Shown: positions 1-64,000 of the stretch, piece by piece
How the letters are laid out: the number at the start of each line of letters is the position of its first letter
Numbering within the stretch: position 1 is the first letter of the stretch
NCBI GenBank assembly: GCA_031177685.1
Contig: JAPSGI010000005.1
Coordinates: forward strand, 62,001 to 126,000
Direction of reading: 5' to 3'
DNA from: Solirubrobacteraceae bacterium
Lineage (GTDB): Bacteria > Actinomycetota > Thermoleophilia > Solirubrobacterales > Solirubrobacteraceae
DNA length: 64,000 bases
Notes under the pieces: model-generated
Seen by the model: the letters and a program-made list of their open reading frames with translations, nothing else
The model's database searches: none
Told to the model about the DNA's origin: nothing
Translations under genes and position numbers: made by a program

Positions 1-354
1 CGCGAGCTCAACTGGGTGGTCGGCGTCGTGCTGCTGGTGCTGACGATGATCATGTCGCTGACCGGCTACCTGCTGCCCTTCGACCAGCGCTCGTTCTGGG
101 CGACGATCGTGGCCGACAACATCAACGGCACCGGGCCGTTCCTCGGTCCCTACCTGGCCGACTTCCTGCGCGCGGGGCCGGAGTTCGGCGCGACGACGCT
201 CGCGCGCTTCTACTCGATCCACATGCTGCTCGTGCCCGGCGCGATCGCCGCGCTGATCGGAGTGCACCTCTACCTCGTGGCCAAGCTCGGGACCACCGCC
301 CCGCCGTGGGTCAAGGCCGAGGAGCCCGAGCAGCTGCGCACGGAGAAGGTATGA
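1..354 (+). CDS. qcrB: Cytochrome b6-type subunit of the quinol:cytochrome c reductase (C-terminal part)
   Basis: Last 117 residues of a cytochrome b N-domain protein; the start lies outside the window. It would bind two b haems and help oxidise menaquinol in the membrane bc complex. Two transmembrane helices are visible. The last one carries two histidines with 14 residues between them (in IHMLLVPG and GVHLYL), the spacing typical of cytochrome b6 rather than mitochondrial cytochrome b. The stop overlaps the next start as ATGA, so it is translationally coupled to the subunit IV-cytochrome c fusion. A Rieske gene is expected upstream but is not seen here. Confidence 0.9.
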
Positions 355-1085
355 ACCAGCGCGAGAAGGAGCAGTACCTGCGCGAGTACAGCGTCCTGAA
401 GGCGCAGGGCAAGCCGTTCTTCCCCTACGCCGTGGCCAAGGACTCGGTCATGGCTTTCCTCGTGCTCGTCGCGATCATCGCGATGTCGCTTGTGCTGGGC
501 GCGGAGCTGGGCCCCAAGGCGGACCCGACGACGACGACCTACACGCCGCGCCCCGAGTGGTACTTCTTCTTCCTGTTCGAGCTGCTGCGGGTGATCAAGC
601 CCGCCGAGCTCACGCAGGCGGCCACGATCGGCATCCCCACGCTGTGCCTGATCCTGCTGATCATGCTGCCGTTCTACGACCGCGGGCCCGAGCGCCGGCC
701 CGAGCGCCGGCCGATCGCCACCACCGCCGGGATCATCACGATCGTGGCGATGGCCTACCTCACGTATCTCGGCGCGAGCGCCGGCTCGCCGACCGACATC
801 GAGATGAAGGCGCCGTCCGACCTCGACCGCCAGGCGGTGGCGCAGTTCGACCAGGGCAAGCTCGTGGCGGCCCAGTCCGGGTGCCTGGCCTGCCACAAGA
901 TCGGCCACAACGGCAACGACGGGCCCGGCCCGGAGCTCAGCGAGGTCGGGGCCCGGCTGCCGCGCGAGGCGATCGCCCGCACGTTGGAGAACCCCACGGC
1001 GCCGATGCCCTCCTACGCGGCGCTCCGGCGCGACGAGCCCGAGCAGTTCGACGCCATGGTCGAGTTCCTCTCCCAGCTCCGCTGA
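351..1085 (+). CDS. qcrC: Cytochrome bc complex subunit IV fused to cytochrome c (QcrC-like)
   Basis: 244 residues. Residues 1-145 are a PetD-like cytochrome b C-domain with membrane helices near 31-52, 88-107 and 125-142 and the quinol-site PEWY motif at 68-71. Residues 150-244 are a periplasmic cytochrome c domain with the haem-binding CLACH at 178-182 and a likely axial methionine at 219. The same fusion is known for QcrC of Bacillus-type menaquinol reductases. The start is the ATG overlapping the qcrB stop; an in-frame start 45 bases upstream would only duplicate qcrB sequence. It probably passes electrons from the b haems/Rieske protein towards the terminal oxidase. Confidence 0.9.
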
Positions 1086-1090
1086 GCGAC

Positions 1091-1798
1091 GTGGATCCGG
1101 CGCCGGGCGTGCTGGAGGAGCGCCAGGTGCGCGCGATGTTCGACCGCATCGCGGGCGTCTACGACCGCATGAACCGCGTGATGACGGTGGGTCTGGACCG
1201 CGAGTGGCGCCGCCGCGCGGCCGATCTGGCCCGCGTCGGTCCCGGCGACCGGGCGCTGGACGTGGCCACGGGGACCGGTGACCTCGCGCTGGAGCTGGCG
1301 CGCCGGGTCGGCCCGGAGGGTGAGGTGGTCGGCTCGGACTTCTCCGAGGAGATGCTGGAGCGCGCGCGGGCCAAGGACGCGGGCGAACGGGTGCGCTTCG
1401 AGTGGGGCAACGCCCTGGCGCTGCCCTACGACGCCAACCGCTTCGACGCGGCCACGGTGGGCTTCGGGGCGCGCAACTTCTCCGATCTGCCCAGGGGCGT
1501 GGCCGAGATGGCGCGCGTGGTGCGCCCCGGCGGACGGGTGGTGATCCTGGAGATCACGACGCCCCAGCGCCCGCCGCTGTCGTGGTTCTACGCGGCGTGG
1601 TTCGATCGGCTCGTCCCCGCGCTGGGCCGCGTGGCTGGGGACCCGGACGCCTACGCCTACCTGCCGAGCTCCGTGCGCCGCTTCCCCGGACCGCGCGAGC
1701 TGGCCGCCACGATGGCGGGCTGCGGGCTGACCGACGTGCGCTGGATCGTCACGGCCGGCGGGATCATCGCGCTGCACTCCGGGACGGTGGCGGGGTGA
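1091..1798 (+). CDS. menG: Demethylmenaquinone methyltransferase (MenG/UbiE family)
   Basis: 235-residue SAM-dependent methyltransferase performing the C-methylation that finishes menaquinone. Near the N-terminus the UbiE signature YDRMNRVMTVG is seen. The SAM-binding motif DVATGTGDL is at about 57-65, and a late motif RVVRPGGRVVILE follows. Length matches the family. The GTG start lies 5 bases after the qcrC stop, and the 3' end overlaps the next gene as GTGA. Its place between the bc complex and a polyprenyl synthase supports a role in making the quinone that the complex oxidises. Confidence 0.9.
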   Translation: MDPAPGVLEERQVRAMFDRIAGVYDRMNRVMTVGLDREWRRRAADLARVGPGDRALDVATGTGDLALELARRVGPEGEVVGSDFSEEMLERARAKDAGERVRFEWGNALALPYDANRFDAATVGFGARNFSDLPRGVAEMARVVRPGGRVVILEITTPQRPPLSWFYAAWFDRLVPALGRVAGDPDAYAYLPSSVRRFPGPRELAATMAGCGLTDVRWIVTAGGIIALHSGTVAG

Positions 1799-2769
1799 CC
1801 GCCGTGGCCGCGACCGTCGAGGCCGTGGTGGCCGCCGGCGGACCGCACATCCCGCCGCGGCTCGCCGCGCTCGAGGAACGCCTCGCCGCGCTCACGACCG
1901 GGTACGGCGACGTGCTGGCGCGGTACGGCGGCGAGACGATCGCGGCCGGGGGCAAGCGCCTGCGACCCCTGCTGGTCTTCGTGGTCGCGGGACCGGACGC
2001 GCCGGCCGCGCGCGTGCTGCGCGCCGCCGCCGCGGTCGAGCTGGTGCACTCCGCCACGCTGGTCCACGACGACGTGCTGGACCGGGCGAGCCTGCGCCGG
2101 GGACAGCCGACGGTGGTGGCCAGCGCGGGCCGGCGGGTCGCCGCCGCCACGGGCGACCTGCTGTTCTCGCGTGCCTTCGCGGAGCTGGCCGACAACGAGC
2201 ACGCCGACGAGGTGCGCGTGCTCTCGGCCGCCTCCTCCGCGCTGGCCGAGGGCGAGCTGCTCCAGCGCGCCGATGCCTGGGACGCGGGCGTGACGGTGGA
2301 CCGCTACCTGCGGCGCTGCGAGCGCAAGACCGCGTCGCTGTTCGAGGCGGCGTGCCGCCTCGGGGCCCTGGAGGGCGGCGTGGGAGATCCCGACGGCCTC
2401 GGCGCGTTCGGGCGGGCCGTGGGGCTGGCCTTCCAGCTGCTCGACGACGTGCTCGACGTGTCCGGGCCCGCCGCGCGCACTGGCAAGGCGCGCGGGACCG
2501 ACCTGCTGGACGGGACGGTGACGCTGCCGCTGATCGTGGCCCGCGACCGCGACCCCGAGCTGGCGCGGTTTGACCTGCGCGCGATCGGGGGGCCGCGGGA
2601 GGCCGAGACGGTGTGCGAGCGCATCGCGGCCACGGGAGCGCTGGAGGAGTCCAGGCGGCGCGCCCTGCGCCTCGTGGAGGAGGCGAAGGGCTCGCTGCCT
2701 GGTCTTCCCGATGCCCAGCGCCGGGCGTTGGAGCTCGTGGCGGACGGAGTCGTGGAGCGCTACAGCTAG
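1795..2769 (+). CDS. Long-chain polyprenyl diphosphate synthase
   Basis: 324 residues, trans-isoprenyl diphosphate synthase family. GGKRLRP (52-58) binds isopentenyl diphosphate; the first aspartate-rich motif DDVLD is at 92-96 and a second LLDDVLD near 215. It should extend an allylic diphosphate to the menaquinone side chain (heptaprenyl or longer; chain length cannot be read from sequence by eye). The start is a GTG overlapping the menG stop (GTGA). The stop TAG shares a CTAG palindrome with the stop of the convergent zinc-ribbon gene. Confidence 0.87.
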   Translation: MTAVAATVEAVVAAGGPHIPPRLAALEERLAALTTGYGDVLARYGGETIAAGGKRLRPLLVFVVAGPDAPAARVLRAAAAVELVHSATLVHDDVLDRASLRRGQPTVVASAGRRVAAATGDLLFSRAFAELADNEHADEVRVLSAASSALAEGELLQRADAWDAGVTVDRYLRRCERKTASLFEAACRLGALEGGVGDPDGLGAFGRAVGLAFQLLDDVLDVSGPAARTGKARGTDLLDGTVTLPLIVARDRDPELARFDLRAIGGPREAETVCERIAATGALEESRRRALRLVEEAKGSLPGLPDAQRRALELVADGVVERYS

Positions 2770-3179
2770 AAGTCCATGGGCCAGATGTGGCCCGCGCGCA
2801 GCGCGACGATGAAGCGCTCGACCTCGTCTTGCATGTTGGCGTGCATCAGCTGCTTGAGGTCGCGAACCAGGATCTGGGTCCCGTTGTCGAGGTGCTCGTC
2901 CAGCTGCTCGACGACCGGCTGCTCGTAGACGCCGCGGTCGTGCCATTCGCAGTTGGGGCAGCGCAGCTGCAGCTCCCACGCCGTGTCGCCCGCCTCTTCC
3001 CAAGCTTCCGGGTAGACGAGCTCGCAGGCGCACTCGGGACAGACGTGCAGGCCGATCTCGGGAGCCGTGGAGCGCACCGCCGCGTCGTCGGAATCGGCGA
3101 AGTAGACGATCTCGATGGTCTTCCCGGACGGCAGGACCACCTTCTTGACGGCGTGGTGGTTGTCCGGGGCGGGGGTCAT
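2766..3179 (-). CDS. Small zinc-ribbon protein of unknown function
   Basis: 137 residues, no recognised family. Two cysteine pairs, CPEC (47-50, with another Cys at 52) and CPNC (74-77), look like a split zinc ribbon with about 23 residues between knuckles. The C-terminal half is acidic, probably helical, and ends in WPMDF. A GAGGAG ribosome site lies just upstream of the ATG. It is transcribed divergently from tatA and converges with the polyprenyl synthase. A protein- or nucleic-acid-binding adaptor is plausible, but nothing here tells its job. Confidence 0.75.
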   Translation of the reverse strand: MTPAPDNHHAVKKVVLPSGKTIEIVYFADSDDAAVRSTAPEIGLHVCPECACELVYPEAWEEAGDTAWELQLRCPNCEWHDRGVYEQPVVEQLDEHLDNGTQILVRDLKQLMHANMQDEVERFIVALRAGHIWPMDF

Positions 3180-3224
3180 GCGGGGCTCCTCGATGCCCCT
3201 CCATCGGCAGCCCCGCCTGGAAAC

Positions 3225-3237
3225 TTGACCCTAGGGT
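3225..3237. promoter_or_regulatory. Possible divergent promoter palindrome between the zinc-ribbon gene and tatA
   Basis: The perfect palindrome ACCCTAGGGT (3228-3237) reads TAGGGT, a TANNNT-type -10 hexamer, on both strands. TTGACC at 3225-3230 overlaps it. Rightward initiation near 3244 would give tatA a leader of about 48 bases containing its GAGGGAA ribosome site. Leftward initiation would give the zinc-ribbon gene a leader of about 40 bases with GAGGAG. A second -10-like TACGCT at 3275-3280 is an alternative for tatA but would exclude the ribosome site from the message. Confidence 0.35.
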
Positions 3238-3291
3238 TTTCACCCCATGAATTCCTGGGGTCGCGGCGACCCGGTACGCTTGAGGGAACCC

Positions 3292-3531
3292 ATGCCGTTC
3301 GGAATCGGTCCTCTCGAGCTCGCGATCGTCCTGGTCATCATCCTGGTGATCTTCGGTCCCAAGCGCCTGCCCGGCGCCGGCCGGGCGCTCGGGCAGGGGA
3401 TGCGCGAGTTCAAGGAATCGATCACGGGCAAGGACCGCGGCGACGAGCCGGAGGACCGCGGTGAGCTGACCGCCGCCTCCCGGGCGCCGAACGCCGAGCG
3501 CCCCTCCCACGCCGTCGGTCGCGACGACTAG
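3292..3531 (+). CDS. tatA: Twin-arginine translocase subunit TatA
   Basis: 79 residues. It has the canonical TatA layout: a short N-terminal membrane helix (about residues 5-20), the hinge FGPKRLPGAGRALG, an amphipathic helix ending in REFKESI, then a charged tail. It forms the pore-like oligomer of Tat export of folded proteins. The ATG at 3292 is chosen over an in-frame ATG at 3247 because a GAGGGAA ribosome site precedes it and the family begins right at the membrane helix. tatC follows after 19 bases. Confidence 0.93.
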   Translation: MPFGIGPLELAIVLVIILVIFGPKRLPGAGRALGQGMREFKESITGKDRGDEPEDRGELTAASRAPNAERPSHAVGRDD

Positions 3532-3550
3532 TCCTCGAGGAGACGCGGGG

Positions 3551-4555
3551 ATGTCCCGTGCGATCCGGCCCGTCGGTCACGAGGATCGGCTCTCGCTGGT
3601 CGAGCACCTCGACGAGTTGCGTACGCGGCTGATCGTCTGCGGTTTGGGGTTCTTCGCCGCCTTCGCGGTGGCGATGTGGCAGAACGAGGCGCTTCTGGAC
3701 CTGGTCAACCGCCCCCTGGAGCGAACGACCGCCGCGAGCGTGAAGCGGGCTTCCGGTCCGCTGGAGCAGACCGCGCGCTCGCAGGTGCAGCTGCGCCACG
3801 CGTTGGAGCGCGGGGCGGCCGCCTTCGATCGGCTGTCGCGCTCGAGCGCCCTGACGGCCTCCGACCGCGCGGCCGTCCGCGAGGCGGTGCGCTCCTACGG
3901 CGACGCGGCGCGCGCCCTGCCGCGCTCGGTCCCCGGGCGCCAGCCAGTCACGCTCGGCGTGACCGAGCCGTTCACCACGACCCTGACCGTCTCGCTGTGG
4001 TTCGCGCTGCTGTTCTCGCTGCCGCTGATCCTCTACCAGGCGTACGCGTTCGTGCTGCCGGCCTTCAGTCCGCAGGAGCGGCGGGTCGCGCTGCCGCTCA
4101 TGGCGCTGGCGCCGGTGCTGTTCGCCGCGGGCGTCGCCTTCTGCTGGTTCGTGATCCTTCCGCCGGCGTTGAAGTTCCTGCAGTCCTTCAATGCGGCGTC
4201 GTTCGACGTCCTCGTGCAGGCCAAGCCCTACTACGCGTTCATCGTCTTCGCACTCATCTCGCTGGGCCTCCTCTTCCAGATCCCGCTGGCCGTGCTCGCG
4301 GTGACGCGGACCGGGCTGGTCACCGTGGAGCAGCTGCGGCGCAACCGGCGCTACGCGATCGTGGTCATCGCGGTCGTCGCGATGCTGCTGCCCACCATCG
4401 ACCCGGTGACGCTGATCCTGGAGATCATTCCGCTCTTGATCCTCTACGAGCTGAGTATCCTCCTGGCAAGCTGGCTGGAGCGCCTGGACGCGAGACGGGA
4501 ACGCGCCACGGCGCCCACGAACGAAGAAGAGACCTCCTCCGCCAATGCTGTTTGA
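3551..4555 (+). CDS. tatC: Twin-arginine translocase subunit TatC with an enlarged first periplasmic loop
   Basis: 334 residues; typical TatC proteins are about 240-260. The N-terminal cytosolic LVEHLDELRTRL, which recognises the twin-arginine signal, is conserved, and six membrane helices can be traced. The extra length lies between helix 1 and helix 2 (about residues 55-135), as a charged, Ala/Arg-rich and probably helical segment. A GAGGAG ribosome site lies upstream of the ATG. The 3' end overlaps the TPR gene by 11 bases. Confidence 0.93.
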   Translation: MSRAIRPVGHEDRLSLVEHLDELRTRLIVCGLGFFAAFAVAMWQNEALLDLVNRPLERTTAASVKRASGPLEQTARSQVQLRHALERGAAAFDRLSRSSALTASDRAAVREAVRSYGDAARALPRSVPGRQPVTLGVTEPFTTTLTVSLWFALLFSLPLILYQAYAFVLPAFSPQERRVALPLMALAPVLFAAGVAFCWFVILPPALKFLQSFNAASFDVLVQAKPYYAFIVFALISLGLLFQIPLAVLAVTRTGLVTVEQLRRNRRYAIVVIAVVAMLLPTIDPVTLILEIIPLLILYELSILLASWLERLDARRERATAPTNEEETSSANAV

Positions 4556-5225
4556 CCTCAGAGCACGCGGCCGGCGCCGCACCGTGCAGGCCATCTACCT
4601 GACGCTGGCCGTCCTGATGGGCGGCGGGCTCATCTTCTTCGGCATCGGCGGCGAGGTGTCCGGCGGCCTGCTCGACGGGCTGGGAATCACCAGCGGCGGC
4701 CAGAGCGAGAGCGCCTCCGAGCAGCTCGAGAAGCAGGAGAAGGCGGCGCTGCGGCGCACCCGCGCCAATCCGAACGACGCGGCGGCCTGGGCCGCGGTGA
4801 CGCGGCTGCGCTACCAGCAGGCCGGCCAGGGCGACAACTACGACCAGGAGACCGCTCAGTTCACGACGTCCGGGCGCCGCGAGCTGGCGCAGGCCGCGCA
4901 GGCGTGGCAGCGCCACCTCGCGCTCAAGCCGAACGACCCGGACGCGAACGTCGCCGCCCTGATGGTGCAGGCGTTCAGTCCGCCGGGCCTCAACCGTCCC
5001 AAGGACGGGGTGGCGGCGGCGGAGATCGTCGCCGAGGCCCGTCCCAGCTCCCAAACCTTCTATCAGCTGTCGGTCTTCGCCTTCGCGGCGGGCCAGAACC
5101 GCAAGGCCGAGCTCGCGGGACGGCGCGCGGTGGAGCTCGCTCCGAAGGACCAGCGCGGGCTGGTGAAGTCGCAGGTCGACGAGGCGCGCAAGAGCCGCGG
5201 CTTCCCCAGCGCGACCGGCCAGTAG
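4545..5225 (+). CDS. Membrane-anchored TPR-type protein
   Basis: 226 residues. One membrane helix (about 17-38) is followed by a segment with tetratricopeptide-like helical pairs (for example around 60-80, 110-130 and 165-205; typical phrases are LKPNDPDA and ELAPKDQ). Such proteins usually scaffold complexes on the outer face of the membrane. It overlaps the end of tatC by 11 bases, so it is co-expressed with Tat. A link to Tat substrates is only suggested by position. A perfect 6-bp inverted repeat begins at its TAG stop. Confidence 0.8.
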   Translation: MLFDLRARGRRRTVQAIYLTLAVLMGGGLIFFGIGGEVSGGLLDGLGITSGGQSESASEQLEKQEKAALRRTRANPNDAAAWAAVTRLRYQQAGQGDNYDQETAQFTTSGRRELAQAAQAWQRHLALKPNDPDANVAALMVQAFSPPGLNRPKDGVAAAEIVAEARPSSQTFYQLSVFAFAAGQNRKAELAGRRAVELAPKDQRGLVKSQVDEARKSRGFPSATGQ

Positions 5226-5243
5226 CGATCCTCTCGCTATCCT
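5223..5243 (+). promoter_or_regulatory. Hairpin and -10 element upstream of tRNA-Lys
   Basis: TAGCGA (5223-5228) and TCGCTA (5234-5239) form a perfect 6-bp inverted repeat with a 5-base loop, starting at the TPR gene stop. No T-run follows, so it is not a clear terminator. TATCCT (5238-5243) overlaps the right arm and lies 12 bases before the tRNA 5' end, a good position for a -10 box giving a short 5' leader. No convincing -35 hexamer is seen. Confidence 0.4.
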
Positions 5244-5255
5244 GCTCCCCGTTCC

Positions 5256-5329
5256 GGGCCGTTAGCTCAACTGGTTAGAGCAGGGGCCTCTTAAGCCCAA
5301 GGTTGAAGGTTCGAGTCCTTCACGGCCCA
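5256..5329 (+). tRNA. tRNA-Lys (anticodon CTT)
   Basis: 74-base cloverleaf. Acceptor stem GGGCCGT/ACGGCCC, D-arm GCTC/GAGC, anticodon loop CTCTTAA with anticodon CTT at 5290-5292 (reads AAG), T-arm GAAGG/CCTTC with loop TTCGAGT, discriminator A at 5329. The outermost anticodon-stem pair is a G-A mismatch. CCA is not encoded. The next base (5330) is T, and the aminotransferase ATG begins at 5331, so tRNA 3' processing would leave an mRNA with a single-base leader. Confidence 0.97.
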
Positions 5330-5330
5330 T

Positions 5331-6122
5331 ATGTCGCTCGCCTGCCTCGACGGCGCCGTGATGCCGGTCGCCGAGGCCTCGATCTCCGTGACGGACGAGG
5401 GGCTGCTGCGGGGCGACGGCGCCTTCGAGGTGCTGCGCCTGTACGGCGGGCGGCCGTTCGGGCTCGACGAGCACCTCGCGCGGATGGGGCGCTCGGCCGC
5501 CAACCTCCGCCTGGTGCTGGACCCGGAAGCGGTGCGCGCGGACGTCGAGCTTCTGCTCCGCGAGGCGGCGCCCGGCGACGCGCTGCTGCGGCTCGTGGCG
5601 ACCCGCGGCGGGCGCCGGATCGCGTTGCTGGAGGAACTCCCGGAGCACGCGCCCACGATCAGCCTGGCGTCCGTGACGTACGCGCCGACGCGGATCCTCG
5701 ACGGCGTGAAGTCGCTCTCCTACGCCGGCAACATGCTGGCGACGCGCCTGGCGAAGGAGGCCGGCGCGGACGAGGCGCTGCTCGTCACGCCGCACGGACG
5801 CGTGCTCGAGGGGCCGACGTCGAGCTTCTTCTGGGTGCGCGGCGGCGAGCTGCTCACCCCGCCGCTGGACGACCACGTCCTGGACTCGATCACGCGCCGC
5901 CTGGTGCTCGAGGAGACCGAGGCGCGCGAGGCCTCCTGCACGCTGGAGGACCTGACGGGCGCGGAGGAGGCCTTCCTCGCCTCGACCGTGCGCGAGGTCC
6001 AGGCGGTGTCGGCGATCGACGGGCGTGAGATCGCCGTCGGCGGGCCGCTCACGGCGCGGGCCGCGGAACGCGTGCGCGCTCGCATACAGGCGGCGGTGGG
6101 CCCTCCCGAGCCGGTGGGCTGA
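5331..6122 (+). CDS. Class IV (fold-type IV) PLP aminotransferase / aminodeoxychorismate lyase family
   Basis: 263 residues. The N-terminus (GDGAFEVLRLYGGRPFGLDEHLARM) is typical of the IlvE / D-amino acid aminotransferase / PabC family. The PLP lysine is probably in GVKSLSYAGNM (about residue 127), and the cofactor-binding LEGPTSSFFWV follows. Substrate cannot be decided; length and the short C-terminus fit PabC (4-amino-4-deoxychorismate lyase) as well as a branched-chain or D-amino acid enzyme. The start fits the family N-terminus exactly, yet it lies 2 bases after the tRNA-Lys end with no ribosome site, so leaderless translation is likely. Confidence 0.85.
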   Translation: MSLACLDGAVMPVAEASISVTDEGLLRGDGAFEVLRLYGGRPFGLDEHLARMGRSAANLRLVLDPEAVRADVELLLREAAPGDALLRLVATRGGRRIALLEELPEHAPTISLASVTYAPTRILDGVKSLSYAGNMLATRLAKEAGADEALLVTPHGRVLEGPTSSFFWVRGGELLTPPLDDHVLDSITRRLVLEETEAREASCTLEDLTGAEEAFLASTVREVQAVSAIDGREIAVGGPLTARAAERVRARIQAAVGPPEPVG

Positions 6123-6126
6123 GGCG

Positions 6127-7206
6127 CTGCGCGTCCTCACGGTCATCGGGAACCGGCCGCAGTTCGTCAAGGCGGCCGCGGTGTCGCGCCGGCTGCGCGC
6201 GGAGCACCACGAGCTGCTGGTCCACACCGGCCAGCACTACGACGACGAGCTCTCGCGCATCTTCGTGGACGAGCTCGACGTGCCGGCGCCGGAGCGCGAG
6301 CTGGGCGTCCACGACGGCACGAACACGTCGCAGACCGCGCGCATGCTGGCGGCGCTGGAGCCGCTGCTGGACGAGGAGGCGCCCGACGCGGTCCTCGTCT
6401 ACGGCGACACGAACTCCACGCTGGCCGGCGCGCTGGCCGCCGCGCAGCGCGGCGTACCGGTGGTCCACGTCGAGGCCGGGATGCGCTCGTTCGACCGCGC
6501 GATGCCCGAGGAGCTCAACCGCGTGCTCACCGATCACCTGTCGGACCTGCTGCTGGTCCCGTCCCGCACGGCGGCGGACAACCTGGCGCGCGAGGGCGTG
6601 GCCGGTCGCGTGGAGGACGTGGGCGACGTCATGGTGGACGTGGCACGGCTCATGGCGCCGCGCGTGCGCGAACGGACGGACGCGCTGCAGTCGTGGGGAG
6701 TCGCCCCCGGCGAGTACCTGCTGGCCACCGCCCACCGCGCCGGCAACGTGGACGATCCCGCGCGGCTCGCGCGGCTCGTCGAGCTGCTGCTCGCGGTGGA
6801 GGGGCCGGTCGTGCTGCCCCTGCACCCGCGCACGCGCGCACGGCTGGAGGCGGGCGGCATGCTGGGGCGCCTGGAGCAGGCGCCCGCCGTGCGGCTCGGC
6901 GCGCCCGTGGGCTACCTCGAGTTCTCGGCGCTCCTGCACCACGCCCGGGCGGTGCTCACCGACTCGGGGGGCGTGCAGAAGGAGGCGTACCTCGCCGCCG
7001 TGCCCTGCGTCACGCTGCGGCCCGTGACCGAGTGGGTCGAGACCGTGGAGGCCGGCTGGAACGCGCTCGTCGACCTCGACGCCGAGCGGGCGCGCGCCGC
7101 GCTGGAGCGCCCACCCCCCGCCGCGCATCCCGCGCTCTACGGCGACGGCGAGGCCGGCGCCCGCGTGGTCGCGGCCATGGCAGCCCATACACTGCGCCGT
7201 CGATGA
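6127..7206 (+). CDS. wecB: UDP-N-acetylglucosamine 2-epimerase family (non-hydrolysing)
   Basis: About 359 residues. RVLTVIGNRPQFVKAAAV begins the fold; HTGQHYD, YGDTNST, HVEAGMRS, LATAHRAGN and TDSGGVQKEA are the conserved UDP-binding and catalytic motifs. It interconverts UDP-GlcNAc-type and UDP-ManNAc-type sugars. No ATG, GTG or TTG exists where the family starts; the family N-terminus would begin at the CTG at 6127. The only standard start in frame is a GTG at 6025, 98 bases inside the previous gene. It could be WecB or the related WbpI, which acts on diacetamido uronic acids. Confidence 0.85.
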   Translation: MRVLTVIGNRPQFVKAAAVSRRLRAEHHELLVHTGQHYDDELSRIFVDELDVPAPERELGVHDGTNTSQTARMLAALEPLLDEEAPDAVLVYGDTNSTLAGALAAAQRGVPVVHVEAGMRSFDRAMPEELNRVLTDHLSDLLLVPSRTAADNLAREGVAGRVEDVGDVMVDVARLMAPRVRERTDALQSWGVAPGEYLLATAHRAGNVDDPARLARLVELLLAVEGPVVLPLHPRTRARLEAGGMLGRLEQAPAVRLGAPVGYLEFSALLHHARAVLTDSGGVQKEAYLAAVPCVTLRPVTEWVETVEAGWNALVDLDAERARAALERPPPAAHPALYGDGEAGARVVAAMAAHTLRRR

Positions 7207-8450
7207 CCGTCGGGATCGTCGGAGTCGGATACGTCGGGCTGCCGCTCGCCCTGGCCTTCGCCGAGGCGGGCATCTCCGCCACCGGCGTGGACGTCGACGC
7301 CGAGCGCGTGGAGGCGCTGCGGGCGGGCCGCTCGCACATCGAGGACATCCCCGACGAGCAGCTGCGCGCCGAGGCGGAGCGGCTTCGCTTCGACACCGAC
7401 TACGGAGCGCTGCGTGACGCGGACGCGATCCTGATCTGCGTCCCCACGCCGCTCACCGTCCACCGCGAGCCGGACCTGGGGCCCCTGATGGCCGCCACCG
7501 AGGCGGTGGCGGGGGTGCTGCGCGAAGGCCAGCTCGTGGTGCTCGAGTCCACCACCTACCCGGGCACGACCCGCGAGCGGCTGCTGCCGATGCTGGAGGC
7601 GTCCGGCCTGCGGCTCGGCGACGATTTCAACCTCGCCTTCTCCCCCGAGCGCGTCGACCCGGGCAGCGAGCGCTTCACGATCCGCAACACGCCGAAGATC
7701 GTGGGCGGCCTGACGCCGGCGTGCGGCGACCGCGCCGAGCGCCTCTACGCCGCGATCTGCGAGGAGGTGGTGCGCGTCTCCTCCCCCGAGACGGCGGAGA
7801 TGGCCAAGCTGCTGGAGAACATCTTCCGCTCGGTGAACATCGCGCTGGTCAACGAGCTGGCGATCCTGGCGCACCGGATGGGCATCGACGTCTGGGAGGT
7901 GATTGGCGCCGCCGCGACCAAGCCGTTCGGGTTCATGCGCTTCGAACCCGGACCCGGCATGGGCGGCCACTGCCTGCCGGTGGACCCCTTCTACCTCTCC
8001 TGGCGCGCACGCGAGTTCGACATGACCGCGGAGTTCATCGAGCTGGCGGGCAAGGTCAACCAGTCGCAGCCGTACTTCTGCGAGCAGCGCGTCGTCGAGG
8101 CGCTCAACGCGTCCGGCCGCGCGGTCAACGGGTCCAACGTCCTGCTCCTGGGCGTCGCCTACAAGCCGGGGGTCGGCGACACGCGCGAGTCGCCCGCGCT
8201 GAAGCTGATCGAGCTGCTGCGCCGCCACGGCGCCACGATCTCCTACCACGACACGCACGTCCCCGAGCTGCCGGAGCTGGGACTGGCCAGCCGTGAGCTG
8301 GGCCCGGCGCTCGCCGAGGCGGACCTCGTCGTCATCGTCACCGCGCATCCGGACGTGGACCACGAGGAGGTCGCGCGCACGGCGGCGCTCACGCTCGACC
8401 TGCGCGGCGTGACCCGCGGCGTGGAAGCCCCCAACGTGCAGCGGCTGTGA
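7203..8450 (+). CDS. Nucleotide-sugar (UDP-HexNAc type) 6-dehydrogenase
   Basis: 415 residues. An N-terminal Rossmann fold (GVGYVGLPLALAFAEAG) binds NAD. SPERVDPG, the helix AEMAKLLENIFRSVNIALVNEL and the catalytic cysteine in GGHCLPVDP follow, and the C-terminal UDP-binding domain carries GVAYKPGVGDTRESPA. It oxidises C6 of a UDP-sugar to the uronic acid; the ENIFRSVN signature and neighbours favour a UDP-GlcNAc/ManNAc substrate (WecC or WbpA) over UDP-glucose. The start overlaps the epimerase stop (ATGA). Confidence 0.9.
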   Translation: MTVGIVGVGYVGLPLALAFAEAGISATGVDVDAERVEALRAGRSHIEDIPDEQLRAEAERLRFDTDYGALRDADAILICVPTPLTVHREPDLGPLMAATEAVAGVLREGQLVVLESTTYPGTTRERLLPMLEASGLRLGDDFNLAFSPERVDPGSERFTIRNTPKIVGGLTPACGDRAERLYAAICEEVVRVSSPETAEMAKLLENIFRSVNIALVNELAILAHRMGIDVWEVIGAAATKPFGFMRFEPGPGMGGHCLPVDPFYLSWRAREFDMTAEFIELAGKVNQSQPYFCEQRVVEALNASGRAVNGSNVLLLGVAYKPGVGDTRESPALKLIELLRRHGATISYHDTHVPELPELGLASRELGPALAEADLVVIVTAHPDVDHEEVARTAALTLDLRGVTRGVEAPNVQRL

Positions 8451-9448
8451 GCTCGCCGGAGGTGACCGTCGGCGTCGCGGGGCTCGGCTACTGGGGCCCC
8501 AACCTCGCGCGCAACTTCGACCGCATACCCGGGGCGCGCCTGCGCTGGCTGTGCGACGTCGACGCGCAGCTGCGCGACCGGGTCGGCGCCGCCCATCCCG
8601 ACGCCCGCCGCTCCGGCGACCTGGAGGAGCTGCTCGCCGATCCGCAGCTGGACGCCGTCGTCCTCGCCACGCCCGTTCCCACCCACGCCGAGCTGGCGGT
8701 GCGGGTGCTGGCGGCGGGCAAGCACTGCTTCGTGGAGAAGCCGCTGGCCCAGACCTCCGCGGACGCCCGCCGCGCCGTGGAGGCCGCGCGGGAGTCCGGG
8801 CGGATCCTGATGGTGGGCCACCTGCTCGAGTACCACCCGGGCGTGCGCAAGCTCAAGGAGATCGCCGACTCCGGCGCGCTCGGCGACATCCGCTACATCT
8901 ACTCGCACCGGCTGAACCTGGGCAAGCTGCGCGCCGACGAGAACGCGCTGTGGAGCCTGGGCGCCCACGACGTCTCGGTGGTCCTGCGCCTGGCCGGGGA
9001 GGAGCCCTACGAGATGCAGGCGCGCGGCGAGTCGTACATGAACCCCGGGGTCGAGGACGTCGTGTTCGGCTTCCTTCGCTTCCCCTCGGGGCTGGCGGCG
9101 CACCTGCACCTCTCCTGGCTGGACCCCCACAAGGAGCGGCGCTTCACCGTCGTCGGCTCGCGACAGATGGCCACGTTCGACGACATGGCGCTGGAGCGCA
9201 AGATCACCGTCTACGACAAGGGCTTCGACGAGAGCGCGACGGAGTACGGCGAGTACATCACCCGCTCGGGCGACGTGTGGAGCCCGCGGGTGGACAACGT
9301 GGAGCCGCTGCGGGCGGAGTGCGAGCACTTCGTCGCGTGCGTGCGCGACGGGACGGCGCCCGTCTCGGACGGCGAGAGCGGGCTGCGGGTGGTGCGGGTG
9401 CTGGAGGCGCTCCAGGAATCACTGCGCGAGTCGGCGCGGCGGCCGTGA
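8447..9448 (+). CDS. Gfo/Idh/MocA-family sugar oxidoreductase (WbpB-like)
   Basis: 333 residues. The N-terminal NAD-binding motif GLGYWGPNLARNF is followed by the family motif EKPLAQT (about residues 97-103) and a C-terminal substrate-binding fold with the characteristic WSLGAHDVSV. Next to a UDP-sugar 6-dehydrogenase it most likely oxidises the 3-hydroxyl of a UDP-uronic acid to a keto sugar, as WbpB/WlbA does. The GTG start overlaps the preceding stop as GTGA, and the gene overlaps the next one the same way. Confidence 0.87.
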   Translation: MSSPEVTVGVAGLGYWGPNLARNFDRIPGARLRWLCDVDAQLRDRVGAAHPDARRSGDLEELLADPQLDAVVLATPVPTHAELAVRVLAAGKHCFVEKPLAQTSADARRAVEAARESGRILMVGHLLEYHPGVRKLKEIADSGALGDIRYIYSHRLNLGKLRADENALWSLGAHDVSVVLRLAGEEPYEMQARGESYMNPGVEDVVFGFLRFPSGLAAHLHLSWLDPHKERRFTVVGSRQMATFDDMALERKITVYDKGFDESATEYGEYITRSGDVWSPRVDNVEPLRAECEHFVACVRDGTAPVSDGESGLRVVRVLEALQESLRESARRP

Positions 9449-10049
9449 GCCGGCGGGCGATCGTGCATCCCGGGACGCGGCTGGCGCCGGACGCCGCGCT
9501 CGGGGAGGGCGCCGTGCTGGGCAAGCCGCCGCGCCTGGCGGCCACGTCGACGGCGCCGCGAACGGTGCCGCCCGCGCTGAGCGTCGGGGCCGGGTGCGTC
9601 GTCGCGGCCGGGGCCGTCGTGCTGGCCGGCGCGGTGCTGGAGCCCGGCGCGCGGGTGGAGGAGGGCGCCTTCGTGCGCGAACGGGCGCGGGTGGGGAGCG
9701 GGAGCGTCGTGGGCCCGCGTGCCGCGGTGGACAACGACGTGGTGCTCGGGGCGGGCGTCACGGTCGGCGCCGGCAGCTACGTGACCGCCGGTTCGCGCGT
9801 GGAGGACGACGTGTCGATCGGGCCCAACGTCGTCACCACCAACGACGACACGATGAGCCGGCACGGGCCGGACTACGCCCTGCGCGGGGCCACGCTGCGA
9901 CGCGGCTGCCGGATCGGCGCGCGCAGCGTCCTGGTCCCCGGGGTCGAGGTGGGCGCGGGCGCGCGCGTCGATCCGGGGTCGGTCGTCACGCGCGACGTGG
10001 CGCCGGGCGCGCGCGTCGGGGGCATCCCGGCCCGCCCGCGAGGGGCCGC

Positions 10050-10053
<4 letters not shown>
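9445..10053 (+). CDS. Left-handed beta-helix sugar acyltransferase (WbpD-like)
   Basis: 202 residues built mostly of hexapeptide repeats ([VIL]GxGxx), i.e. a left-handed beta-helix acyltransferase. SIGPNVVTTNDDTMSRHG and the final VAPGARVGGIPAR resemble N-acetyltransferases acting on 3-amino UDP-uronic acids such as WbpD. It would use acetyl-CoA in the cytosol. The GTG start overlaps the oxidoreductase stop. A 3-amino substrate requires an aminotransferase that is not seen next to it. Confidence 0.82.
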
Positions 10054-12036
<1,983 letters not shown>

Positions 12037-12720
12037 CTAGGCGGCGTCGAACTCCGCGCGCCTGTCGGGTCCGAAGAGCGGCACGTCGAGGCACATCTCC
12101 GACAGGCGCGAGACCGTCCGGTCGCCGATCTGCTCGCGCAGCTGGTCGCGCGCCAGGTTGGTGGTGACGACCATCGAACGGCGCTCCTCGTAGCGCGTGT
12201 TGACGATCGAGTAGAGCTCCTCGAGGACCCAGGGCGTGGAGTTCTCGGCCCCCAGGTCGTCCAGGTGCAGGAGATCGACCGCCGCCAGCTTGTCGAGCAG
12301 CTCGGAGTGCGTGTGCGCCGAGTCGTCGCTGAACGTGGTGCGGATCGTCGTCAGCAGGCGGGGCAGCGAGTAGATCGCCACCGAGCGCCCGGCGGCCAGC
12401 GCCGCCTTGGACACGAGCATCGCCAGCGTGGTCTTGCCCGTCCCGACGTCGCCCACGAAGCACAGGCCCTCGCCGCGCTCGAGGTGCTGGTCGACGTCCT
12501 CGGCGAAGCGCCGGACCTGGCGGACCGTCGTGGGGTCGAGGTCGACCACCGGCCTGCGGTCCCAGGCGGCGTCCTGGTAGCGGCGGGGAATCACGGCGGA
12601 CAGGCTGCGCGCGCGGGCGCGGCTGATGCGCTGCGCGCGGCAGCGGCAGGGGCGGGCGGTGTTGGTCTCCTCGTCGTAGAGGAAGCCGCTGCCGTCGCAC
12701 GCGCCGAAGGGGCAGGTCAC
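12037..12720 (-). CDS. DnaC/DnaI-type AAA+ helicase loader
   Basis: 227 residues. An N-terminal cysteine cluster (Cys3, Cys8, Cys25, Cys27) looks like a small zinc site, as in DnaI-type loaders. An AAA+ domain follows with Walker A GDVGTGKT (90-97), Walker B LLHLDDLGAE, sensor 1 in MVVTTNLA and a sensor arginine region DRTVSRLSEM. It overlaps the end of dnaB by 4 bases, so the two are translationally coupled; loading DnaB on DNA is the obvious role. IstB-type transposition helpers share this fold, but there is no transposase here. Confidence 0.85.
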   Translation of the reverse strand: MTCPFGACDGSGFLYDEETNTARPCRCRAQRISRARARSLSAVIPRRYQDAAWDRRPVVDLDPTTVRQVRRFAEDVDQHLERGEGLCFVGDVGTGKTTLAMLVSKAALAAGRSVAIYSLPRLLTTIRTTFSDDSAHTHSELLDKLAAVDLLHLDDLGAENSTPWVLEELYSIVNTRYEERRSMVVTTNLARDQLREQIGDRTVSRLSEMCLDVPLFGPDRRAEFDAA

Positions 12721-14072
12721 GCGAAGCGCTCCTCGTCCACGAAGTTCATGAACTTCGGGAACTCCTTGCGGAAGGTGAGCGTGACCTCGCCGAGGGCGCC
12801 GTTGCGGTGCTTGGAGATGATGATGTCCGCCTCCCCCTCGCGCTCGGAGTCGTCGTTGTAGTACTCGTCGCGGTAGATGAACATGACGACGTCCGCGTCC
12901 TGCTCTATAGAACCGGATTCTCGTAGATCAGAGAGCAGGGGCCGCTTGTCGGTGCGGGCTTCGACGCCGCGGTTGAGCTGGGACAGCGCGATCACCGGCA
13001 CGTGAAGCTCGCGGGCGAGGATCTTCAGGCCGCGCGACATCTGTCCCACCTGCTCGACGCGGTTCTCGATGCGCGAGTCGGCGCGCAGCAGCTGGAGGTA
13101 GTCGACGATGACCAGCCCCAGCTGCTTCTGCGCGTGCAGGCGCCGGGCCTTGGCCCGGATCTCCAGCAGCCCCACGTCGCTGGAGTCGTCGATGTACAGA
13201 GGCGCCTGGGAGAGCCGGTTCGTCGCCGCGACGATCTTGGCCCAGCGCTTCTCCGGCACGCGTCCCTTGCTCAGGTCCTCGCCCTTGATGCCTGCCTGCG
13301 ACGCCACGAAGCGCTGGGCCAGCTCGGACTCCGACATCTCCAGCGAGAACAGCGCGACCGCGTGACCGTGGTCGAGCGCGGCGTTCTCGGCGATGTTGGC
13401 CACCAGCGCCGACTTGCCCATCGACGGGCGCGCGGCGATGACGATCAGGTTCCCGGGCTGAAAGCCGCCGGTCATGTCGTCCAGCCGCGTGAACCCGGAG
13501 GGCACGCCGGTGAGCGACGTGCCCTCCAGCGACAGGCGGTGCAGCTTGTCCAGCTCCTCGTCGAGGACCTCCTGGATGCTGCGGAAGTCCTTCTGGCGGT
13601 CGTCGTGGGCGACCTCGAGGATCCGGCGCTCGGCCTGCTCCACCAGCTCGCGCGGGGACGCCGTGCGGTCGTTGAGGTCGGCCAGCACCTCGTACGCGCT
13701 GCGCTGCAGCCGGCGCATGAGCGCGTTGTCCTTGACGATCTTGGCGTAGTGGCGCGCGTTGCCGGCCGCCGGTACCGCACCGGCCAGCGCGTGGATCGTG
13801 GCCTCTCCGCCGGCCGGCTCGAGCAGGTTGTGCTGGCGCAGGTGCTCGGTGACCGTGAGCGTGTCGACGCCCCGGCTCTCGTCGTAGAGGTCGAGGATCG
13901 CCTGGTAGACGATGCGGTGCTGATCGCGGAAGAAGTCCTCGGGGCGCAGGCCCTCCTCGATGACCAGGCCGTAGATCGCGCGGTCGCTGAGCAGGATCGC
14001 GCCGAGGACGGATTCCTCCGCCTCGAGGTTGTGCGGCGGGCCCGCGGGGGTGGTTGCTTGCACCGTGGCCAT
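12717..14072 (-). CDS. dnaB: Replicative DNA helicase DnaB
   Basis: 451 residues. The N-terminal DnaB domain (NLEAEESVLGAILLS) is followed by a linker and the RecA-like helicase domain with Walker A ARPSMGKSAL, Walker B LVIVDYLQLL and an arginine finger region. No intein is present. It unwinds DNA at the fork as a hexamer. The start lies 67 bases after rplI. Within that gap a GCGAA-T-TTCGC inverted repeat (near 14112-14122) is present, but no convincing -10 box. Confidence 0.97.
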   Translation of the reverse strand: MATVQATTPAGPPHNLEAEESVLGAILLSDRAIYGLVIEEGLRPEDFFRDQHRIVYQAILDLYDESRGVDTLTVTEHLRQHNLLEPAGGEATIHALAGAVPAAGNARHYAKIVKDNALMRRLQRSAYEVLADLNDRTASPRELVEQAERRILEVAHDDRQKDFRSIQEVLDEELDKLHRLSLEGTSLTGVPSGFTRLDDMTGGFQPGNLIVIAARPSMGKSALVANIAENAALDHGHAVALFSLEMSESELAQRFVASQAGIKGEDLSKGRVPEKRWAKIVAATNRLSQAPLYIDDSSDVGLLEIRAKARRLHAQKQLGLVIVDYLQLLRADSRIENRVEQVGQMSRGLKILARELHVPVIALSQLNRGVEARTDKRPLLSDLRESGSIEQDADVVMFIYRDEYYNDDSEREGEADIIISKHRNGALGEVTLTFRKEFPKFMNFVDEERFA

Positions 14073-14139
14073 CCGGCCCCGAGTGTGCCATTCGTGCCGG
14101 AGCGCTCGCCCGCGAATTTCGCAAACGACGGGTGTTTCT

Positions 14140-14589
14140 TTACTGCGCGACGACCATGGTCTTGACCGTCGCGGTCACGCCGTCGGCGACCTCGAGGACG
14201 ACCATGTGGGTGCCCACGTGGCGGATGGGCTCGTCGAGGTAGACCTTGCGCTTGTCCACCCGTATTCCGCGGGCGTCGCGGATCGCGTCAACGATGTCCT
14301 GGGCGGTGACCGAGCCGAAGAGCCGGCCGTCGTCGCCGGCCTGCTGGGCAATCGTGAGGACCGTCTTGGTGAGCAGCGCGGCGTTCTCCTCGGCGCGCTC
14401 CGCGGCCTCGCGCTCCGCGCGCTCGGCGGCCTCCATCCGGCGGCGGGCCTCGTCGAGCGCGCCCTTGGTGGCCGGCTGCGCCAGCCGCCGGGGGACGAGG
14501 TAGTTGCGCAGGTAGCCCGGCGAGACGTCGACGACCGTGCCGCGCTCGCCGAGCGGCTCGACGTCCTGGAGGAGGATCGCCTGCGCCAC
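14140..14589 (-). CDS. rplI: 50S ribosomal protein L9
   Basis: 149 residues. The N-terminal domain with GERGTVVDVSPGYLRNYLVPRRLA is the L9 signature; then come the long connecting helix (RRRMEAAERAEREAAER) and the C-terminal rRNA-binding domain. The GTG at 14589 is chosen because the family begins here and rpsR ends only 2 bases upstream; the frame stays open upstream but that extension is rpsR in another frame. Confidence 0.95.
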   Translation of the reverse strand: MAQAILLQDVEPLGERGTVVDVSPGYLRNYLVPRRLAQPATKGALDEARRRMEAAERAEREAAERAEENAALLTKTVLTIAQQAGDDGRLFGSVTAQDIVDAIRDARGIRVDKRKVYLDEPIRHVGTHMVVLEVADGVTATVKTMVVAQ

Positions 14590-14591
14590 GG

Positions 14592-14921
14592 CTACTCGCG
14601 GTCGCGATCGCGGTCCCGGCGCCCCCGCCCGATGCCCTCCTGGCGGTCCTCCGCGACGTAGTGCAGCAGCGCCAGCTCGCGGGCGCGCTTGACGGCCCGG
14701 GCGATCTGGCTCTGGTGGCGCCGGCAGGCGCCGGTGATCCGCCGGGAGCGGATCTTGCCCTTGTCCGAGATGAACTTGCGCAGCGTCGGGACGTCCTTGT
14801 AGTCGACGCGGTCGACCTTGTCCCGGCAGTACGGGCACGGCTTCCGGCGCCCGCTGCCGGGGCCGCCCTTACGGTCGCGGCGCCGGGTCGGCGCCGCTCT
14901 GCGGTTGCGCTGCTTGGCCAC
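14592..14921 (-). CDS. rpsR: 30S ribosomal protein S18 (cysteine-containing form)
   Basis: 109 residues, longer than the usual 75-80 owing to a basic N-terminus (1-26) and a charged Arg/Asp repeat tail. The core carries the S18 features [18 protein letters not shown]. Cys29, Cys32 and Cys66 form the zinc-binding C+ type; many bacteria also hold a cysteine-free paralogue for zinc starvation, not seen here. It lies between ssb and rplI in the conserved rpsF-ssb-rpsR-rplI order. Confidence 0.95.
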
Positions 14922-14982
14922 TGCGAAAACAGATTAGCGATCGGCGCCCGGGCGGGCCGTGCCGGCCCGGGCGCCGCGCCAC

Positions 14983-15462
14983 CTAGAAGGGGATGTCGTC
15001 GTCGCCGGTGGAGGGAGCGCTGCCGCCGGCCGGGGCGGCTGCCGGGGCGGCGAAGTCCTGCTGGTCGACGGGGACGTCGCTGCGGGGCTGGAAGCCGTTG
15101 CCGTTGCCGGCGCCCGCGTCGTCGCGGCCGCCGAGGAACTGGACGGAGTCGGCGATGATCTCCACGGACTGGCGCTTGTTGCCCTCCTTGTCCTGCCACT
15201 CGCGCCATTCCAGGCGACCGTCGATCGCCACGGGCCGGCCCTTGGTCAGAAAGCGCGAGCAGTTCTCGCCCTGGGCGCCCCAGACGGTGACGTCGAAGTA
15301 GTTGGGCTTGTCCTCCCACTCGCCGGTCGAGTTGTTCTTGCGGCGCGTGTTGACGGCGACCCGCAGGCTGCACACGGACATGCCGCTGGACAGCGAGCGC
15401 AGCTCGGGGTCGCGGGTCAGGTTGCCGGTGATGACGACCCGGTTGATGTTGGTGGCTGCCAC
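14983..15462 (-). CDS. ssb: Single-stranded DNA-binding protein
   Basis: 159 residues. An OB-fold (residues about 1-110: NRVVITGNLTRDPELR, WGAQGENCSRFLTKGRPVAIDG) is followed by a flexible Gly/Ala/Pro linker and the acidic tip DDDIPF that recruits repair and replication partners. The GTG at 15462 is chosen because a strong AAAGGAG ribosome site lies just upstream and the family starts there; a longer frame to 15669 runs back into rpsF and is unlikely. Confidence 0.96.
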   Translation of the reverse strand: MAATNINRVVITGNLTRDPELRSLSSGMSVCSLRVAVNTRRKNNSTGEWEDKPNYFDVTVWGAQGENCSRFLTKGRPVAIDGRLEWREWQDKEGNKRQSVEIIADSVQFLGGRDDAGAGNGNGFQPRSDVPVDQQDFAAPAAAPAGGSAPSTGDDDIPF

Positions 15463-15531
15463 GGGGGGCTCCTTTCGGCCTCGAAGTCTCTGTCGCGCAC
15501 CGCCGCGGAGGCGTGCCGCGCACGTCGAGCG

Positions 15532-15537
15532 AGTGTA
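15532..15537 (-). promoter_or_regulatory. Possible internal promoter for ssb
   Basis: In the 154-base gap between rpsF and ssb the minus strand reads TACACT, a good TANNNT-type -10 hexamer. Initiation about 7 bases downstream would give ssb a leader of about 60 bases carrying its AAAGGAG ribosome site. No -35 consensus is evident. It would allow ssb expression apart from rpsF. Nothing else recognisable lies in this gap. Confidence 0.35.
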
Positions 15538-15616
15538 GACACGCGGTTGGACGGGCCCGCGGTTCTGCCCGCTGGTTGCGGAAAGTTGTGACGCTCTCGG
15601 CGCGAAGTCGCCGCGA

Positions 15617-16084
15617 TCAGGCGGCGGGAGGCGTCTCGGCGGGCGCCTCGGCCGGCGGTGCCGGAGCACTCTCGGCCGGCGGCGCCTCGGCGGCGTCGGC
15701 CGGCGGCGGGGGAGCAGCCTCGGCGGCCGGCGCGGCGGCGGCGGCGACGGGGCGCGGCTCGGCCCGCACGGTGGGCGGCGGCGGCGTCCCCGGCAGCACC
15801 TTGATCGTCCGGTGGCGCAGGACGCCGTCGGTGATCCGCAGCATCGTGCGCAGGCGTTCGATCGTCTCGGGCGGGGCGCTGAACTGGAGGAGGTGGTACT
15901 CGGCGTCCTTGTGGTGCTCGATCTCGTAGGCCAGCGGGCGCACGCCCCAGTCGTGCTTGCTCTCGATCGTGCCCCCGCGCTGCACGAAGGCCTCGACCTC
16001 CTGCAGGATCTCGGCGCGCCGCTCGCTCGGCGCGTCGGCGTCGAGCATCAGCATCAGGTCGTATACGGGCTTGGGAGCCGCCAT
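15617..16084 (-). CDS. rpsF: 30S ribosomal protein S6 with an Ala/Pro-rich tail
   Basis: 155 residues. Residues 1-95 are the S6 fold (YDLMLMLDADA at the start, LAYEIEHHKDAEYHLLQF, ITDGVLRHRTIKV). Residues 105-155 are almost only Ala, Pro and Glu, a low-complexity extension beyond the normal length of about 95-100. It is the first gene of the rpsF-ssb-rpsR-rplI-dnaB block. A TATCGT -10 candidate 11 bases before the ATG and the lack of a ribosome site suggest a very short leader. Confidence 0.95.
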   Translation of the reverse strand: MAAPKPVYDLMLMLDADAPSERRAEILQEVEAFVQRGGTIESKHDWGVRPLAYEIEHHKDAEYHLLQFSAPPETIERLRTMLRITDGVLRHRTIKVLPGTPPPPTVRAEPRPVAAAAAPAAEAAPPPPADAAEAPPAESAPAPPAEAPAETPPAA

Positions 16085-16095
16085 GGCGGCGGCGG

Positions 16096-16101
16096 ACGAT
16101 A
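16096..16101 (-). promoter_or_regulatory. Possible -10 box of rpsF
   Basis: The minus strand reads TATCGT with 11 bases to the rpsF ATG. This fits TANNNT and predicts a leader of only about 5 bases; there is no purine-rich ribosome site between it and the start. Confidence 0.35.
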
Positions 16102-16145
16102 GCAGCGAGGGGGCGAATCTCCCGCCCGGCGGGCCTATCTGACGC

Positions 16146-16598
16146 GTGGGCAACGGGTCACCCGATCGCGAGCGGCTGCGCGACCGCGTCCGCTGGGGCA
16201 ACGTCGCGTGGACGGCGGCGGCGCTGAGCGCCGTCGCGCTGGCCGTCGCCTGGCCGCGCCTGGCCTCGCGCTCCCCGGCCCTCCCGCCCACCGCTCCGGC
16301 CGCTCCGGCGCCGCCGGCCCCCGTCCCAGCGGCCGCCGCCTCCCCCCGCGCGGCGGCCCCGGCGCCGGAGCCGGCCGGAGCTCTCCCGACCCAACCTTCC
16401 CCGCCGGCCGGAGCGAGGCGCGCGAAGCGCAAGCCGCCGCCGCGCAGGCCCCTCCGGCGCCCCGGGCGGGCCTCCTCGCCGCCGAAGCGCTCCTCGCTGC
16501 TCCCGCGGACGACGTCCGCGCACAGATCGCCCGTGCGCTCGCCGCCCGCCGCCCCGTCTCCGACCCGCCCGTCCGCCGGCGAGTTCGCGCCCGGCTAA
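16146..16598 (+). CDS. Hypothetical membrane-anchored Pro/Arg-rich protein
   Basis: 150 residues. One membrane helix (about 20-42) follows a charged N-terminus; the rest is low-complexity Pro/Ala, then Arg/Lys/Ser/Pro, probably disordered outside the membrane. GTG start, divergent from rpsF. No family is recognised. Another frame over 16400-16600 also looks protein-like (ADDVRAQIARALAARRP), so a frameshift near 16420 is possible. I keep this frame because it has a start and an N-terminal membrane segment. Confidence 0.45.
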   Translation: MGNGSPDRERLRDRVRWGNVAWTAAALSAVALAVAWPRLASRSPALPPTAPAAPAPPAPVPAAAASPRAAAPAPEPAGALPTQPSPPAGARRAKRKPPPRRPLRRPGRASSPPKRSSLLPRTTSAHRSPVRSPPAAPSPTRPSAGEFAPG

Positions 16599-16609
16599 CT
16601 AGGCGCCGT

Positions 16610-16870
16610 GTGCCCCGGTTTTCGGCGTTCTGCGGGATCGTGATCTGGATGTACCGGCCGGACCATCCGCCTCCGCACTTACACGCCCAATACGGCGACC
16701 ACGTCGCGCAGATCGAGCTGGGGCGCTGCGCGTCCTCAACGGTTCACTCCCTCCGCGCGTGCTGCTGGCTGGTCCGTGAGTGGGCCCACCTTCATGCGGA
16801 CGAACTGGCGGACAACTGGGAGCGCGCCCAGGCGCTTGAGCCAATGATTGCGATCGAGCCCCTGACGTAG
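16610..16870 (+). CDS. DUF4160 protein with two compensating frameshifts
   Basis: 86 residues from GTG. The N-part (GIVIWMYRPDHPPPHLHAQYG) and C-part (LVREWAHLHADELADNWERA) match DUF4160 small proteins. The middle does not: between about 16723 and 16768 the expected sequence (ALRVLNGSLPPRVLLAG) is found in another frame. One base seems lost near the GGGG at 16720-16723 and one gained near 16768, replacing about 16 residues. The protein is therefore probably impaired, or the sequence has two errors. It is paired with a DUF2442 gene 1 base downstream, a common bicistronic partner. Confidence 0.7.
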   Translation: MPRFSAFCGIVIWMYRPDHPPPHLHAQYGDHVAQIELGRCASSTVHSLRACCWLVREWAHLHADELADNWERAQALEPMIAIEPLT

Positions 16871-16871
16871 C

Positions 16872-17147
16872 ATGAACAGCATGCTTCGTGTGACTGACGC
16901 CGAGCCGCTTGACGGCTACCGGCTGCGCGTGAAGTTCAACGACGGTCTGATGCGCGTGGTCGACTGCTCGTTCCTGCTGCGCGGCACGCTCGGGGAGCCT
17001 TTGCGCGATCCCGACTACTTCCGCCAGGTCCGGGTCGACCAGGAAGCGCGCACCGCCGTCTGGCCGAACGGGCTCGACCCTGCGCCAGAACTCCTGCACG
17101 GCGACCACGAGCCCGGCGTACCGACGTCGCATACCGCGCGCGCGTAG
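16872..17147 (+). CDS. DUF2442 protein
   Basis: 91 residues. The core (LRVTDAEPLDGYRLRVKFNDGLMRVVDCSFLLRGTLGEPLRDPDYFRQVRVD, then VWPNGLDPAPELL) is a clear DUF2442 domain. An ATG at 16881 is an alternative start. The C-terminal 17 residues beyond the domain may be an extension or read-through. DUF4160-DUF2442 pairs are widespread; a toxin-antitoxin-like role has been suggested for such small pairs, but nothing in the sequence proves it. Confidence 0.8.
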   Translation: MNSMLRVTDAEPLDGYRLRVKFNDGLMRVVDCSFLLRGTLGEPLRDPDYFRQVRVDQEARTAVWPNGLDPAPELLHGDHEPGVPTSHTARA

Positions 17148-17175
17148 CGCAACGACGCTCGGCCGACATCCGCCC

Positions 17176-18624
17176 TCAGGCGTGCGCCTTCTTGCGGATG
17201 TCGGCGAGCTGCTCGTCGATCCAGTCGCCCGGGTCGCGCGAGGTGACGATCTCGCGCAGGCCCTCCGCGCGGCGGCGGCGCTCGTCGGATGCCATCGTCA
17301 GGGCGGCGTGGATCGAGTCGGCCAGCTCCTGCACGTCGAAGGGGTTCACCGACAGCGCGCAGGAGCCCAGCTCCTCGTGGGCGCCGGTGTTCTCGGAGAG
17401 GATCGAGACGCCGTCGCGCTCGTTGACGACCGGCCCCTCCTTGGCCACCAGGTTCATGCCGTCGAACATCGCGTTGACCAGCAGCACGTCGTAGTGCTTG
17501 TAGGCCGCCATGGCCTCCTCGAGGTCGTCGCGCAGCTTGAGCTGGATCGGCATCCAGTCCGGGGTCCCGTGGCGGTGGTTGACCACGGCCACGAGCGCCT
17601 CGATGCGCTCCAGGTACTCGGCGTACTCGGCCACGTCGGTGCGCGAGGGCATCATCTGCGCCAGGAAGGTCACGCGCTCGCGGAACTCCGGGTGCTGCTC
17701 GAGAAAGATGTCGAAGGCCGTGAACCCCCGCAGCACGTTCTTGGACAGGTCGGCCCGGTCCACCCGCAGGATCAGGTGGTCGCGGCGGCGGCGCAGCAGC
17801 TCGTCCTCGTGGGCCGCCACGGTGTCTCGGCGCGACACCGCCTGCGTCGCGCGCCAGTCGATCGGCAGCGGGTAGGCGCGCACCCACACCTCGCGGCCTT
17901 TGCAGGTGACCGTGCTGCGCTCCCAGTCGACCTCGTAGCCCATGAGCTCGCGGCAGCACTGCAGGAAGTTGCGCCGGTAGGCCTGCGTGTGGAAGCCGAC
18001 GATGTCGTTGGCCAGGATCCCGTCGTAGATCTCCTCGCGGATCTTGCTCGGCAGCACGCGCCAGGCGTCGGGCTGGGTCCAGGGGATGTGGACGAAGTGG
18101 TGCAGGAACACGTCCGGGCGGGCGCGCCGCACCAGCGCCGGGAGCGTGTACAGGTGGTAGTCGTGGACCATCACCGCGGGCTCCTCCATGTCCTCGATCT
18201 CCTCGAGCACGGCCCGCGCCAGGTCCTCGTTGACGACGTTGTAGCCGAACTCGAAGGCCTCGACCTCGTGGCGGCGGACGTCCGGCGCGTTGGACAGGTC
18301 CCACAGGTAGTGCTGGATGAACCACAGCATCGGGTTGGCGAAGATCGAGTAGAAGCGCTCGTAGGCCCCGGCGTCGGACTCCACCAGCCGGATCCGGTAC
18401 GTGCCGCCGTCGGGCGACTCGACCTCGAAGGGCCGCCCGCCGCGCTCGCGCGACACCGCCACGTCGCCGTCGGTCAGCGCCGAGGCGATCCAGATCGCGT
18501 CGCGGTGCGACGCCAGTCCCGTCAGCGCCGTCACCAGGCCCCCGGTCCCGCGGCTCATCCCGCCCTCGTCGTCGAACGTCACGGGCCCGCGGTTGGAGAC
18601 CAGGACGAGGGGCGCCTCGCTCAC
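17176..18624 (-). CDS. GT20-family glycosyltransferase (trehalose-6-phosphate synthase-like)
   Basis: 482 residues. An N-terminal LVLVSNRGPVTF, the GT20 phrases VMVHDYHLYTLPALVRRA, HIPWTQPDAWRVLP, DIVGFHTQAYRRNFLQCC and the C-terminal nucleotide-binding NAMFDGMNLVAKEGP with LSENTGAHEELG are seen. The family transfers glucose from an activated nucleotide to glucose-6-phosphate (OtsA) or a related acceptor such as glycerol-3-phosphate. The acceptor cannot be fixed by eye. The GTG start overlaps the stop of the TreT-like gene. It is the last gene of the stress-type operon; no OtsB phosphatase is adjacent. Confidence 0.85.
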   Translation of the reverse strand: MSEAPLVLVSNRGPVTFDDEGGMSRGTGGLVTALTGLASHRDAIWIASALTDGDVAVSRERGGRPFEVESPDGGTYRIRLVESDAGAYERFYSIFANPMLWFIQHYLWDLSNAPDVRRHEVEAFEFGYNVVNEDLARAVLEEIEDMEEPAVMVHDYHLYTLPALVRRARPDVFLHHFVHIPWTQPDAWRVLPSKIREEIYDGILANDIVGFHTQAYRRNFLQCCRELMGYEVDWERSTVTCKGREVWVRAYPLPIDWRATQAVSRRDTVAAHEDELLRRRRDHLILRVDRADLSKNVLRGFTAFDIFLEQHPEFRERVTFLAQMMPSRTDVAEYAEYLERIEALVAVVNHRHGTPDWMPIQLKLRDDLEEAMAAYKHYDVLLVNAMFDGMNLVAKEGPVVNERDGVSILSENTGAHEELGSCALSVNPFDVQELADSIHAALTMASDERRRRAEGLREIVTSRDPGDWIDEQLADIRKKAHA

Positions 18625-19856
18625 GGTCCGCCGCCCTCCCCGAAGATGCGCAGCCAGTCGCGCAGCAGCCGGGGCATGAGGAAGTTGGCGCGCACGTGCT
18701 CCTTGCCCCGCCGGCCCAGGTCCTTCCCCAGGGCGGGGTCGCGCAGGATGCGCGTCGCGCGTTCGGCGCACTCCTCGGTGGTGTCGACCAGGAACCCCGA
18801 CTCGCCGTCGTGGATCTGCAGCGGGATGCCGCCCACGTTGCCGGCGATCATCGGGCGCGCCTTCCAGATCGCCTCGGAAACCGTCAGGCCAAACCCCTCG
18901 CGGATCGACTTCTGGATCAGCACGTCGGCGTGCGACTGGAACGCGTTGACCTCGACCGAGCCCACGTTGTTGAAGTTGTTGAGGATGTGGATGTCGGGAT
19001 CGCCCTCCGCGTGCGCCACCGTCGCGTTGAAGTAGTCCCAGCCCTCGGGATCGTCGGTCGCCATCGATCCCACGAGCGCCAGCTGCAGGTCGGGAAACTC
19101 GTCCTTCGCCAAACGGTAGGTGTCGATGACCCCGAGCGGGTCCTTCCACGGGTCGAAGCGCGACACCTGGCACATCAGCGGGCGGTCCACGTCCAGGCCG
19201 AACTGGTTGCATACGTAGATCGCGTCCTCGGGCGACAGCGCCATGTTCTTGGGCGCGAGCGGATCGATGGCCGGCGGGATCACGTAGACGCGCCCGTCCA
19301 TCCCGTTGGGGACGTACTCCGGCATGTGGAACACCGAGCGTGGATAGGTCTGCAGGTAGGGCAGCAGGTGCCCGATCGTCTCCTCGTTGGGCGTGGAGAG
19401 GTCGATGTGGCAGCGCCACACCCACAGCCGCCCCTTCTCCGGCACGAGCGAGTGGATGGCCGCGGGCTGGGGGTCGTGAACGATGATCACGTCCCAGTCC
19501 TCCGACAGCTCGCGCGCGTTCATCTCGTTGTAGTGCTTCCACGTCGCCCACTGATCAACCGTCAGGTCGTCGGGCGCGCCCTGCAGGGCGTTGTGCAGCA
19601 GCTTGGTGGAGTTGAAGAACTCCTCGCGCCCGTAGATGACCTGCCACTCCGCCTCGATCCCCACGTCGCGCATGAGCGGCACCAGCGTGTAGAGGATCTC
19701 CGACACCCCTCCCCCGAAGGCCGTCGCCGACAGGTGTAGGACGCGCAGGCCCGCGAGCGGCTCGGCCAGGCTGCGGACCTCGTCGATCAGGGGCCACCCC
19801 ACGATGTGGGTGTAGTCGGCGAGGTTCTTGTGTCCGACGGCGACGGGCTGGAGCAT
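18621..19856 (-). CDS. GT4-family trehalose synthase (TreT-like)
   Basis: 411 residues. LHLSATAFGGGVSEILYTLVPL at the N-terminus, VWRCHIDLSTPN, the Rossmann motif CQVSRFDPWKDPLGVID and the nucleotide-sugar-binding SIREGFGLTVSEAIWKARP match trehalose glycosyltransferring synthases (TreT, ADP-glucose plus glucose to trehalose) and the closely related trehalose phosphorylases. It gives a cytosolic compatible solute directly, without a phosphatase. 15 bases downstream of the IMPase-family gene and coupled by GTGA to the GT20 gene. Confidence 0.85.
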   Translation of the reverse strand: MLQPVAVGHKNLADYTHIVGWPLIDEVRSLAEPLAGLRVLHLSATAFGGGVSEILYTLVPLMRDVGIEAEWQVIYGREEFFNSTKLLHNALQGAPDDLTVDQWATWKHYNEMNARELSEDWDVIIVHDPQPAAIHSLVPEKGRLWVWRCHIDLSTPNEETIGHLLPYLQTYPRSVFHMPEYVPNGMDGRVYVIPPAIDPLAPKNMALSPEDAIYVCNQFGLDVDRPLMCQVSRFDPWKDPLGVIDTYRLAKDEFPDLQLALVGSMATDDPEGWDYFNATVAHAEGDPDIHILNNFNNVGSVEVNAFQSHADVLIQKSIREGFGLTVSEAIWKARPMIAGNVGGIPLQIHDGESGFLVDTTEECAERATRILRDPALGKDLGRRGKEHVRANFLMPRLLRDWLRIFGEGGGP

Positions 19857-19871
19857 GAGTGGGCCGCGAGA

Positions 19872-20804
19872 CTACCCCGCGCGCCGGGCGCGCAGCCGTG
19901 CGATGCCGCGGTCGATCTCGGCCACCAGCCGCGCGTGCAGGCGCGCGTTGGCGGCGACCAACATCGACATCTGGAACTCCGGCCCGGAGCCGAGGAGCGG
20001 CCGGTCGTCCAGCGGCCGGCCCGCCGCGTCCGTGACGATCGCCCCGCCCTCGCGCAGGCACAGCGCCGCCGCGGCGACGTCGTAGGGCGCGTTGTTGAGC
20101 ACCGCGCCGCCGCCCACGCGGCGGAACTCCTCGAGCATCCCCGGCACCTCGTCGATCATGCGCGGGCCCGGCTCCACGTAGGCGTCGAGCTGGCCGGTCA
20201 GCACGCGCGTCATGTCGTAGGTGGCCGAGCCGAGGTCGAACGTGCCGCCGCCGACGGACGAGCCGTCGAGCAGGTCGCCGAGCACCTCGGCCATGTCGCG
20301 CGCCGGGCGCCCCCGCAAGCCGTAGACCCAGAACATGCGCTCGAGGTCCTCGTTCGCGCTGAGGCGGACGGGCGCGTCCGCGCGCACCCCCGCGCCGCGG
20401 GCGGCCACGAAGCGCGCGCCCGACTTGATCTCCACGACCACGCCGGCCTCCACGTCGGCCATGCGCGGCGCGCCGTCGCGCAGCGCGGCCACCGCCACCG
20501 AGACGCAGGCCGACTCGAACCCCGCGAGCGCGGGACGCGTGCCGTCCACCGGGTCGACCACCAGGACGTGCTCGGCGCCGGGCGCGCCGACCAGGCCGCG
20601 GTCCTCGGAGAACAGGGCCACGCCGGGCGCCCGCGCGGCCAGGAACTGCTCCATGAACGCCTCGGCCTGCGCGTCCATCGCGAAGGTCACGTCCCCGCCG
20701 TGCGCCCCGCCGGCATGGAAGCGCGCCGCATGCGACCCCAGCGCGGGCAGAACCTGCTCGCGCAGGCCGAGGGCGAGCTCCTCCGCCAGCTCGCGGACGC
20801 TCAC
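19872..20804 (-). CDS. Inositol-monophosphatase-family enzyme
   Basis: 310 residues. The Mg-binding site is intact: Glu67 in LFSEDRG, Asp84 and Asp87 in VVDPVDGTR, and a C-terminal aspartate in APYDVAAAALCLREGG. The family removes phosphate from inositol phosphate, fructose-1,6-bisphosphate, PAP or similar small molecules in the cytosol. Its substrate is unknown. Location between an HtrA protease and two trehalose-type glycosyltransferases raises the possibility that it dephosphorylates the GT20 product, since no HAD-type OtsB is here. Confidence 0.85.
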   Translation of the reverse strand: MSVRELAEELALGLREQVLPALGSHAARFHAGGAHGGDVTFAMDAQAEAFMEQFLAARAPGVALFSEDRGLVGAPGAEHVLVVDPVDGTRPALAGFESACVSVAVAALRDGAPRMADVEAGVVVEIKSGARFVAARGAGVRADAPVRLSANEDLERMFWVYGLRGRPARDMAEVLGDLLDGSSVGGGTFDLGSATYDMTRVLTGQLDAYVEPGPRMIDEVPGMLEEFRRVGGGAVLNNAPYDVAAAALCLREGGAIVTDAAGRPLDDRPLLGSGPEFQMSMLVAANARLHARLVAEIDRGIARLRARRAG

Positions 20805-21925
20805 GGGCGCTTGCCCAGGCGCACCCGGACCGTGCGGCGGTCGCCGCCGCGCACCAGCTCGACGGCGACGCGATCGCCGGGCGCGAACGCGGCGAGCGCG
20901 CGCGCCAGGTCGGACTCCTCGCGCACGGGCCGGCCGCCCAGCTTCACGATCGTGTCGCCGCCCGCCTCGAAGGTCTCGCCCTGGAAGCGCGTGCGCCGGT
21001 CGCCGGCGCGGATCCCCGCGCCGTCCGCCGGGCCGCCGTCCACGACGTCCTGCACGAGCGCGCCCGCGGTGACCGGCAGCCCGAGCCGGCGCGCGAGCTG
21101 CGGGTACAGCGCCACCGTGGTCACCCCGAGGTACGCGTACTGCGCCTCGCCGTCCGCGCGCAGCTGGCGCAGCGAGCGCTTCACGGTGTCGATCGGGATC
21201 GCGAACCCGACGCCCTCGCTGCCGCCGCCCGCCGTGCGGATCTGCGAGTTGATCCCCACGACGCGGCCGCGGGCGTCGAGCAGCGGGCCGCCCGAGTTGC
21301 CCCGGTTCACGGCCGCGTCGGTCTGGATCGCATCGCCGATCTGAAAGCGCGTCAGCGACTCGATCGTGCGGTCGAGCGCCGAGATGACCCCCACCGACAG
21401 CGATTGGCGCTCCCCGAACGGGCTGCCGATCGCCGCCACAGGCTGCCCGACCACGAGCCGCGCGCTGGACCCCAGCGGCAGCGCCGCCAGCTCGACGCCG
21501 CGCTCGCGCTCGACGCGCAGGAGGGCCACGTCGTAGTCGGGGTCGGTGCCGACGATCCGCGCGGCGACCTGGTTGCCGTCGGCGAACTGCACGTACACCT
21601 GGTCGGCGCGCGAGGCCGAGCGGCTCTGGCCCTCGGTCACCACGTGCGCGTTGGTCACAACCTCGCCGTCGCCGCCCACGACGAACCCCGACCCCAGCCC
21701 GCGACCGGTGCGCCGGCCCCGGAACACGCTGACCACCGTGACGACGCCCGGGGCGCGCTCGCGGTAGATCGCGGCCGCGTCGAAGCGCCCTTCGGGCAGG
21801 CCGGCTGCGGGCGCCCGCTCCTGCGGCGGCGCGGTCACCGTGCGCACGACCGTGTCGCGGTCGCCGTCCGACCCGCAGGCGGCGAGCGCGACGGCCGCCA
21901 GCGCGAGCGCCAGGGCCGCCCTCAC
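20801..21925 (-). CDS. HtrA/DegP-type serine protease lipoprotein (PepD-like)
   Basis: 374 residues. A lipoprotein signal ends in LAAVALAAC, with the modified cysteine at 17, so the enzyme is tethered to the outer face of the membrane. The trypsin-like triad is His94 (TNAHVV), Asp132 (DPDYDVALL) and Ser211 (GNSGGP). One PDZ domain fills about 275-370. It degrades or refolds damaged envelope proteins. It overlaps the sensor kinase gene by 4 bases, the arrangement seen in mycobacterial mprB-pepD. Confidence 0.93.
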   Translation of the reverse strand: MRAALALALAAVALAACGSDGDRDTVVRTVTAPPQERAPAAGLPEGRFDAAAIYRERAPGVVTVVSVFRGRRTGRGLGSGFVVGGDGEVVTNAHVVTEGQSRSASRADQVYVQFADGNQVAARIVGTDPDYDVALLRVERERGVELAALPLGSSARLVVGQPVAAIGSPFGERQSLSVGVISALDRTIESLTRFQIGDAIQTDAAVNRGNSGGPLLDARGRVVGINSQIRTAGGGSEGVGFAIPIDTVKRSLRQLRADGEAQYAYLGVTTVALYPQLARRLGLPVTAGALVQDVVDGGPADGAGIRAGDRRTRFQGETFEAGGDTIVKLGGRPVREESDLARALAAFAPGDRVAVELVRGGDRRTVRVRLGKRP

Positions 21926-23313
21926 GACGGGAGCTCCAGCGTGAACGTCGTGCGCCCGGGGACCGACTCGACGTCCAGGTGGCCGTTCATCCGCTCGGCC
22001 AGCTCGCGCGCGATGGCGAGCCCAAGACCGGAGCCCTGGGCGTCGTCGGAGGTGAAGAACGGCTCGAAGATGCGGGGCAGCACGGTGCGGTGGATGCCCA
22101 ATCCGTGGTCGCGCACCGCCAGGCGCACGCCGCCGTTCTCGCGCGTCGCGCTCACGAAGATGTCGGTGCCGGGCGGGGTGTGGGCAAGGGCGTTGTCGAT
22201 CAGGATGCGCATGATCTGGGCTACCCGCTCACGGTCGCAGGTAGCGCGGATCGGGTCGCGGGTGAGGCGGAGCTCGAGGTGGGAGTCGTGCTGCGCCAGG
22301 GCCGGCGTGAACTCGCGCGTGACCTCGCGCGCGAGGTCGCCGACGTCCGTCGGCTCGGTGCGCAGCTCCAGCGAACCGGCCTCCAGGCGCGAGAGATCGA
22401 GGAGCTCGGCGGTGAGGCGGCGCAGGCGCGCCAGCTGCTGGGAGATCTGTTCGAGGAAGTGCGCGCGCGTCTCGTCGTCGATGTCCTCGTCCTGGAGCAG
22501 CTCGACGAACCCTCCCAGCGAGAAGATCGGCGTGCGCAGCTCGTGCGAGGCCGTGGCGATGAACCGCTTGCGCGCCGAGTCCAGCTGCGCGAGCTGGCCC
22601 TGCATCTCGTTGAACGCCGAGGCGAGGTCCGCGAGCTCGTCGTCGCCGTCGATCGGGATGCGCTGCGAGAAGTCCCCGGCCGCCACCTTGTCGGCGGCCG
22701 TCTCCAACCGCTTGATGCGGCGCGACAGGGCCTGGGCCACCAGGTAGCCCGCGATCGACGCGATCAGCAGCATGATCGCCCCGGCGACCGCGATCTGGCG
22801 GCGGATCAGCTCGACGTTGCGCTGCACGTCGCCCAGCGGGGCGGAGAAGACGACGACCCGTGCCACGCGGCCGTTGAAGAACAGCGGCCGCGCGGCCTCG
22901 CCGATGCGTCCCTCGGTCGTGGGCTCGGTCCCGCGCTGCGTGCGACCCGTGCGGGCGGCGTCCGTGGCCACCGCGAAGGAGACGTCCTCCAGCCGCGTCT
23001 GCGCCGTGGAGTCCGAGATCGGATACGTCTGCAGGCCCTGGGTGCCGCGCGAGACGCCGAACAGCGTGACGCGCGAGCCGCTGCGGTCGGCCGCCTGGCG
23101 CACCGCGCGGTTGACCGTGCCCTCGTCGACGTTCGTGCCGATCGCGCGGATGAGGTCGCGCGAGTACAGGCCGGCGTCGCGGGCCAGCTCCTCGAGCTTC
23201 TGGTCGCGGAGGCTGGACTCCAGCTGCGGCGCGACGTACACGTAGACCCCGGCGATCGCCCCCAGCGTGATCGCCGAGAAGATCAGCGCGAGGCGAACCC
23301 GGATCGAGCGCAT
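21922..23313 (-). CDS. Membrane sensor histidine kinase (MprB-like)
   Basis: 463 residues. Helix 1 at about 8-28, an extracytoplasmic sensor region (about 30-170), helix 2 at about 173-195, a HAMP linker, then HisKA with His257 in ATASHELRTP and the HATPase boxes (N-box DNALAHTPPG, then RDHGLGI and GSGLGLAI). It would autophosphorylate in response to an envelope cue. The response regulator gene precedes it by 6 bases and the HtrA gene overlaps its end. Confidence 0.95.
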   Translation of the reverse strand: MRSIRVRLALIFSAITLGAIAGVYVYVAPQLESSLRDQKLEELARDAGLYSRDLIRAIGTNVDEGTVNRAVRQAADRSGSRVTLFGVSRGTQGLQTYPISDSTAQTRLEDVSFAVATDAARTGRTQRGTEPTTEGRIGEAARPLFFNGRVARVVVFSAPLGDVQRNVELIRRQIAVAGAIMLLIASIAGYLVAQALSRRIKRLETAADKVAAGDFSQRIPIDGDDELADLASAFNEMQGQLAQLDSARKRFIATASHELRTPIFSLGGFVELLQDEDIDDETRAHFLEQISQQLARLRRLTAELLDLSRLEAGSLELRTEPTDVGDLAREVTREFTPALAQHDSHLELRLTRDPIRATCDRERVAQIMRILIDNALAHTPPGTDIFVSATRENGGVRLAVRDHGLGIHRTVLPRIFEPFFTSDDAQGSGLGLAIARELAERMNGHLDVESVPGRTTFTLELPS

Positions 23314-23319
23314 GGGGTG

Positions 23320-24033
23320 CTAGCGGCCGTCGCGGAACCGGTAGCCCACGCCGCGCACCGTGAAGATGTACTCGGGCTCCTTCGCGTCGGCTTCCAGCTT
23401 CTCGCGCAGGTGGCGGATGTGAACGTCGATGGTGCGGGGATCGCGGTAGGAGGCGTCGCCCCAAACGCGGGAGAGCAGCTGGTCGCGCGTGTACACGCGG
23501 CCGGGGTTGCGGGCCAGCGCCCCGAGCAGCTCGAACTCCACGTACGTCAGGCGGACGGCCTTCCCGCGCACGAGCACCGCGCGCTTGGCGAAGTCGATCG
23601 ACAGGTCGCCCTGCTCCAGCGGCGGCTCGTCGGGGGCATCGTCGGCCGCCTCCGGGCGCATGTCGGCGCGGCGCAGCGCCGCCTTGACCCGCGACCGGAA
23701 CTCGCGCATGGAGAACGGCTTGGTGATGTAGTCGTCGGCGCCGAGCTCCAGGCCGACCACCTTGTCGATCTCCTCGGACTTGGCGGTGAGCATGATGATC
23801 GGCACCGCGCTGCGCGCCCGCAGGCGCCGGCACACCTCCAGCCCGTCGATCTGCGGCAGCATCACGTCGAGCACCACCAGGTCGAAGGACTGCTCGGCGA
23901 AGCGATCGAGCGCCTCGCGCCCATCCACGGCCTGGACCACCTCGTAGCCCTCCCGGCGCAGCGGGAAGGAGAGCAGCGTCTGGACCGACTGCTCGTCGTC
24001 CACCAGCAGGATCCGTGCCGATCGGTCCACCAT
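23320..24033 (-). CDS. OmpR/PhoB-family response regulator (MprA-like)
   Basis: 237 residues. A receiver domain with the acidic pair at 12-13, phosphoacceptor Asp56 (VVLDVMLP) and Lys85 (MLTAK), a negatively charged linker (about 128-145), and a winged-helix DNA-binding domain (YVEFELLGALARNPGRVYTRDQLL, DVHIRHLREKLE). First gene of the operon, and probably autoregulated. The ATG at 24033 is right for the family; a TAAGCT -10 candidate 10 bases upstream predicts a very short leader. Confidence 0.95.
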   Translation of the reverse strand: MVDRSARILLVDDEQSVQTLLSFPLRREGYEVVQAVDGREALDRFAEQSFDLVVLDVMLPQIDGLEVCRRLRARSAVPIIMLTAKSEEIDKVVGLELGADDYITKPFSMREFRSRVKAALRRADMRPEAADDAPDEPPLEQGDLSIDFAKRAVLVRGKAVRLTYVEFELLGALARNPGRVYTRDQLLSRVWGDASYRDPRTIDVHIRHLREKLEADAKEPEYIFTVRGVGYRFRDGR

Positions 24034-24043
24034 CCTGGGGGAT

Positions 24044-24049
24044 AGCTTA
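24044..24049 (-). promoter_or_regulatory. Possible -10 box of the two-component/stress operon
   Basis: The minus strand reads TAAGCT with 10 bases to the response-regulator ATG. A TTGCGA at 24069-24074 could serve as -35 but the spacing (19 bases) is long. No direct repeats typical of an OmpR-family operator are clear in the 75-base divergent gap. Confidence 0.3.
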
Positions 24050-24095
24050 GGTGCCGCGATTAAGCCGCTCGCAAGGCGCCGTGCGGGGGTGCGGC

Positions 24096-24101
24096 TACTC
24101 T
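24096..24101 (+). promoter_or_regulatory. -10 box for a leaderless start of the M28-like gene
   Basis: TACTCT followed by 7 bases and then the GTG at 24109. This spacing puts transcription initiation on or next to the start codon. No ribosome site lies between. Confidence 0.45.
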
Positions 24102-24108
24102 GCAGCCC

Positions 24109-25875
24109 GTGTTGGACCCGCGCGTCTACCGGGCGGGGCTGCTCCCGGCGCTGCTGGCGCTGATCGTGGCCGCGTTCTCGATCCAGCAACCGCCCGCGCC
24201 GCTGAGCGCGACGCTCCCGCCCGACTCGTTCTCCGGCGCGCGCGCGTTCGCCACGCTCCAGGCGCTGCGCGACGAGTTTCCCGCGCGGCGGCCGGGCAGC
24301 GACGGCGACGGCGCGCTCGCGCAGCGCGTGCGGCGCGAGCTCGCGCGCGCGGGCTTCCGCGTGTCCGACCGGCGCTTCGACGCGCGCACGGCCGACGGGA
24401 ACGTGGAGCTGCGCAGCGTCGTCGGCACGCGCGCCGGCTTCACCGAGCGGCGCATCGTCGTGGTGGCGCACCGCGACGCGCTCGCCCGCCCGGCGACCGC
24501 GCAGCTGTCGGCCACCGCCGGGCTGATCGAGCTGGCGCGCGTATTCCGCGGCCGCACGCTGCGCAAGACGCTCGTGCTCGCCTCCACGAGCGGCGCCAGC
24601 GCCGGGAGCGCGGGCGCCGCCGAAGTGGCGCGACACGTGCAGGGCGCGGACGCCGTCATCGTGCTCGGCGACCTGGCCGGCCGCAAGCTGCGCCGGCCGA
24701 TGGTCGTGCCGTGGAGCAACGGCGACGGCGTCGCCCCGCTGCTGCTGCGGCGCACGGTGGAGTCGGCGCTGCGGGCGGAGGGCGCGCTGCGCCCCGGCAC
24801 TCCCGGCGTGTTCGCGCAGTTCGCGCGCCAGGCCTTTCCCTTCACCACCGGCGAGCAGGGCGAGTTCCTGGCCCGCGGTGAGCCCAGCGTGCTGGTGTCC
24901 GCCAGCGGCGAGCGGGGGCCCGTCGCACAGAACGCGGTGAGCGTGGCGCGCCTGGGGGCGTTCGGACGGGCCGTGCTGCGGTCGATCACGGCGTTCGACG
25001 TCCGGGCGGAGGCGGCGCCGCGGCCGCGCGCCGAGGTGCTGGTCGCTGGCAAGGTGCTGCCCGGCTGGGCGGTGCGCCTGCTCACGGGCGCGCTGATCCT
25101 GCCGGTGCTGATGGCCGCGGTGGACGCGGTTGCGCGGGTGCGCCGCCGCCGGCACCCGGCCGGCATGTGGACCGCGTGGGCCGTCTCGGCCGCGCTGCCC
25201 TTCGCGGGCGCGCTGCTGCTCGCCTTCGCCCTGCGCTGGAGCGGCCTGATGCCGGCGCCGCCGCCCGGACCGACCCCCGAGGGTGCGGTGCCGCTGGACG
25301 GGGGCGCGCTGGCCACGCTCGCCGCCGTGGCGGTCGCGCTCGTCGTCGGATGGCTGGCCGTGCGCCCGCTCGTGCTGCGGCTGTGGGGCGTGCGCGGCGA
25401 TCCCGCGTCGCCGGGCGCCGCGGCGGCCGTCGTGCTCGTCCTCGTGGCGCTGACCACGGCCGTGTGGGTCGCGAACCCGTTCGCGGCGGCGCTGCTGCTG
25501 CCGCTCCTGCACGTGTCCCTGCTCGTGACCGCGCCGGAGGTGCGCATCCGGCGCGGCGCGGCGCTGGGCCTCGTGGCGCTCTCGCTGGTGCCGGTGGCGC
25601 TCGTGACGCTCCTCTACGCGCTGGCCCTGGGCTACGGGCCGCTCGACCTGGTCTGGACGGCGCTGCTGCTGGCGGCGGGCGGGGCGCTCGGGCTACCGGC
25701 CCTGGCGGCCTGGTGCGTCCTGGCGGGCTGCCTGGTCTGCGTGGTGTCCGTGGTCCGCGCGCGTCCGGCGCCCGGCGCCGAGCGGCCGCCAGAGCCGGGC
25801 CCGCGGATCCGCGGGCCGGTCACCTACGCCGGTCCCGGATCGCTCGGCGGCACCGAGTCGGCGCTGCGCCGCTAG
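24109..25875 (+). CDS. Polytopic membrane protein with a degenerate M28-peptidase-like domain
   Basis: 588 residues. A signal or anchor helix (about 8-26) precedes a domain (about 40-330) laid out like M28 zinc aminopeptidases: the phrase VVVAHRDAL matches the first metal site (His121, Asp123). The expected GANDNASG aspartate is replaced by a run without acidic residues (AQLSATAGLIELA) and the catalytic Glu-Glu region reads STSGASAGSAG. From about 335 onward there are some eight membrane helices. It is probably a pseudo-peptidase or binding protein, not an active protease. The sortase gene follows within 10 bases. Confidence 0.7.
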   Translation: MLDPRVYRAGLLPALLALIVAAFSIQQPPAPLSATLPPDSFSGARAFATLQALRDEFPARRPGSDGDGALAQRVRRELARAGFRVSDRRFDARTADGNVELRSVVGTRAGFTERRIVVVAHRDALARPATAQLSATAGLIELARVFRGRTLRKTLVLASTSGASAGSAGAAEVARHVQGADAVIVLGDLAGRKLRRPMVVPWSNGDGVAPLLLRRTVESALRAEGALRPGTPGVFAQFARQAFPFTTGEQGEFLARGEPSVLVSASGERGPVAQNAVSVARLGAFGRAVLRSITAFDVRAEAAPRPRAEVLVAGKVLPGWAVRLLTGALILPVLMAAVDAVARVRRRRHPAGMWTAWAVSAALPFAGALLLAFALRWSGLMPAPPPGPTPEGAVPLDGGALATLAAVAVALVVGWLAVRPLVLRLWGVRGDPASPGAAAAVVLVLVALTTAVWVANPFAAALLLPLLHVSLLVTAPEVRIRRGAALGLVALSLVPVALVTLLYALALGYGPLDLVWTALLLAAGGALGLPALAAWCVLAGCLVCVVSVVRARPAPGAERPPEPGPRIRGPVTYAGPGSLGGTESALRR

Positions 25876-25878
25876 CCT
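25873..25878 (+). promoter_or_regulatory. -10 box for a leaderless start of the sortase gene
   Basis: TAGCCT, whose TAG is also the stop of the preceding gene, is followed by exactly 6 bases and the GTG at 25885. This is the classical spacing for a leaderless transcript beginning at the start codon. Confidence 0.45.
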
Positions 25879-25884
25879 GGCCTC

Positions 25885-26625
25885 GTGGCCTCCACGGTCG
25901 CCCCGCAAGCTCCGTCCCGGCCCCCTCGCCACCGCGTCCGCCGGGCGCTGCGCGCGCTCTCGACGGTGCTGATCGTGTCCGGGGCCATGCTCCTCTTGGA
26001 CGCGGGCCTCACGCTGGTCTGGCAGGAGCCGATCTCCGCCCTGTACGCGAAGTGGCAGCAGCGCAGCCTGCAGGGCGAGCTGCGCGATGACGTCGCCCTG
26101 TCCGAGCTGCAGCTGCGCGCGCTGCAGCGGCTGCGCACCGAGCACCGGCGCATCGCGTTCCTCGCCCGCGTCCTGCGCCGGGAGGCCGAGGACGGCGACC
26201 CGCTCGGCCGGATCGAGATCCCGCGCACGGGGACCGACTTCGTAGTTGTCGAGGGCACCGATCCGGGCGACCTGCGCAAGGGACCGGGCCACTACGCCGA
26301 CACGTCGGTGCCCGGGCTCCCGGGGACCGTCGCCATCGCGGGGCACCGGACGACGTACCTGGCGCCCTTCCGCCGGCTCGACGAGCTGCGCGCCGGCGAC
26401 CGGATGACCGTCGAGCTGCCCTACGGGCGCTTCACCTACCGCTTCGAGTCCAAGCACATCGTCTCGCCGCGGGCCTACGACTTCGTGACCCGCCGGCGAG
26501 GGTACGCGCGCCTGGCGCTCACCGCCTGCCATCCGCTCTACAGCGCGCGCCAGCGGATCGTCGTGTTCGCGCGCCTCGTCGACGTGCAGGCGCTGGGCCG
26601 CGCCCGCGTCGCGGCCACGTTGTAG
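25885..26625 (+). CDS. Class E-type sortase
   Basis: 246 residues. An N-terminal membrane anchor (about 25-47) and a linker precede the sortase barrel: LGRIEIPRTG, GPGHYADTSVPG, catalytic His154 in AGHRTTY, catalytic Cys215 in LTACHPLYSARQR with Arg222/Arg224 following. Sortases cleave sorting signals of surface proteins and attach them to peptidoglycan or to each other. No LPxTG- or LAxTG-type substrate is visible in the window. Short intergenic distance to the M28-like gene allows co-transcription as well as its own promoter. Confidence 0.9.
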   Translation: MASTVAPQAPSRPPRHRVRRALRALSTVLIVSGAMLLLDAGLTLVWQEPISALYAKWQQRSLQGELRDDVALSELQLRALQRLRTEHRRIAFLARVLRREAEDGDPLGRIEIPRTGTDFVVVEGTDPGDLRKGPGHYADTSVPGLPGTVAIAGHRTTYLAPFRRLDELRAGDRMTVELPYGRFTYRFESKHIVSPRAYDFVTRRRGYARLALTACHPLYSARQRIVVFARLVDVQALGRARVAATL

Positions 26626-26677
26626 ACGGACGGCCGTCCAGAGGCGGGACCGAATCCTCACGCGCCGGGGCCGGGCG

Positions 26678-26683
26678 TACGAT
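26678..26683 (+). promoter_or_regulatory. -10 box for a leaderless start of the FlgM-like gene
   Basis: TACGAT followed by exactly 6 bases and the ATG at 26690, the spacing expected when transcription starts on the start codon. The 64-base gap holds nothing else recognisable. Confidence 0.5.
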
Positions 26684-26689
26684 CTCCCT

Positions 26690-26896
26690 ATGGCGCGGGA
26701 GACCGGCATGGAGGCGAACCGGAACATGAAGATCGACACCCTCAAGGCACGGATAGTCCGTTCGGACTACGAGGTCGACGCGGAAGCGGTCGCCGAGGCG
26801 ATCGTCCTTCGCCTGCTGGCGGCGCGGCGTACGACCGCTGCGGACCTGCGCGGCGCCGACGGCTCGGGTCCCGTCGAGCCCGCCTCCGCGGCCTAG
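26690..26896 (+). CDS. FlgM-like small anti-sigma-factor-domain protein
   Basis: 68 residues. The segment KIDTLKARIVRSDYEVDAEAVAEAIVLRLL (about 14-43) matches the C-terminal helices of FlgM, which bind the flagellar sigma-28 factor. The protein is shorter than most FlgM (about 90-100) and ends in a low-complexity tail. No flagellar or chemotaxis genes are in the window. It may regulate another sigma-28-like factor or be a remnant. Confidence 0.65.
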   Translation: MARETGMEANRNMKIDTLKARIVRSDYEVDAEAVAEAIVLRLLAARRTTAADLRGADGSGPVEPASAA

Positions 26897-26909
26897 GCCG
26901 CGTGCGCGT

Positions 26910-27857
26910 TCAGGCGCCGTGCTCGTAGCCGGCCAGCCGGCGCTCCTCGCCGCCCGCGGTGAAGCGCGCGCCCGGCTCTGCGTCCACGACCTCCCCGACC
27001 CACGTCAGCGGCGCGGACGCCTCGGCGGCGGCCCGGCGCTCCGGCGCCACGCACACGCACAGCTCGAAGTCCTCGCCCCCCGTGGCGGCCAGCTGCGCCG
27101 GGTCGGTTGCGAGCTGCGCGGCGACGTCGGCGACGCCGTCCGCCAGCGGCAGCCGCTCCAGCGCGACGTCCAGCCGCACGCCGCTGGCCCGCCCCACATG
27201 CGCGGCGTCGGTCGCCAGCCCGTCGGAGACGTCGATCATCGCGCGCGCCCCCGCCGCGGCCAGGGCGCGCCCCTCCTTCAGCCGCGGGCGGGGCCGGCGA
27301 AAGGCGGCGACGGCGGAGTCCGGGCCGCGCGCCCGGCCGTCCAGGACCGCGAGGCCGGCCGCCGCGGCGCCCAGGGCGCCGGTCACGCCCACCAGGTCGC
27401 CCGGACGCGCGCCGTCGCGCCCCACGAGCTCGTCCTCGCCGCGCGCCCAGCCGACCACGGTGACCGCGACGGTCAGCGCGGGCGCCGAGACGACGTCCCC
27501 GCCCGCCAGGACGGTCCCGTGCTCGCCCGCCACGGCGGCCAGCCCGCGGCACAGCGCGAGCGCGTCGTCGTGCGCCAGCCCGTCGGGAGCGCCCAGCGCG
27601 ACGTACGCCTCGCCCGGCGCCGCGCCCATCGCGGCCAGATCGGACAGGGCCGCCGCCATCGCGCGCCGCCCCGCGTCCTCGAATCCGATCCGCTCGACGC
27701 GGAAGTGGACGCCGTCGACCATCGCGTCGACGGAGGTCACCGCCACCGCCCCGCCCGCGCGCACCACCGCCGCGTCGTCCCCCGGCCCCCGCGTCACCCG
27801 CCCGCCCGGCGTGCCGAGCTCCGCGAGAACCGCGGAGATGAGCTCGAGCTCACGCAT
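26910..27857 (-). CDS. thiL: Thiamine-monophosphate kinase
   Basis: 315 residues. GPGDDAAVV at the N-terminus, [22 protein letters not shown], the central [12 protein letters not shown] and a late GGEDFELCV are the conserved ATP/Mg-binding phrases of ThiL (AIR synthase-related fold). It phosphorylates thiamine monophosphate to the diphosphate cofactor. Follows infA by 14 bases. Confidence 0.95.
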
Positions 27858-27871
27858 GGGCGCGGCGCCCG

Positions 27872-28090
27872 TCAGCGATGCCTGTAGATGATCCGGCCGC
27901 GGTCGAGGTCGTAGGGCGACAGCTCGACGCGGACGCGGTCGCCCGGAAGGATGCGGATCCGGAACCGGCGCATCTTCCCCGCGACGTGGCCCAGCACGAC
28001 GTGGTCGTTGTCGAGCTTCACCCGGAACATCGCGTTCGGGAGGGCCTCGATGACCTCGCCCTCGAATTCGACCTTCTCTTCCTTAGGCAC
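27872..28090 (-). CDS. infA: Translation initiation factor IF-1
   Basis: 72 residues, standard size. A single OB-fold with [19 protein letters not shown] and [20 protein letters not shown] is unmistakable. It binds the ribosomal A site during initiation. Unlike the usual ribosomal-protein context it sits between a class A penicillin-binding protein and thiL. Confidence 0.97.
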
Positions 28091-28107
28091 GCTGGGAGCG
28101 TACCGGC

Positions 28108-30321
28108 CTAGCCGGGCGAGGTGCCGCCGCCGCTGTTGCCGCCGCCGCCGGAGTTGCCGCCGCCACCTCCGCCACCTCCGCCGCCGGAGTTGCCGCCTCC
28201 TCCACCGCCAGAGGGCTGGGAGGTCTGGGGGGCGGGCTGGGGTGACGACTCGTAGAGGTCGGGGTCGTAGCCGCCTCCGCCTCCGCCGGAGGACCCGTCG
28301 CCGCTGCGGCCCTCCTGGGTGGAGTCGTCATCGCCGTCGTCGGAGTAGCCGTTGCCGTAGCCCCGGGTGCTGCGGGAGTATCCGCTGCCGGCGTACTTGC
28401 CGTAGAACGGTTGGAAGTTCGCGCCCTGAGCCGGGGGCTCGAAGCTCGCGCAGTCCTGGGTCGCGACCTTGCGCATGTAGTCCCCCCAGATCGCCGCGGG
28501 GAACGTGCCGCCGGCCACGCGGATTCCGTGCACGCTGTACATCGGCACCTTCTGGTTGGGGTAGCCGACCCACACGGCGCTGACCAGCTTCGGCGTGTAG
28601 CCGATGTACCACGCGTCCGTGTACTCGTCGACCGTGCCGGTCTTGCCGGCGGAGGGGCAGCCGATGTTCGCCTTGGTCCCGGTGCCCGACAGGACGTTCT
28701 GCTGCATGATCTTCGTCGCCTCCCAGGCGACGCCCTCGCTGAAGGTGCGCTTGCGCTTGGGCTTGCCGAGGTCCTCGGACTTGCCGTCGGGGAACACCAC
28801 CTTGCGCACGGCGATCGGCTTGTGGCGAATGCCGCCCGAGGCGATGGTGGCGTAGGAGTTGGCCATCTCCAGCGGCGAGACGCCGATCCGCAGGCCGCCG
28901 AGCCCCTCCGCGGGGTAGCCGTCGAGTTTGGACGTGATGCCCAGGTCCTGCGCGGCCTTCTTCACGGCATCGGGACCCACGTCGAGGATCAGCTGCGCGT
29001 ACACCGTGTTGTCGGACGCGGTGGTGGCGCGGACGAGGTTCATCGAGCCGGCGTAGGTCCCGCCGTACGTCTTGACCTTCCACGGCCCGTACGGCGTGGT
29101 GAGGTTCAGCGGCCGCGAGACGTACGTCGTGCTGTTGGGGTTGACCCCCTTGCGCAGCGCGGCCATCAGCACCCAGATCTTGGCCGTCGACCCGGCCTGG
29201 CGCCGGCCCTGGGCGGCGTAGTTGTACTTGACCTTGCGGTAGCTGGCAGAGGACGCCATCGCCCGGATGTAGCCGTTCTTGGGGTCGATCGAGACGATCG
29301 CCGCGGACGGGTCCTCCGCGTAGTAGAGCTGGCCCTTCATCGCCTCGCGCGCCGCCTTCTGCTTGTCCAGGTCGATCGTCGTGTAGATCTTCAGCCCGCC
29401 CTTGCGCACGGTCTCCAGCCCGTAGCGCTCGATCAGCTGCTCCTTGACGTAGTCGAAGAAGTAGCTCTCGCGCTTGGAGAAGAAGTAGTCGTTGCTGCGC
29501 GCGCCCAGGGGCGACGACACGGCCTGCTGGTACTGCGCCTCGGTGATCATGTTCTGCTTGCGCATCCGGCGCAGCACGTCGTTGCGCCGCGCCAGCGCGG
29601 CGCGCGGGTCGCGGAACGGGTTGTAGAGCGAGGGGGCCTGGGGCAGGCCCGCCAGCGTGGCGGCCTCCGCGAGCGTCAGGTCGCTCGCGCGCTTGGCGAA
29701 GAAGACGCGCGCCGCGGCCTCCGCGCCGATCGCCGTACGCCCGCCGACCGTCCCGTACGGGACGCTGTTGAGGTAGTTGGTGAGGATCCAGGTCTTGTCG
29801 TGCTTGTCCTCGATCTCCTGCGCCAGCTTGGCCTCGCGGATCTTGCGCTCGAACGTCCGCCGCTTGGTGATCGGGTAGATGTTGCGGACCAGCTGCATGG
29901 TGATCGTCGAACCGCCCTGCACGGTCTCGCCGGAGCGCAGGTTCTTGACCGCGGCGCGCACCACGCCCTCGTAGTCGACGCCCTTGTGGCGGTAGAAGCG
30001 CTGGTCCTCTACGGCGATCGTCGCCTCCTTGAGCACGCGCGGCAGCTCGTCGGTCTCGACCGGCTGGCGCAGCTCGTCGTTCTCGATGAAGCCGAGCCGC
30101 CGGCCGTTGGAGGCGTACACGACGGAGTTCGCGCCCTGGTCGACCGGTCTCAGCGCCTGGATGTCCGGCGCGGACGAGGCCACGGCGACGATGTAGCCGA
30201 TCACGCCGACGGCGCCGGCGAAGGCCCCGATCACGGCCATGCCGAGGAGGACGAGGAGGCCGCGCTTGGCGCCGCGAGCGCGGCGGTGGCGGCGCCGGAT
30301 TCTGCGCTGTCGAGGGCTCAT
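28108..30321 (-). CDS. Class A penicillin-binding protein (glycosyltransferase-transpeptidase) with a Gly-rich tail
   Basis: 737 residues. A membrane anchor at about 21-48. The glycosyltransferase domain has Glu105 in [12 protein letters not shown] and [12 protein letters not shown]. The transpeptidase domain has Ser378-x-x-Lys381 (GSTAK), SDN at 436-438 and KTG at 560-562. The last 80 or so residues are nearly all Gly with Ser, Asn and Pro, an unstructured periplasmic tail encoded by GCC/GCCGCC-like repeats. It polymerises and cross-links peptidoglycan. Possible promoter at 30367-30394. Confidence 0.95.
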
Positions 30322-30366
30322 GAGGCGGGTGCGCGTCGGGCCCTACGCCGCGCGCGCGAACCGGTC

Positions 30367-30394
30367 ATTCTAGCGTCACTCCCTGGCCGGCCAG
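30367..30394 (-). promoter_or_regulatory. Possible promoter/operator of the class A PBP gene
   Basis: On the minus strand TAGAAT (30367-30372) is a five-of-six match to the -10 consensus and would give a leader of about 40 bases. The perfect 12-bp palindrome CTGGCCGGCCAG (30383-30394) covers the place of the -35 box, which itself has no consensus; a bound regulator there could replace or block it. Confidence 0.35.
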
Positions 30395-30425
30395 ACCGCT
30401 TGACGCGGAGTCATTACGCGAAGGT

Positions 30426-31247
30426 CTACGCCGCGGGCGCGCCGTTCCCTGCGCCGGGCAGCAGCCCGTGCGCGCGCAGCGCCCGCAGCGCCTCGGCGCG
30501 CAGCGCCGCCTGGCGCGCGGCGCGCCGCTCGCTGGGCACCGGCTCGCCTGCGACGTCGATGCGCACCCCGTCCGCCGTCACGTCGGCCACGACGGCCTCC
30601 GTAACGTCCTCGAGCGCCGCCAATACCGCCAGCGCGCGGTCCGCATCCGCGTCCGGCGCCAGCCACACGCAGACGCCCACCTCGCCCAGCGGGGACACGA
30701 TGGTGTCGTTGTGCAGGACACCCGCCGCCAGGCGCTCGTTGGGGATCACCACGCGCCCGCCGGCGGGCGAGCGCAGGTAGGTGTAGTTCAGGCGCACGTC
30801 CTCCACGGTGCCCGACTCCCCCTCGAACTCGACGTGGTCCCCGATGCGCAGCGGCTGGGTGATCGCGAGCATCACGCCGGCGACCGCGTTGGCCAGCACC
30901 TGACGGGCGGCGAAGCCGATCACCGCCGCGGCCAGCGCGCTGGAGGCGAGCAGGCTCGTGGCCAGGCGGTTGAGCGTCCCGAACTGCGCGAGCGCCGCCA
31001 GCGCGCCGATGAGCAGGATCGTCGCGACGGTCAGGCGGCGCACGAAGCGCAGCCGCGTGGCGGTCACCGGGGACATCGCGGCCGTCCCCCGCTCGCCCGC
31101 CATGGCGCGCGCCGCGCGGCCGGCGCGCACGAACGCGCGGTCGACCAGCCCGGCGAGGATCAGCGCGACGCCGATCGACACGAGCGCGGTCACCTCGTCG
31201 TCGTAGTCGTCGAAGAACGCCGCGATGGGAAGATCCGCGAGCCGCAT
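30426..31247 (-). CDS. MscS-family mechanosensitive channel
   Basis: 273 residues. Three or four membrane helices, the pore-lining helix being ASSALAAAVIGFAARQVLANAVAGVMLAI, followed by the beta domain IGDHVEFEGESGTVEDVRLNYTYLRS and a C-terminal alpha/beta cap. It releases solutes when membrane tension rises. The start is the ATG within the CATG at 31245-31248, which also holds the divergent start; the frame upstream of it overlaps that gene. Confidence 0.88.
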   Translation of the reverse strand: MRLADLPIAAFFDDYDDEVTALVSIGVALILAGLVDRAFVRAGRAARAMAGERGTAAMSPVTATRLRFVRRLTVATILLIGALAALAQFGTLNRLATSLLASSALAAAVIGFAARQVLANAVAGVMLAITQPLRIGDHVEFEGESGTVEDVRLNYTYLRSPAGGRVVIPNERLAAGVLHNDTIVSPLGEVGVCVWLAPDADADRALAVLAALEDVTEAVVADVTADGVRIDVAGEPVPSERRAARQAALRAEALRALRAHGLLPGAGNGAPAA

Positions 31248-32478
31248 GGACCGCGACACTATCGCCGCCCCTCCGCCGGGCCCGCTGCGCGACGTCTGGC
31301 GGGCGCTGTGGGTCTCGCGGGCGCTGGTGTTGGTGTCCGGCGTGGGAGCGGTGCTCGTGCTGGGGCGCTCGCCGCGCTGGCGCGGCTTCGACCCGGCGAC
31401 CCTCACCGCGCCCTTCGGCGGCGCCGGGGACACGCTGGTGGCGCCGGCGGCTCGGTGGGACTCCGTGTGGTACCTGGCGATCGCGCTCGGCGGCTACGGC
31501 GAGGACGCGCTGCGCACCGCGTTCTTCCCGCTCTACCCGCTGGTGGTGGCGCTCGCCGGCGCGCCGGCGGCCGTCCTGGTGGACGACCGCGCCGCATACC
31601 TGCTGACGGGGATCTTGGTCTCGCTGGTCGCCTTCGGCGTCGGCCTGTACTTCGTGCATCGCCTCACGGCCCTGGAGCTCGGCGAGGACGTGGCGCGCAC
31701 CACCGTGTGGCTGGTCGCGCTGTTCCCCACGGCCTTCGCCTTCTCGGCCGTCTACACCGAGTCGCTGTTCCTGGCGCTGTCGGCGGGCGCGCTGTACGCG
31801 GCGCGGCGCGAGCGATGGGCGGTCGCGGGCCTGGCCGGGCTCGCGGCTGCGGCGACGCGCTCGACCGGCGCGCTGCTGGTCGTCCCCCTGGCGATCATGT
31901 GGTGGCAGGGCGAGCGCGACCTGCGCCGGCTGGCCTGGGTCGCCGCCGTCCCGCTCGGGCCGGCCGCCTACCTGGCGTACCTCGCGGTGGCGACCGGTGA
32001 CCCCTGGGCGCCGCTGACCGTGCAGGACGCCTGGTACCGCGAGCTGGCCGGGCCGCTGGCCGGGGCGTGGGACGGCGCGACGGCCGCGTGGGACGGCGTG
32101 CGCCAGCTGCTCTCCGGGTCGCGCGAGCCCGTGTACTTCGAGATCGCGGCCGGGGACCCGTTCTTCGTCGCCGCGCACAACGTCGGCAACTTCGCCTTCC
32201 TCGTGCTGGCGCTGGTCGCGCTGGGCGGCGCGTTTCGCCGCCTGCCCGCCGCCTACGCGACGTGGGGCCTGCTCGCGGTGGCGCTGCCGGTCTCCTACCC
32301 CGTCGCGCCCGAACCGCTGGCCTCGCTGCCGCGCTACCTGGCCATCGCCTTTCCCCTGCACATGTGGCTGGCGCTGTGGGCGCGCGAGCACGGCGCGCAG
32401 CGTGCCGTCGCGGCGGTCAGCGCCGCGGCTCTCGCCGCGCTGACCGTGCCGTTCGCGACCTGGGAGTGGGTGGCGTGA
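31246..32478 (+). CDS. PIG-V-like polytopic mannosyltransferase
   Basis: 410 residues with about ten membrane helices. RWDSVWYLAIALGGYG, TAFFPLYPLVV, LFPTAFAFSAVYTESLFLALSAGALYAARR and a late APEPLASLPRYLAIAFPL are the hallmarks of the PIG-V type GT-C family, which transfers mannose from polyprenyl-phosphate-mannose outside the membrane. An in-frame ATG at 31225 is an alternative start. The start codon shares a CATG palindrome with the mscS start. Followed by a GTGA-coupled HAD gene. Confidence 0.83.
   Translation: MDRDTIAAPPPGPLRDVWRALWVSRALVLVSGVGAVLVLGRSPRWRGFDPATLTAPFGGAGDTLVAPAARWDSVWYLAIALGGYGEDALRTAFFPLYPLVVALAGAPAAVLVDDRAAYLLTGILVSLVAFGVGLYFVHRLTALELGEDVARTTVWLVALFPTAFAFSAVYTESLFLALSAGALYAARRERWAVAGLAGLAAAATRSTGALLVVPLAIMWWQGERDLRRLAWVAAVPLGPAAYLAYLAVATGDPWAPLTVQDAWYRELAGPLAGAWDGATAAWDGVRQLLSGSREPVYFEIAAGDPFFVAAHNVGNFAFLVLALVALGGAFRRLPAAYATWGLLAVALPVSYPVAPEPLASLPRYLAIAFPLHMWLALWAREHGAQRAVAAVSAAALAALTVPFATWEWVA
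31256..31261 (-). promoter_or_regulatory. Possible -10 box of mscS inside the divergent gene
   Basis: The minus strand reads TAGTGT with 8 bases to the mscS ATG. Because the two start codons share CATG, any mscS promoter must lie within the first codons of the mannosyltransferase gene. This hexamer is the only TANNNT in the right place. Confidence 0.3.
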
Positions 32479-33146
32479 GGGCTGTCCTGTTCGACGCCAT
32501 GGGCACGCTGCTGCGGCTCGAGCCGCCCGCGCCGCTGCTGCGCCGCGAGCTCGCAGCGCGCGGCGTGGTGGTGGACGCCGAGACCGCCGAACGCGCGCTG
32601 CGCGCCGAGATCGCCTACTACCGCTGCCACAACGTGCGCGCGGGAGATCGGTCTGCGCTGGCGGTGCTGCGCCGCGATTGCGCGGCCGTGCTCGCCGGCG
32701 AGCTCGGCGACGCGGTGCGCAACGTCGCACCGCAGGCGGTGCACGACGCGCTCCTCGCATCGCTGCGTTTCACGGTCTTCCCGGACGCCGTCCCGGCGCT
32801 GGAGCGCCTGCGGGCCGCCGGACTGCGGCTCGTCGTGGTCTCCAACTGGGACGTCTCGCTGCACGACCGGCTGGCCGAGACCGGCCTCGCCGCGCGCGTC
32901 GACGGAGCCGTCGCCTCCGCCGAGCTGGGAACGGCCAAGCCCGACCCGGCGATCTTCGCCCACGCGCTCACGATGGCCGGCGTCCGTCCGGAGCACGCGG
33001 TGCACGTCGGCGACTCGCTCGAGGAGGACGTCGGCGGCGCGCGGGCCGCGGGCCTCGAGCCCGTGCTGATCGTCCGCGACGGCGCCCGCCCGCCTGGCGT
33101 GCGGGCCATTACGACACTGGCCGAGCTGCCCGCTGTCGTGGCCTGA
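32475..33146 (+). CDS. HAD-superfamily hydrolase
   Basis: 223 residues. Motif I AVLFDAMGTLL (the usual second aspartate is Met-Gly, i.e. DAMGT), motif II VVVSNWD, motif III lysine in GTAKPDPAIF and motif IV HVGDSLEEDVGGARAAG. Small helical cap. The family hydrolyses phosphate esters or haloacids; substrate unknown. The GTG start overlaps the mannosyltransferase stop, so the two are coupled. Confidence 0.85.
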   Translation: MRAVLFDAMGTLLRLEPPAPLLRRELAARGVVVDAETAERALRAEIAYYRCHNVRAGDRSALAVLRRDCAAVLAGELGDAVRNVAPQAVHDALLASLRFTVFPDAVPALERLRAAGLRLVVVSNWDVSLHDRLAETGLAARVDGAVASAELGTAKPDPAIFAHALTMAGVRPEHAVHVGDSLEEDVGGARAAGLEPVLIVRDGARPPGVRAITTLAELPAVVA

Positions 33147-33154
33147 CGCACGAA

Positions 33155-33197
33155 CCGGACATGACCTGACACCAAACCGGACACGTAACCTGTCCGG
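33155..33197. promoter_or_regulatory. Three CCGGACA-type elements before the CPBP-ABC operon
   Basis: CCGGACA at 33155-33161 and 33177-33183, and its inverted copy TGTCCGG at 33191-33197. The first two are direct repeats 22 bases apart (about two helical turns); the last two form a 7-bp inverted repeat with a 7-base spacer. TAACCT (33186-33191), a TANNNT -10 candidate, lies within the inverted repeat, 10 bases before the GTG at 33202. This looks like an operator overlapping a promoter. Confidence 0.5.
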
Positions 33198-33201
33198 CGC
33201 C

Positions 33202-34074
33202 GTGGCCAGCGTCCCGCCTCCGTTCGCCTACCCGCACCCCGGGCCGCCGCCCGAGCCGCCCGAGCGCCCCGAGGGCGCGCCGCCCGCCGGGCCGCGCTGG
33301 CCGGCCTGGACCGCGCCGGTCGCGCTGATCGCCGGCTTCGGCGTCGCGCTGTTCGGCTACATCGTCATCGGCGCGATCGCCGGACTCGCGGGCGCCGACC
33401 TGGAGGACCCGCCGCCCTGGGTCAACATCGTCGCCACGGTGATCCAGGGCGCGGCGCTGATCGGCAGCGCGCTGTTCTTCGCCCGTCTCACCGCCCGGCC
33501 GCGCGCGCGCGACTTCGGGCTGCGCCCGACGCCGTTCTGGTCGGGGCTGGGCTGGATGGTCGCCGCCTGGGTGGCCTTCTTCGTGTTCACCGCCGTGTGG
33601 ATCTCCGCGCTGGGCATCGAGGAGCGCGACGACCTGCCCAGCGAGCTGGGGGCGGACGAGAGCACGCTCGCGCTGATCGCGGTCGGCGTGCTGGTCACCG
33701 TGGTGGCGCCGGTGGCCGAGGAGCTGTTCTTCCGCGGCTTCTTCTTCAACGCGCTGCGCAGCTGGCGCGGCCTGTGGCCGGCGGCCATCCTCACCGGCCT
33801 GGTGTTCGGCGGGATCCACGCGGGCTCCGCGCCGGTCGGCTACCTCGTGCCGCTGGCGGCGTTCGGGGTGGCGCTGTGCCTGCTCTACGTGCGCACCGGG
33901 TCGCTGTACCCGTGCATCGCCCTGCACGCGCTCAACAACTCGCTGGCCTTCGGCGTCTCGCAGGGCTGGGACTGGCAGGTGCCGCTGGTGATGCTGGGCG
34001 CCAACGCCGTCATCGCGGCCGTGCTGCTGCCGTTCGGCGAGCGCGGCAACAAGCCGCGCCCCGCGCCGGCGTGA
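33202..34074 (+). CDS. CPBP-family intramembrane protease
   Basis: 290 residues. A Pro-rich cytosolic N-terminus (1-30) and about eight membrane helices. The glutamate motif APVAEELFFRGFF, the histidine motif VFGGIHAG and HALNNSLAF are the three conserved sites of CAAX/bacteriocin-processing (CPBP) metalloproteases. Some are involved in peptide maturation or self-immunity. It is coupled by GTGA to an ABC-2 exporter pair, hinting at a shared substrate. Confidence 0.88.
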   Translation: MASVPPPFAYPHPGPPPEPPERPEGAPPAGPRWPAWTAPVALIAGFGVALFGYIVIGAIAGLAGADLEDPPPWVNIVATVIQGAALIGSALFFARLTARPRARDFGLRPTPFWSGLGWMVAAWVAFFVFTAVWISALGIEERDDLPSELGADESTLALIAVGVLVTVVAPVAEELFFRGFFFNALRSWRGLWPAAILTGLVFGGIHAGSAPVGYLVPLAAFGVALCLLYVRTGSLYPCIALHALNNSLAFGVSQGWDWQVPLVMLGANAVIAAVLLPFGERGNKPRPAPA

Positions 34075-34811
34075 GCGCGCCGGCGGTACACGCGCGCGGC
34101 CTGCGCAAGAGCTACGACGGGATCGTGGCGGTCGACGGGATCGACTTCGACGTGACCGCCGGCGAGTGCTTCGGCTTCCTCGGCCCCAACGGCGCGGGCA
34201 AGACGACCACGATGAAGATGGTCTACGGCCTCGCCGCGGTGGACGAGGGGACGCTCGAGGTCCTGGGCCGCGACGTGGCGCGCCATCGCAGGGAGGTCAA
34301 GGCGCGGCTGGGCGTTGTCCCCCAGGACGAGAACCTCGACAAGGAGCTCAGCGTGCGCGAGAACCTGCTCGTGCAGGCGGGCTTCCACGGCATCCGCGGG
34401 GCGGAGGCCGAGGAGCGCGTGGCCGAGCTGCTCGAGGTCGCGCTCCTCACCGCGCGCGCCGGCGCTCGCACGCCCGAGCTGTCGGGCGGGATGCGCAAGC
34501 GCCTGCTGATCGCGCGCGCCCTGGTCAACCGCCCCGACCTCGTGGTGCTGGACGAGCCCACCACCGGCCTGGACCCGCAGGCGCGGCACACTTTGTGGCA
34601 GACGCTCGACGAGCTGCGCGCCGGCGGGGTCACGCTGCTGCTGACCACGCACTACATGGAAGAGGCGGCCCGGCTGTGCGACCGTCTCGTGATCATGGAC
34701 CACGGGCGGATCGTCACCGAGGGGGCGCCGGCGGAGCTGGTGACGCGCCACGAGCAGCCGCACCTGGAGGCGGTCTTCCTGCACCTCACCGGCCACCGGC
34801 TCGACACGTGA
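34071..34811 (+). CDS. ABC-2 type exporter ATP-binding protein
   Basis: 246 residues. Walker A GPNGAGKTTT, Q-loop VVPQDEN, signature LSGGMRKRLLIAR, Walker B LVVLDEPTTGLDP and switch histidine TTHYMEEA are complete. Resembles NodI/DrrA exporters for lipids, drugs or polysaccharides. GTG start overlapping the protease stop; coupled by GTGA to the permease. Confidence 0.93.
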   Translation: MSAPAVHARGLRKSYDGIVAVDGIDFDVTAGECFGFLGPNGAGKTTTMKMVYGLAAVDEGTLEVLGRDVARHRREVKARLGVVPQDENLDKELSVRENLLVQAGFHGIRGAEAEERVAELLEVALLTARAGARTPELSGGMRKRLLIARALVNRPDLVVLDEPTTGLDPQARHTLWQTLDELRAGGVTLLLTTHYMEEAARLCDRLVIMDHGRIVTEGAPAELVTRHEQPHLEAVFLHLTGHRLDT

Positions 34812-35581
34812 CGGTCACGCTGCCCAGCCTGCGGATCGCGCTGCGCGTGTGGCGGCGCAACCTGCGGGTGTACTCGAAGATCTGGCGCAACACGCTGCTG
34901 CCGCTGTTCTTCGACCCGCTGCTCTACCTGATGGCGATGGGGTTCGGGCTCGGCACGTACCTGGCCACGATCAACGGCGTGCCCTACAAGGACTTCATCG
35001 CGCCGGGGCTGTGCGCCTCGGCGGTGATGTGGGGGGCGGCCTTCGAGGTCGCGTGGAACGCGTGGTTTCGCATGGAGGAGCTGCGCATCTACGACGCGAT
35101 GCTGGTCACGCCCATCGAGGTGGAGGACCTCGTGACCGGCGAGGTCCTGTGGGCGGGGACGCGCGCGGTCATCTACGGGACCGCGTTCCTGGCCGTGATC
35201 GCCGGTTTCGGGCTGGTGGACTCCTGGTGGGCGCTGGCGATGCCGCCGTTCCTCCTGCTCGGCGGGCTGTGCTTCGCGGCGATCGGCCTGGCCTACACCT
35301 CGCTGATCCCGAAGATGGACTACTACACGTTCTACTTCACGCTGTTCATCACGCCGATGTTCCTGTTCGGCGGGATCTTCTTCCCCTACGACCAGCTGCC
35401 GGAGTGGGCGCAGGTCGTCGCGTGGTTCACGCCGCTCTACCACCTGGTCGCGATCTGCCGCGACCTCGCCACGGGTCCCGAGGTGCTCTCCGTCCTGGGC
35501 AACGCGGCGTGGCTGGCCGCGCTGACGCTGGCCCTGTTTCCGATCCCCGTGCGCGCGATGCGCCGCCGGCTCGTCGCGTAA
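34808..35581 (+). CDS. ABC-2 type exporter permease
   Basis: 257 residues, six membrane helices, with the NodJ/DrrB-like ABC-2 phrases WRNTLLPLFFDPLLYLMAMGFGLG and MFLFGGIFFPYDQLPEWAQ. Forms the membrane channel with the preceding ATPase. Substrate unknown. GTG start overlapping the ATPase stop. Confidence 0.9.
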   Translation: MTVTLPSLRIALRVWRRNLRVYSKIWRNTLLPLFFDPLLYLMAMGFGLGTYLATINGVPYKDFIAPGLCASAVMWGAAFEVAWNAWFRMEELRIYDAMLVTPIEVEDLVTGEVLWAGTRAVIYGTAFLAVIAGFGLVDSWWALAMPPFLLLGGLCFAAIGLAYTSLIPKMDYYTFYFTLFITPMFLFGGIFFPYDQLPEWAQVVAWFTPLYHLVAICRDLATGPEVLSVLGNAAWLAALTLALFPIPVRAMRRRLVA

Positions 35582-35596
35582 GCCGTTACGCGTACG

Positions 35597-36565
35597 ATGG
35601 CGGCTCCGTCGATGCTGCGACTCTGCTCCGTCTTCGCCGTCGCGCTCCTCGCGGCGCTGGCCGTGGCGCCGGCCGCGGCGGCGGGCAAGCGCAAGCGCCC
35701 GAGCCACGTGCCCGCGCTGCAGGTCGTGCCCGAGCGCGTGTACGCGATCAACGGCAAGCGCGTGGCGCTCGTCCACCGCGAGGTCCGCTTCCGCGGCGTG
35801 GTGCGCCAGTACGTACCGGGCCAGGTCTTCTCCGTGCGCGTGCGCGTGGGCAAGCGGCGCCACGTCGTCGTCACGCGCACCGCGACGCCGCGCGGGACGC
35901 GCGGCGAGTTCACGGTCGAGCTCGCGGTGCGCCGGGTGGGCCGCCTGCGGGCGGTGGCCACCGGGGCGGGCCTGCGCGCGCGCTCGCGCTCGGTCCACGT
36001 GGTGCGCGCCTCGGCGGCCCCCGGCCAGGAGGGTCTGCACGTGCAGTTCCTCCAGCGCCGGCTGCGCGACCTGCGCTACCTCGTCGGACTGTCCGGCCGC
36101 CTCGACGGGTCCACGCAGCGCGCGATCATGGCCTATCGCAAGGTGAGCGGCCTGCCGCGCAACTTTCGCGCCAGCCGCACGATCTTCGAGCGCCTCGCGG
36201 ACGGGCGCGGGCGCTTCCGCTCCAAGTTCCCGAACCACGGCAAGCACGTGGAGGCCGACCTCTCACGGCAGGTGCTGGTCCTGCACGACCGCAAGGGCCG
36301 CGTCTTCCGGATCCTGCACACCGCGTCGGGCACCTCCGCCACACCGACCGTCCGCGGCTCGTACCGCGTGTACTCGAAGACCTGGGGCGTCAACTCGCTG
36401 GGCATGGTCCACTCCGTCTACTTCCACCGCGGCTACGCGATCCACGGCTTCGCCAGCGTGCCGGCCGGGCCCGCGAGCCACGGGTGCCTGCGGATCCCCA
36501 TCCCCAACGCCCGCTTCGTCTACCGCTGGCTGGACTTCGGCGACCGGGTGGATGTGTACCGCTAG
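35597..36565 (+). CDS. Secreted L,D-transpeptidase with peptidoglycan-binding domain
   Basis: 322 residues. A signal peptide (to about Ala29), a beta-rich domain, a peptidoglycan-binding-1-like repeat (about 145-190: HVQFLQRRLRDLRYLVGLSGRLDGSTQRAIMAYRKVSGL) and a C-terminal YkuD domain with catalytic HGFASVPAGPASHGCLRIP. Cross-links peptidoglycan 3-3 or anchors proteins. TACGAT at 35593-35598 overlaps the first ATG; if it is a -10 box the real start is the ATG at 35612, which gives a cleaner signal peptide. Confidence 0.92.
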   Translation: MAAPSMLRLCSVFAVALLAALAVAPAAAAGKRKRPSHVPALQVVPERVYAINGKRVALVHREVRFRGVVRQYVPGQVFSVRVRVGKRRHVVVTRTATPRGTRGEFTVELAVRRVGRLRAVATGAGLRARSRSVHVVRASAAPGQEGLHVQFLQRRLRDLRYLVGLSGRLDGSTQRAIMAYRKVSGLPRNFRASRTIFERLADGRGRFRSKFPNHGKHVEADLSRQVLVLHDRKGRVFRILHTASGTSATPTVRGSYRVYSKTWGVNSLGMVHSVYFHRGYAIHGFASVPAGPASHGCLRIPIPNARFVYRWLDFGDRVDVYR

Positions 36566-36987
36566 GTGAGACCGGGCGGGGGCTTGCTGCCCGGTGGCGG
36601 CGGTGGCGCGGCGGCCGGGGTGTGGCGGACGAGCGTGTGGGAGCGCACGTCGAGGCGGCGCGCGAGGTAGGCGAGCCCCAGGCCGTAGACGAGCAGGCCG
36701 GCCAGGGCGGGGATCGTGCGGCGCGCCCAGGAGTTGCTCGTGTCGCCGGCGAGCCCGGCGAAGGGCGTCAGCAGGACGTCGTTGACGTCGTCGATCGCCT
36801 CGCGGGCGGCGGTGTGGTCGGCGGCGCGCTGGCGTTCGCGGTCGGGACCGGGTGCCACGACGTCCACCTGCTGATCGGAGGCCCCGCGGACCTCCTCGAC
36901 GGCGAACAGCGCGAAGCTCAGCACGATCACCGCGCTGGACACGGCGGCAAGCGATCGCAGGGCTCCGTCGATCACGGTCCATAGCAT
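36562..36987 (-). CDS. Hypothetical two-helix membrane protein
   Basis: 141 residues. Helix 1 at about 9-32, an extracytoplasmic loop of about 50 residues rich in Asp and Arg, helix 2 at about 88-108 and a Pro-rich tail. No family recognised. The ATG at 36987 is preferred to an in-frame start at 37017, which would overlap pyrE; the two genes are divergent with 11 bases between starts. It converges with the L,D-transpeptidase with a 4-base overlap. Confidence 0.65.
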   Translation of the reverse strand: MLWTVIDGALRSLAAVSSAVIVLSFALFAVEEVRGASDQQVDVVAPGPDRERQRAADHTAAREAIDDVNDVLLTPFAGLAGDTSNSWARRTIPALAGLLVYGLGLAYLARRLDVRSHTLVRHTPAAAPPPPPGSKPPPGLT

Positions 36988-36998
36988 CGGCGCACGCG

Positions 36999-37562
36999 AT
37001 GACTTCCTTGACGGCACGCGACCGGCTGGTGGACGCCCTGCGCACGCACGCGCTGGTGATCGGCGAGGTCACGCTGACCAGCGGGGCGGTCGCGCAGTAC
37101 TACGTCGACGCCAAGCGCGCGATCCTGCTGCCGGAGGGCTTCGCCGCGCTCGCCGAGCTGGTGGCCGAGCGGGCCCGCGCGCGCGGCGCGACCGCCGTGG
37201 GCGGGCTGACGATGGGCGCCGACCCGATCGCCTGCGCGGCGCTGGCCGGTGGCGCCGGTGCCAAGGCGTTCTTCGTGCGCAAGGAGACCAAGGGCCACGG
37301 GCTGCAGCGCCGCATCGAGGGCCCGCCGCTGGAGCCGCATGACCGCTGCCTGATCGTGGAGGACGTGGTGACCACCGGCGGCTCGACGCTGGAGGCGATC
37401 GCCGCCGTACGGGAAGCCGGCCTGGAGATCTGCGGCGTGGTCGCCGTGCTCGACCGCCTGGCCGGGGGCGCCGAGCGCATCGCGCAGGCCGCGGACGCGC
37501 CCTACGACGCCCTCGCCACGATCGACGACGTCTACCCCGACCGGCCGGACCGCCCGCTCTAG
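36999..37562 (+). CDS. pyrE: Orotate phosphoribosyltransferase
   Basis: 187 residues. FFVRKETKGHG and the PRPP-binding LIVEDVVTTGGST are diagnostic. Transfers ribose-5-phosphate from PRPP to orotate in pyrimidine synthesis. The ATG at 36999 matches the family start. The stop TAG shares a CTAG palindrome with the stop of the convergent lipoprotein gene. Other pyr genes are not nearby. Confidence 0.95.
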   Translation: MTSLTARDRLVDALRTHALVIGEVTLTSGAVAQYYVDAKRAILLPEGFAALAELVAERARARGATAVGGLTMGADPIACAALAGGAGAKAFFVRKETKGHGLQRRIEGPPLEPHDRCLIVEDVVTTGGSTLEAIAAVREAGLEICGVVAVLDRLAGGAERIAQAADAPYDALATIDDVYPDRPDRPL

Positions 37563-38152
37563 GGCTCCGCCGGGCCGGCGCGGAACGTGCGCACCATGCC
37601 GCGCGTCGCCGCGCGGTAGCGCGCCGCGGGGGCGCGGGCGGTGCGGAAGAAGATCAGCGTGAACGTCACCCGCCCGCGCCGGCGCAGGGCGGTGACCCGA
37701 ATCGCCTGGCGCAGGCTCGTGCGCGCGAACACGCCGCGCGCGCTCACCGTGGAGCCGGGGTAGCGCGCGCCGCGCAGCGGCTGCGGGCGGCCGACGCGCA
37801 GGGCGCGGTAGCCCTCCAGGGAGTTCGCGGTGCGCCGGACGTAGACGTCCGCCGGCAGGTCCCGTCCGTCGGCGCTGCGGTCGGCCGCGATGCTCACCGC
37901 CAGCAGGCGATCGCCCGAGCGCACCAGCGTGGCGCCGCGCGCGCCGCGCGCCTTCCAGCCCGGCGGGATGCCGAGCGAGAACCCGGCCCGCCGGTTGACG
38001 ACGCGCGTCCAGCCGCGCGGCAGCGGCCCGCGCCGGTCCGCGCGCTCCTGCGGCGTCGTGGAGACGGGCGCCGGCTCGTCGTCGCCGCACCCGCCGGCGG
38101 CTGTGGCGCAGGCCAGGACCGGCAGCAGTATCGCGAGGCGGCGCGGCGGCAA
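37559..38152 (-). CDS. Putative lipoprotein directly downstream of tRNA-Arg
   Basis: 197 residues. A lipoprotein signal (AILLPVLACATAAGGC, modified Cys at 22) then a domain GWTRVVNRRAGFSLGIPPGWKARG resembling the fold of small actinobacterial PsbP/LpqN-like lipoproteins; no firm family. The only start near the signal peptide is a TTG at 38152, one base after the tRNA-Arg discriminator. There is no room for a ribosome site, so initiation is probably leaderless. It converges with pyrE. Confidence 0.75.
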   Translation of the reverse strand: MPPRRLAILLPVLACATAAGGCGDDEPAPVSTTPQERADRRGPLPRGWTRVVNRRAGFSLGIPPGWKARGARGATLVRSGDRLLAVSIAADRSADGRDLPADVYVRRTANSLEGYRALRVGRPQPLRGARYPGSTVSARGVFARTSLRQAIRVTALRRRGRVTFTLIFFRTARAPAARYRAATRGMVRTFRAGPAEP

Positions 38153-38153
38153 G

Positions 38154-38222
<69 letters not shown>

Positions 38223-38227
<5 letters not shown>

Positions 38228-38248
38228 TACATCGATTAGCGTAGCCCC
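38223..38248. promoter_or_regulatory. Inverted repeat and -10 box at the tRNA-Arg 5' end
   Basis: GGGGCTAC (38223-38230) and GTAGCCCC (38241-38248) form an 8-bp inverted repeat with a 10-base loop; one arm includes the first five bases of the tRNA. On the minus strand TACGCT (38238-38243) lies 10 bases before the tRNA and is a good -10 candidate. If the transcript started upstream of the repeat, the leader could pair with the acceptor strand. Initiation from TACGCT would exclude the far arm. Confidence 0.4.
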
Positions 38249-38291
38249 GGCAGGGGCAGGATGGGGTCGGGCGCCGTCGAACGGACCTTCG

Positions 38292-39263
38292 TTGAGCTCG
38301 CTGAGCTACACCGAGCCGTCGCTGGAGCTCGGCGCGGCCACCGCGCCCGCCGAGGTGCTCGCGCGCTCGCCGCTCCAGGTCTTCTGGCGCCGCCTGCGCG
38401 GCGACCGCGTCGCGCTCGCGGCGCTGGCCTTCCTCGTCGTGTTGGCGCTCGTCGCGCTGGCCGCCCCGCTGGTGGTCAAGGTGCTCGGCGCGCCGCCGCC
38501 CGACCGGCAGTCCACGGAGGCGCTGGACGCGTTCGGGGCCCCCACGGGTCCGAGCGCCGAGCACCTGTTCGGCGTCGACCAGCTGGGCCGCGACGTGTTC
38601 AGCCGCGTGGTCTACGGCGCGCGCGTGTCGCTCGAGGTGGCGCTCGCCGCCACCGGGATCGCGGTCGTCGTGGGGACCGTGATGGGCACGCTGGCCGGCT
38701 TCTACCGCGGCTGGGTCGACACGATCCTCTCGCGGCTGATGGACGTCCTGCTGGCCTTCCCGATCCTGCTGCTGGGGATCGGGCTGGCCTCGGCCTGCGC
38801 GCTGGGCAACGGCTGCCTCGGCGGAATCGTCCAGCCGGGACTCACGACGGTGATCTTCGTGATCTCGCTCGCCTCCTGGCCCTACATAGCGCGCATCGTG
38901 CGCGGCCAGGTCCTGTCACTGCGCGAACGCGAATTCGTGGAGGCTTCGCGCGCCTTGGGGTCCTCGAACCTGCGCATCATGCGCGTGGAGATCCTCCCGA
39001 ACCTCGTGGCACCGATCATCGTCTACACGACGCTGATCATCCCGACCAACATCCTGTTCGAGGCTGCGCTCTCGTTCCTGGGCGTCGGGGTCCAGCCACC
39101 GACCCCGAGCTGGGGACAGATGATCGCCGACGCCACTTCCATCTTCGACACCGCCTGGTGGTACATGGCCTTCCCGGGCCTCGCGCTCGTGCTCACCGTG
39201 CTCGCCTTCAACCTGGTGGGCGACGGTCTGCAGGACGCGCTGAACCCGAAGGCCGCACGCTGA
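38292..39263 (+). CDS. Oligopeptide/dipeptide-type ABC importer permease (DppC/OppC class)
   Basis: 323 residues, six membrane helices. N-terminal cytosolic segment with the OppC_N feature (QVFWRRLRGDRVALAALAFL), periplasmic HLFGVDQLGRDVFSRVVYGARVSL and the EAA loop EFVEASRALGSSNLRIMRVEILPN. TTG start at 38292. It precedes the solute-binding protein gene, an unusual order; the partner DppB-type permease is downstream. Confidence 0.92.
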   Translation: MSSLSYTEPSLELGAATAPAEVLARSPLQVFWRRLRGDRVALAALAFLVVLALVALAAPLVVKVLGAPPPDRQSTEALDAFGAPTGPSAEHLFGVDQLGRDVFSRVVYGARVSLEVALAATGIAVVVGTVMGTLAGFYRGWVDTILSRLMDVLLAFPILLLGIGLASACALGNGCLGGIVQPGLTTVIFVISLASWPYIARIVRGQVLSLREREFVEASRALGSSNLRIMRVEILPNLVAPIIVYTTLIIPTNILFEAALSFLGVGVQPPTPSWGQMIADATSIFDTAWWYMAFPGLALVLTVLAFNLVGDGLQDALNPKAAR

Positions 39264-39297
39264 ACGTTCGATGTAGCAGCGACAGAAAGGAACCCTG

Positions 39298-41043
39298 ATG
39301 CATAGACGAATCCGAGGCTTCGCGATCGCCGGCGTGGTGGCCGCGTTCGCGCTGGGCCTTCCGGCGTGCGGTGGGAACGGGGACGACGACGACAACGGCG
39401 GCGCCCGTGGCGCGGCCGAGACGGAGCCGGTCTCCGGCCAGAAGCGCGGCGGGACGCTGCGGGTCCAGTCCGCCGAGGGATTCGAGCATCTCGATCCGGG
39501 GTCCTCGTACTTCCAGCTCGACTACGTGGCGGTCTACGCCGTGCACCGTCCCCTTTACTCCTTCCGGCCGGAGGACCCGGAGAACCCGGAGCCGGACCTC
39601 GCGTCCGGCCCGCCGCGGATCTCGGCCGACGACCGGACGGTCACGGTCACGATCCGGCCGGGCGTGCGCTTCAGCCCGCCGGTCAACCGCGAGGTGACCG
39701 CGCGCGACGTGAAGTTCGCGATCGAGCGCGGCTTTGACCCCAACGTCTCCAACGGGTACGCGCCGAGCTACTTCGGCGCGATCCGCGGGGCCGACAAGGC
39801 CAAGGGCGGCCCGATCGCCGGCATCAGCACGCCGGACGACCGGACGATCGTCTTCGAGCTGACGCAGCCCTTCGGGGCCACGATGGCCAAGGCGCTCACG
39901 CTGCCCCTGAGCGCCCCCGTCCCGGAGGAGTACGTCCAGCGCGAGGACCTCGACGCGAAGTCTCCGACCGTCTACGACTCCGCCCCGGCGCGGCAGGCCT
40001 TCACCGGCCCGTACGTGATCGCGAAGTACACGGCCGGCAAGAGCCTGTCGCTGGCGCGCAACCCCAACTGGGACCCGGAGACGGACTTCCGCCCCGCCTA
40101 CCTCGACCGGATCGAGTGGACCGTCGGCGCCGACCCCAACGTGGCGGGCCGTCAGATCCTCACCGGCCAGGGGCAGGTGAACGGGGACACGCCCCCGGCG
40201 CCGATCGTGAAGCTGGCGGCGACCAAGCACAAGGACCAGATCTCCTTCACGCCGCTGGGCAACCGCTACGTCTCGATGAACACCCAGATCCCACCGTTCG
40301 ACGACGTCAACGTCCGCAAGGCGGTGGTGGCGGCGACCGACCGTGTGGCACTGCAGCTCACGCGGGGCGGGCCGATTGCGGGAGAAATAGCCACCCACTT
40401 CCTCGCGCCCGGCGCGCCGGGCTTCGAGGCGGCCGGCGGGACGGAAGGCCCGGACGTGGACTTCCTGGACAACCCGCGCGGCGACATGGAGCTGGCGGCG
40501 GAGTACCTGCGCAAGGCGGGACACGACAACGGCCGCTATTCGGGACCCCCGATCACGATGGTCGCCGACAACGCCGACCCCGCGTCCAAGTCGGCGCAGG
40601 TCGTGCTGCAGACGTTCCAGCGCCTGGGCTTCGAGGTGAAGTACCGCGCCGTCTCGCACGAGACGATGTACTCGAAGTTCTGCAACGTGCCGGCGGCGAA
40701 GGTGCACGTGTGCCCCAACGTCGGCTGGCTGCCCGACTTCCCGGACGGGTACGCGTGGCTCTACGTCCCGTTCAACGGGAAGTCGATCACGCCGCAGAAC
40801 AACGCCAACTGGCCGCAGCTCGACGACCCGAAGGTCAACGCCGCGATGGAGCGCGCCCAGGCGATCACCGATCCCGAGGACCGCGCGGAGGCGTGGGGCG
40901 AGGTGGACCGGATGGTCACCGAGCTGGCCGCGGCGGTCCCGTGGTTCTGGGACAACACGCCCAACATCCAGTCGCCCGACGTCCAGGGCGTGATCGCGCG
41001 CTGGAACGCCGCCTATGACATCTCCTGGACGTCGCTGAAGTAA
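39298..41043 (+). CDS. Solute-binding lipoprotein of the peptide-type ABC importer (family 5)
   Basis: 581 residues. A lipoprotein signal ends in LGLPAC (Cys at about 24), an acidic linker follows, then the SBP family 5 fold: RGGTLRVQSAEGFEHLDPG, SPPVNREVTARDVKFAIERG and late NVRKAVVAATDR. Binds peptides, nickel chelates, sugars or other solutes outside the cell; the ligand is not deducible. A clear AAAGGAA ribosome site precedes the ATG. Confidence 0.93.
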   Translation: MHRRIRGFAIAGVVAAFALGLPACGGNGDDDDNGGARGAAETEPVSGQKRGGTLRVQSAEGFEHLDPGSSYFQLDYVAVYAVHRPLYSFRPEDPENPEPDLASGPPRISADDRTVTVTIRPGVRFSPPVNREVTARDVKFAIERGFDPNVSNGYAPSYFGAIRGADKAKGGPIAGISTPDDRTIVFELTQPFGATMAKALTLPLSAPVPEEYVQREDLDAKSPTVYDSAPARQAFTGPYVIAKYTAGKSLSLARNPNWDPETDFRPAYLDRIEWTVGADPNVAGRQILTGQGQVNGDTPPAPIVKLAATKHKDQISFTPLGNRYVSMNTQIPPFDDVNVRKAVVAATDRVALQLTRGGPIAGEIATHFLAPGAPGFEAAGGTEGPDVDFLDNPRGDMELAAEYLRKAGHDNGRYSGPPITMVADNADPASKSAQVVLQTFQRLGFEVKYRAVSHETMYSKFCNVPAAKVHVCPNVGWLPDFPDGYAWLYVPFNGKSITPQNNANWPQLDDPKVNAAMERAQAITDPEDRAEAWGEVDRMVTELAAAVPWFWDNTPNIQSPDVQGVIARWNAAYDISWTSLK

Positions 41044-41057
41044 CGGAGGGCCGGCGG

Positions 41058-42020
41058 ATGATGCGTTACGTCGTCCGCCGGCTCCTCTGGACGGTCGCGC
41101 TGCTCCTCGTGGTCAGCGCGGTCACCTTCCTGATCTTCTACAGCCTGCCGTCGGCCGACCCCGCCGCTCTGCGTGCGGGGCGGACGGCGAACCCGCAGCT
41201 GGTCGAGCAGATCCGGGAGAACCTGGGGCTCGACCGTCCCGTCTACGTGCAGTACTGGCTGTACATGAAGCAGGTGGTGCTGCACTTCGACTTCGGCTAC
41301 AGCTACCAGAACAGCGCGCCGGTGCGCGCGCAGATCGTGGACCGGCTGCCGGCCACCGTCTCGCTCACGCTGGGCGCGGTCGTGGTGTGGCTGGCCATCG
41401 GCCTGCCGGTGGGCATCGTGTCCGCGCTGCGCCGGCGCCAGTGGCCGGACCGCCTCGCGATGGGCCTCGCCCTGATCGCCATCTCAGCGCCGGTGTACTG
41501 GCTCGGGCTGGTGTCGCTGTACTTCTTCGCCGACGACATCGGCCGCTTCCCGCTGCTGCCGGGCGCCAGCTCCTACCGCCCGCTGACCGAGGACCCCGGC
41601 GCGTGGCTGGGCTCGCTGGTGCTCCCGTGGCTGGTGCTGGCGGCCAGCTTCGCCGCCTTCTACGCGCGCCTGCTGCGCGCCAATCTGCTGGAGACGATGT
41701 CCGAGGACTACATCCGCACCGCGCGCGCGAAGGGCGTGCCCGAGCGCCAGGTGGTGCTCAACCACGGCGTGCGGGCCGCCATCACGCCGGTCGTGACCGT
41801 GCTCGGACTGGACATCGGCATCCTGCTGGGCGGTGCGATCCTCACCGAGACCGTGTTCAACGTCCCGGGCGTCGGGCGCCTGGCCTACGACGCGATCCAG
41901 CGGGCCGACCTGCCGGTGATCCAGGGCACCGTCCTCTTCGGTGCGTTCTTCATCGTGGTGGCCAACCTGGTGGTCGACGTCTTCTACGCCGTCCTTGACC
42001 CGCGGGTGCGCTACTCGTGA
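41058..42020 (+). CDS. Oligopeptide/dipeptide-type ABC importer permease (DppB/OppB class)
   Basis: 320 residues, six membrane helices. YVVRRLLWTVALLLVVSAVTFLIF opens the protein, DYIRTARAKGVPERQVVLNHGVRAAITP is the EAA loop and TETVFNVPGVGRLAYDAI follows. GGAGGG ribosome site 14 bases after the binding-protein stop. Pairs with the DppC-type permease. ATG at 41061 is an equally possible start. Confidence 0.93.
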   Translation: MMRYVVRRLLWTVALLLVVSAVTFLIFYSLPSADPAALRAGRTANPQLVEQIRENLGLDRPVYVQYWLYMKQVVLHFDFGYSYQNSAPVRAQIVDRLPATVSLTLGAVVVWLAIGLPVGIVSALRRRQWPDRLAMGLALIAISAPVYWLGLVSLYFFADDIGRFPLLPGASSYRPLTEDPGAWLGSLVLPWLVLAASFAAFYARLLRANLLETMSEDYIRTARAKGVPERQVVLNHGVRAAITPVVTVLGLDIGILLGGAILTETVFNVPGVGRLAYDAIQRADLPVIQGTVLFGAFFIVVANLVVDVFYAVLDPRVRYS

Positions 42021-43024
42021 CGCCGCTGCTGGAGGTCCGGGACCTGCGGGTGCGCTTCCACGTGGAGGACGCCGCGATCGGCGCGGTGGACGGCATCTCC
42101 TACGCCGTCGAACGCGGCAAGGTGCTGGGGATCGTGGGCGAGTCGGGCTCGGGCAAGAGCGTGTCCGCGCTGACCGTGATGGGGCTGACCCGCGCCCCGG
42201 GCGTGGAGATCTCCGGCCAGGTCCTGCTCGACGGGCGCGACCTGCTGTCGCTGCCATCCGAGGAGATGCGCCGCGTGCGCGGCCGCGACGTCGCGATGGT
42301 CTTTCAGGACCCTCTGTCCTCGCTGCACCCGTTCCACCGGGTGGGGCGCCAGGTCGCCGAGGCGGTGCGCGTGCACCAGGACGTCTCGCGCGCCGCCGCG
42401 CGGGCGCTGGCGGTCGAGCTGCTGGGGATGGTCGGCATGCCGGATCCCGCGCGGCAGGCGGACTCCTGGCCGCACGAGCTGTCGGGCGGCATGCGCCAGC
42501 GCGCGATGATCGCGATGGCGCTGGCCAACCACCCGCGGCTGCTGATCGCCGACGAGGCGACCACGGCGCTCGACGTGACCGTGCAGGCGCAGATCCTGGC
42601 GCTGCTGGAGCGGCTGCGCTCCGAGCTGGGAATGGCGATCGTCGTGATCACGCACGACCTGGGCGTGGTGGCCGAGATGGCCGACGACGTGGCGGTCATG
42701 TACGCGGGACAGATCGTGGAGCGCGCGCCGGTTCAGAAGATTTTCGCGGCGCCCGAGCACCCCTACACCTGGGGCCTGCTGCGCTCGATGCCGCGGCTGG
42801 ACGTCCCGCGCGGGCGCGAGCTGGTCCCGATCGCCGGGCGCCCGCCCAGCCTGGTCCATCCCCCGCGGGGGTGCCGCTTCCATCCCCGCTGCCCGCACGT
42901 GCGCGACCGCCACCGCGAGGTCGTGCCGCCCCTGGCGCCGGTGGCGGGCGACCCGGCCCACGCGGTGGCGTGCCTGCTGGAGCCCGAGACGCGGCGGCGG
43001 CTGTGGAGGGAGCGCCCGGGGTGA
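42017..43024 (+). CDS. Peptide-type ABC importer ATPase (DppD class)
   Basis: 335 residues. Walker A GESGSGKS, signature LSGGMRQRAMIAMAL, Walker B LLIADEATTALDVTVQ and switch TITHDL-like VITHDLGVVAEMAD. The C-terminal oligopeptide-specific extension with clustered cysteines (CRFHPRCPHVRD) can hold an iron-sulphur cluster, as seen in the family. GTG start overlapping the permease stop. Confidence 0.93.
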   Translation: MTPLLEVRDLRVRFHVEDAAIGAVDGISYAVERGKVLGIVGESGSGKSVSALTVMGLTRAPGVEISGQVLLDGRDLLSLPSEEMRRVRGRDVAMVFQDPLSSLHPFHRVGRQVAEAVRVHQDVSRAAARALAVELLGMVGMPDPARQADSWPHELSGGMRQRAMIAMALANHPRLLIADEATTALDVTVQAQILALLERLRSELGMAIVVITHDLGVVAEMADDVAVMYAGQIVERAPVQKIFAAPEHPYTWGLLRSMPRLDVPRGRELVPIAGRPPSLVHPPRGCRFHPRCPHVRDRHREVVPPLAPVAGDPAHAVACLLEPETRRRLWRERPG

Positions 43025-44019
43025 GCGAGCCGCTGCTGGAGGTTCGCGACGTGGTCAAGCACTTCGGCGGCGCGCACGCCGTGGACGGCGTGTCGCTGAG
43101 CGTCTCTCCCGGCGAGACGCTGGGGATCGTGGGCGAGAGCGGCTGCGGCAAGAGCACGACCGCGCGCCTCATGCTGCGCCTGCTGGATCCCGACTCGGGA
43201 ACGGTCCACTTCCGCGGCGAGGACGTGACGCGCGCGCGCGGGCGGCGGCTGAAGGCGCTGCGACGCGAGATGCAGATGGTCTTCCAGGACCCCTACTCGT
43301 CGCTGAACCCTCGCCGCACCGTGGGCGCGATCGTAGGCGAGCCGTTCGCCGTGCACGGGCTGCACCCCGGCTCCGGCGAGCGCCGGCGCGCGGTGCAGGA
43401 GCTGCTGGAACGCGTGGGCCTGGGCGCCGAGCACCTCAACCGCCACCCGCACGAGTTCTCCGGCGGGCAGCGCCAGCGCATCGGGGTGGCGCGCGCGCTG
43501 GCCCTGTCGCCGCGCCTGATCGTGGCCGACGAGCCGGTCTCCGCGCTGGACGTGTCGATCCAGGCGCAGATCCTCAACCTGCTGCGCGAGCTGCAGCGCG
43601 ACACCGGGATCGCGCTCGTGCTGATCGCGCACGACCTGTCGGTGGTGCGGCACATGTGCGATCGGGTGGCGGTGATGTACCTGGGCCAGATCGTGGAGCT
43701 GGCGGACGCAGGCACGCTGTACAGCACGCCGCGCCACCCCTACACCGGCGCGCTGCTGTCCGCCGTGCCCGTCCCGGACCCCCGGCAGGCCGGACGACTG
43801 CGCGGAGCCGCGGTGTCGGGCGACCTGCCCAGCCCGCACGACCCGCCGCGCGCCTGCCGGTTCCATCCCCGCTGCCCGAAGGCGCGCGAGCGCTGCTGGA
43901 CCGAGACGCCGCGGCTGGACCCCAAGCCCGGCGGCGGGGTGGCCGCGTGCCACTTTCCGCTGCGCGACGACGAGGTTGCGGAGCGGGTGCCGGCCGGCGT
44001 GACCGGCACCCGCCCGTAG
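43021..44019 (+). CDS. Peptide-type ABC importer ATPase (DppF class)
   Basis: 332 residues. Walker A GESGCGKST, the Opp/Dpp phrase MQMVFQDPYSSLNPRRTV, signature FSGGQRQRIGVARAL, Walker B LIVADEPVSALDVSIQ and the C-terminal CRFHPRCPKARERC cysteine cluster. Completes the importer with DppD. GTG start overlaps the previous stop. Its stop is separated by one base from the stop of the convergent RTX gene. Confidence 0.93.
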   Translation: MSEPLLEVRDVVKHFGGAHAVDGVSLSVSPGETLGIVGESGCGKSTTARLMLRLLDPDSGTVHFRGEDVTRARGRRLKALRREMQMVFQDPYSSLNPRRTVGAIVGEPFAVHGLHPGSGERRRAVQELLERVGLGAEHLNRHPHEFSGGQRQRIGVARALALSPRLIVADEPVSALDVSIQAQILNLLRELQRDTGIALVLIAHDLSVVRHMCDRVAVMYLGQIVELADAGTLYSTPRHPYTGALLSAVPVPDPRQAGRLRGAAVSGDLPSPHDPPRACRFHPRCPKARERCWTETPRLDPKPGGGVAACHFPLRDDEVAERVPAGVTGTRP

Positions 44020-44020
44020 C

Positions 44021-44920
44021 TCAGTCGACCCGGAACACGCGCGCCACGCGCTCGCAGCCGGTCAGCCGGTCGCTGCGATCCGCGATCACGCGGTCGAACC
44101 CGCGGCCGCACGAGACTCGCTCGCCGCGGCCGTCGGCCGCCAGCAGCAGGTCGTTTCCGCGACCGCCGATCAGGTGGTCGACGCCCAGCCCGCCGTCGAT
44201 GCGGTCGCGACCCGCGCCGCCGTTGACGTAGTCGCCCGAGATGCCGCCCTCGAGGCGGTCGTTGCCGGCGTCGCCCAGCAGCCGGTCGCGCTCGTCGCCG
44301 CCGCTGATGTCGTCGTCGCCGTTTCCCCCGTTGACGCGATCGCGGCCCTTGCCGCCGGAGACCTCGTCGGGCCCGTCGTTGCCGTTGATGCGGTCGAATC
44401 CGAGCCCTCCCGAGATGAAGTCGTCCGCATCGCCGCCGGTGAGTACGTCGTCGCCGTGGGCGCCGTTGATGTCGTCCGGCCCGCCGTCGCCCTGGATCCG
44501 GTCGCCGCCCAGGCCGCCGGCGAGGAAGTCGAAGCCGGGGCCACCGATCAGCCGGTCGTCGTCCGCGCCGCCGGAGAGGTCGTCGTCGCCCGCGCCGCCG
44601 TCGACGCGGTCGTCGTCGGTCCCGCCGGAGATCGTGTCGAGGCCGGCCTCGCCCCGCAGGTCGTCGGTGCCCGACGAGCCGTTGATCTCGTCGTCCCCGA
44701 GCCCGCCGAACACGCAGTCGGCGCTCTGCAGGGCGTTGACGAGGTCGTTGCCGGCCCCCGCGTTGATGCGGTCGCCGAAGGTGCTGCCGTTGAGGACGTC
44801 GTCGCCGCCCGTCCCGTTGATCACGTTGGCACAGGCGGGCACCTGTGCCGGCGTGGCCGCCGGAAGGAGGAGGAACGCCCCGAGTGTGAGGCCGATGGCG
44901 ATGAAGAGCTTGGGTGTCAT
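44021..44920 (-). CDS. Secreted RTX-type (calcium-binding nonapeptide repeat) protein
   Basis: 299 residues. A signal peptide (to about Ala25), then about 35-255 made of some two dozen GGxGxDx-type nonapeptides (GGAGDDDLSGGADDDRLIGGPGFDFLAGG), which coil into a calcium-filled parallel beta-roll. The C-terminal 40 residues lack repeats and carry two cysteines. No catalytic domain is attached. The conserved signal peptide suggests Sec export; no type I secretion genes are next to it. Likely a surface calcium-binding or adhesive protein. Confidence 0.9.
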   Translation of the reverse strand: MTPKLFIAIGLTLGAFLLLPAATPAQVPACANVINGTGGDDVLNGSTFGDRINAGAGNDLVNALQSADCVFGGLGDDEINGSSGTDDLRGEAGLDTISGGTDDDRVDGGAGDDDLSGGADDDRLIGGPGFDFLAGGLGGDRIQGDGGPDDINGAHGDDVLTGGDADDFISGGLGFDRINGNDGPDEVSGGKGRDRVNGGNGDDDISGGDERDRLLGDAGNDRLEGGISGDYVNGGAGRDRIDGGLGVDHLIGGRGNDLLLAADGRGERVSCGRGFDRVIADRSDRLTGCERVARVFRVD

Positions 44921-44963
44921 GCCCCGCAGTTGCCCCGCTTGTCAGCGGGCGAACAACGGGCCG

Positions 44964-45590
44964 TCAGCCTTCTGACCCGTCGTCCTCGTAGAGCGATTCG
45001 CGCGCCAGCTCGCGGCCGTCGCGGTCGAACACCTTCACGTCGAGCAGGTCGCCGCGGTAGTCGTCCGGCGCGATCAGCGTGAAGCGCTCCTCCACGAGGA
45101 CGCACTGGTCGACGGCGAGGTCGGCCAGCTCCGCCGTGGCGATCGCGGCGCCGGCGACCAGCGGCCGCCCCCACACCAGCGCGATGCTCGCCACCTTGCC
45201 CTCCTCGCCGCGCCAGCTGGCGATCGCCTCGTCGGTCAGGTCGATCGTCCACTCGGGATGGCGCTCCGCGGTCTCGGCGGTCACGTCCGCGGTCGCGGCG
45301 AAGTCGCCGGGCTCGCCGTCCTGGCCGGCGGGCGCGAAGGAGACGTAGCCGAACAGCTCGTGCCCGGTCGAAGTCGGGGCGGTGGCCGGGACGTACGTGC
45401 GCCCGCCGTACGTGCGATCCGGGTACCAGGCGATGTCCCCGGGCTCGCCGAGGTCCTCGCCGTCGCCGTCGAGCTGCGCGCAGGCGCCGTAGAAGAGGTC
45501 GGACAGCCGGTGCGCCCAGCGTCCGTAGGGCAGCCCCTCCTGGGGCGGCTCGGCGGCGAAGCGCGGGACGAAGCGGTCGGTGGGCGCCAC
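44964..45590 (-). CDS. Hypothetical acidic protein
   Basis: 208 residues, rich in Asp and Glu, with aromatic-rich RWAHRLSDLFYGACAQLDG and DIAWYPDRTYGGRTYVPAT at the N-terminal half. No membrane segment or signal peptide, and no family recognised. The GTG at 45590 is taken as start; a GTG at 45638 would add 16 basic residues. Codon usage with strong G/C third positions supports it being real. Confidence 0.65.
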   Translation of the reverse strand: MAPTDRFVPRFAAEPPQEGLPYGRWAHRLSDLFYGACAQLDGDGEDLGEPGDIAWYPDRTYGGRTYVPATAPTSTGHELFGYVSFAPAGQDGEPGDFAATADVTAETAERHPEWTIDLTDEAIASWRGEEGKVASIALVWGRPLVAGAAIATAELADLAVDQCVLVEERFTLIAPDDYRGDLLDVKVFDRDGRELARESLYEDDGSEG

Positions 45591-45700
45591 GGGCGCGGAG
45601 ACTAGTCGGACCGGCGTCCTTGACGCCCGTCCGGGCACGCTGCGAGGATCGCCGAAGGCAGGCGCACCCCAACGCAGGGATACGGAGGAGAACTCGGCAT

Positions 45701-46183
45701 ATGGCTGAAGAAGTTCAGATCGCCGGCACGAACGAGCGGGGCAAGATCCGCAACCCGCTGGCCCCGGCGCTGCTCCCGTTCATCACGCTCGGGATCTACG
45801 CGATCGTCTGGTACTACAAGGTCAACAAGGAGATGGCCGAGATGGGCCGGGCCCGCAACACCGAGGAGCTCGGGACCAGCCCCGGCACCTCCCTGATGGC
45901 GGTCCTGATTGGCTGGATCATCATCGTCCCGCCCTTCCTCTCCTTCTACAACACGTGGAAGCGCAAGTGCGCGGCCGAGCGGCTCACGGGGCAGGACGGC
46001 ATGGAAGCGGGTCTCGGCTTCCTGCTGACGATCCTGCTGTCGCCGGTGGGCTACTACCTCCTCCAGCGCGACCTCAACGACGTGCTCCAGGCCCAGGCCG
46101 GCGGTGGCAGCTCGCTACCGCCCGCACCCCCGACGCCGCCGGTCCAGACGCCGGCGCCCCCGTCGGAGAGCCAGCAGGGCTAG
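45701..46183 (+). CDS. DUF4234 membrane protein
   Basis: 160 residues. Three membrane helices; LAPALLPFITLGIYAIVWYYKVNKEM is the DUF4234 signature, then LGFLLTILLSPVGYYLLQRDLNDVL and a Pro-rich tail. Strong GGAGGAG ribosome site. Function unknown. It converges with dtd with a 4-base overlap. Confidence 0.85.
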   Translation: MAEEVQIAGTNERGKIRNPLAPALLPFITLGIYAIVWYYKVNKEMAEMGRARNTEELGTSPGTSLMAVLIGWIIIVPPFLSFYNTWKRKCAAERLTGQDGMEAGLGFLLTILLSPVGYYLLQRDLNDVLQAQAGGGSSLPPAPPTPPVQTPAPPSESQQG

Positions 46184-46596
46184 AGCTCCAGCAGCAGCGT
46201 GACGGGGCCGTCGTTGACCAGCTCGACGGTCATGGCGGCCCCGAACACGCCGCGGCGCGCGTCGAGCCGCGCGCAGAAGCGCTCGTAGAGCGGCTCCGCG
46301 TCCTCGGGACGCGCCGCCTCCACGTAGGAGGGGCGGTTGCCGCGGCGCGCGTCGCCGTAGAGCGTGAACTGCGAGATGCACAGCGTCTCGCGGTCGCCCA
46401 GCGGCTCGTTCATCCGTCCCTCCGCGTCGGGGAAGATCCGCAGCGCGCGGACCTTGTCGGCGAGACGGTCCGCCGTCCCGGCGTCGTCGTCGCGGTGCAC
46501 GCCGAGCAGGACGAGCACGCCGGGGCCGATCGCGGCGACGGTTTCGCCGTCCACGGCCACCACGGCCCGGGACACCCGCTGCACCAGCGCGCGCAT
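46180..46596 (-). CDS. dtd: D-aminoacyl-tRNA deacylase
   Basis: 138 residues, full length. CISQFTLYGDARRGNRPS and the C-terminal NDGPVTLLLEL (GP-motif) form the active site that hydrolyses D-amino acids and glycine from mischarged tRNAs. The ATG at 46596 overlaps the last base of the AEC transporter stop (TGATG). Confidence 0.95.
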   Translation of the reverse strand: MRALVQRVSRAVVAVDGETVAAIGPGVLVLLGVHRDDDAGTADRLADKVRALRIFPDAEGRMNEPLGDRETLCISQFTLYGDARRGNRPSYVEAARPEDAEPLYERFCARLDARRGVFGAAMTVELVNDGPVTLLLEL

Positions 46597-47516
46597 CAGA
46601 GCACCGTAGCCCCCACGAGCGCGCCGGCGACGACAAGCGCCGTGCTCCACGCCACCGCGCCCGCCGCGATGCGCATGTCGAGCCCGTAGGCGTGCGCGAC
46701 CACGAGAGTGTTGATCCCGCAGGGCATCGCGGCCAGCAGCAAATACGGCGCCGGTAGGTCGATCAGCGGAGCCGCCAGCGCGAGCAGCAGCGCCGGCGCC
46801 ACCAGGAGTCGCAGCGCCACGACCGCGATCACCGGTGCCGTGATCGGCGGAGGGAAAACCTGCACGCCCTCGTCGGCCTCGCTGGCGAGGTAAACGCCCA
46901 CCGCAAAGAAGCCCAGCGGCACCAACGCGAACACCAGGCCGCGCGAGGCGTCGAGCAGGACGTCCGGGGCCAGCGCATCCGGGGCCACGAGCGCAGCGGC
47001 CATGGCCAGCAGGGGCGGGTTGCGGACGAAGAACGCGCGCGTGCGCTCCCGCACGCCCTCCCCGGCCGCGTCCCCGAAGGCGGCGCCGACCGCGAACACC
47101 GGCCCGAACAGCCACGGAATCGTCACCACCGCGTCGTACGCGGCGGCCTCGGCCAGCCGGTCCGCTCCGAGCAGGGCCACGACCAGCGGGAAGCCGACGA
47201 AGCCGGTGTTGACCTGCATGGCGGCGACCATCACGGCGCCCGTCGAGCGCCGCGGCAGTCGCAGCACCCGCGAGCCGATGACGTACGCGAGCCCGCCGAC
47301 CGTGGCCAGCGTCACGTACCCCAGGCCGAGCCCGCCACCGACGTCCACGTCGAAGTCCAGGCGGGTCAGGTTGAAGAAGACGATGAGCGGGACGAGGGCA
47401 TAGAGCATCGTCCGCAGGACGAGGCTGGCGGCGGCGCGGGCGTCCTCGCCGTAGCGCCGCTCGGCCGCAATGCCGACCGAGAAGGAGGCGGCGATCGTCG
47501 CCGCGACCGCGATCAC
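46596..47516 (-). CDS. AEC-family membrane transporter
   Basis: 306 residues, about ten membrane helices in two related halves. MQVNTGFVGFPLVVALLG and the late AMPCGINTLVVAHAYGLD are typical of the auxin efflux carrier family (malonate, malate or other anion efflux). The GTG at 47516 overlaps the galT stop (GTGA). Substrate unknown. Confidence 0.87.
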   Translation of the reverse strand: MIAVAATIAASFSVGIAAERRYGEDARAAASLVLRTMLYALVPLIVFFNLTRLDFDVDVGGGLGLGYVTLATVGGLAYVIGSRVLRLPRRSTGAVMVAAMQVNTGFVGFPLVVALLGADRLAEAAAYDAVVTIPWLFGPVFAVGAAFGDAAGEGVRERTRAFFVRNPPLLAMAAALVAPDALAPDVLLDASRGLVFALVPLGFFAVGVYLASEADEGVQVFPPPITAPVIAVVALRLLVAPALLLALAAPLIDLPAPYLLLAAMPCGINTLVVAHAYGLDMRIAAGAVAWSTALVVAGALVGATVL

Positions 47517-48493
47517 GCGTCGCGCAGCTCGGCGGCCGCGCGCTCGGGGGCGAGCACGTTGAGGTGGACGCCGGTCCCCAGCTCCAGGCCGGCGAGGTGC
47601 GTCAGGCGCGGGAGGACGTCGATGCGCCAGCACCAGTGCTCGGCGCCGCGCGGCGCCGTGCGCACCCACAGGTTCAGCGGCGGGCTGGCGCCGAGGCGGC
47701 GCTCCAGGCGCTTGAGGCAGTCGTGCAGCAGCGCCGCGCCGGTCGGGCCCTCGTCCTCGAAGCGCGCGCGCGGGCGGCGCGGCACCAGCATGGTCTGGAA
47801 GGGCAGCCGCGCGGCCCACGGAACCAGCAGGACGGCCTCGTCGTCGATTGCCACGATGCGCTCGCGGCGGCGCACCTCCTCCTGCAGCAGGTCCTCCAGC
47901 AGGTTCTGCCCCATGGTCCGGGCGGCGTAGGCGCCGAAGCGCTCGCGCTCGCGGGCGATCGACGCGGGCACGAACGGCAGGGCGTAGAGCTGGGCGTGGG
48001 TGTGGGGCAGCGAGGAGCCCGCCTCGCGCCGCTCGTTGACCATCACGTGCACGTACGCGGCGCCGGCGTGCGCGCGCATCCGTGACTGCCACGCCTCCAG
48101 CGCCACCGCCACCTGTTCGGCCGCCAGCTCGGCGAGCGTGCCGACGGGCTCGGGGGCGTTGACGATCACCTCGTGGCCGCCGGTGGCGGCCTGCACTCCG
48201 AACAGGTCGGGGTTGGCCTCGGCCGCCGGGGTGGGTGCGTCCGGCGCCAGCGCCGGGTAGAGGTTCGGCACGACGCGGACCTGCCAGCCGGGCGTGTCGG
48301 GCGGGCCCCCGCCGGGCCGGACCGCGTAGACCTCGGGCGGCGTGCGGTCCTCGTGGCCCTCGGCGAAGGGATCGGCCGCGGCGTCCAGCGGCGGCGCCGG
48401 CTCGACCGCGAAGCCGCCGCCGGGGCGCGTCGCGCGGTCCCCGGCCACCACCACCTTGAGGCCGCTCAGGGGGTCGATGCGGATCTCAGGCAC
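47513..48493 (-). CDS. galT: Galactose-1-phosphate uridylyltransferase family
   Basis: 326 residues. RVVPNLYPAL, the zinc/active-site SSLPHTHAQLYALPF (HxHxQ) and the second half with WVRTAPRGAEHWCWRIDVLPR fit GalT of the HIT superfamily. It exchanges UMP between UDP-glucose and galactose-1-phosphate in the Leloir pathway; galK and galE are not adjacent, so related uridylyl- or adenylyl-transfer is possible. GTG start. Confidence 0.85.
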   Translation of the reverse strand: MPEIRIDPLSGLKVVVAGDRATRPGGGFAVEPAPPLDAAADPFAEGHEDRTPPEVYAVRPGGGPPDTPGWQVRVVPNLYPALAPDAPTPAAEANPDLFGVQAATGGHEVIVNAPEPVGTLAELAAEQVAVALEAWQSRMRAHAGAAYVHVMVNERREAGSSLPHTHAQLYALPFVPASIARERERFGAYAARTMGQNLLEDLLQEEVRRRERIVAIDDEAVLLVPWAARLPFQTMLVPRRPRARFEDEGPTGAALLHDCLKRLERRLGASPPLNLWVRTAPRGAEHWCWRIDVLPRLTHLAGLELGTGVHLNVLAPERAAAELRDA

Positions 48494-48667
48494 AAATGTC
48501 GTCGGCGATCCGCGGTCTCATCGGCTATCCTCATATCACTCACAGCGGGGGCGGGCCTGCTCCACGAGGACGATTCCTCGGAGCCCAACGGGAGGTTGCC
48601 GGCCGCTTGGCGCCGCGCCGCTCCCCTCAGTGCAGTCCCCGCGCATCATCCGTCTGTTAGGCCATCC
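48494..48667. other. Divergent intergenic region, galT / SF2 helicase
   Basis: 174 bases, the longest gap in the window. It holds a TATCCT -10 candidate (48526-48531, plus strand) without -35, and a perfect 6-bp inverted repeat CGAGGA-CGAT-TCCTCG (48565-48580) that could fold in a helicase leader. No ribosome site precedes the helicase ATG. No repeats or small gene recognised. Confidence 0.5.
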
Positions 48668-51265
48668 ATGGCTGAGTCCATTGCAGCGGTCCCTGAGGCC
48701 GCGCCCCTTCCCAGTTCCACCGACATCGAGCGGGTGAAGGAATTCACCCGAGAAGCCTTCATCCACGCGGGTGAGGAGCTGTCCGAGGCACTCGCGCCGG
48801 GGACGGCCCGGCGGCGCGCGTTCGACGCCGCGCTGGCCGAGCTCGAGGCGGGCGCGGACCATCCGTCCGTCGAGTGGCGGCGCGAGTTCTCGCTGCTGCT
48901 GGGGCTCGAGCGCCTGCTGTCCCAGGAGGAGCCCCACCTCGCCGACGGGACCGACCTGACGGCGCACCAGGTCGACGCCCTCTCGGGCACGCTGATCGCG
49001 CTCACCGCCGAGGTCCAGCGCAACGGCACCGGCAACGGCAACGGCCGCACGCCGGTCGAGCCGGAGGAGCTGGCGTCCTCCGCCATCCCGGGCGAGGAGG
49101 AGATCGACGAGGAGGTCGCGCCCGACGAGGAACCGCTGGACTGGGAGGACGAGCCCGATCTCGACGAGGACGTCGAGCTCGCCGAGGCGCCCGAGGACCC
49201 CAACGCCGCCCGGCGCTTCTGGTTCGAGCACGCGACCGGATCGGGCAAGACCGTGGCCGCGATGGGTTTCGTGGAGGCCTCGCGGACCGGCGGGGTCCTG
49301 ATCCTCACCCACCGGCGCAACCTGGTGGACCAGTTCCATGGCGAGCTGCGCACGCGCGGGTACGCGAAGCGGATCTCGCCGGCGCTGCTGGACGGCAAGG
49401 ACCCCGCCAACGGTCCCGTGACCGTCGAGACCTACCAGTGGTTCGTGCGCAACGCCGGGAAGATCTCCGACGCCTACACGATCGTCATCTGCGACGAGGC
49501 GCACACCGCCCTGGGCGAGAAGACCAGCGCCTCGATCCGGCGCTGGGCCGGCCCCGTCTTCATCGGCATGACGGCGACGGGCGCGTTGATCGCCCGCCAC
49601 GTCACCGACCTGTTCCCCACGCAGACGTCGCGCTTCGACCTGGCCCAGGCGGCCCGGCGCGGCGTGATCGCGCCGCTGCGCTGCATCCGGATCCCGCCGG
49701 GGCCCGGGGTACGGACGATCGCCAAGGTGCCGCTGCGCCGCGGCGAGGTCGACACCGAGTTCGACCAGGAGCTGCTGGCCGAGCTGCTGGACCAGCTGCC
49801 GTTCAACGTCGCGGTCGCCGACCTGTACAAGACGCGCTTCAACGGCGTGCCCGGCGTGGTCTACGCCGCCGGCGTGCGCCACGCCTACAACGTGGCCGAG
49901 GCGATGCGCTCCGTCGGGCTCAAGGCCCAGGCCGTCTCGGGGGAGACGCCCAAGCGCGAGCTGGCCCGGATCCTCGCCGGGTACGAGCGCGGCGAGATCG
50001 ACGTCCTGGTCAACGCGCAGCTGCTCGCCGAGGGCTGGAACTCGCCCCGCGCCACCGTCTGCATGCACCTGGCTCCCACCGCTTCCAAGCGCATCTACCA
50101 GCAGCGCGTCGGGCGCGTGACGCGCCGCCAGCCCGGCAAGGAGGCGGGGATCGTCATCGACTTCGTCCATCCCGCCACCAAGCACGACGACCCGGTCGTG
50201 ACGCTGCACTCGCTGCTGGACCGCGACGTCTACCGCGGCGGCGCCATCGTCGTGGGCCCCGTGCGCCGCGGCCGCGGGCGGCGCGTCCGCGTCGAGCGGC
50301 GCGTGCTGCCGGTCACGCCGGACCCCGACCGGCGCGCGCAGGTCTTCGAGCGCGAGCTGTGGCGCATCGCGGTCGAGCACCTCGACTACGGCGAGCAGCA
50401 CGTATGGGCGGCGCTGGCCGGCGCCCGCGTGGCGCCCAACGGGTGGCGCCGCGCCAAGGCGATGCTGCACTTCGACCGCCAGGGCGAGCTCAAGCGCCGG
50501 TTCCTGCTGACCGCGGTCCAGCGCAACCGCAACACGCAGCTGCGCCTGCGCGCGCTGGGCGAGATCGCGTCGCTGCGCGACGCCGAGGCCTTCGACGACG
50601 CCGTCCAGATCATCGGCACGTGGTCGCGCGACGAGCGCCGCGAGGCCGTGAAGGTGATGCTCCAGGCGCTGGCCGAGAAGCGCATCGGCCGCCGCGACCA
50701 GGCCAACGCGTGGATCTGGCAGCTCGCCGAGTACACGACCGAGGTCCACGAGGAGTACGCGGTGCAGCGCTGGCCCGAGACCAAGCGGCTGCTGGGACTG
50801 CTGGTGAACTCCTCCGGCCAGGCCCACGCGCGCAACGCCCGGCGCCTCGTGCACGCCGCGCGCAAGCAGGACCGCCGGCTCTCCGCCGCCCTGCTGGCCG
50901 CCGCCCGCGCCCACACGCCGGAGGCACAGCAGGCGCTGGACGGCGCGCGCACGCGGATGTCGCGCAAGCCCAGCGCGCTGGCCCGCGAGCTGCTGCGCAA
51001 TTTCCCCAAGGGCCGCGGACGCCGCTCGCGCGGGCGCCGGCGCGGGAAGGGCGGCGACGAGGCTCCGAAGTCGGCCCAGGGTCGCCGCAAGGCGCAGGCC
51101 GCGAACGACGGGCCGCCCGAGGACGTGCTCGACGAGGCCCTGACCGCCGAGACCGAGGGAGACGACGTGCCACTGGAGGACGACGAGCGCGAAGAGCTCG
51201 ACGAGGCGGTCGATGACGTCCTGGACGATCTGGAGGAGGACGCCGATGACTCCGAGGCCGCCTGA
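48668..51265 (+). CDS. Large SF2 (ERCC3/ResIII-like) helicase with acidic flanks
   Basis: 865 residues. Residues 1-125 are helical with no known fold; 130-180 are strongly acidic. The SF2 core has motif I GSGKT (191-195), Ia LTHRRNLVDQF, II DEAH (276-279), III GMTAT (300-304), V VLVNAQLLAEGWNSP and VI QRVGRVTRR (about 478). The usual N-terminal Q-type motif before motif I is not seen. From about 500 there is an Arg-rich link, a long helical region (about 540-760) and an acidic tail. No nuclease domain or restriction partner is present. A terminator follows. Role unknown, probably DNA or RNA remodelling. Confidence 0.85.
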   Translation: MAESIAAVPEAAPLPSSTDIERVKEFTREAFIHAGEELSEALAPGTARRRAFDAALAELEAGADHPSVEWRREFSLLLGLERLLSQEEPHLADGTDLTAHQVDALSGTLIALTAEVQRNGTGNGNGRTPVEPEELASSAIPGEEEIDEEVAPDEEPLDWEDEPDLDEDVELAEAPEDPNAARRFWFEHATGSGKTVAAMGFVEASRTGGVLILTHRRNLVDQFHGELRTRGYAKRISPALLDGKDPANGPVTVETYQWFVRNAGKISDAYTIVICDEAHTALGEKTSASIRRWAGPVFIGMTATGALIARHVTDLFPTQTSRFDLAQAARRGVIAPLRCIRIPPGPGVRTIAKVPLRRGEVDTEFDQELLAELLDQLPFNVAVADLYKTRFNGVPGVVYAAGVRHAYNVAEAMRSVGLKAQAVSGETPKRELARILAGYERGEIDVLVNAQLLAEGWNSPRATVCMHLAPTASKRIYQQRVGRVTRRQPGKEAGIVIDFVHPATKHDDPVVTLHSLLDRDVYRGGAIVVGPVRRGRGRRVRVERRVLPVTPDPDRRAQVFERELWRIAVEHLDYGEQHVWAALAGARVAPNGWRRAKAMLHFDRQGELKRRFLLTAVQRNRNTQLRLRALGEIASLRDAEAFDDAVQIIGTWSRDERREAVKVMLQALAEKRIGRRDQANAWIWQLAEYTTEVHEEYAVQRWPETKRLLGLLVNSSGQAHARNARRLVHAARKQDRRLSAALLAAARAHTPEAQQALDGARTRMSRKPSALARELLRNFPKGRGRRSRGRRRGKGGDEAPKSAQGRRKAQAANDGPPEDVLDEALTAETEGDDVPLEDDEREELDEAVDDVLDDLEEDADDSEAA

Positions 51266-51294
51266 GTCCAGGCGAACGGCGGGCATCTAGGGGG

Positions 51295-51321
51295 AGGGTC
51301 CGGGCGGGGGTGGGCCCTTTT
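51295..51321 (+). terminator. Rho-independent terminator of the SF2 helicase gene
   Basis: GGGTCC (51296-51301) pairs with GGGCCC (51312-51317) with one G-U pair, a G-rich 10-base loop and an immediately following TTTT. It lies 30 bases after the stop. A second inverted repeat, TTAACC (51320-51325) / GGTTAA (51337-51342), overlaps the convergent birA stop and may help leftward termination. Confidence 0.6.
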
Positions 51322-51338
51322 AACCTCTGTATGCGGGG

Positions 51339-52088
51339 TTAAGGCTGACCACCCCCCTGTTGGGTGGGGCGTAGGTGGACCTCGCCGGCGTCGAGGCGCT
51401 CGATCTGGGTGCCGGTCCGGACGACGAGGCGCCCGTCGGCGTCTATCCCTTCGGCCACCCCCGTTCCGTTGGCCCAGCTCACTTCGCGCTCGAACAGCGC
51501 GTCGCGGGCGCGGAAGGCGCCGAGGACGTCGTCGTGGGGGACCGACAGCCAGGCCGAGAGCGCGGTGAGCAGCTCGTCGAGCACGGGCTCCACGTCTGCC
51601 GGTTCGCGGCTCAGTGTCGCGGCCGTGTCTTGAAGCTCGGGCGGGAAGTCTTCGGGCCGTACGGCCACGTTGAGGCCGATCCCCAGGACCATCCACCCCT
51701 CTGTCGGCCGGCCCTCCACGAGGATCCCCGCGACCTTGCGGCCCTCCAGCTGCACGTCGTTGGGCCACTTGATCGCGGCGGCGGCGCCCGCCACCTCCGC
51801 CACCGCGACCGCGGCGGCCAGCGGGAGCAGGCGTGGCCAATTGCGCAGCACCAGCGACATCAGCAGCGCCCGGTTCGGGGGCGCGGTCCAGGTCCGGCCC
51901 TGCCGCCCTCGGCCGGCGGTCTGCTCGGACGCCGTGACCAGCGTCCCGTGTGGCGCTCCTGCCGCGGCCAGCTCGCGGGCGCGGGCGTTGGTGGAGTCGG
52001 TGCGCCGGTGATGCACGCGCGGCAGGCCGAGCGGTCCGCGCGCCGGGGGATCGCTGTCGATCGGCGCCGCTACGTCCCCGATGCTCAT
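51339..52088 (-). CDS. birA: Biotin--[acetyl-CoA carboxylase] ligase
   Basis: 249 residues, monofunctional type without the N-terminal DNA-binding domain. TDSTNARARELA, the biotin-binding GRGRQGRTWTAPPNRALLMSLVL, AIKWPNDVQLEGRKVAGILVE and a small C-terminal SH3-like domain are seen. Attaches biotin to carboxylases. The ATG overlaps the SAM hydrolase stop (ATGA). Confidence 0.93.
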   Translation of the reverse strand: MSIGDVAAPIDSDPPARGPLGLPRVHHRRTDSTNARARELAAAGAPHGTLVTASEQTAGRGRQGRTWTAPPNRALLMSLVLRNWPRLLPLAAAVAVAEVAGAAAAIKWPNDVQLEGRKVAGILVEGRPTEGWMVLGIGLNVAVRPEDFPPELQDTAATLSREPADVEPVLDELLTALSAWLSVPHDDVLGAFRARDALFEREVSWANGTGVAEGIDADGRLVVRTGTQIERLDAGEVHLRPTQQGGGQP

Positions 52089-52894
52089 GCCGCCGCGATC
52101 CGCAGCTCCGCGTCGTCCGCGAGGCCGAGCATGAGTGCGGCGTTCCCGCGGTTCACGGCGACGGCCAGGGTGCGGTACGCGTCCTCGTAGACGAGGATCT
52201 CGCCGGGCCGCACGTCGGCGAAGGTCACCGCGTACCAGGCGGTGAAGCGCCGGCGGCCGACCTCGAGCTCCAGCGGGCGGCCGAGGCGGATCCCTGAGCC
52301 GTCGAGGTCGGAGTGCGTGGCGTCGAGGATCGCGTTGCCGAAGCGGTCTACCGCCACGACGTGCGCGGTCAGGGAGCCGTCGCCGACCACGGGGCGCGGA
52401 AGCTGCAGACGCGCCAGCGATTCGGGATCGCACGGCTCGCCAGCGTCGGCGAGTTCGTCGCCGGCCGCCAGGTGGGCGGCCACCGGGGCGAAGATGTCGC
52501 GCCCGTGGAAGGTCGCCGAGACCGGCTCCAGGCGCCAGGGGGAGCGCCCGACGTCGACCGCCTCGACCGCGCCGCCGAAGCGCGCGGCGGCGAGCGCGAG
52601 CAGGCCGTTGTCGGGGCCCACGAGCAGCCGGCCCTCGTCGGCGCAGCGGATCGCCACGGCGCGCCGCTCGGCGCCGACCTCCGGGTCCACGACCGCCAGG
52701 TGCACGCCGGCGGGCATGTAGGGGAGCGCGTTGCGCAGCGCCAGCGCGCCGGCACGGACGTTGTGGCGCGGGACCCCGTGCGCGACGTCGACGACCCGCG
52801 CGTCCGGCGCCAGGCGCGCGATCACGCCGTGGCACACCCCGACGAAGTCGTCCTCGGTCCCGTAGTCCGAGAGGAACGTCACGACCGCGCTCAT
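52085..52894 (-). CDS. SAM hydroxide adenosyltransferase (DUF62 family)
   Basis: 269 residues. The opening VTFLSDYGTEDDFVGVCHGVI, DVAHGVPRHNVRAGALAL, VDPEVG and FHGRDIFAPVAAHLA are hallmarks of the fluorinase/chlorinase-like SAM hydrolase family; without halogenase-specific features it should hydrolyse SAM to adenosine and methionine. Nine bases downstream of cobA-hemD. Confidence 0.9.
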   Translation of the reverse strand: MSAVVTFLSDYGTEDDFVGVCHGVIARLAPDARVVDVAHGVPRHNVRAGALALRNALPYMPAGVHLAVVDPEVGAERRAVAIRCADEGRLLVGPDNGLLALAAARFGGAVEAVDVGRSPWRLEPVSATFHGRDIFAPVAAHLAAGDELADAGEPCDPESLARLQLPRPVVGDGSLTAHVVAVDRFGNAILDATHSDLDGSGIRLGRPLELEVGRRRFTAWYAVTFADVRPGEILVYEDAYRTLAVAVNRGNAALMLGLADDAELRIAAA

Positions 52895-52903
52895 CGGCGC
52901 CCA

Positions 52904-54373
52904 TCATCCCCGATGCGGCGTGCCCGTCGCGTCCGACAGGATCGCGGCGACGACGCCGTCGACGTCGTGGTCGGCCGCCTCGACCGCGGGCTGCAGGCCG
53001 CGGTCGCGCAGCGCCGCCGTCGTCACCGGACCGATCGAGACGATCCGCCCCCGAGGCATCTCGCCGCCCGCCGCCTCGAGGAAGAAGCGCACCGTGGAGG
53101 CGGAGGTGAAGGCGATCCAGTCCGCGCCCAGCGCCGCCGCGAGCGCCTCGCCCCCGAGCGGCTCGGCCACCGTCCGGTAGAGCGGGAGGACGTCCACCTC
53201 GACTCCCCGCGTGCGCAGCCCGTCGGGCAGCACGTCACGCGCCTCCTGCGCGCGGGCGATCAGCGCCCGCTCGACGCGCATGTCCGCGAGCTCCTCCAGC
53301 AGCGACTCCGCCACCGCCCGCTCCGGAACCACGTCGGCCTCGATCCCGCGCTCGCGCAGCGCCCGCGCCGTCCCGGGCCCGATGGCCGCGACGACCGTCC
53401 CGGCCAGCGCGCGTGCGTCGCCGGGCATGCGGTCGAACAGCAGGCCGGCGCCGTTGGGGCTGGTGAAGACGACGAGGTCGTACTGCGCCAGGTCGGGCAC
53501 GGTCGCCGGCAGCGGCTCGACGCGGATCGCCGGCGCCTCGATTACGTCCGCGCCCAGGGCGCGCAGCCGCGCCGCCAGCCCGCTGGCCTGCGCACGCGCG
53601 CGGGTAACGGCCACCGCGCGGCCGTGCAGCGGGCGCGCCTCCAGCCAGGCCAGGCGCTCGCGCAGCGCGGCGACCGGACCGACGACCGTGATCGCGGGCG
53701 GGCGCAGTCCGGCGGCCGTCACCTCGCCGGCCAGCGTCTCCAGCGTGGCGAGGACGGTGCGCTGCCCCGGCAGCGTGCCGCGCTCCACGACGGCCGCCGG
53801 CTCGTCGGGCGAGCGCCCCGCGGCGGTCAACGCGGCGACGATCGCCGGCAGGCGTCCCACGCCCATGTAGAAGACGAGCGTCCCCGGGAAGCGCGCGAGT
53901 GCCTCCCAGTCCAGCGCGGCCTGCGCCTTGTCCGGGTCCTCGTGGCCGGTCACGAAGGCGACGGCGCTGGCGGCGTCGCGGTGCGTGACGGGGATCCCGG
54001 CGTAGGCGGGCGCGGCGATGCCGGCGGTGACGCCGGGCACGACCTCGAACGCGACGCCCGCCGCGCGCAGCGCCTCCGCCTCCTCGCCGCCCCGCCCGAA
54101 CACGAAGGGGTCGCCGCCCTTGAGGCGCACGACGCGCCGCCCGGCACGCGCGTACTCGACGAGCAGCTCGCCGATGCGCTCCTGCTCCATCGCGGGCACA
54201 CCGGGCTCCTTGCCCACGTAGACCAGCTCCGCGTCCTCCCGTGCGCCGTCCAGCGCGCCGCCCGGGATCAGGCGGTCGTAGAGGATCACGTTGGCGGCCG
54301 CGATCAGCTCCAGCGCCCGCGCCGTCATCAGCCCCGGATCTCCCGGTCCCGCGCCGACGAGCGCGACGGTCAC
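52904..54373 (-). CDS. Fused uroporphyrinogen-III C-methyltransferase and uroporphyrinogen-III synthase
   Basis: 489 residues. The N-half (1-240) is CobA/SumT: VALVGAGPGDPGLMTARALELI, VYVGKEPG, RLKGGDPFVFGRGGEE and PGVTAGIAAPAYAGIPVTHRD. The C-half (about 248-489) is HemD: GRAVAVTRARAQASGLAARLRALGADVIEAP and FTSPNGAGLLF. One polypeptide thus closes hydroxymethylbilane to uroporphyrinogen III and methylates it towards precorrin-2. Its start overlaps the hemC stop by 4 bases. Confidence 0.93.
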   Translation of the reverse strand: MTVALVGAGPGDPGLMTARALELIAAANVILYDRLIPGGALDGAREDAELVYVGKEPGVPAMEQERIGELLVEYARAGRRVVRLKGGDPFVFGRGGEEAEALRAAGVAFEVVPGVTAGIAAPAYAGIPVTHRDAASAVAFVTGHEDPDKAQAALDWEALARFPGTLVFYMGVGRLPAIVAALTAAGRSPDEPAAVVERGTLPGQRTVLATLETLAGEVTAAGLRPPAITVVGPVAALRERLAWLEARPLHGRAVAVTRARAQASGLAARLRALGADVIEAPAIRVEPLPATVPDLAQYDLVVFTSPNGAGLLFDRMPGDARALAGTVVAAIGPGTARALRERGIEADVVPERAVAESLLEELADMRVERALIARAQEARDVLPDGLRTRGVEVDVLPLYRTVAEPLGGEALAAALGADWIAFTSASTVRFFLEAAGGEMPRGRIVSIGPVTTAALRDRGLQPAVEAADHDVDGVVAAILSDATGTPHRG

Positions 54374-55275
54374 GCGACCGCCTCCGCCTGCCGCAGGATC
54401 TCCGCCGCACCCGCGGCGAGCATGCGCTCGGCGACCTCGCGGCCCAGCCGCTCGGGGTCGTCGCCGGAGCGCGCGTCGCGGATCCAGGCCGAGCCGTCGG
54501 GAAGGCCGGCGAAGGCGGTCAGGGTCATCGCGCCGCCCCCGTCGCGCGCCGCGTGGGCGCCGACCGGCGTGTGGCAGGTGGCGCCCAGCGCGGCCGTCGC
54601 CGCGCGCTCCGCGCGCACGAGCGCATGGGCTTCCGCGTCATCGATCTCCGAGACGCGCGACTCGTCGCCCGCCCGCGACTCCACGAGCAGCGCGCCCTGG
54701 CCCGGCGCCGGCACGAACACGCCGGGATCCAGCACGCCCGCCGGCGCCTCGCGGCCCTCTGCGAGCCGGACGCGCAGCGGGCTCTCCACGACACGCCCCA
54801 GCCGCTGCAGCCCGGCGGCGGCGAGCACGATCGCGTCCCACTCCCCCTCCGCGAGCTTGCGCAGCCTCGTGTCCACGTTGCCCCGCATCGACACGACCTC
54901 GAGATCGTCGCGGACGGCGCGCAGCTGGGCGGCACGGCGCAGGCTCGAAGTCCCGACCCGGGCGCCCGGCGGGAGTGCGTCGAGCGACCCCGCTCCCACC
55001 AGCACGTCGCGGGCGTCGGCGCGCGGCGGCACCGCGGCGATGGTCAAACCCGGCGCCAGCTCCCCCGGCACGTCCTTGGCCGAGTGGACGGCCACGTTCA
55101 CCTCGCCGTCCAGCAGCGCGCGCTCCAGCTCGGCCACCCAGCGCGACTTGTCGCCGCCCGGCGCCCCACGGTCCCCCGCCGTGGCGATCTCCACCAGCTC
55201 GGCACCCCCCAGCGCGTCGGCCACCGACTGCGCCTGCGCGAGCGCCAGGGCGCTGCCGCGCGTTCCGATCCTCAC
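54370..55275 (-). CDS. hemC: Porphobilinogen deaminase (hydroxymethylbilane synthase)
   Basis: 301 residues. RIGTRGSALALAQAQ opens the protein; HSAKDVPGELAPG, the PBG-binding GTSSLRRAAQLRAVRDDLEVVSMRGNVDTRL and the dipyrromethane-cofactor cysteine in LGATCHTPVGAHA are conserved. GTG start overlapping the hemA stop. Confidence 0.95.
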   Translation of the reverse strand: MRIGTRGSALALAQAQSVADALGGAELVEIATAGDRGAPGGDKSRWVAELERALLDGEVNVAVHSAKDVPGELAPGLTIAAVPPRADARDVLVGAGSLDALPPGARVGTSSLRRAAQLRAVRDDLEVVSMRGNVDTRLRKLAEGEWDAIVLAAAGLQRLGRVVESPLRVRLAEGREAPAGVLDPGVFVPAPGQGALLVESRAGDESRVSEIDDAEAHALVRAERAATAALGATCHTPVGAHAARDGGGAMTLTAFAGLPDGSAWIRDARSGDDPERLGREVAERMLAAGAAEILRQAEAVA

Positions 55276-56609
55276 CGGGGCGGCCGGCCGCGCAGCTCGC
55301 GGACCTCGGCGGGCGCGTCGGCGGACTCCTCGGGCGCCTCCGGCACGTCGTCGAGGCCGAACAGCTCGCGTGCCAGCTGCATCCGCCCGTGCGCGCTGGC
55401 GTCGCCGGTGCGCTTCATCCGCAACGTCGGCTCGTGCAGCAGCCGGCTCATCACGGCGCGCGCGACCGCGCGCACCCGCTCGCGGTCGCGGGGCGAGAGC
55501 GACTCCCAGCGCCCCTCGTTCTCGGCCAGCACCGACTCGACGACGTCGTTGCCGTGCGTGCGCAGCGCGGCGACCGTCGGCAGCGCCTCCAGCGAGCCCA
55601 GCCACGTCGCGAAGCGCTGGATCTCCTCCTCGATGATCTTCTCCGCCCGGCGGGCTTCGGCGCGGCGCACTTTGAGGTTGCGCGCGACCACGCCCTGCAG
55701 GTCGTCGATGTCGTACAGGGTGACGCCCGGCAGCTCGGAGCACACCGGGTCCACGTCGCGGGGAACGGCGATGTCGATCAGCAGCAGCGGGCGGCCCGCG
55801 CGCTCGTCCATCACCGTGGCCAGCTCGTCCACCCCGACGATCGCGTGCGGCGACGCGGTGGACGCGAGCACGATGTCGGCGTGGCCGAGCTCGCGCGGCA
55901 TGTCGTCCAGGCCGGCGACGCGACCGCCGTAGCGCTCCGCCATGGCCAGCGCGCGGTCGCGCCGGCGGTTCGCGATGAACACCGGCTCGACGCCGTGGCG
56001 CGCCAGGGCCTCGGCGCACTGCTCGCCCATCTCGCCGGTGCCGAGGATCACCGCGCGGCGCGCGGACAGGTCCCCGATCGCCTCCTGGGCCGCCTCCACC
56101 GCCACGCTGGGCACGCTGGCCGTCCCCTCGGAGACCGCCGTCTCGGAGCGCACGCGCTTGCCGGTGGCCAGCGCCGCGCCGAACACGCGGTTGGACAGCG
56201 GCCCGGTCGTCCCCACCTCCAGCGCCAGCTCGTAGGCGCGGCGCACCTGGCCCTGGACCTCGGCTTCGCCGACGATCATCGACTCCAGCCCCGCCGTCAC
56301 GCGGTACAGGTGACGGGCGGCGTCGCAGTTGCGCACGGAGTAGATCGCCTCCGCCAGCTCGGTGGGGCGGATGCCGGCCTGCCGCGCCAGCTGTCCCAGC
56401 ACGGCCGTCTCGGCCTCCACCGCGTCGCCGACCACGACGTAGACCTCGGTGCGGTTGCAGGTGGAGATCGCCACGGCCTCGTGCACCTCGGCGTCGGACA
56501 CCGCGGCCCGCAGGAACTCGCGCGCGCGCTGCTCGGGCAGCGCGACGCGCTCGCGCAGCGCGACCGGCGCGGTCTTGTGCGAGATCCCGAGCAGCAGCAG
56601 CTCGCTCAC
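55272..56609 (-). CDS. hemA: Glutamyl-tRNA reductase
   Basis: 445 residues. The catalytic cysteine is Cys51 in ISTCNRTEVY, the NADPH-binding ILGTGEMGEQCAEAL follows, and the C-terminal dimerisation helix ends the protein. First committed step of C5-pathway tetrapyrrole synthesis. Starts 4 bases inside the end of ccmD-like gene, tying haem synthesis to cytochrome maturation. Confidence 0.96.
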   Translation of the reverse strand: MSELLLLGISHKTAPVALRERVALPEQRAREFLRAAVSDAEVHEAVAISTCNRTEVYVVVGDAVEAETAVLGQLARQAGIRPTELAEAIYSVRNCDAARHLYRVTAGLESMIVGEAEVQGQVRRAYELALEVGTTGPLSNRVFGAALATGKRVRSETAVSEGTASVPSVAVEAAQEAIGDLSARRAVILGTGEMGEQCAEALARHGVEPVFIANRRRDRALAMAERYGGRVAGLDDMPRELGHADIVLASTASPHAIVGVDELATVMDERAGRPLLLIDIAVPRDVDPVCSELPGVTLYDIDDLQGVVARNLKVRRAEARRAEKIIEEEIQRFATWLGSLEALPTVAALRTHGNDVVESVLAENEGRWESLSPRDRERVRAVARAVMSRLLHEPTLRMKRTGDASAHGRMQLARELFGLDDVPEAPEESADAPAEVRELRGRPPR

Positions 56610-56773
56610 GAGCGCTCCCGCTTGTCGGCCAGCTCGTTGAGCTCGTGCAGCTCGCGCTCGATGCGCGCCAGCTTGGCCGCCATGATCGACACGTAGATCA
56701 GCAGCAGCGCGAGGAAGACGGCGTACGCGCCCGCCACGTACTTGCCGGCTTCGTCGAGCGGCAGGGCGGGCAT
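56606..56773 (-). CDS. ccmD: CcmD-like small haem-exporter subunit
   Basis: 55 residues. One membrane helix (about 13-35, YVAGAYAVFLALLLIYVSIMAAKL) and a charged cytosolic tail with ERELHELNELADKR. Size, topology and position directly after ccmC match CcmD, which releases holo-CcmE from the CcmABC complex. Its start overlaps the ccmC stop by ATGA. Confidence 0.78.
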   Translation of the reverse strand: MPALPLDEAGKYVAGAYAVFLALLLIYVSIMAAKLARIERELHELNELADKRERS

Positions 56774-57525
56774 CAGCGCTCCGGCCTCGCCGGCAGCGTC
56801 ACGCGCGGGGCGGCGCTGCGGCCAACGGACAGGGGCGGCTCCTCGCCGCTGAGCTTGCGGCGCAGCGCCCGCAGCTGCATGGAGGTCTGCTTGGAGGCCA
56901 TCTCGTACTTCCACAGGGTGACGAAAAGCAGCGCCATTCCCAAGAGCGACAGGTAGAACGTCAGCCGCATCTCGCCCGGCATCGCGCCTCCGGTGGTCGA
57001 CAGCACGCGCGGGTGGGCGAGCGACTCGGCCATCCGCACGGCCAGGAAGTTCAGCGGCACGAAGGCCCCGGCGACGATCGCGAAGACCGAGGCGTAGCGC
57101 GCCTGGCGCTCGGGGTCCTCGATCGAGAAGCGCAGCGGCTGGTAGGTCGCGTAGAGCAGGAACACGATGAGGAACGAGACCAGCGTCGGCTCGTCCCACA
57201 CCCACCAGTGCCCCCAGGAGCCCTTGGCCCAGATGGCGCCGGTGATCAGGACGCCCACGGCGAGCACGAGGCTCAAGTGGATCGCCACGTAGGAGCGCAT
57301 GTCCCAGCGCCGGTCGCCGGTGCGCAGGTGCATGACGGCCATGACGCCGCCCGCCACGAACCCGAGCAGCGCCACGATCGCCATCGGGACGTGCACGTAG
57401 AAGATCTTCTGGATGAAGCCCTGGTCGGCGTCCAGCGGCGCGTAGAAGAAGACGAGCGCGAACGCCGCCGTCAGGGTGACGGCGCTGGCGAGCGCGAGCG
57501 GGCGAAGGCCCTTGCCGTACAGCAA
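56773..57525 (-). CDS. ccmC: Haem exporter protein CcmC
   Basis: 250 residues, six membrane helices. The haem-handling tryptophan motif GSWGHWWVWDEPTLVSFLI and flanking histidines (KIFYVHVPMA, RSYVAIHLSL) are conserved. Presents haem to the chaperone CcmE in cytochrome c system I. The N-terminal MLYGKGLRPLALASA is directly after the ccmB stop. Confidence 0.94.
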   Translation of the reverse strand: MLYGKGLRPLALASAVTLTAAFALVFFYAPLDADQGFIQKIFYVHVPMAIVALLGFVAGGVMAVMHLRTGDRRWDMRSYVAIHLSLVLAVGVLITGAIWAKGSWGHWWVWDEPTLVSFLIVFLLYATYQPLRFSIEDPERQARYASVFAIVAGAFVPLNFLAVRMAESLAHPRVLSTTGGAMPGEMRLTFYLSLLGMALLFVTLWKYEMASKQTSMQLRALRRKLSGEEPPLSVGRSAAPRVTLPARPER

Positions 57526-58197
57526 CTAGTCCTCCAGCAGGTAGTCGAACACCGCGTAGGCGAGGAGGCCGAAGACCACATCGTATAGAGCCAGGATCAG
57601 CGGCCACTTGGCTGGGAACGCCCCCGCGCCGGCCTCCGCGAGCAGCGGCGCGGTCGCGCGTGCGGACGCGATCACCACCGGCACGAGCAGGGGCAAGGCG
57701 ACCAGCGGGGCGATCAGGTCGCGCGCGCGGGTCTGGATCGCCAGCGCGCCGGCCAGCGTGCCGACCACGGCCACGCCGGCGTTGGCCAGGACGAGGACGA
57801 GCAGCAGCTCCGGGAACGCCGCGCCGGGACCGGGTCCCAGCAGCAGCACGACGAACGCGGGGATCGCCACCAGCTCCACGGCGCACAGGTAGGCGAACAG
57901 CCCCGCGGCCTTGGCGGCGAACATCGCCGTGCGGTCCACCGGAGCCAGCAGGAAGGCGTCGAAGCCGCCCTGCTCGCGCTCGGCCACGAACAGGCGGTTG
58001 ACGCCCAGCATGGCGGCGAACAGCAGCGTCACCCACAGCACCCCGGCGGCGAGCTCGCCCTCCAGGCTGCGACGGTCCAGCCCGAAGTGGAAGATCACGA
58101 ACGTCGTCAGCGCGAACAGCGCCATGGCGGGCACCGCCTCGCGGGTGCGCAGCTCCAGGCGCAGGTCCTTGCGCAGGACGGCGGCCGCGGTCCTCAC
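57526..58197 (-). CDS. ccmB: Haem exporter permease CcmB
   Basis: 223 residues, six membrane helices. VLRKDLRLELRTREAVPAMALFAL and LFVAEREQGGFDAFLLAPVDRTAMFAAK fit CcmB. It forms an ABC transporter with CcmA. GTG at 58197 overlaps the ccmA stop; a longer frame upstream is ccmA in another frame. Confidence 0.93.
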   Translation of the reverse strand: MRTAAAVLRKDLRLELRTREAVPAMALFALTTFVIFHFGLDRRSLEGELAAGVLWVTLLFAAMLGVNRLFVAEREQGGFDAFLLAPVDRTAMFAAKAAGLFAYLCAVELVAIPAFVVLLLGPGPGAAFPELLLVLVLANAGVAVVGTLAGALAIQTRARDLIAPLVALPLLVPVVIASARATAPLLAEAGAGAFPAKWPLILALYDVVFGLLAYAVFDYLLED

Positions 58198-58862
58198 CCG
58201 TACAGCCTCCGCACGTCGGCCACGTCGACCTGCGCCGCGGGCGCGGCGATCTCGGCCCGCCCGCCGCGCAGCCCGAGCACCACGTCGGCGTCGTGCAGTC
58301 CGCGCTCCGGGTCGTGGGAGGCGACCACGCGCGTGCCGCGCGCGAGCAGTGGCGCCACCAGCTCCGCCGCCGCGGGGTCGAGGTTGGCGGTCGGCTCGTC
58401 GAGCAGGAGCAGGTCGGGCTCGTGCAGGACGGCGCGGCAGACCGCGATGCGCTGGACGGTGCCGCGCGACAGCGTGCGCAGCGGCTCGTCCGCGCGCCCG
58501 AGGACGTCCAGCTCGCCCAGCAGGGCGTCGACGCGCGTCTCGCGAGCCCCGTACAGGCGCGCGAAGTAGCGCAGGTTCTCCCGCGCCGAGAGGTCGCGGT
58601 ACAGCAGCGGGTCGTGGCCGAGGAAGCCGACTCGCCCGCGCACGCGCCACGCGTCGCCGGGCAGCTCGTCACCCAGCACCCGCACCTCTCCGGCGTGCGG
58701 GCGCAGCAGCGTGCCGAGGATCCGCAGCAGCGTCGACTTCCCCGCCCCGTTGGGCCCGAAGACGACGAGCGTCCGCCCTTCCTCCAGCGTCAGCGACACC
58801 TCGCGCAGCGCGACGCGCTCGCCGTACGCGCGGCCCAGCCCGCGCAGCTCCAGGGCGCTCAT
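58194..58862 (-). CDS. ccmA: Haem exporter ATPase CcmA
   Basis: 222 residues. Walker A FGPNGAGKSTLLR, signature LSRGTVQRIAVCRA, Walker B LLLLDEPTANLDPAA, and switch SHDPERG. Drives release of holo-CcmE from CcmC with CcmB. Coupled by overlap to moaB upstream and ccmB downstream. ccmE, ccmF and ccmH are not in the window. Confidence 0.92.
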   Translation of the reverse strand: MSALELRGLGRAYGERVALREVSLTLEEGRTLVVFGPNGAGKSTLLRILGTLLRPHAGEVRVLGDELPGDAWRVRGRVGFLGHDPLLYRDLSARENLRYFARLYGARETRVDALLGELDVLGRADEPLRTLSRGTVQRIAVCRAVLHEPDLLLLDEPTANLDPAAAELVAPLLARGTRVVASHDPERGLHDADVVLGLRGGRAEIAAPAAQVDVADVRRLYG

Positions 58863-59320
58863 CGGCGCAGCGTGTCCGTCACGTGCCGCAGCGTGGGGGC
58901 GAGCACGGGGAAGAGCTGGTCGATGGCCTTCGGGCTGCCGGGGAAGTTGACGATCAGCGTGCGGCCGGCGATCCCGGAGACGCCGCGCGTGAGGATGCCC
59001 AGCGGGGTGTGGCGCGCGCCCTCGGCCCGCATCGCCTCCGCGAATCCGGGCGCGTCGCGTTCGATCACCGCGCGCGTGGCCTCGGGGGTCACGTCGTCCG
59101 GGGTCAGCCCGGTCCCGCCGGTCGTGAACACGAACGCCACGCCGGCCTCCACGTGCGCGCGCAGCCGCGCCTCGATGGCGCCCGCGTCGTCGGGAACGAC
59201 CTCCTGCGCCACCACCTCCGCGCCCGCCGCGCGCGCCGCGGCAGCGAGCCGCGGGCCCGACACGTCCTCGCCGGTGCCGCCGGCCAGGGACGTGGAGATC
59301 GTGATGATGGCGGCCTGCAC
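58859..59320 (-). CDS. moaB: MoaB/Mog-family molybdenum cofactor protein
   Basis: 153 residues. IITISTSLAGGTGEDVSGPRL, FTTGGTGLTPDDVTPEATRAVIERDAPGFAEAMR and NFPGSPKAIDQLFPVLAP are the MPT-binding motifs; MogA/MoaB adenylylates molybdopterin before molybdate insertion. Coupled by 4-base overlap to ccmA. Confidence 0.93.
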   Translation of the reverse strand: MQAAIITISTSLAGGTGEDVSGPRLAAAARAAGAEVVAQEVVPDDAGAIEARLRAHVEAGVAFVFTTGGTGLTPDDVTPEATRAVIERDAPGFAEAMRAEGARHTPLGILTRGVSGIAGRTLIVNFPGSPKAIDQLFPVLAPTLRHVTDTLRR

Positions 59321-59330
59321 GGCCGCTACG

Positions 59331-60854
59331 TTACGGCGCCTGCCACGCCTCCTGCGTCTGCGGGTTCAGCGAGCGCCAGCGGCGCGCCTGCACCGGCTCG
59401 CCGTCGGAGTCGGTGAGCGCGTAGGCCTCCAAGCCGCGGTTCCCCGTGGCGCCGCGGCGGTTGAGGCCGCCGTTGACCCACATGTGGCCGTTGTACCAGT
59501 ACGACGACCACGAGTCGGCCTTGCCGGCGGCGTCCTCCAGGTCGGCGAAGCCGAGCTCCTGCGGATTGGCCGGGTCGGTGAGCTCGTAGAACGAGTTGCC
59601 GCCCTGGTAGAAGGCCTGCACCATCAAGTCGCGGCCGTCGCCCGTGGGGATCGCGTTGCCGTTGTGCGACACGCAGATCTCGGCGCTCTGCGGGCGCGGG
59701 ATCGTGTAGCGCCCGGCCAGGGCCGGCGCCGGGTCGCCGGGCTCGACCAGCGGGTAGAAGTAGGTGAAGCCGCGCACGGTGTCCGGGCCGTCGCAGCGCG
59801 CCTCCACGCCGCCGCCGCTCTCGTCGACGATCGCGGCGATCTCCCCGTCCCACGTGACCATCGCGTTGTGGATGAAGTCGAACTCGGGCTCGTTGGAGAT
59901 GTGCGTGTGCGGCTCGCCGTCGGCGGAGGTCGGGTTCGAGCGGCTGGAGATGTCCCAGTACTGCGCGTCGCCGGCGCACGACCCGACCATGATGTTGCGC
60001 GCCAGGAAGGCCTGCAGGTCGTGGCAGGCCTGGAAGGCCGGCGCGCCGCCCTCTCCGTCGGGGTCGTAGAACTCGGTGTCCGAGCTCAGCGCCTTGGCGC
60101 GCACGCGGCCGTCCGTGGGGTCGGCCAGCGGCAGGTCCACGATCGAGATCCGCTTGTGCGGCGCCCGGCAGGCCAGCGCACCCGCCTCCTCGCTGTCCAC
60201 CTGCGGCGTGATCCCCGTGCCCAGCGGATACGAGGAGACGTACGCGTGCATCGTCCGGTCGCCCGGCACCAGGGTGTGGGTGTGCGAGCCGCACGGCGTG
60301 CGGTAGAAGCGCACGAACTGCGGGGCGCGCGGATTCGTGACGTCCCACAGGCGCAGTCCCTCCCAGCCGAAGCGCGCCCGCGTGGCCGGCTGGCCGTCCT
60401 GCTCCTCCACCACGGTCGGCGTGTCGACCGCGTCGCACCCTTCCTCCGTGACCGGACGGTCGATCGATTGCAGCAGCCACAGCCGCCGCTTCGCCTTGAA
60501 CACCGAGACGTCGCCCTGCACGCCGCGGCAGCTGACGTCGGCGAGCACCGCCGGGCTCGCGGGATCGCCGATGTCGAGGACGCGGAAGCCGCCGTAGTTG
60601 CCCGCGTACGCGACGCGGCCCCAGAAGGCCAGGTCGGAGTTGACGACCCCGTCCTTGTCGGACAGGCCGACGAGGCTCAGGTTGGAGGTGCCGGGCCCGA
60701 AGTTCGGGTTCTGCGGCGCGGGGACCGGGATGTCGTCGTGGTGGCCGTGGTCCTCGCCCGGGTCGGCCACCGCAGTGGCGGGTCCGGCCAGGCAGGCCGC
60801 GGCCAGCAAGCCGGTCAGCGCCCCCAATCGCACGGGAGGACTCGCTACCCGCAC
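59331..60854 (-). CDS. Secreted LVIVD-repeat-type protein
   Basis: 507 residues. A signal peptide (to about Ala30), a His/Asp-rich start of the mature chain, then repeats of the type FRVLDIGDPASPAVLADV and LRLWDVTNPRAPQFVRF typical of LVIVD-repeat beta-propeller proteins. Cysteines (for example CRGVQGD, CGSHTHT, CRAP) suggest disulphides. No catalytic motif known. GTG start. It lies between the two moa genes but need not act with them. Confidence 0.82.
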   Translation of the reverse strand: MRVASPPVRLGALTGLLAAACLAGPATAVADPGEDHGHHDDIPVPAPQNPNFGPGTSNLSLVGLSDKDGVVNSDLAFWGRVAYAGNYGGFRVLDIGDPASPAVLADVSCRGVQGDVSVFKAKRRLWLLQSIDRPVTEEGCDAVDTPTVVEEQDGQPATRARFGWEGLRLWDVTNPRAPQFVRFYRTPCGSHTHTLVPGDRTMHAYVSSYPLGTGITPQVDSEEAGALACRAPHKRISIVDLPLADPTDGRVRAKALSSDTEFYDPDGEGGAPAFQACHDLQAFLARNIMVGSCAGDAQYWDISSRSNPTSADGEPHTHISNEPEFDFIHNAMVTWDGEIAAIVDESGGGVEARCDGPDTVRGFTYFYPLVEPGDPAPALAGRYTIPRPQSAEICVSHNGNAIPTGDGRDLMVQAFYQGGNSFYELTDPANPQELGFADLEDAAGKADSWSSYWYNGHMWVNGGLNRRGATGNRGLEAYALTDSDGEPVQARRWRSLNPQTQEAWQAP

Positions 60855-60891
60855 CGGCAGCCCAGGAAACGCACCGAAATCCTGATGCGTT

Positions 60892-61371
60892 TCACAAGCG
60901 CCGCCGCCAGTCCTCCTTGCCGCCGCTCTTCTCCAGCAGCGCGACCTCCTCCACGACCACGCCGCGCTCTATGCCCTTGACCATGTCGTACACGGTCAGG
61001 GCGGCGACGGAGGCGGCGGTGAGGGCCTCCATCTCGACACCCGTCGGGGCGGTCGTGCGAGCCTCGGCCACGATCGTGACCGTTCCCTCGGAGACCGCCA
61101 CGTCGGCCTCCACGCCGACGAAGGTCAGGGGCAGCGGGTGGCACAGCGGGATCAGCTCGCCGGTGCGCTTGGCCGCCTGGATGCCCGCGATGCGCGCCGT
61201 GGCGAGCACGTCGCCCTTCGGCGTGCCGCGCTCGACGACCGCCTCCGCCGTGGCCGGCGACATCCGGATGACCGCCCGCGCCACCGCGCGGCGGTCGGTC
61301 GGCGCCTTGGCGCTCACGTCGACCATCCGCGCGCGCCCCTCGTCGTCCAGGTGGGTGAGGCGCTCGCTCAC
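60892..61371 (-). CDS. moaC: Cyclic pyranopterin monophosphate synthase MoaC
   Basis: 159 residues. [46 protein letters not shown] and [26 protein letters not shown] are diagnostic. Converts the MoaA product to cyclic pyranopterin monophosphate. GTG start overlapping the siroheme dehydrogenase stop; the frame continues upstream but not as MoaC. Confidence 0.95.
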
Positions 61372-62108
61372 GCGGGTGCGTGCGAGGCCTGGGCCGCGGC
61401 GATCAGGTCGCGCACGGCGGCCTCGTCGCCGGCGCGCAGCAGCTCGACGGGATCGGGCTCGCCGTTGACGATCCCCTCGAAGAACGCCTTGCGGTCCTGG
61501 TAGGTGGGCAGCGTGGACTTGGCCCACCCGCGCGCCTCGTTGAGGATCACCGCGAGGCGGGCGTAGGGCTCGCCGTACTCGTCGGCGATCTGGCGCTTGA
61601 TCCGCTTGGCCAGCGCGGGGGACGCGCCGGCGGTGGAGATCGCGATGGCCAGCGGGCCGGTGCGCACGATCGCCGGCAGGATGAAGTTGCACAGCGGCGG
61701 GACGTCGACGACGTTGACCAGCATCGCGCGGCGCTCGGCGTCCTCGTAGACGCGGATGTTGACGTCGGTGTCGTTCGTCGCCGCGATCGCGATGAACGTG
61801 CCCTCCAGGTCGGCCGGGCCGGCGTACTCGCGCCGCTCCCAGCGGATCGAGCCCTCGCCGGCCAGCTCCCGCAGCTGCGGCACGGCGTCGGGCGCCACCA
61901 GCACCACGTCGCCGTCGCACGCGAGCAGGCCCTCGACCTTCTCCAGGCCGACGTCGCCCCCGCCCACGACGAGGCAGCGGCGCCCGGTCAGCCGCAGGCA
62001 CGCGATGTAGAACGGCGTGTCGAGCATCCCCTGCACGCACGACTGGTCGCAGATCCCCCTGCGCAGCTGGCAGACGCACTCCTTGCCGGCGTAGGCCTGG
62101 GCGGGCAT
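61368..62108 (-). CDS. Precorrin-2 dehydrogenase (SirC/CysG-N-like) with N-terminal cysteine cluster
   Basis: 246 residues. Residues 30-200 are the NAD-dependent precorrin-2 dehydrogenase/ferrochelatase domain: [56 protein letters not shown] and [15 protein letters not shown]. The N-terminal 28 residues carry Cys11-x-Cys13-x6-Cys20-x3-Cys24, absent from ordinary SirC, perhaps binding iron-sulphur or zinc. Takes the product of the CobA half towards siroheme. Coupled to moaC by a 4-base overlap. Confidence 0.88.
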
Positions 62109-62128
62109 GGCTACAGGGTAGAGGGCGC

Positions 62129-63721
62129 CTAGCGGCGGCCGAAGGACCGCAGCGTGCGCCCGACGAGCCGCGCCAGCGGTACGCCGCCCTCGCGCAGCGC
62201 CGCCTGGCGGTCGGCGTCGCGCTGCGAGTAGATGAGCTTCGCCGTGGCCCCCAGCGCGCGGCCAAGCGTCTCGTCGTAGGGGTGCCACCAGAAGTTGCGC
62301 ACCCAGCCCGGCTCGTGCGTCACCAGCTTGACGTTCACGCACTCGTAGAAGCCGAACTTGGAGTGGGCGCGGCCGAGTCCGGAGTCCTTGACGCCGCCCC
62401 ACGAGCACTGGCAGGCGCCGTGGGAGTACATGTGGTCGTTGAGCCACACCATCCCCGACTCGATCTCGCGCGCCATGCGCTCGCCGCGGTGGCGGTCGCG
62501 CGTCCAGATCGACGCGCCCAGGCCGAAGTCCGAGTCGTTGGCCAGCTCGACCGCCTCGTCCTCGGAGTCCACGACGACGATCGGCAGGACCGGTCCGAAG
62601 ACCTCCTCGCGCATGATCCGCATGTCGTGGGTCACGCCGGTCAGGACGGCCGGCGCGTAGAACGCGCCATCGCAGCCCGGGACCTCCGTCGGCCCCCCGC
62701 ACTCCAGCGTCGCCCCGCTCGCCACCGCGTCGTCCACCAGCTCGCGGACCGTCTCGAACTGGTCGCGCGAGGCCATCGGGCCGACCTGCGTGTCCCAGCT
62801 CAGCGGGTCGCCGACGTGCAGGCGCCGGGCGCCGGCCACCACGCCCGCGGTGAAACGGTCCGCCACCTCGCGCATCACGTACACGCGCTCGATCCCCGAG
62901 CACGTCTGCCCGGCGTTGGCGAACCCGCCCCACAGCGCGCCCGAGATCGCGTTGGGCAGGTGCGCGTCGGCGAGCACGAGCATCGGGTCCTTGCCCCCCA
63001 GCTCGAGCACGGAGCCCTTCAGCTGCCTGGCGCACGCTTCGCCCACGCCGCGCCCCACCTCCACGGACCCGGTGAAGAACACCTTGGCCACGCTGGACTC
63101 CACCAGCGCCTGGCCGACCGCGCCGCCGCCGTGGACGGTCCGCACGATGCCCTCCGGCAGCCCGGCGCGCTCGAACACGTAGCGGATGCGCTCGCCGATC
63201 AGGCACGTCAGGGAGGCTGGCTTGAGCACGACGCCGTTGCCGGCCATGAGCGCCATTGCGACCTCGCCCAGCGGGATCGTCCACGGATAGTTCCACGGGG
63301 CGATGACCCCGACCACGCCCAGCGGGTCGTAGGCGAAGTGCGCCCGCTTGGTCTTGAAGTACGGCTGCGGGAAGCCGACCTTCTCGTCGGCCAGGATCTT
63401 CGGCCCGGCCTCGGCGACCCAGTGCAGGGCGTCGACGGTGGGGACGATCTCCATCAGGTACGCCTCGGTCCGCGGCTTGCCCTGCTCGCACGCGATCAGG
63501 TCGCGGATGTCGTCCATCTCGTCGAGGATCACCTGGGCGGCGCGGCGTAGGTGGCGCCCCCGCTCGGCCGGCGGCAGCTGCGACCAGAACGGCTGGACCT
63601 GCGCGACCTCGTCGACGACGCGCTGCACGTCCTCGGGCGCGATCGCCGGCACCGCACCGAGCCGCTCCCCGGTGGTGGGCGAGAACGACTCCAGCGTCTG
63701 GCGCGGGGCGGCGACGGCCAT
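62129..63721 (-). CDS. Aldehyde dehydrogenase (NAD(P)-dependent)
   Basis: 530 residues. Conserved ALDH residues: Asn144 in APWNYPW, Glu240 in LELGGKDP, catalytic Cys274 in [12 protein letters not shown], and [14 protein letters not shown]. The C-terminal 70 residues are longer than in typical ALDH and rich in basic and aromatic residues, which may associate with membrane. Oxidises an unknown aldehyde to the acid. Start 21 bases upstream of nothing similar; its stop is 20 bases after the SirC-like start. Confidence 0.93.
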
Positions 63722-63737
63722 GCCGCCGCCGATTATC

Positions 63738-64000
63738 TCAGCGCCGGGCGGTGAACCGGCCGCGGTCGGTACACAGGCCGGTCTCGTCGAACACGCCGAT
63801 GGCGCGCCGGCCCGAGAACCGGATGGTCAGGCGCGTCCAGGACTCGGCCGAGCGCACCGGGCGGTAGGTGATCTTCATACTGCCGCGCAGGATCCGGTTG
63901 GAGCCCTCGATGGCCTGCATGCTGGGCCGGTACACGATCGTCCGCAGCAGCGGCTGGCCGGCGCAGTAGGCGGTCACCGCCTTGATCTCCACGAAGGTGA
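63738..64000 (-). CDS. Partial protein of unknown function (C-terminal end)
   Basis: The C-terminal 87 or so residues of a gene running leftward into the window from the right edge. The visible chain (AYCAGQPLLRTIVYRPSMQ, GSMKITYRPVRSAE, IGVFDETGLC) is beta-rich with two cysteines and no recognised family, perhaps an extracellular domain. A GTG at 63992 may be internal; the true start is outside. Confidence 0.6.
   Translation of the reverse strand, partial: TFVEIKAVTAYCAGQPLLRTIVYRPSMQAIEGSNRILRGSMKITYRPVRSAESWTRLTIRFSGRRAIGVFDETGLCTDRGRFTARR

What the first reader, a model, noticed from the sequence alone, without database searches (positions are those of the whole stretch)
5256..5420. tRNA-Lys discriminator separated by a single base from the start codon of an aminotransferase gene
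The tRNA ends at A5329, CCA is not encoded, T5330 follows and ATG is at 5331-5333. The aminotransferase N-terminus starts exactly there, so the start is firm. There is no ribosome site outside the tRNA. A single transcript cut by RNase Z after the discriminator would give mature tRNA-Lys and an mRNA with a 1-base leader. Leaderless translation is well known in actinobacteria, but producing the leaderless end by tRNA 3' processing would couple tRNA and enzyme supply. The same geometry recurs at 38152.
Basis: partly seen in the sequence, partly recalled or inferred. Interest (0 to 1): 0.78.

Follow-up and report, generated by a model that had tools for sequence, protein, structure and literature searches.

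The report
tRNA-punctuated near-leaderless aminotransferase mRNA
In a soil-type actinobacterium (order Solirubrobacterales) a metabolic gene begins one base after a tRNA gene, with no ribosome site and no promoter of its own, so cutting out the tRNA probably also makes the start of the mRNA, as in animal mitochondria; the same layout recurs next to other tRNAs in related bacteria, including the selenocysteine tRNA next to selA or selB.

Summary
tRNA-Lys(CTT) ends at discriminator A5329, T5330 follows, and ATG 5331 starts a class IV aminotransferase. The start is firm: an in-frame TGA (5304-5306) lies inside the tRNA, and the conserved N-terminus begins at ATG 5331. No Shine-Dalgarno (SD) or -10 element lies in the T-arm. 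A TATCCT box sits 12 nt upstream of the tRNA, where 36 of 45 tRNAs in this genome have one. T5330 is ordinary: 44 of 45 tRNAs here are followed by T or CT. Most orthologues without a neighbouring tRNA (62 of 87) carry TANNNT 6-9 nt before the start, a leaderless promoter; tRNA-linked ones almost never do (2 of 17). The linkage is old (three families), but its spacer varies (1, 4, 9, 21-165 nt). The geometry recurs with other pairs: tRNA-Sec|T|ATG-selA or -selB, tRNA-Gln|CT|ATG-glmU, tRNA-Gly and tRNA-Arg cases.

Best reading: one transcript, cut by RNase Z, gives tRNA plus a 5'-monophosphate mRNA with a 1-nt leader, i.e. bacterial 'tRNA punctuation'. Cleavage and translation are inferred. Coupling tRNA with enzyme supply is not supported for Lys. 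The second junction (38152) is real but starts with TTG, a poor leaderless start in mycobacteria.

The parts
5238..5243 (+). TATCCT, -10-like box of the tRNA-Lys transcript, 12 nt before the mature tRNA 5' end
   Evidence: 36 of 45 tRNAs of the genome have TANNNT 8-18 nt upstream, 2.2 expected by shuffling
5256..5329 (+). tRNA-Lys(CTT), CCA not encoded, discriminator A5329
   Evidence: ARAGORN; RF00005 69.9 bits
5304..5306 (+). TGA inside the tRNA T-arm, in frame with the aminotransferase; bars any start further upstream
5330..5330 (+). single spacer base T: the ordinary first trailer base of tRNAs here, and the predicted 1-nt leader
   Evidence: 44 of 45 tRNAs of the genome are followed by T (23) or CT (21)
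5331..6122 (+). class IV aminotransferase (aminodeoxychorismate lyase / branched-chain / D-amino acid transaminase type; substrate not settled)
   Evidence: PF01063 E 6e-49; NCBIfam matches all below cut-off; 104 distinct orthologue junctions
6025..7206 (+). wecB (UDP-GlcNAc 2-epimerase); its longest ORF overlaps the aminotransferase end, so probably the same operon
   Evidence: TIGR00236 270 bits; ORF table
38154..38227 (-). tRNA-Arg(CCT), discriminator A38154
37559..38152 (-). lipoprotein-like ORF starting with TTG one base (C38153) after tRNA-Arg; homologues in about 7 relatives at E < 1e-10
   Evidence: no Pfam match

Best explanation
The tRNA-Lys promoter drives one transcript: tRNA-Lys, aminotransferase, then probably wecB. 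The folded tRNA covers the place where a 30S subunit would need to sit on AUG 5331, so the full transcript cannot readily start translation there. RNase P trims the tRNA 5' end and RNase Z cuts after discriminator A5329. That releases mature tRNA (CCA added later) and an mRNA with a 5' monophosphate beginning U-AUG, translated by the leaderless pathway this gene normally uses in the order. The tRNA thus takes the place of the leaderless promoter as the device that sets the mRNA 5' end: tRNA punctuation in a bacterium. Shown: geometry, firm start, lack of SD and own promoter, tRNA promoter box, RNase Z gene, leaderless signature in relatives, recurrence with other tRNAs. Inferred: co-transcription, cleavage exactly at 5329/5330, translation of the 1-nt-leader product.
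For: Junction and firm start. No TANNNT and no SD before the start. TATCCT at the usual tRNA promoter position. T5330 matches the (C)T trailer of 44 of 45 tRNAs. RNase Z above the curated cut-off (305 bits). Leaderless promoter in 62 of 87 unlinked orthologues (1.6 expected by shuffling) against 2 of 17 linked ones. Short gaps in other lineages: 4 nt in three genomes of genus g24, one of them with an in-frame TAG directly before the ATG, and 9 nt in G054; G000 and g24 fall in different supported parts of the gene tree. Same geometry with other genes: tRNA-Sec|T|ATG-selA (458 bits to TIGR00474) and -selB (312 bits), tRNA-Gln|CT|ATG-glmU, tRNA-Gly|T|ATG, tRNA-Arg(CCG)|T|ATG; 19 linked selC-selA/selB cases, 10 with gaps of 1-10 nt, none with TANNNT and one with an SD-like motif. 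RNase Z cuts directly after the discriminator and is inhibited by CC (PMC7479834). AUG 5331 is predicted unpaired and the cloverleaf forms.
Against: No RNA data. The one-base gap is not conserved, and the only same-genus genome does not cover the junction. In mycobacteria AUG/GUG must be exactly at the 5' end (PMC4633059); a 1-nt leader was not tested there. Processing could go another way: RNase E was named as a possible 3' cutter in Streptomyces (PMC4681348), and B. subtilis RNase Z made half of its cuts on one substrate 5-6 nt downstream, which would destroy the start codon here. Abutment is not shown to be more frequent than expected from spacing alone.
Confidence: 0.66

Rival explanations
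1. A promoter hidden inside the tRNA gene starts a primary leaderless mRNA at A5331, as in the unlinked orthologues; tRNA processing plays no part.
For: The gene is normally leaderless from its own promoter in the order. Promoters of other sigma factors would not be seen by a TANNNT scan.
Against: No TANNNT 5-10 nt before the start here, nor in the g24 or G054 cases; none in the 19 linked selC-selA/selB cases. The -10 position lies in the T-arm and acceptor stem, whose sequence is fixed by the tRNA.
Confidence: 0.12
2. The junction is a by-product of compaction: an old tRNA-Lys/aminotransferase neighbourhood whose spacer shrank. The gene is expressed poorly or from heterogeneous processed or degraded ends, with no defined punctuation mechanism and no regulatory meaning.
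For: Spacer length drifts from 1 to 165 nt and linkage is lost many times. The rate of abutment is not shown to exceed chance.
Against: The enzyme is well conserved and its reading frame intact; spacer shrinkage went with absence of the leaderless promoter; exact tight junctions recur with essential-type genes (glmU) and with selA/selB.
Confidence: 0.17
3. The true start lies further inside the gene (GTG 5358 or ATG 5361), giving an ordinary 5' UTR after the tRNA.
For: In-frame GTG and ATG at codons 10 and 11.
Against: Both would remove the conserved xLACLDG block found near the start in nearly all orthologues, and neither has an SD (a GAGG motif appears only before a later GTG).
Confidence: 0.03

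Closest known systems
tRNA punctuation of animal mitochondrial transcripts (Ojala, Montoya and Attardi 1981, cited in PMC11996679)
   Same: tRNAs abut reading frames; RNase P and RNase Z cuts define mRNA ends; mRNAs have almost no leader
   Different: Here it is a bacterial chromosome, one gene pair with its own promoter and CCA-less tRNA; cleavage not yet shown; only some tRNAs are involved
Leaderless mRNAs of actinobacteria (Mycobacterium PMC4633059; Streptomyces PMC4681348)
   Same: No SD; AUG or GUG at or next to the 5' end; the unlinked orthologues have the -10 box 6-9 nt before the start, as expected for this class
   Different: Those 5' ends come from transcription starts; here the 5' end would come from tRNA 3' processing and carry a monophosphate and one extra U
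tRNA and mRNA on one transcript (e.g. tRNA-Lys within the 159-nt 5' UTR of TK0306 in Thermococcus kodakarensis, PMC4247193; E. coli tRNA-tufB, own knowledge)
   Same: A tRNA lies upstream on the same transcript as an mRNA
   Different: There the tRNA sits inside a long 5' UTR; here no leader of any length is left after the tRNA

Membership tests
tRNA punctuation (mitochondrial type) | Reading frame abuts the tRNA with no leader of its own | tested here: met
   1 nt between A5329 and ATG 5331
tRNA punctuation (mitochondrial type) | tRNA and mRNA are on one transcript | tested here: inconclusive
   tRNA promoter box present, no own promoter, same strand, no room for a terminator; no RNA data
tRNA punctuation (mitochondrial type) | RNase Z cut after the discriminator makes the mRNA 5' end | not testable with these tools
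   RNase Z gene present, trailer starts with U and not CC; cleavage itself not measured
Leaderless mRNA | No SD and a 5' end at or within a few nt of an AUG/GUG start | tested here: inconclusive
   No SD; the 5' end is predicted, not mapped. At 38152 the start is TTG, which fails as a leaderless start in mycobacteria
Primary leaderless transcript from its own promoter | -10 box TANNNT 6-9 nt before the start | tested here: not met
   absent here; present in 62 of 87 unlinked orthologues
Class IV aminotransferase (PF01063) | Family profile match above gathering score | tested here: met
   167.3 bits against 28.5

The most novel reading that the evidence does not exclude
tRNA punctuation is a regular way of making near-leaderless mRNAs in Solirubrobacterales: tRNA genes serve as promoter plus 5'-end processing module for the adjoining gene. 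In the selC-selA and selC-selB pairs, tRNA-Sec maturation would be an obligatory step before the selenocysteine enzymes can be made.
Probability: 0.45. Interest if true: 0.78.

Novelty: new variant of a known kind. Interest (0 to 1): 0.62.

Why it matters
If true, bacteria also use tRNA excision to set the 5' end of mRNAs, a device taught as special to organelles. It would show leaderless translation of a processed, monophosphate mRNA in actinobacteria, make translation of a gene wait for tRNA maturation, and offer a simple natural test of how close to the 5' end a start codon must be. The selC-selA/selB cases put a tRNA and its own dedicated enzymes under one cut.

Tried and rejected
Same-genus genome G001: contig begins inside wecB, junction not covered. 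Pattern for Lys junctions across the order: most hits were chance RTG/TTG in trailers or terminators; only G000 and G005 were the aminotransferase. tRNA-Arg(CCT) junctions in other genomes: none of the 24 loci other than the window's own carries the lipoprotein, so that tight pair was not seen elsewhere. Coupling of tRNA-Lys and enzyme supply as the reason for the layout: rejected as a selected function because linkage and spacing are not kept. A general excess of abutting tRNA/gene pairs: not shown; the pattern also misses cases (its last position excludes T, and it did not return the window's own junction). RNA fold of the junction is no more stable than shuffles (z -0.09); used only to see that AUG is free. 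Rough gene calling in the window gave only weak support for leaderless promoters in general (8 of 43 genes, 3.0 expected), so the leaderless argument rests on the orthologues. Literature searches for a bacterial precedent found none, but the library is open-access papers only.

Full report
WHAT IS THERE. The window belongs to a 3.15 Mb draft genome (G000). Its relatives in named collections are Solirubrobacterales/Solirubrobacteraceae of class Thermoleophilia. tRNA-Lys(CTT) occupies 5256-5329 (Rfam tRNA 69.9 bits). CCA is not encoded. T5330 follows the discriminator A5329, and ATG 5331 opens a 263-aa class IV aminotransferase (PF01063, E 6e-49; NCBIfam hits to aminodeoxychorismate lyase, branched-chain and D-amino acid transaminases are all below their cut-offs, so the substrate is not settled). 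The start is firm for two reasons: an in-frame TGA lies at 5304-5306 inside the T-arm, with no other start codon after it, and the conserved N-terminal block xLACLDG begins at residue 3.

THE TRNA CONTEXT. I collected 45 tRNA genes of the genome. 36 of 45 have a TANNNT box 8-18 nt upstream (2.2 expected by shuffling); tRNA-Lys has TATCCT at 5238-5243, 12 nt upstream, the usual place. None encodes CCA. In 44 of 45 the base after the discriminator is T, or C followed by T. So T5330 is not a remnant of an untranslated leader: it is the normal trailer start of tRNAs here, and at the second site the C38153 and the T of the TTG start codon make the same CT. RNase Z is known to cut directly after the discriminator and to be inhibited by C residues there (PMC7479834); an RNase Z gene is present at 305 bits.

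THE GENE IS NORMALLY LEADERLESS. I examined 104 distinct orthologue junctions. Of 87 without a tRNA within 300 nt, 62 have TANNNT with a 6-9 nt spacer before a candidate start codon (1.6 expected by shuffling), usually TAGGCT-like, and SD motifs are rare. This is the signature of transcription starting at the start codon. Of 17 with a tRNA-Lys(CTT) upstream on the same strand, only two closely related genomes have it. The tRNA-linked members therefore lack the device that the others use. In the tight cases there is no room for it, since the -10 position falls in the T-arm and acceptor stem. These are counts on related sequences, with a lenient choice of start, so they should be read as strong tendencies.

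EVOLUTION OF THE JUNCTION. The tRNA-Lys/aminotransferase neighbourhood occurs in three families (f1, f2, f4), so it is probably old and has been lost many times (11 changes on the gene tree). Distances from discriminator to start: 1 (G000), 4 (G024, G208, G209; ARAGORN includes one C and gives 3), 9 (G054, GTG), 21 with an own -10 box (G037, G231), 26, 28, 29, 38 with a GGAGG SD (G051), 56-165 in others. In G209 an in-frame TAG directly precedes the ATG, so that start too is certain. G000 and genus g24 lie in different supported clades. The one-base gap is thus one end of a drifting spacer and not a conserved distance; this weakens the idea of selected coupling between tRNA-Lys and the enzyme, but not the mechanism.

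THE GEOMETRY RECURS. A scan of 232 genomes of the order for a tRNA 3' end followed by (N)TATG, checked with ARAGORN and family profiles, found: tRNA-Sec|T|ATG-selA in several genomes (TIGR00474, 458 bits, for G036), tRNA-Sec|T|ATG-selB in G106 (TIGR00475, 312 bits), tRNA-Gln|CT|ATG-glmU in G112 (TIGR01173, 498 bits), tRNA-Gly|T|ATG before a Polyketide_cyc2 protein in two f4 genomes, tRNA-Arg(CCG)|T|ATG before an alkylsulfatase-like protein in G081, and tRNA-Thr followed by CT or T and the ATG of a small conserved ORF in genus g19. I then looked at about 70 loci brought in by the tRNA-Sec family. Nineteen have selA or selB just downstream. Their gaps are 1 (six), 2, 4, 7, 10, then 21-119; none has a TANNNT box and only one an SD-like motif. 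In many Sec loci the downstream gene is neither, so selC linkage is not universal.

MECHANISM. The simplest account is one transcript from the tRNA promoter. A folded tRNA one nucleotide from the AUG should keep a 30S subunit from binding there (inference from ribosome footprint size). RNase Z would release tRNA and a 5'-monophosphate mRNA starting U-AUG. Works cited in PMC5741613 and PMC4448216, namely Giliberti 2012 and Krishnan 2010, report by their titles that a 5' phosphate is required and that nearness of the start codon to the 5' end favours leaderless translation in E. coli. In mycobacteria AUG or GUG at the 5' end is necessary and sufficient, while TTG and CTG fail (PMC4633059). So ATG after one base is a plausible leaderless start, while TTG at 38152 is doubtful. 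Steps shown: anatomy, lack of alternatives, comparative pattern. Steps inferred: co-transcription, site of the cut, translation.

SECOND SITE. tRNA-Arg(CCT) has discriminator A38154, then C38153, then TTG 38152 of a 197-aa lipoprotein-like ORF with homologues in several relatives. An in-frame TAA inside the tRNA bars any start further upstream, and the signal peptide begins at once. The tight tRNA-Arg junction was not found in relatives. The geometry claim stands, but functional equivalence is less likely.

VERDICT. Real, firm at sequence level, and more than a one-off within the order. It works like mitochondrial tRNA punctuation combined with actinobacterial leaderless translation. I know of no description in bacteria, and none was found in the open-access library searched. 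The claim of tRNA/enzyme coupling is not supported for Lys but is worth testing for tRNA-Sec with selA/selB.

Noticed in passing
L257, L259-L261, L263, L278, L280, L296, L297, L316: selC (tRNA-Sec) abuts selA or selB with 1-10 nt between discriminator and start codon, no SD and no -10 box: a clearer and functionally meaningful version of the finding.
   Followed up: partly
45 tRNA loci of G000: All tRNA genes but one are followed directly by T or CT after the discriminator and none encodes CCA; the same trailer rule is seen in nearly all tRNA-Sec genes of the order.
   Followed up: partly
L062, tRNA-Val(GAC), G000:C31:115279-115351: A long ORF with a twin-arginine-like N-terminus starts about 28 nt after this tRNA behind a purine-rich SD-like stretch (GGCAGGGGGAG): a tRNA/mRNA pair with an ordinary leader in the same genome.
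   Followed up: no
L291, G000:C21:68217-68308: The window's own genome carries a tRNA-Sec gene, not next to selA or selB.
   Followed up: no
6025-7206: wecB has no ATG/GTG/TTG at its expected N-terminus (about 6130); its only start codon upstream overlaps the aminotransferase end by about 100 nt, so it may be translated by coupling or from CTG.
   Followed up: no
L258, L262: A conserved 87-88 aa protein without any Pfam match starts 2 nt after tRNA-Thr(CGT) in genus g19.
   Followed up: no
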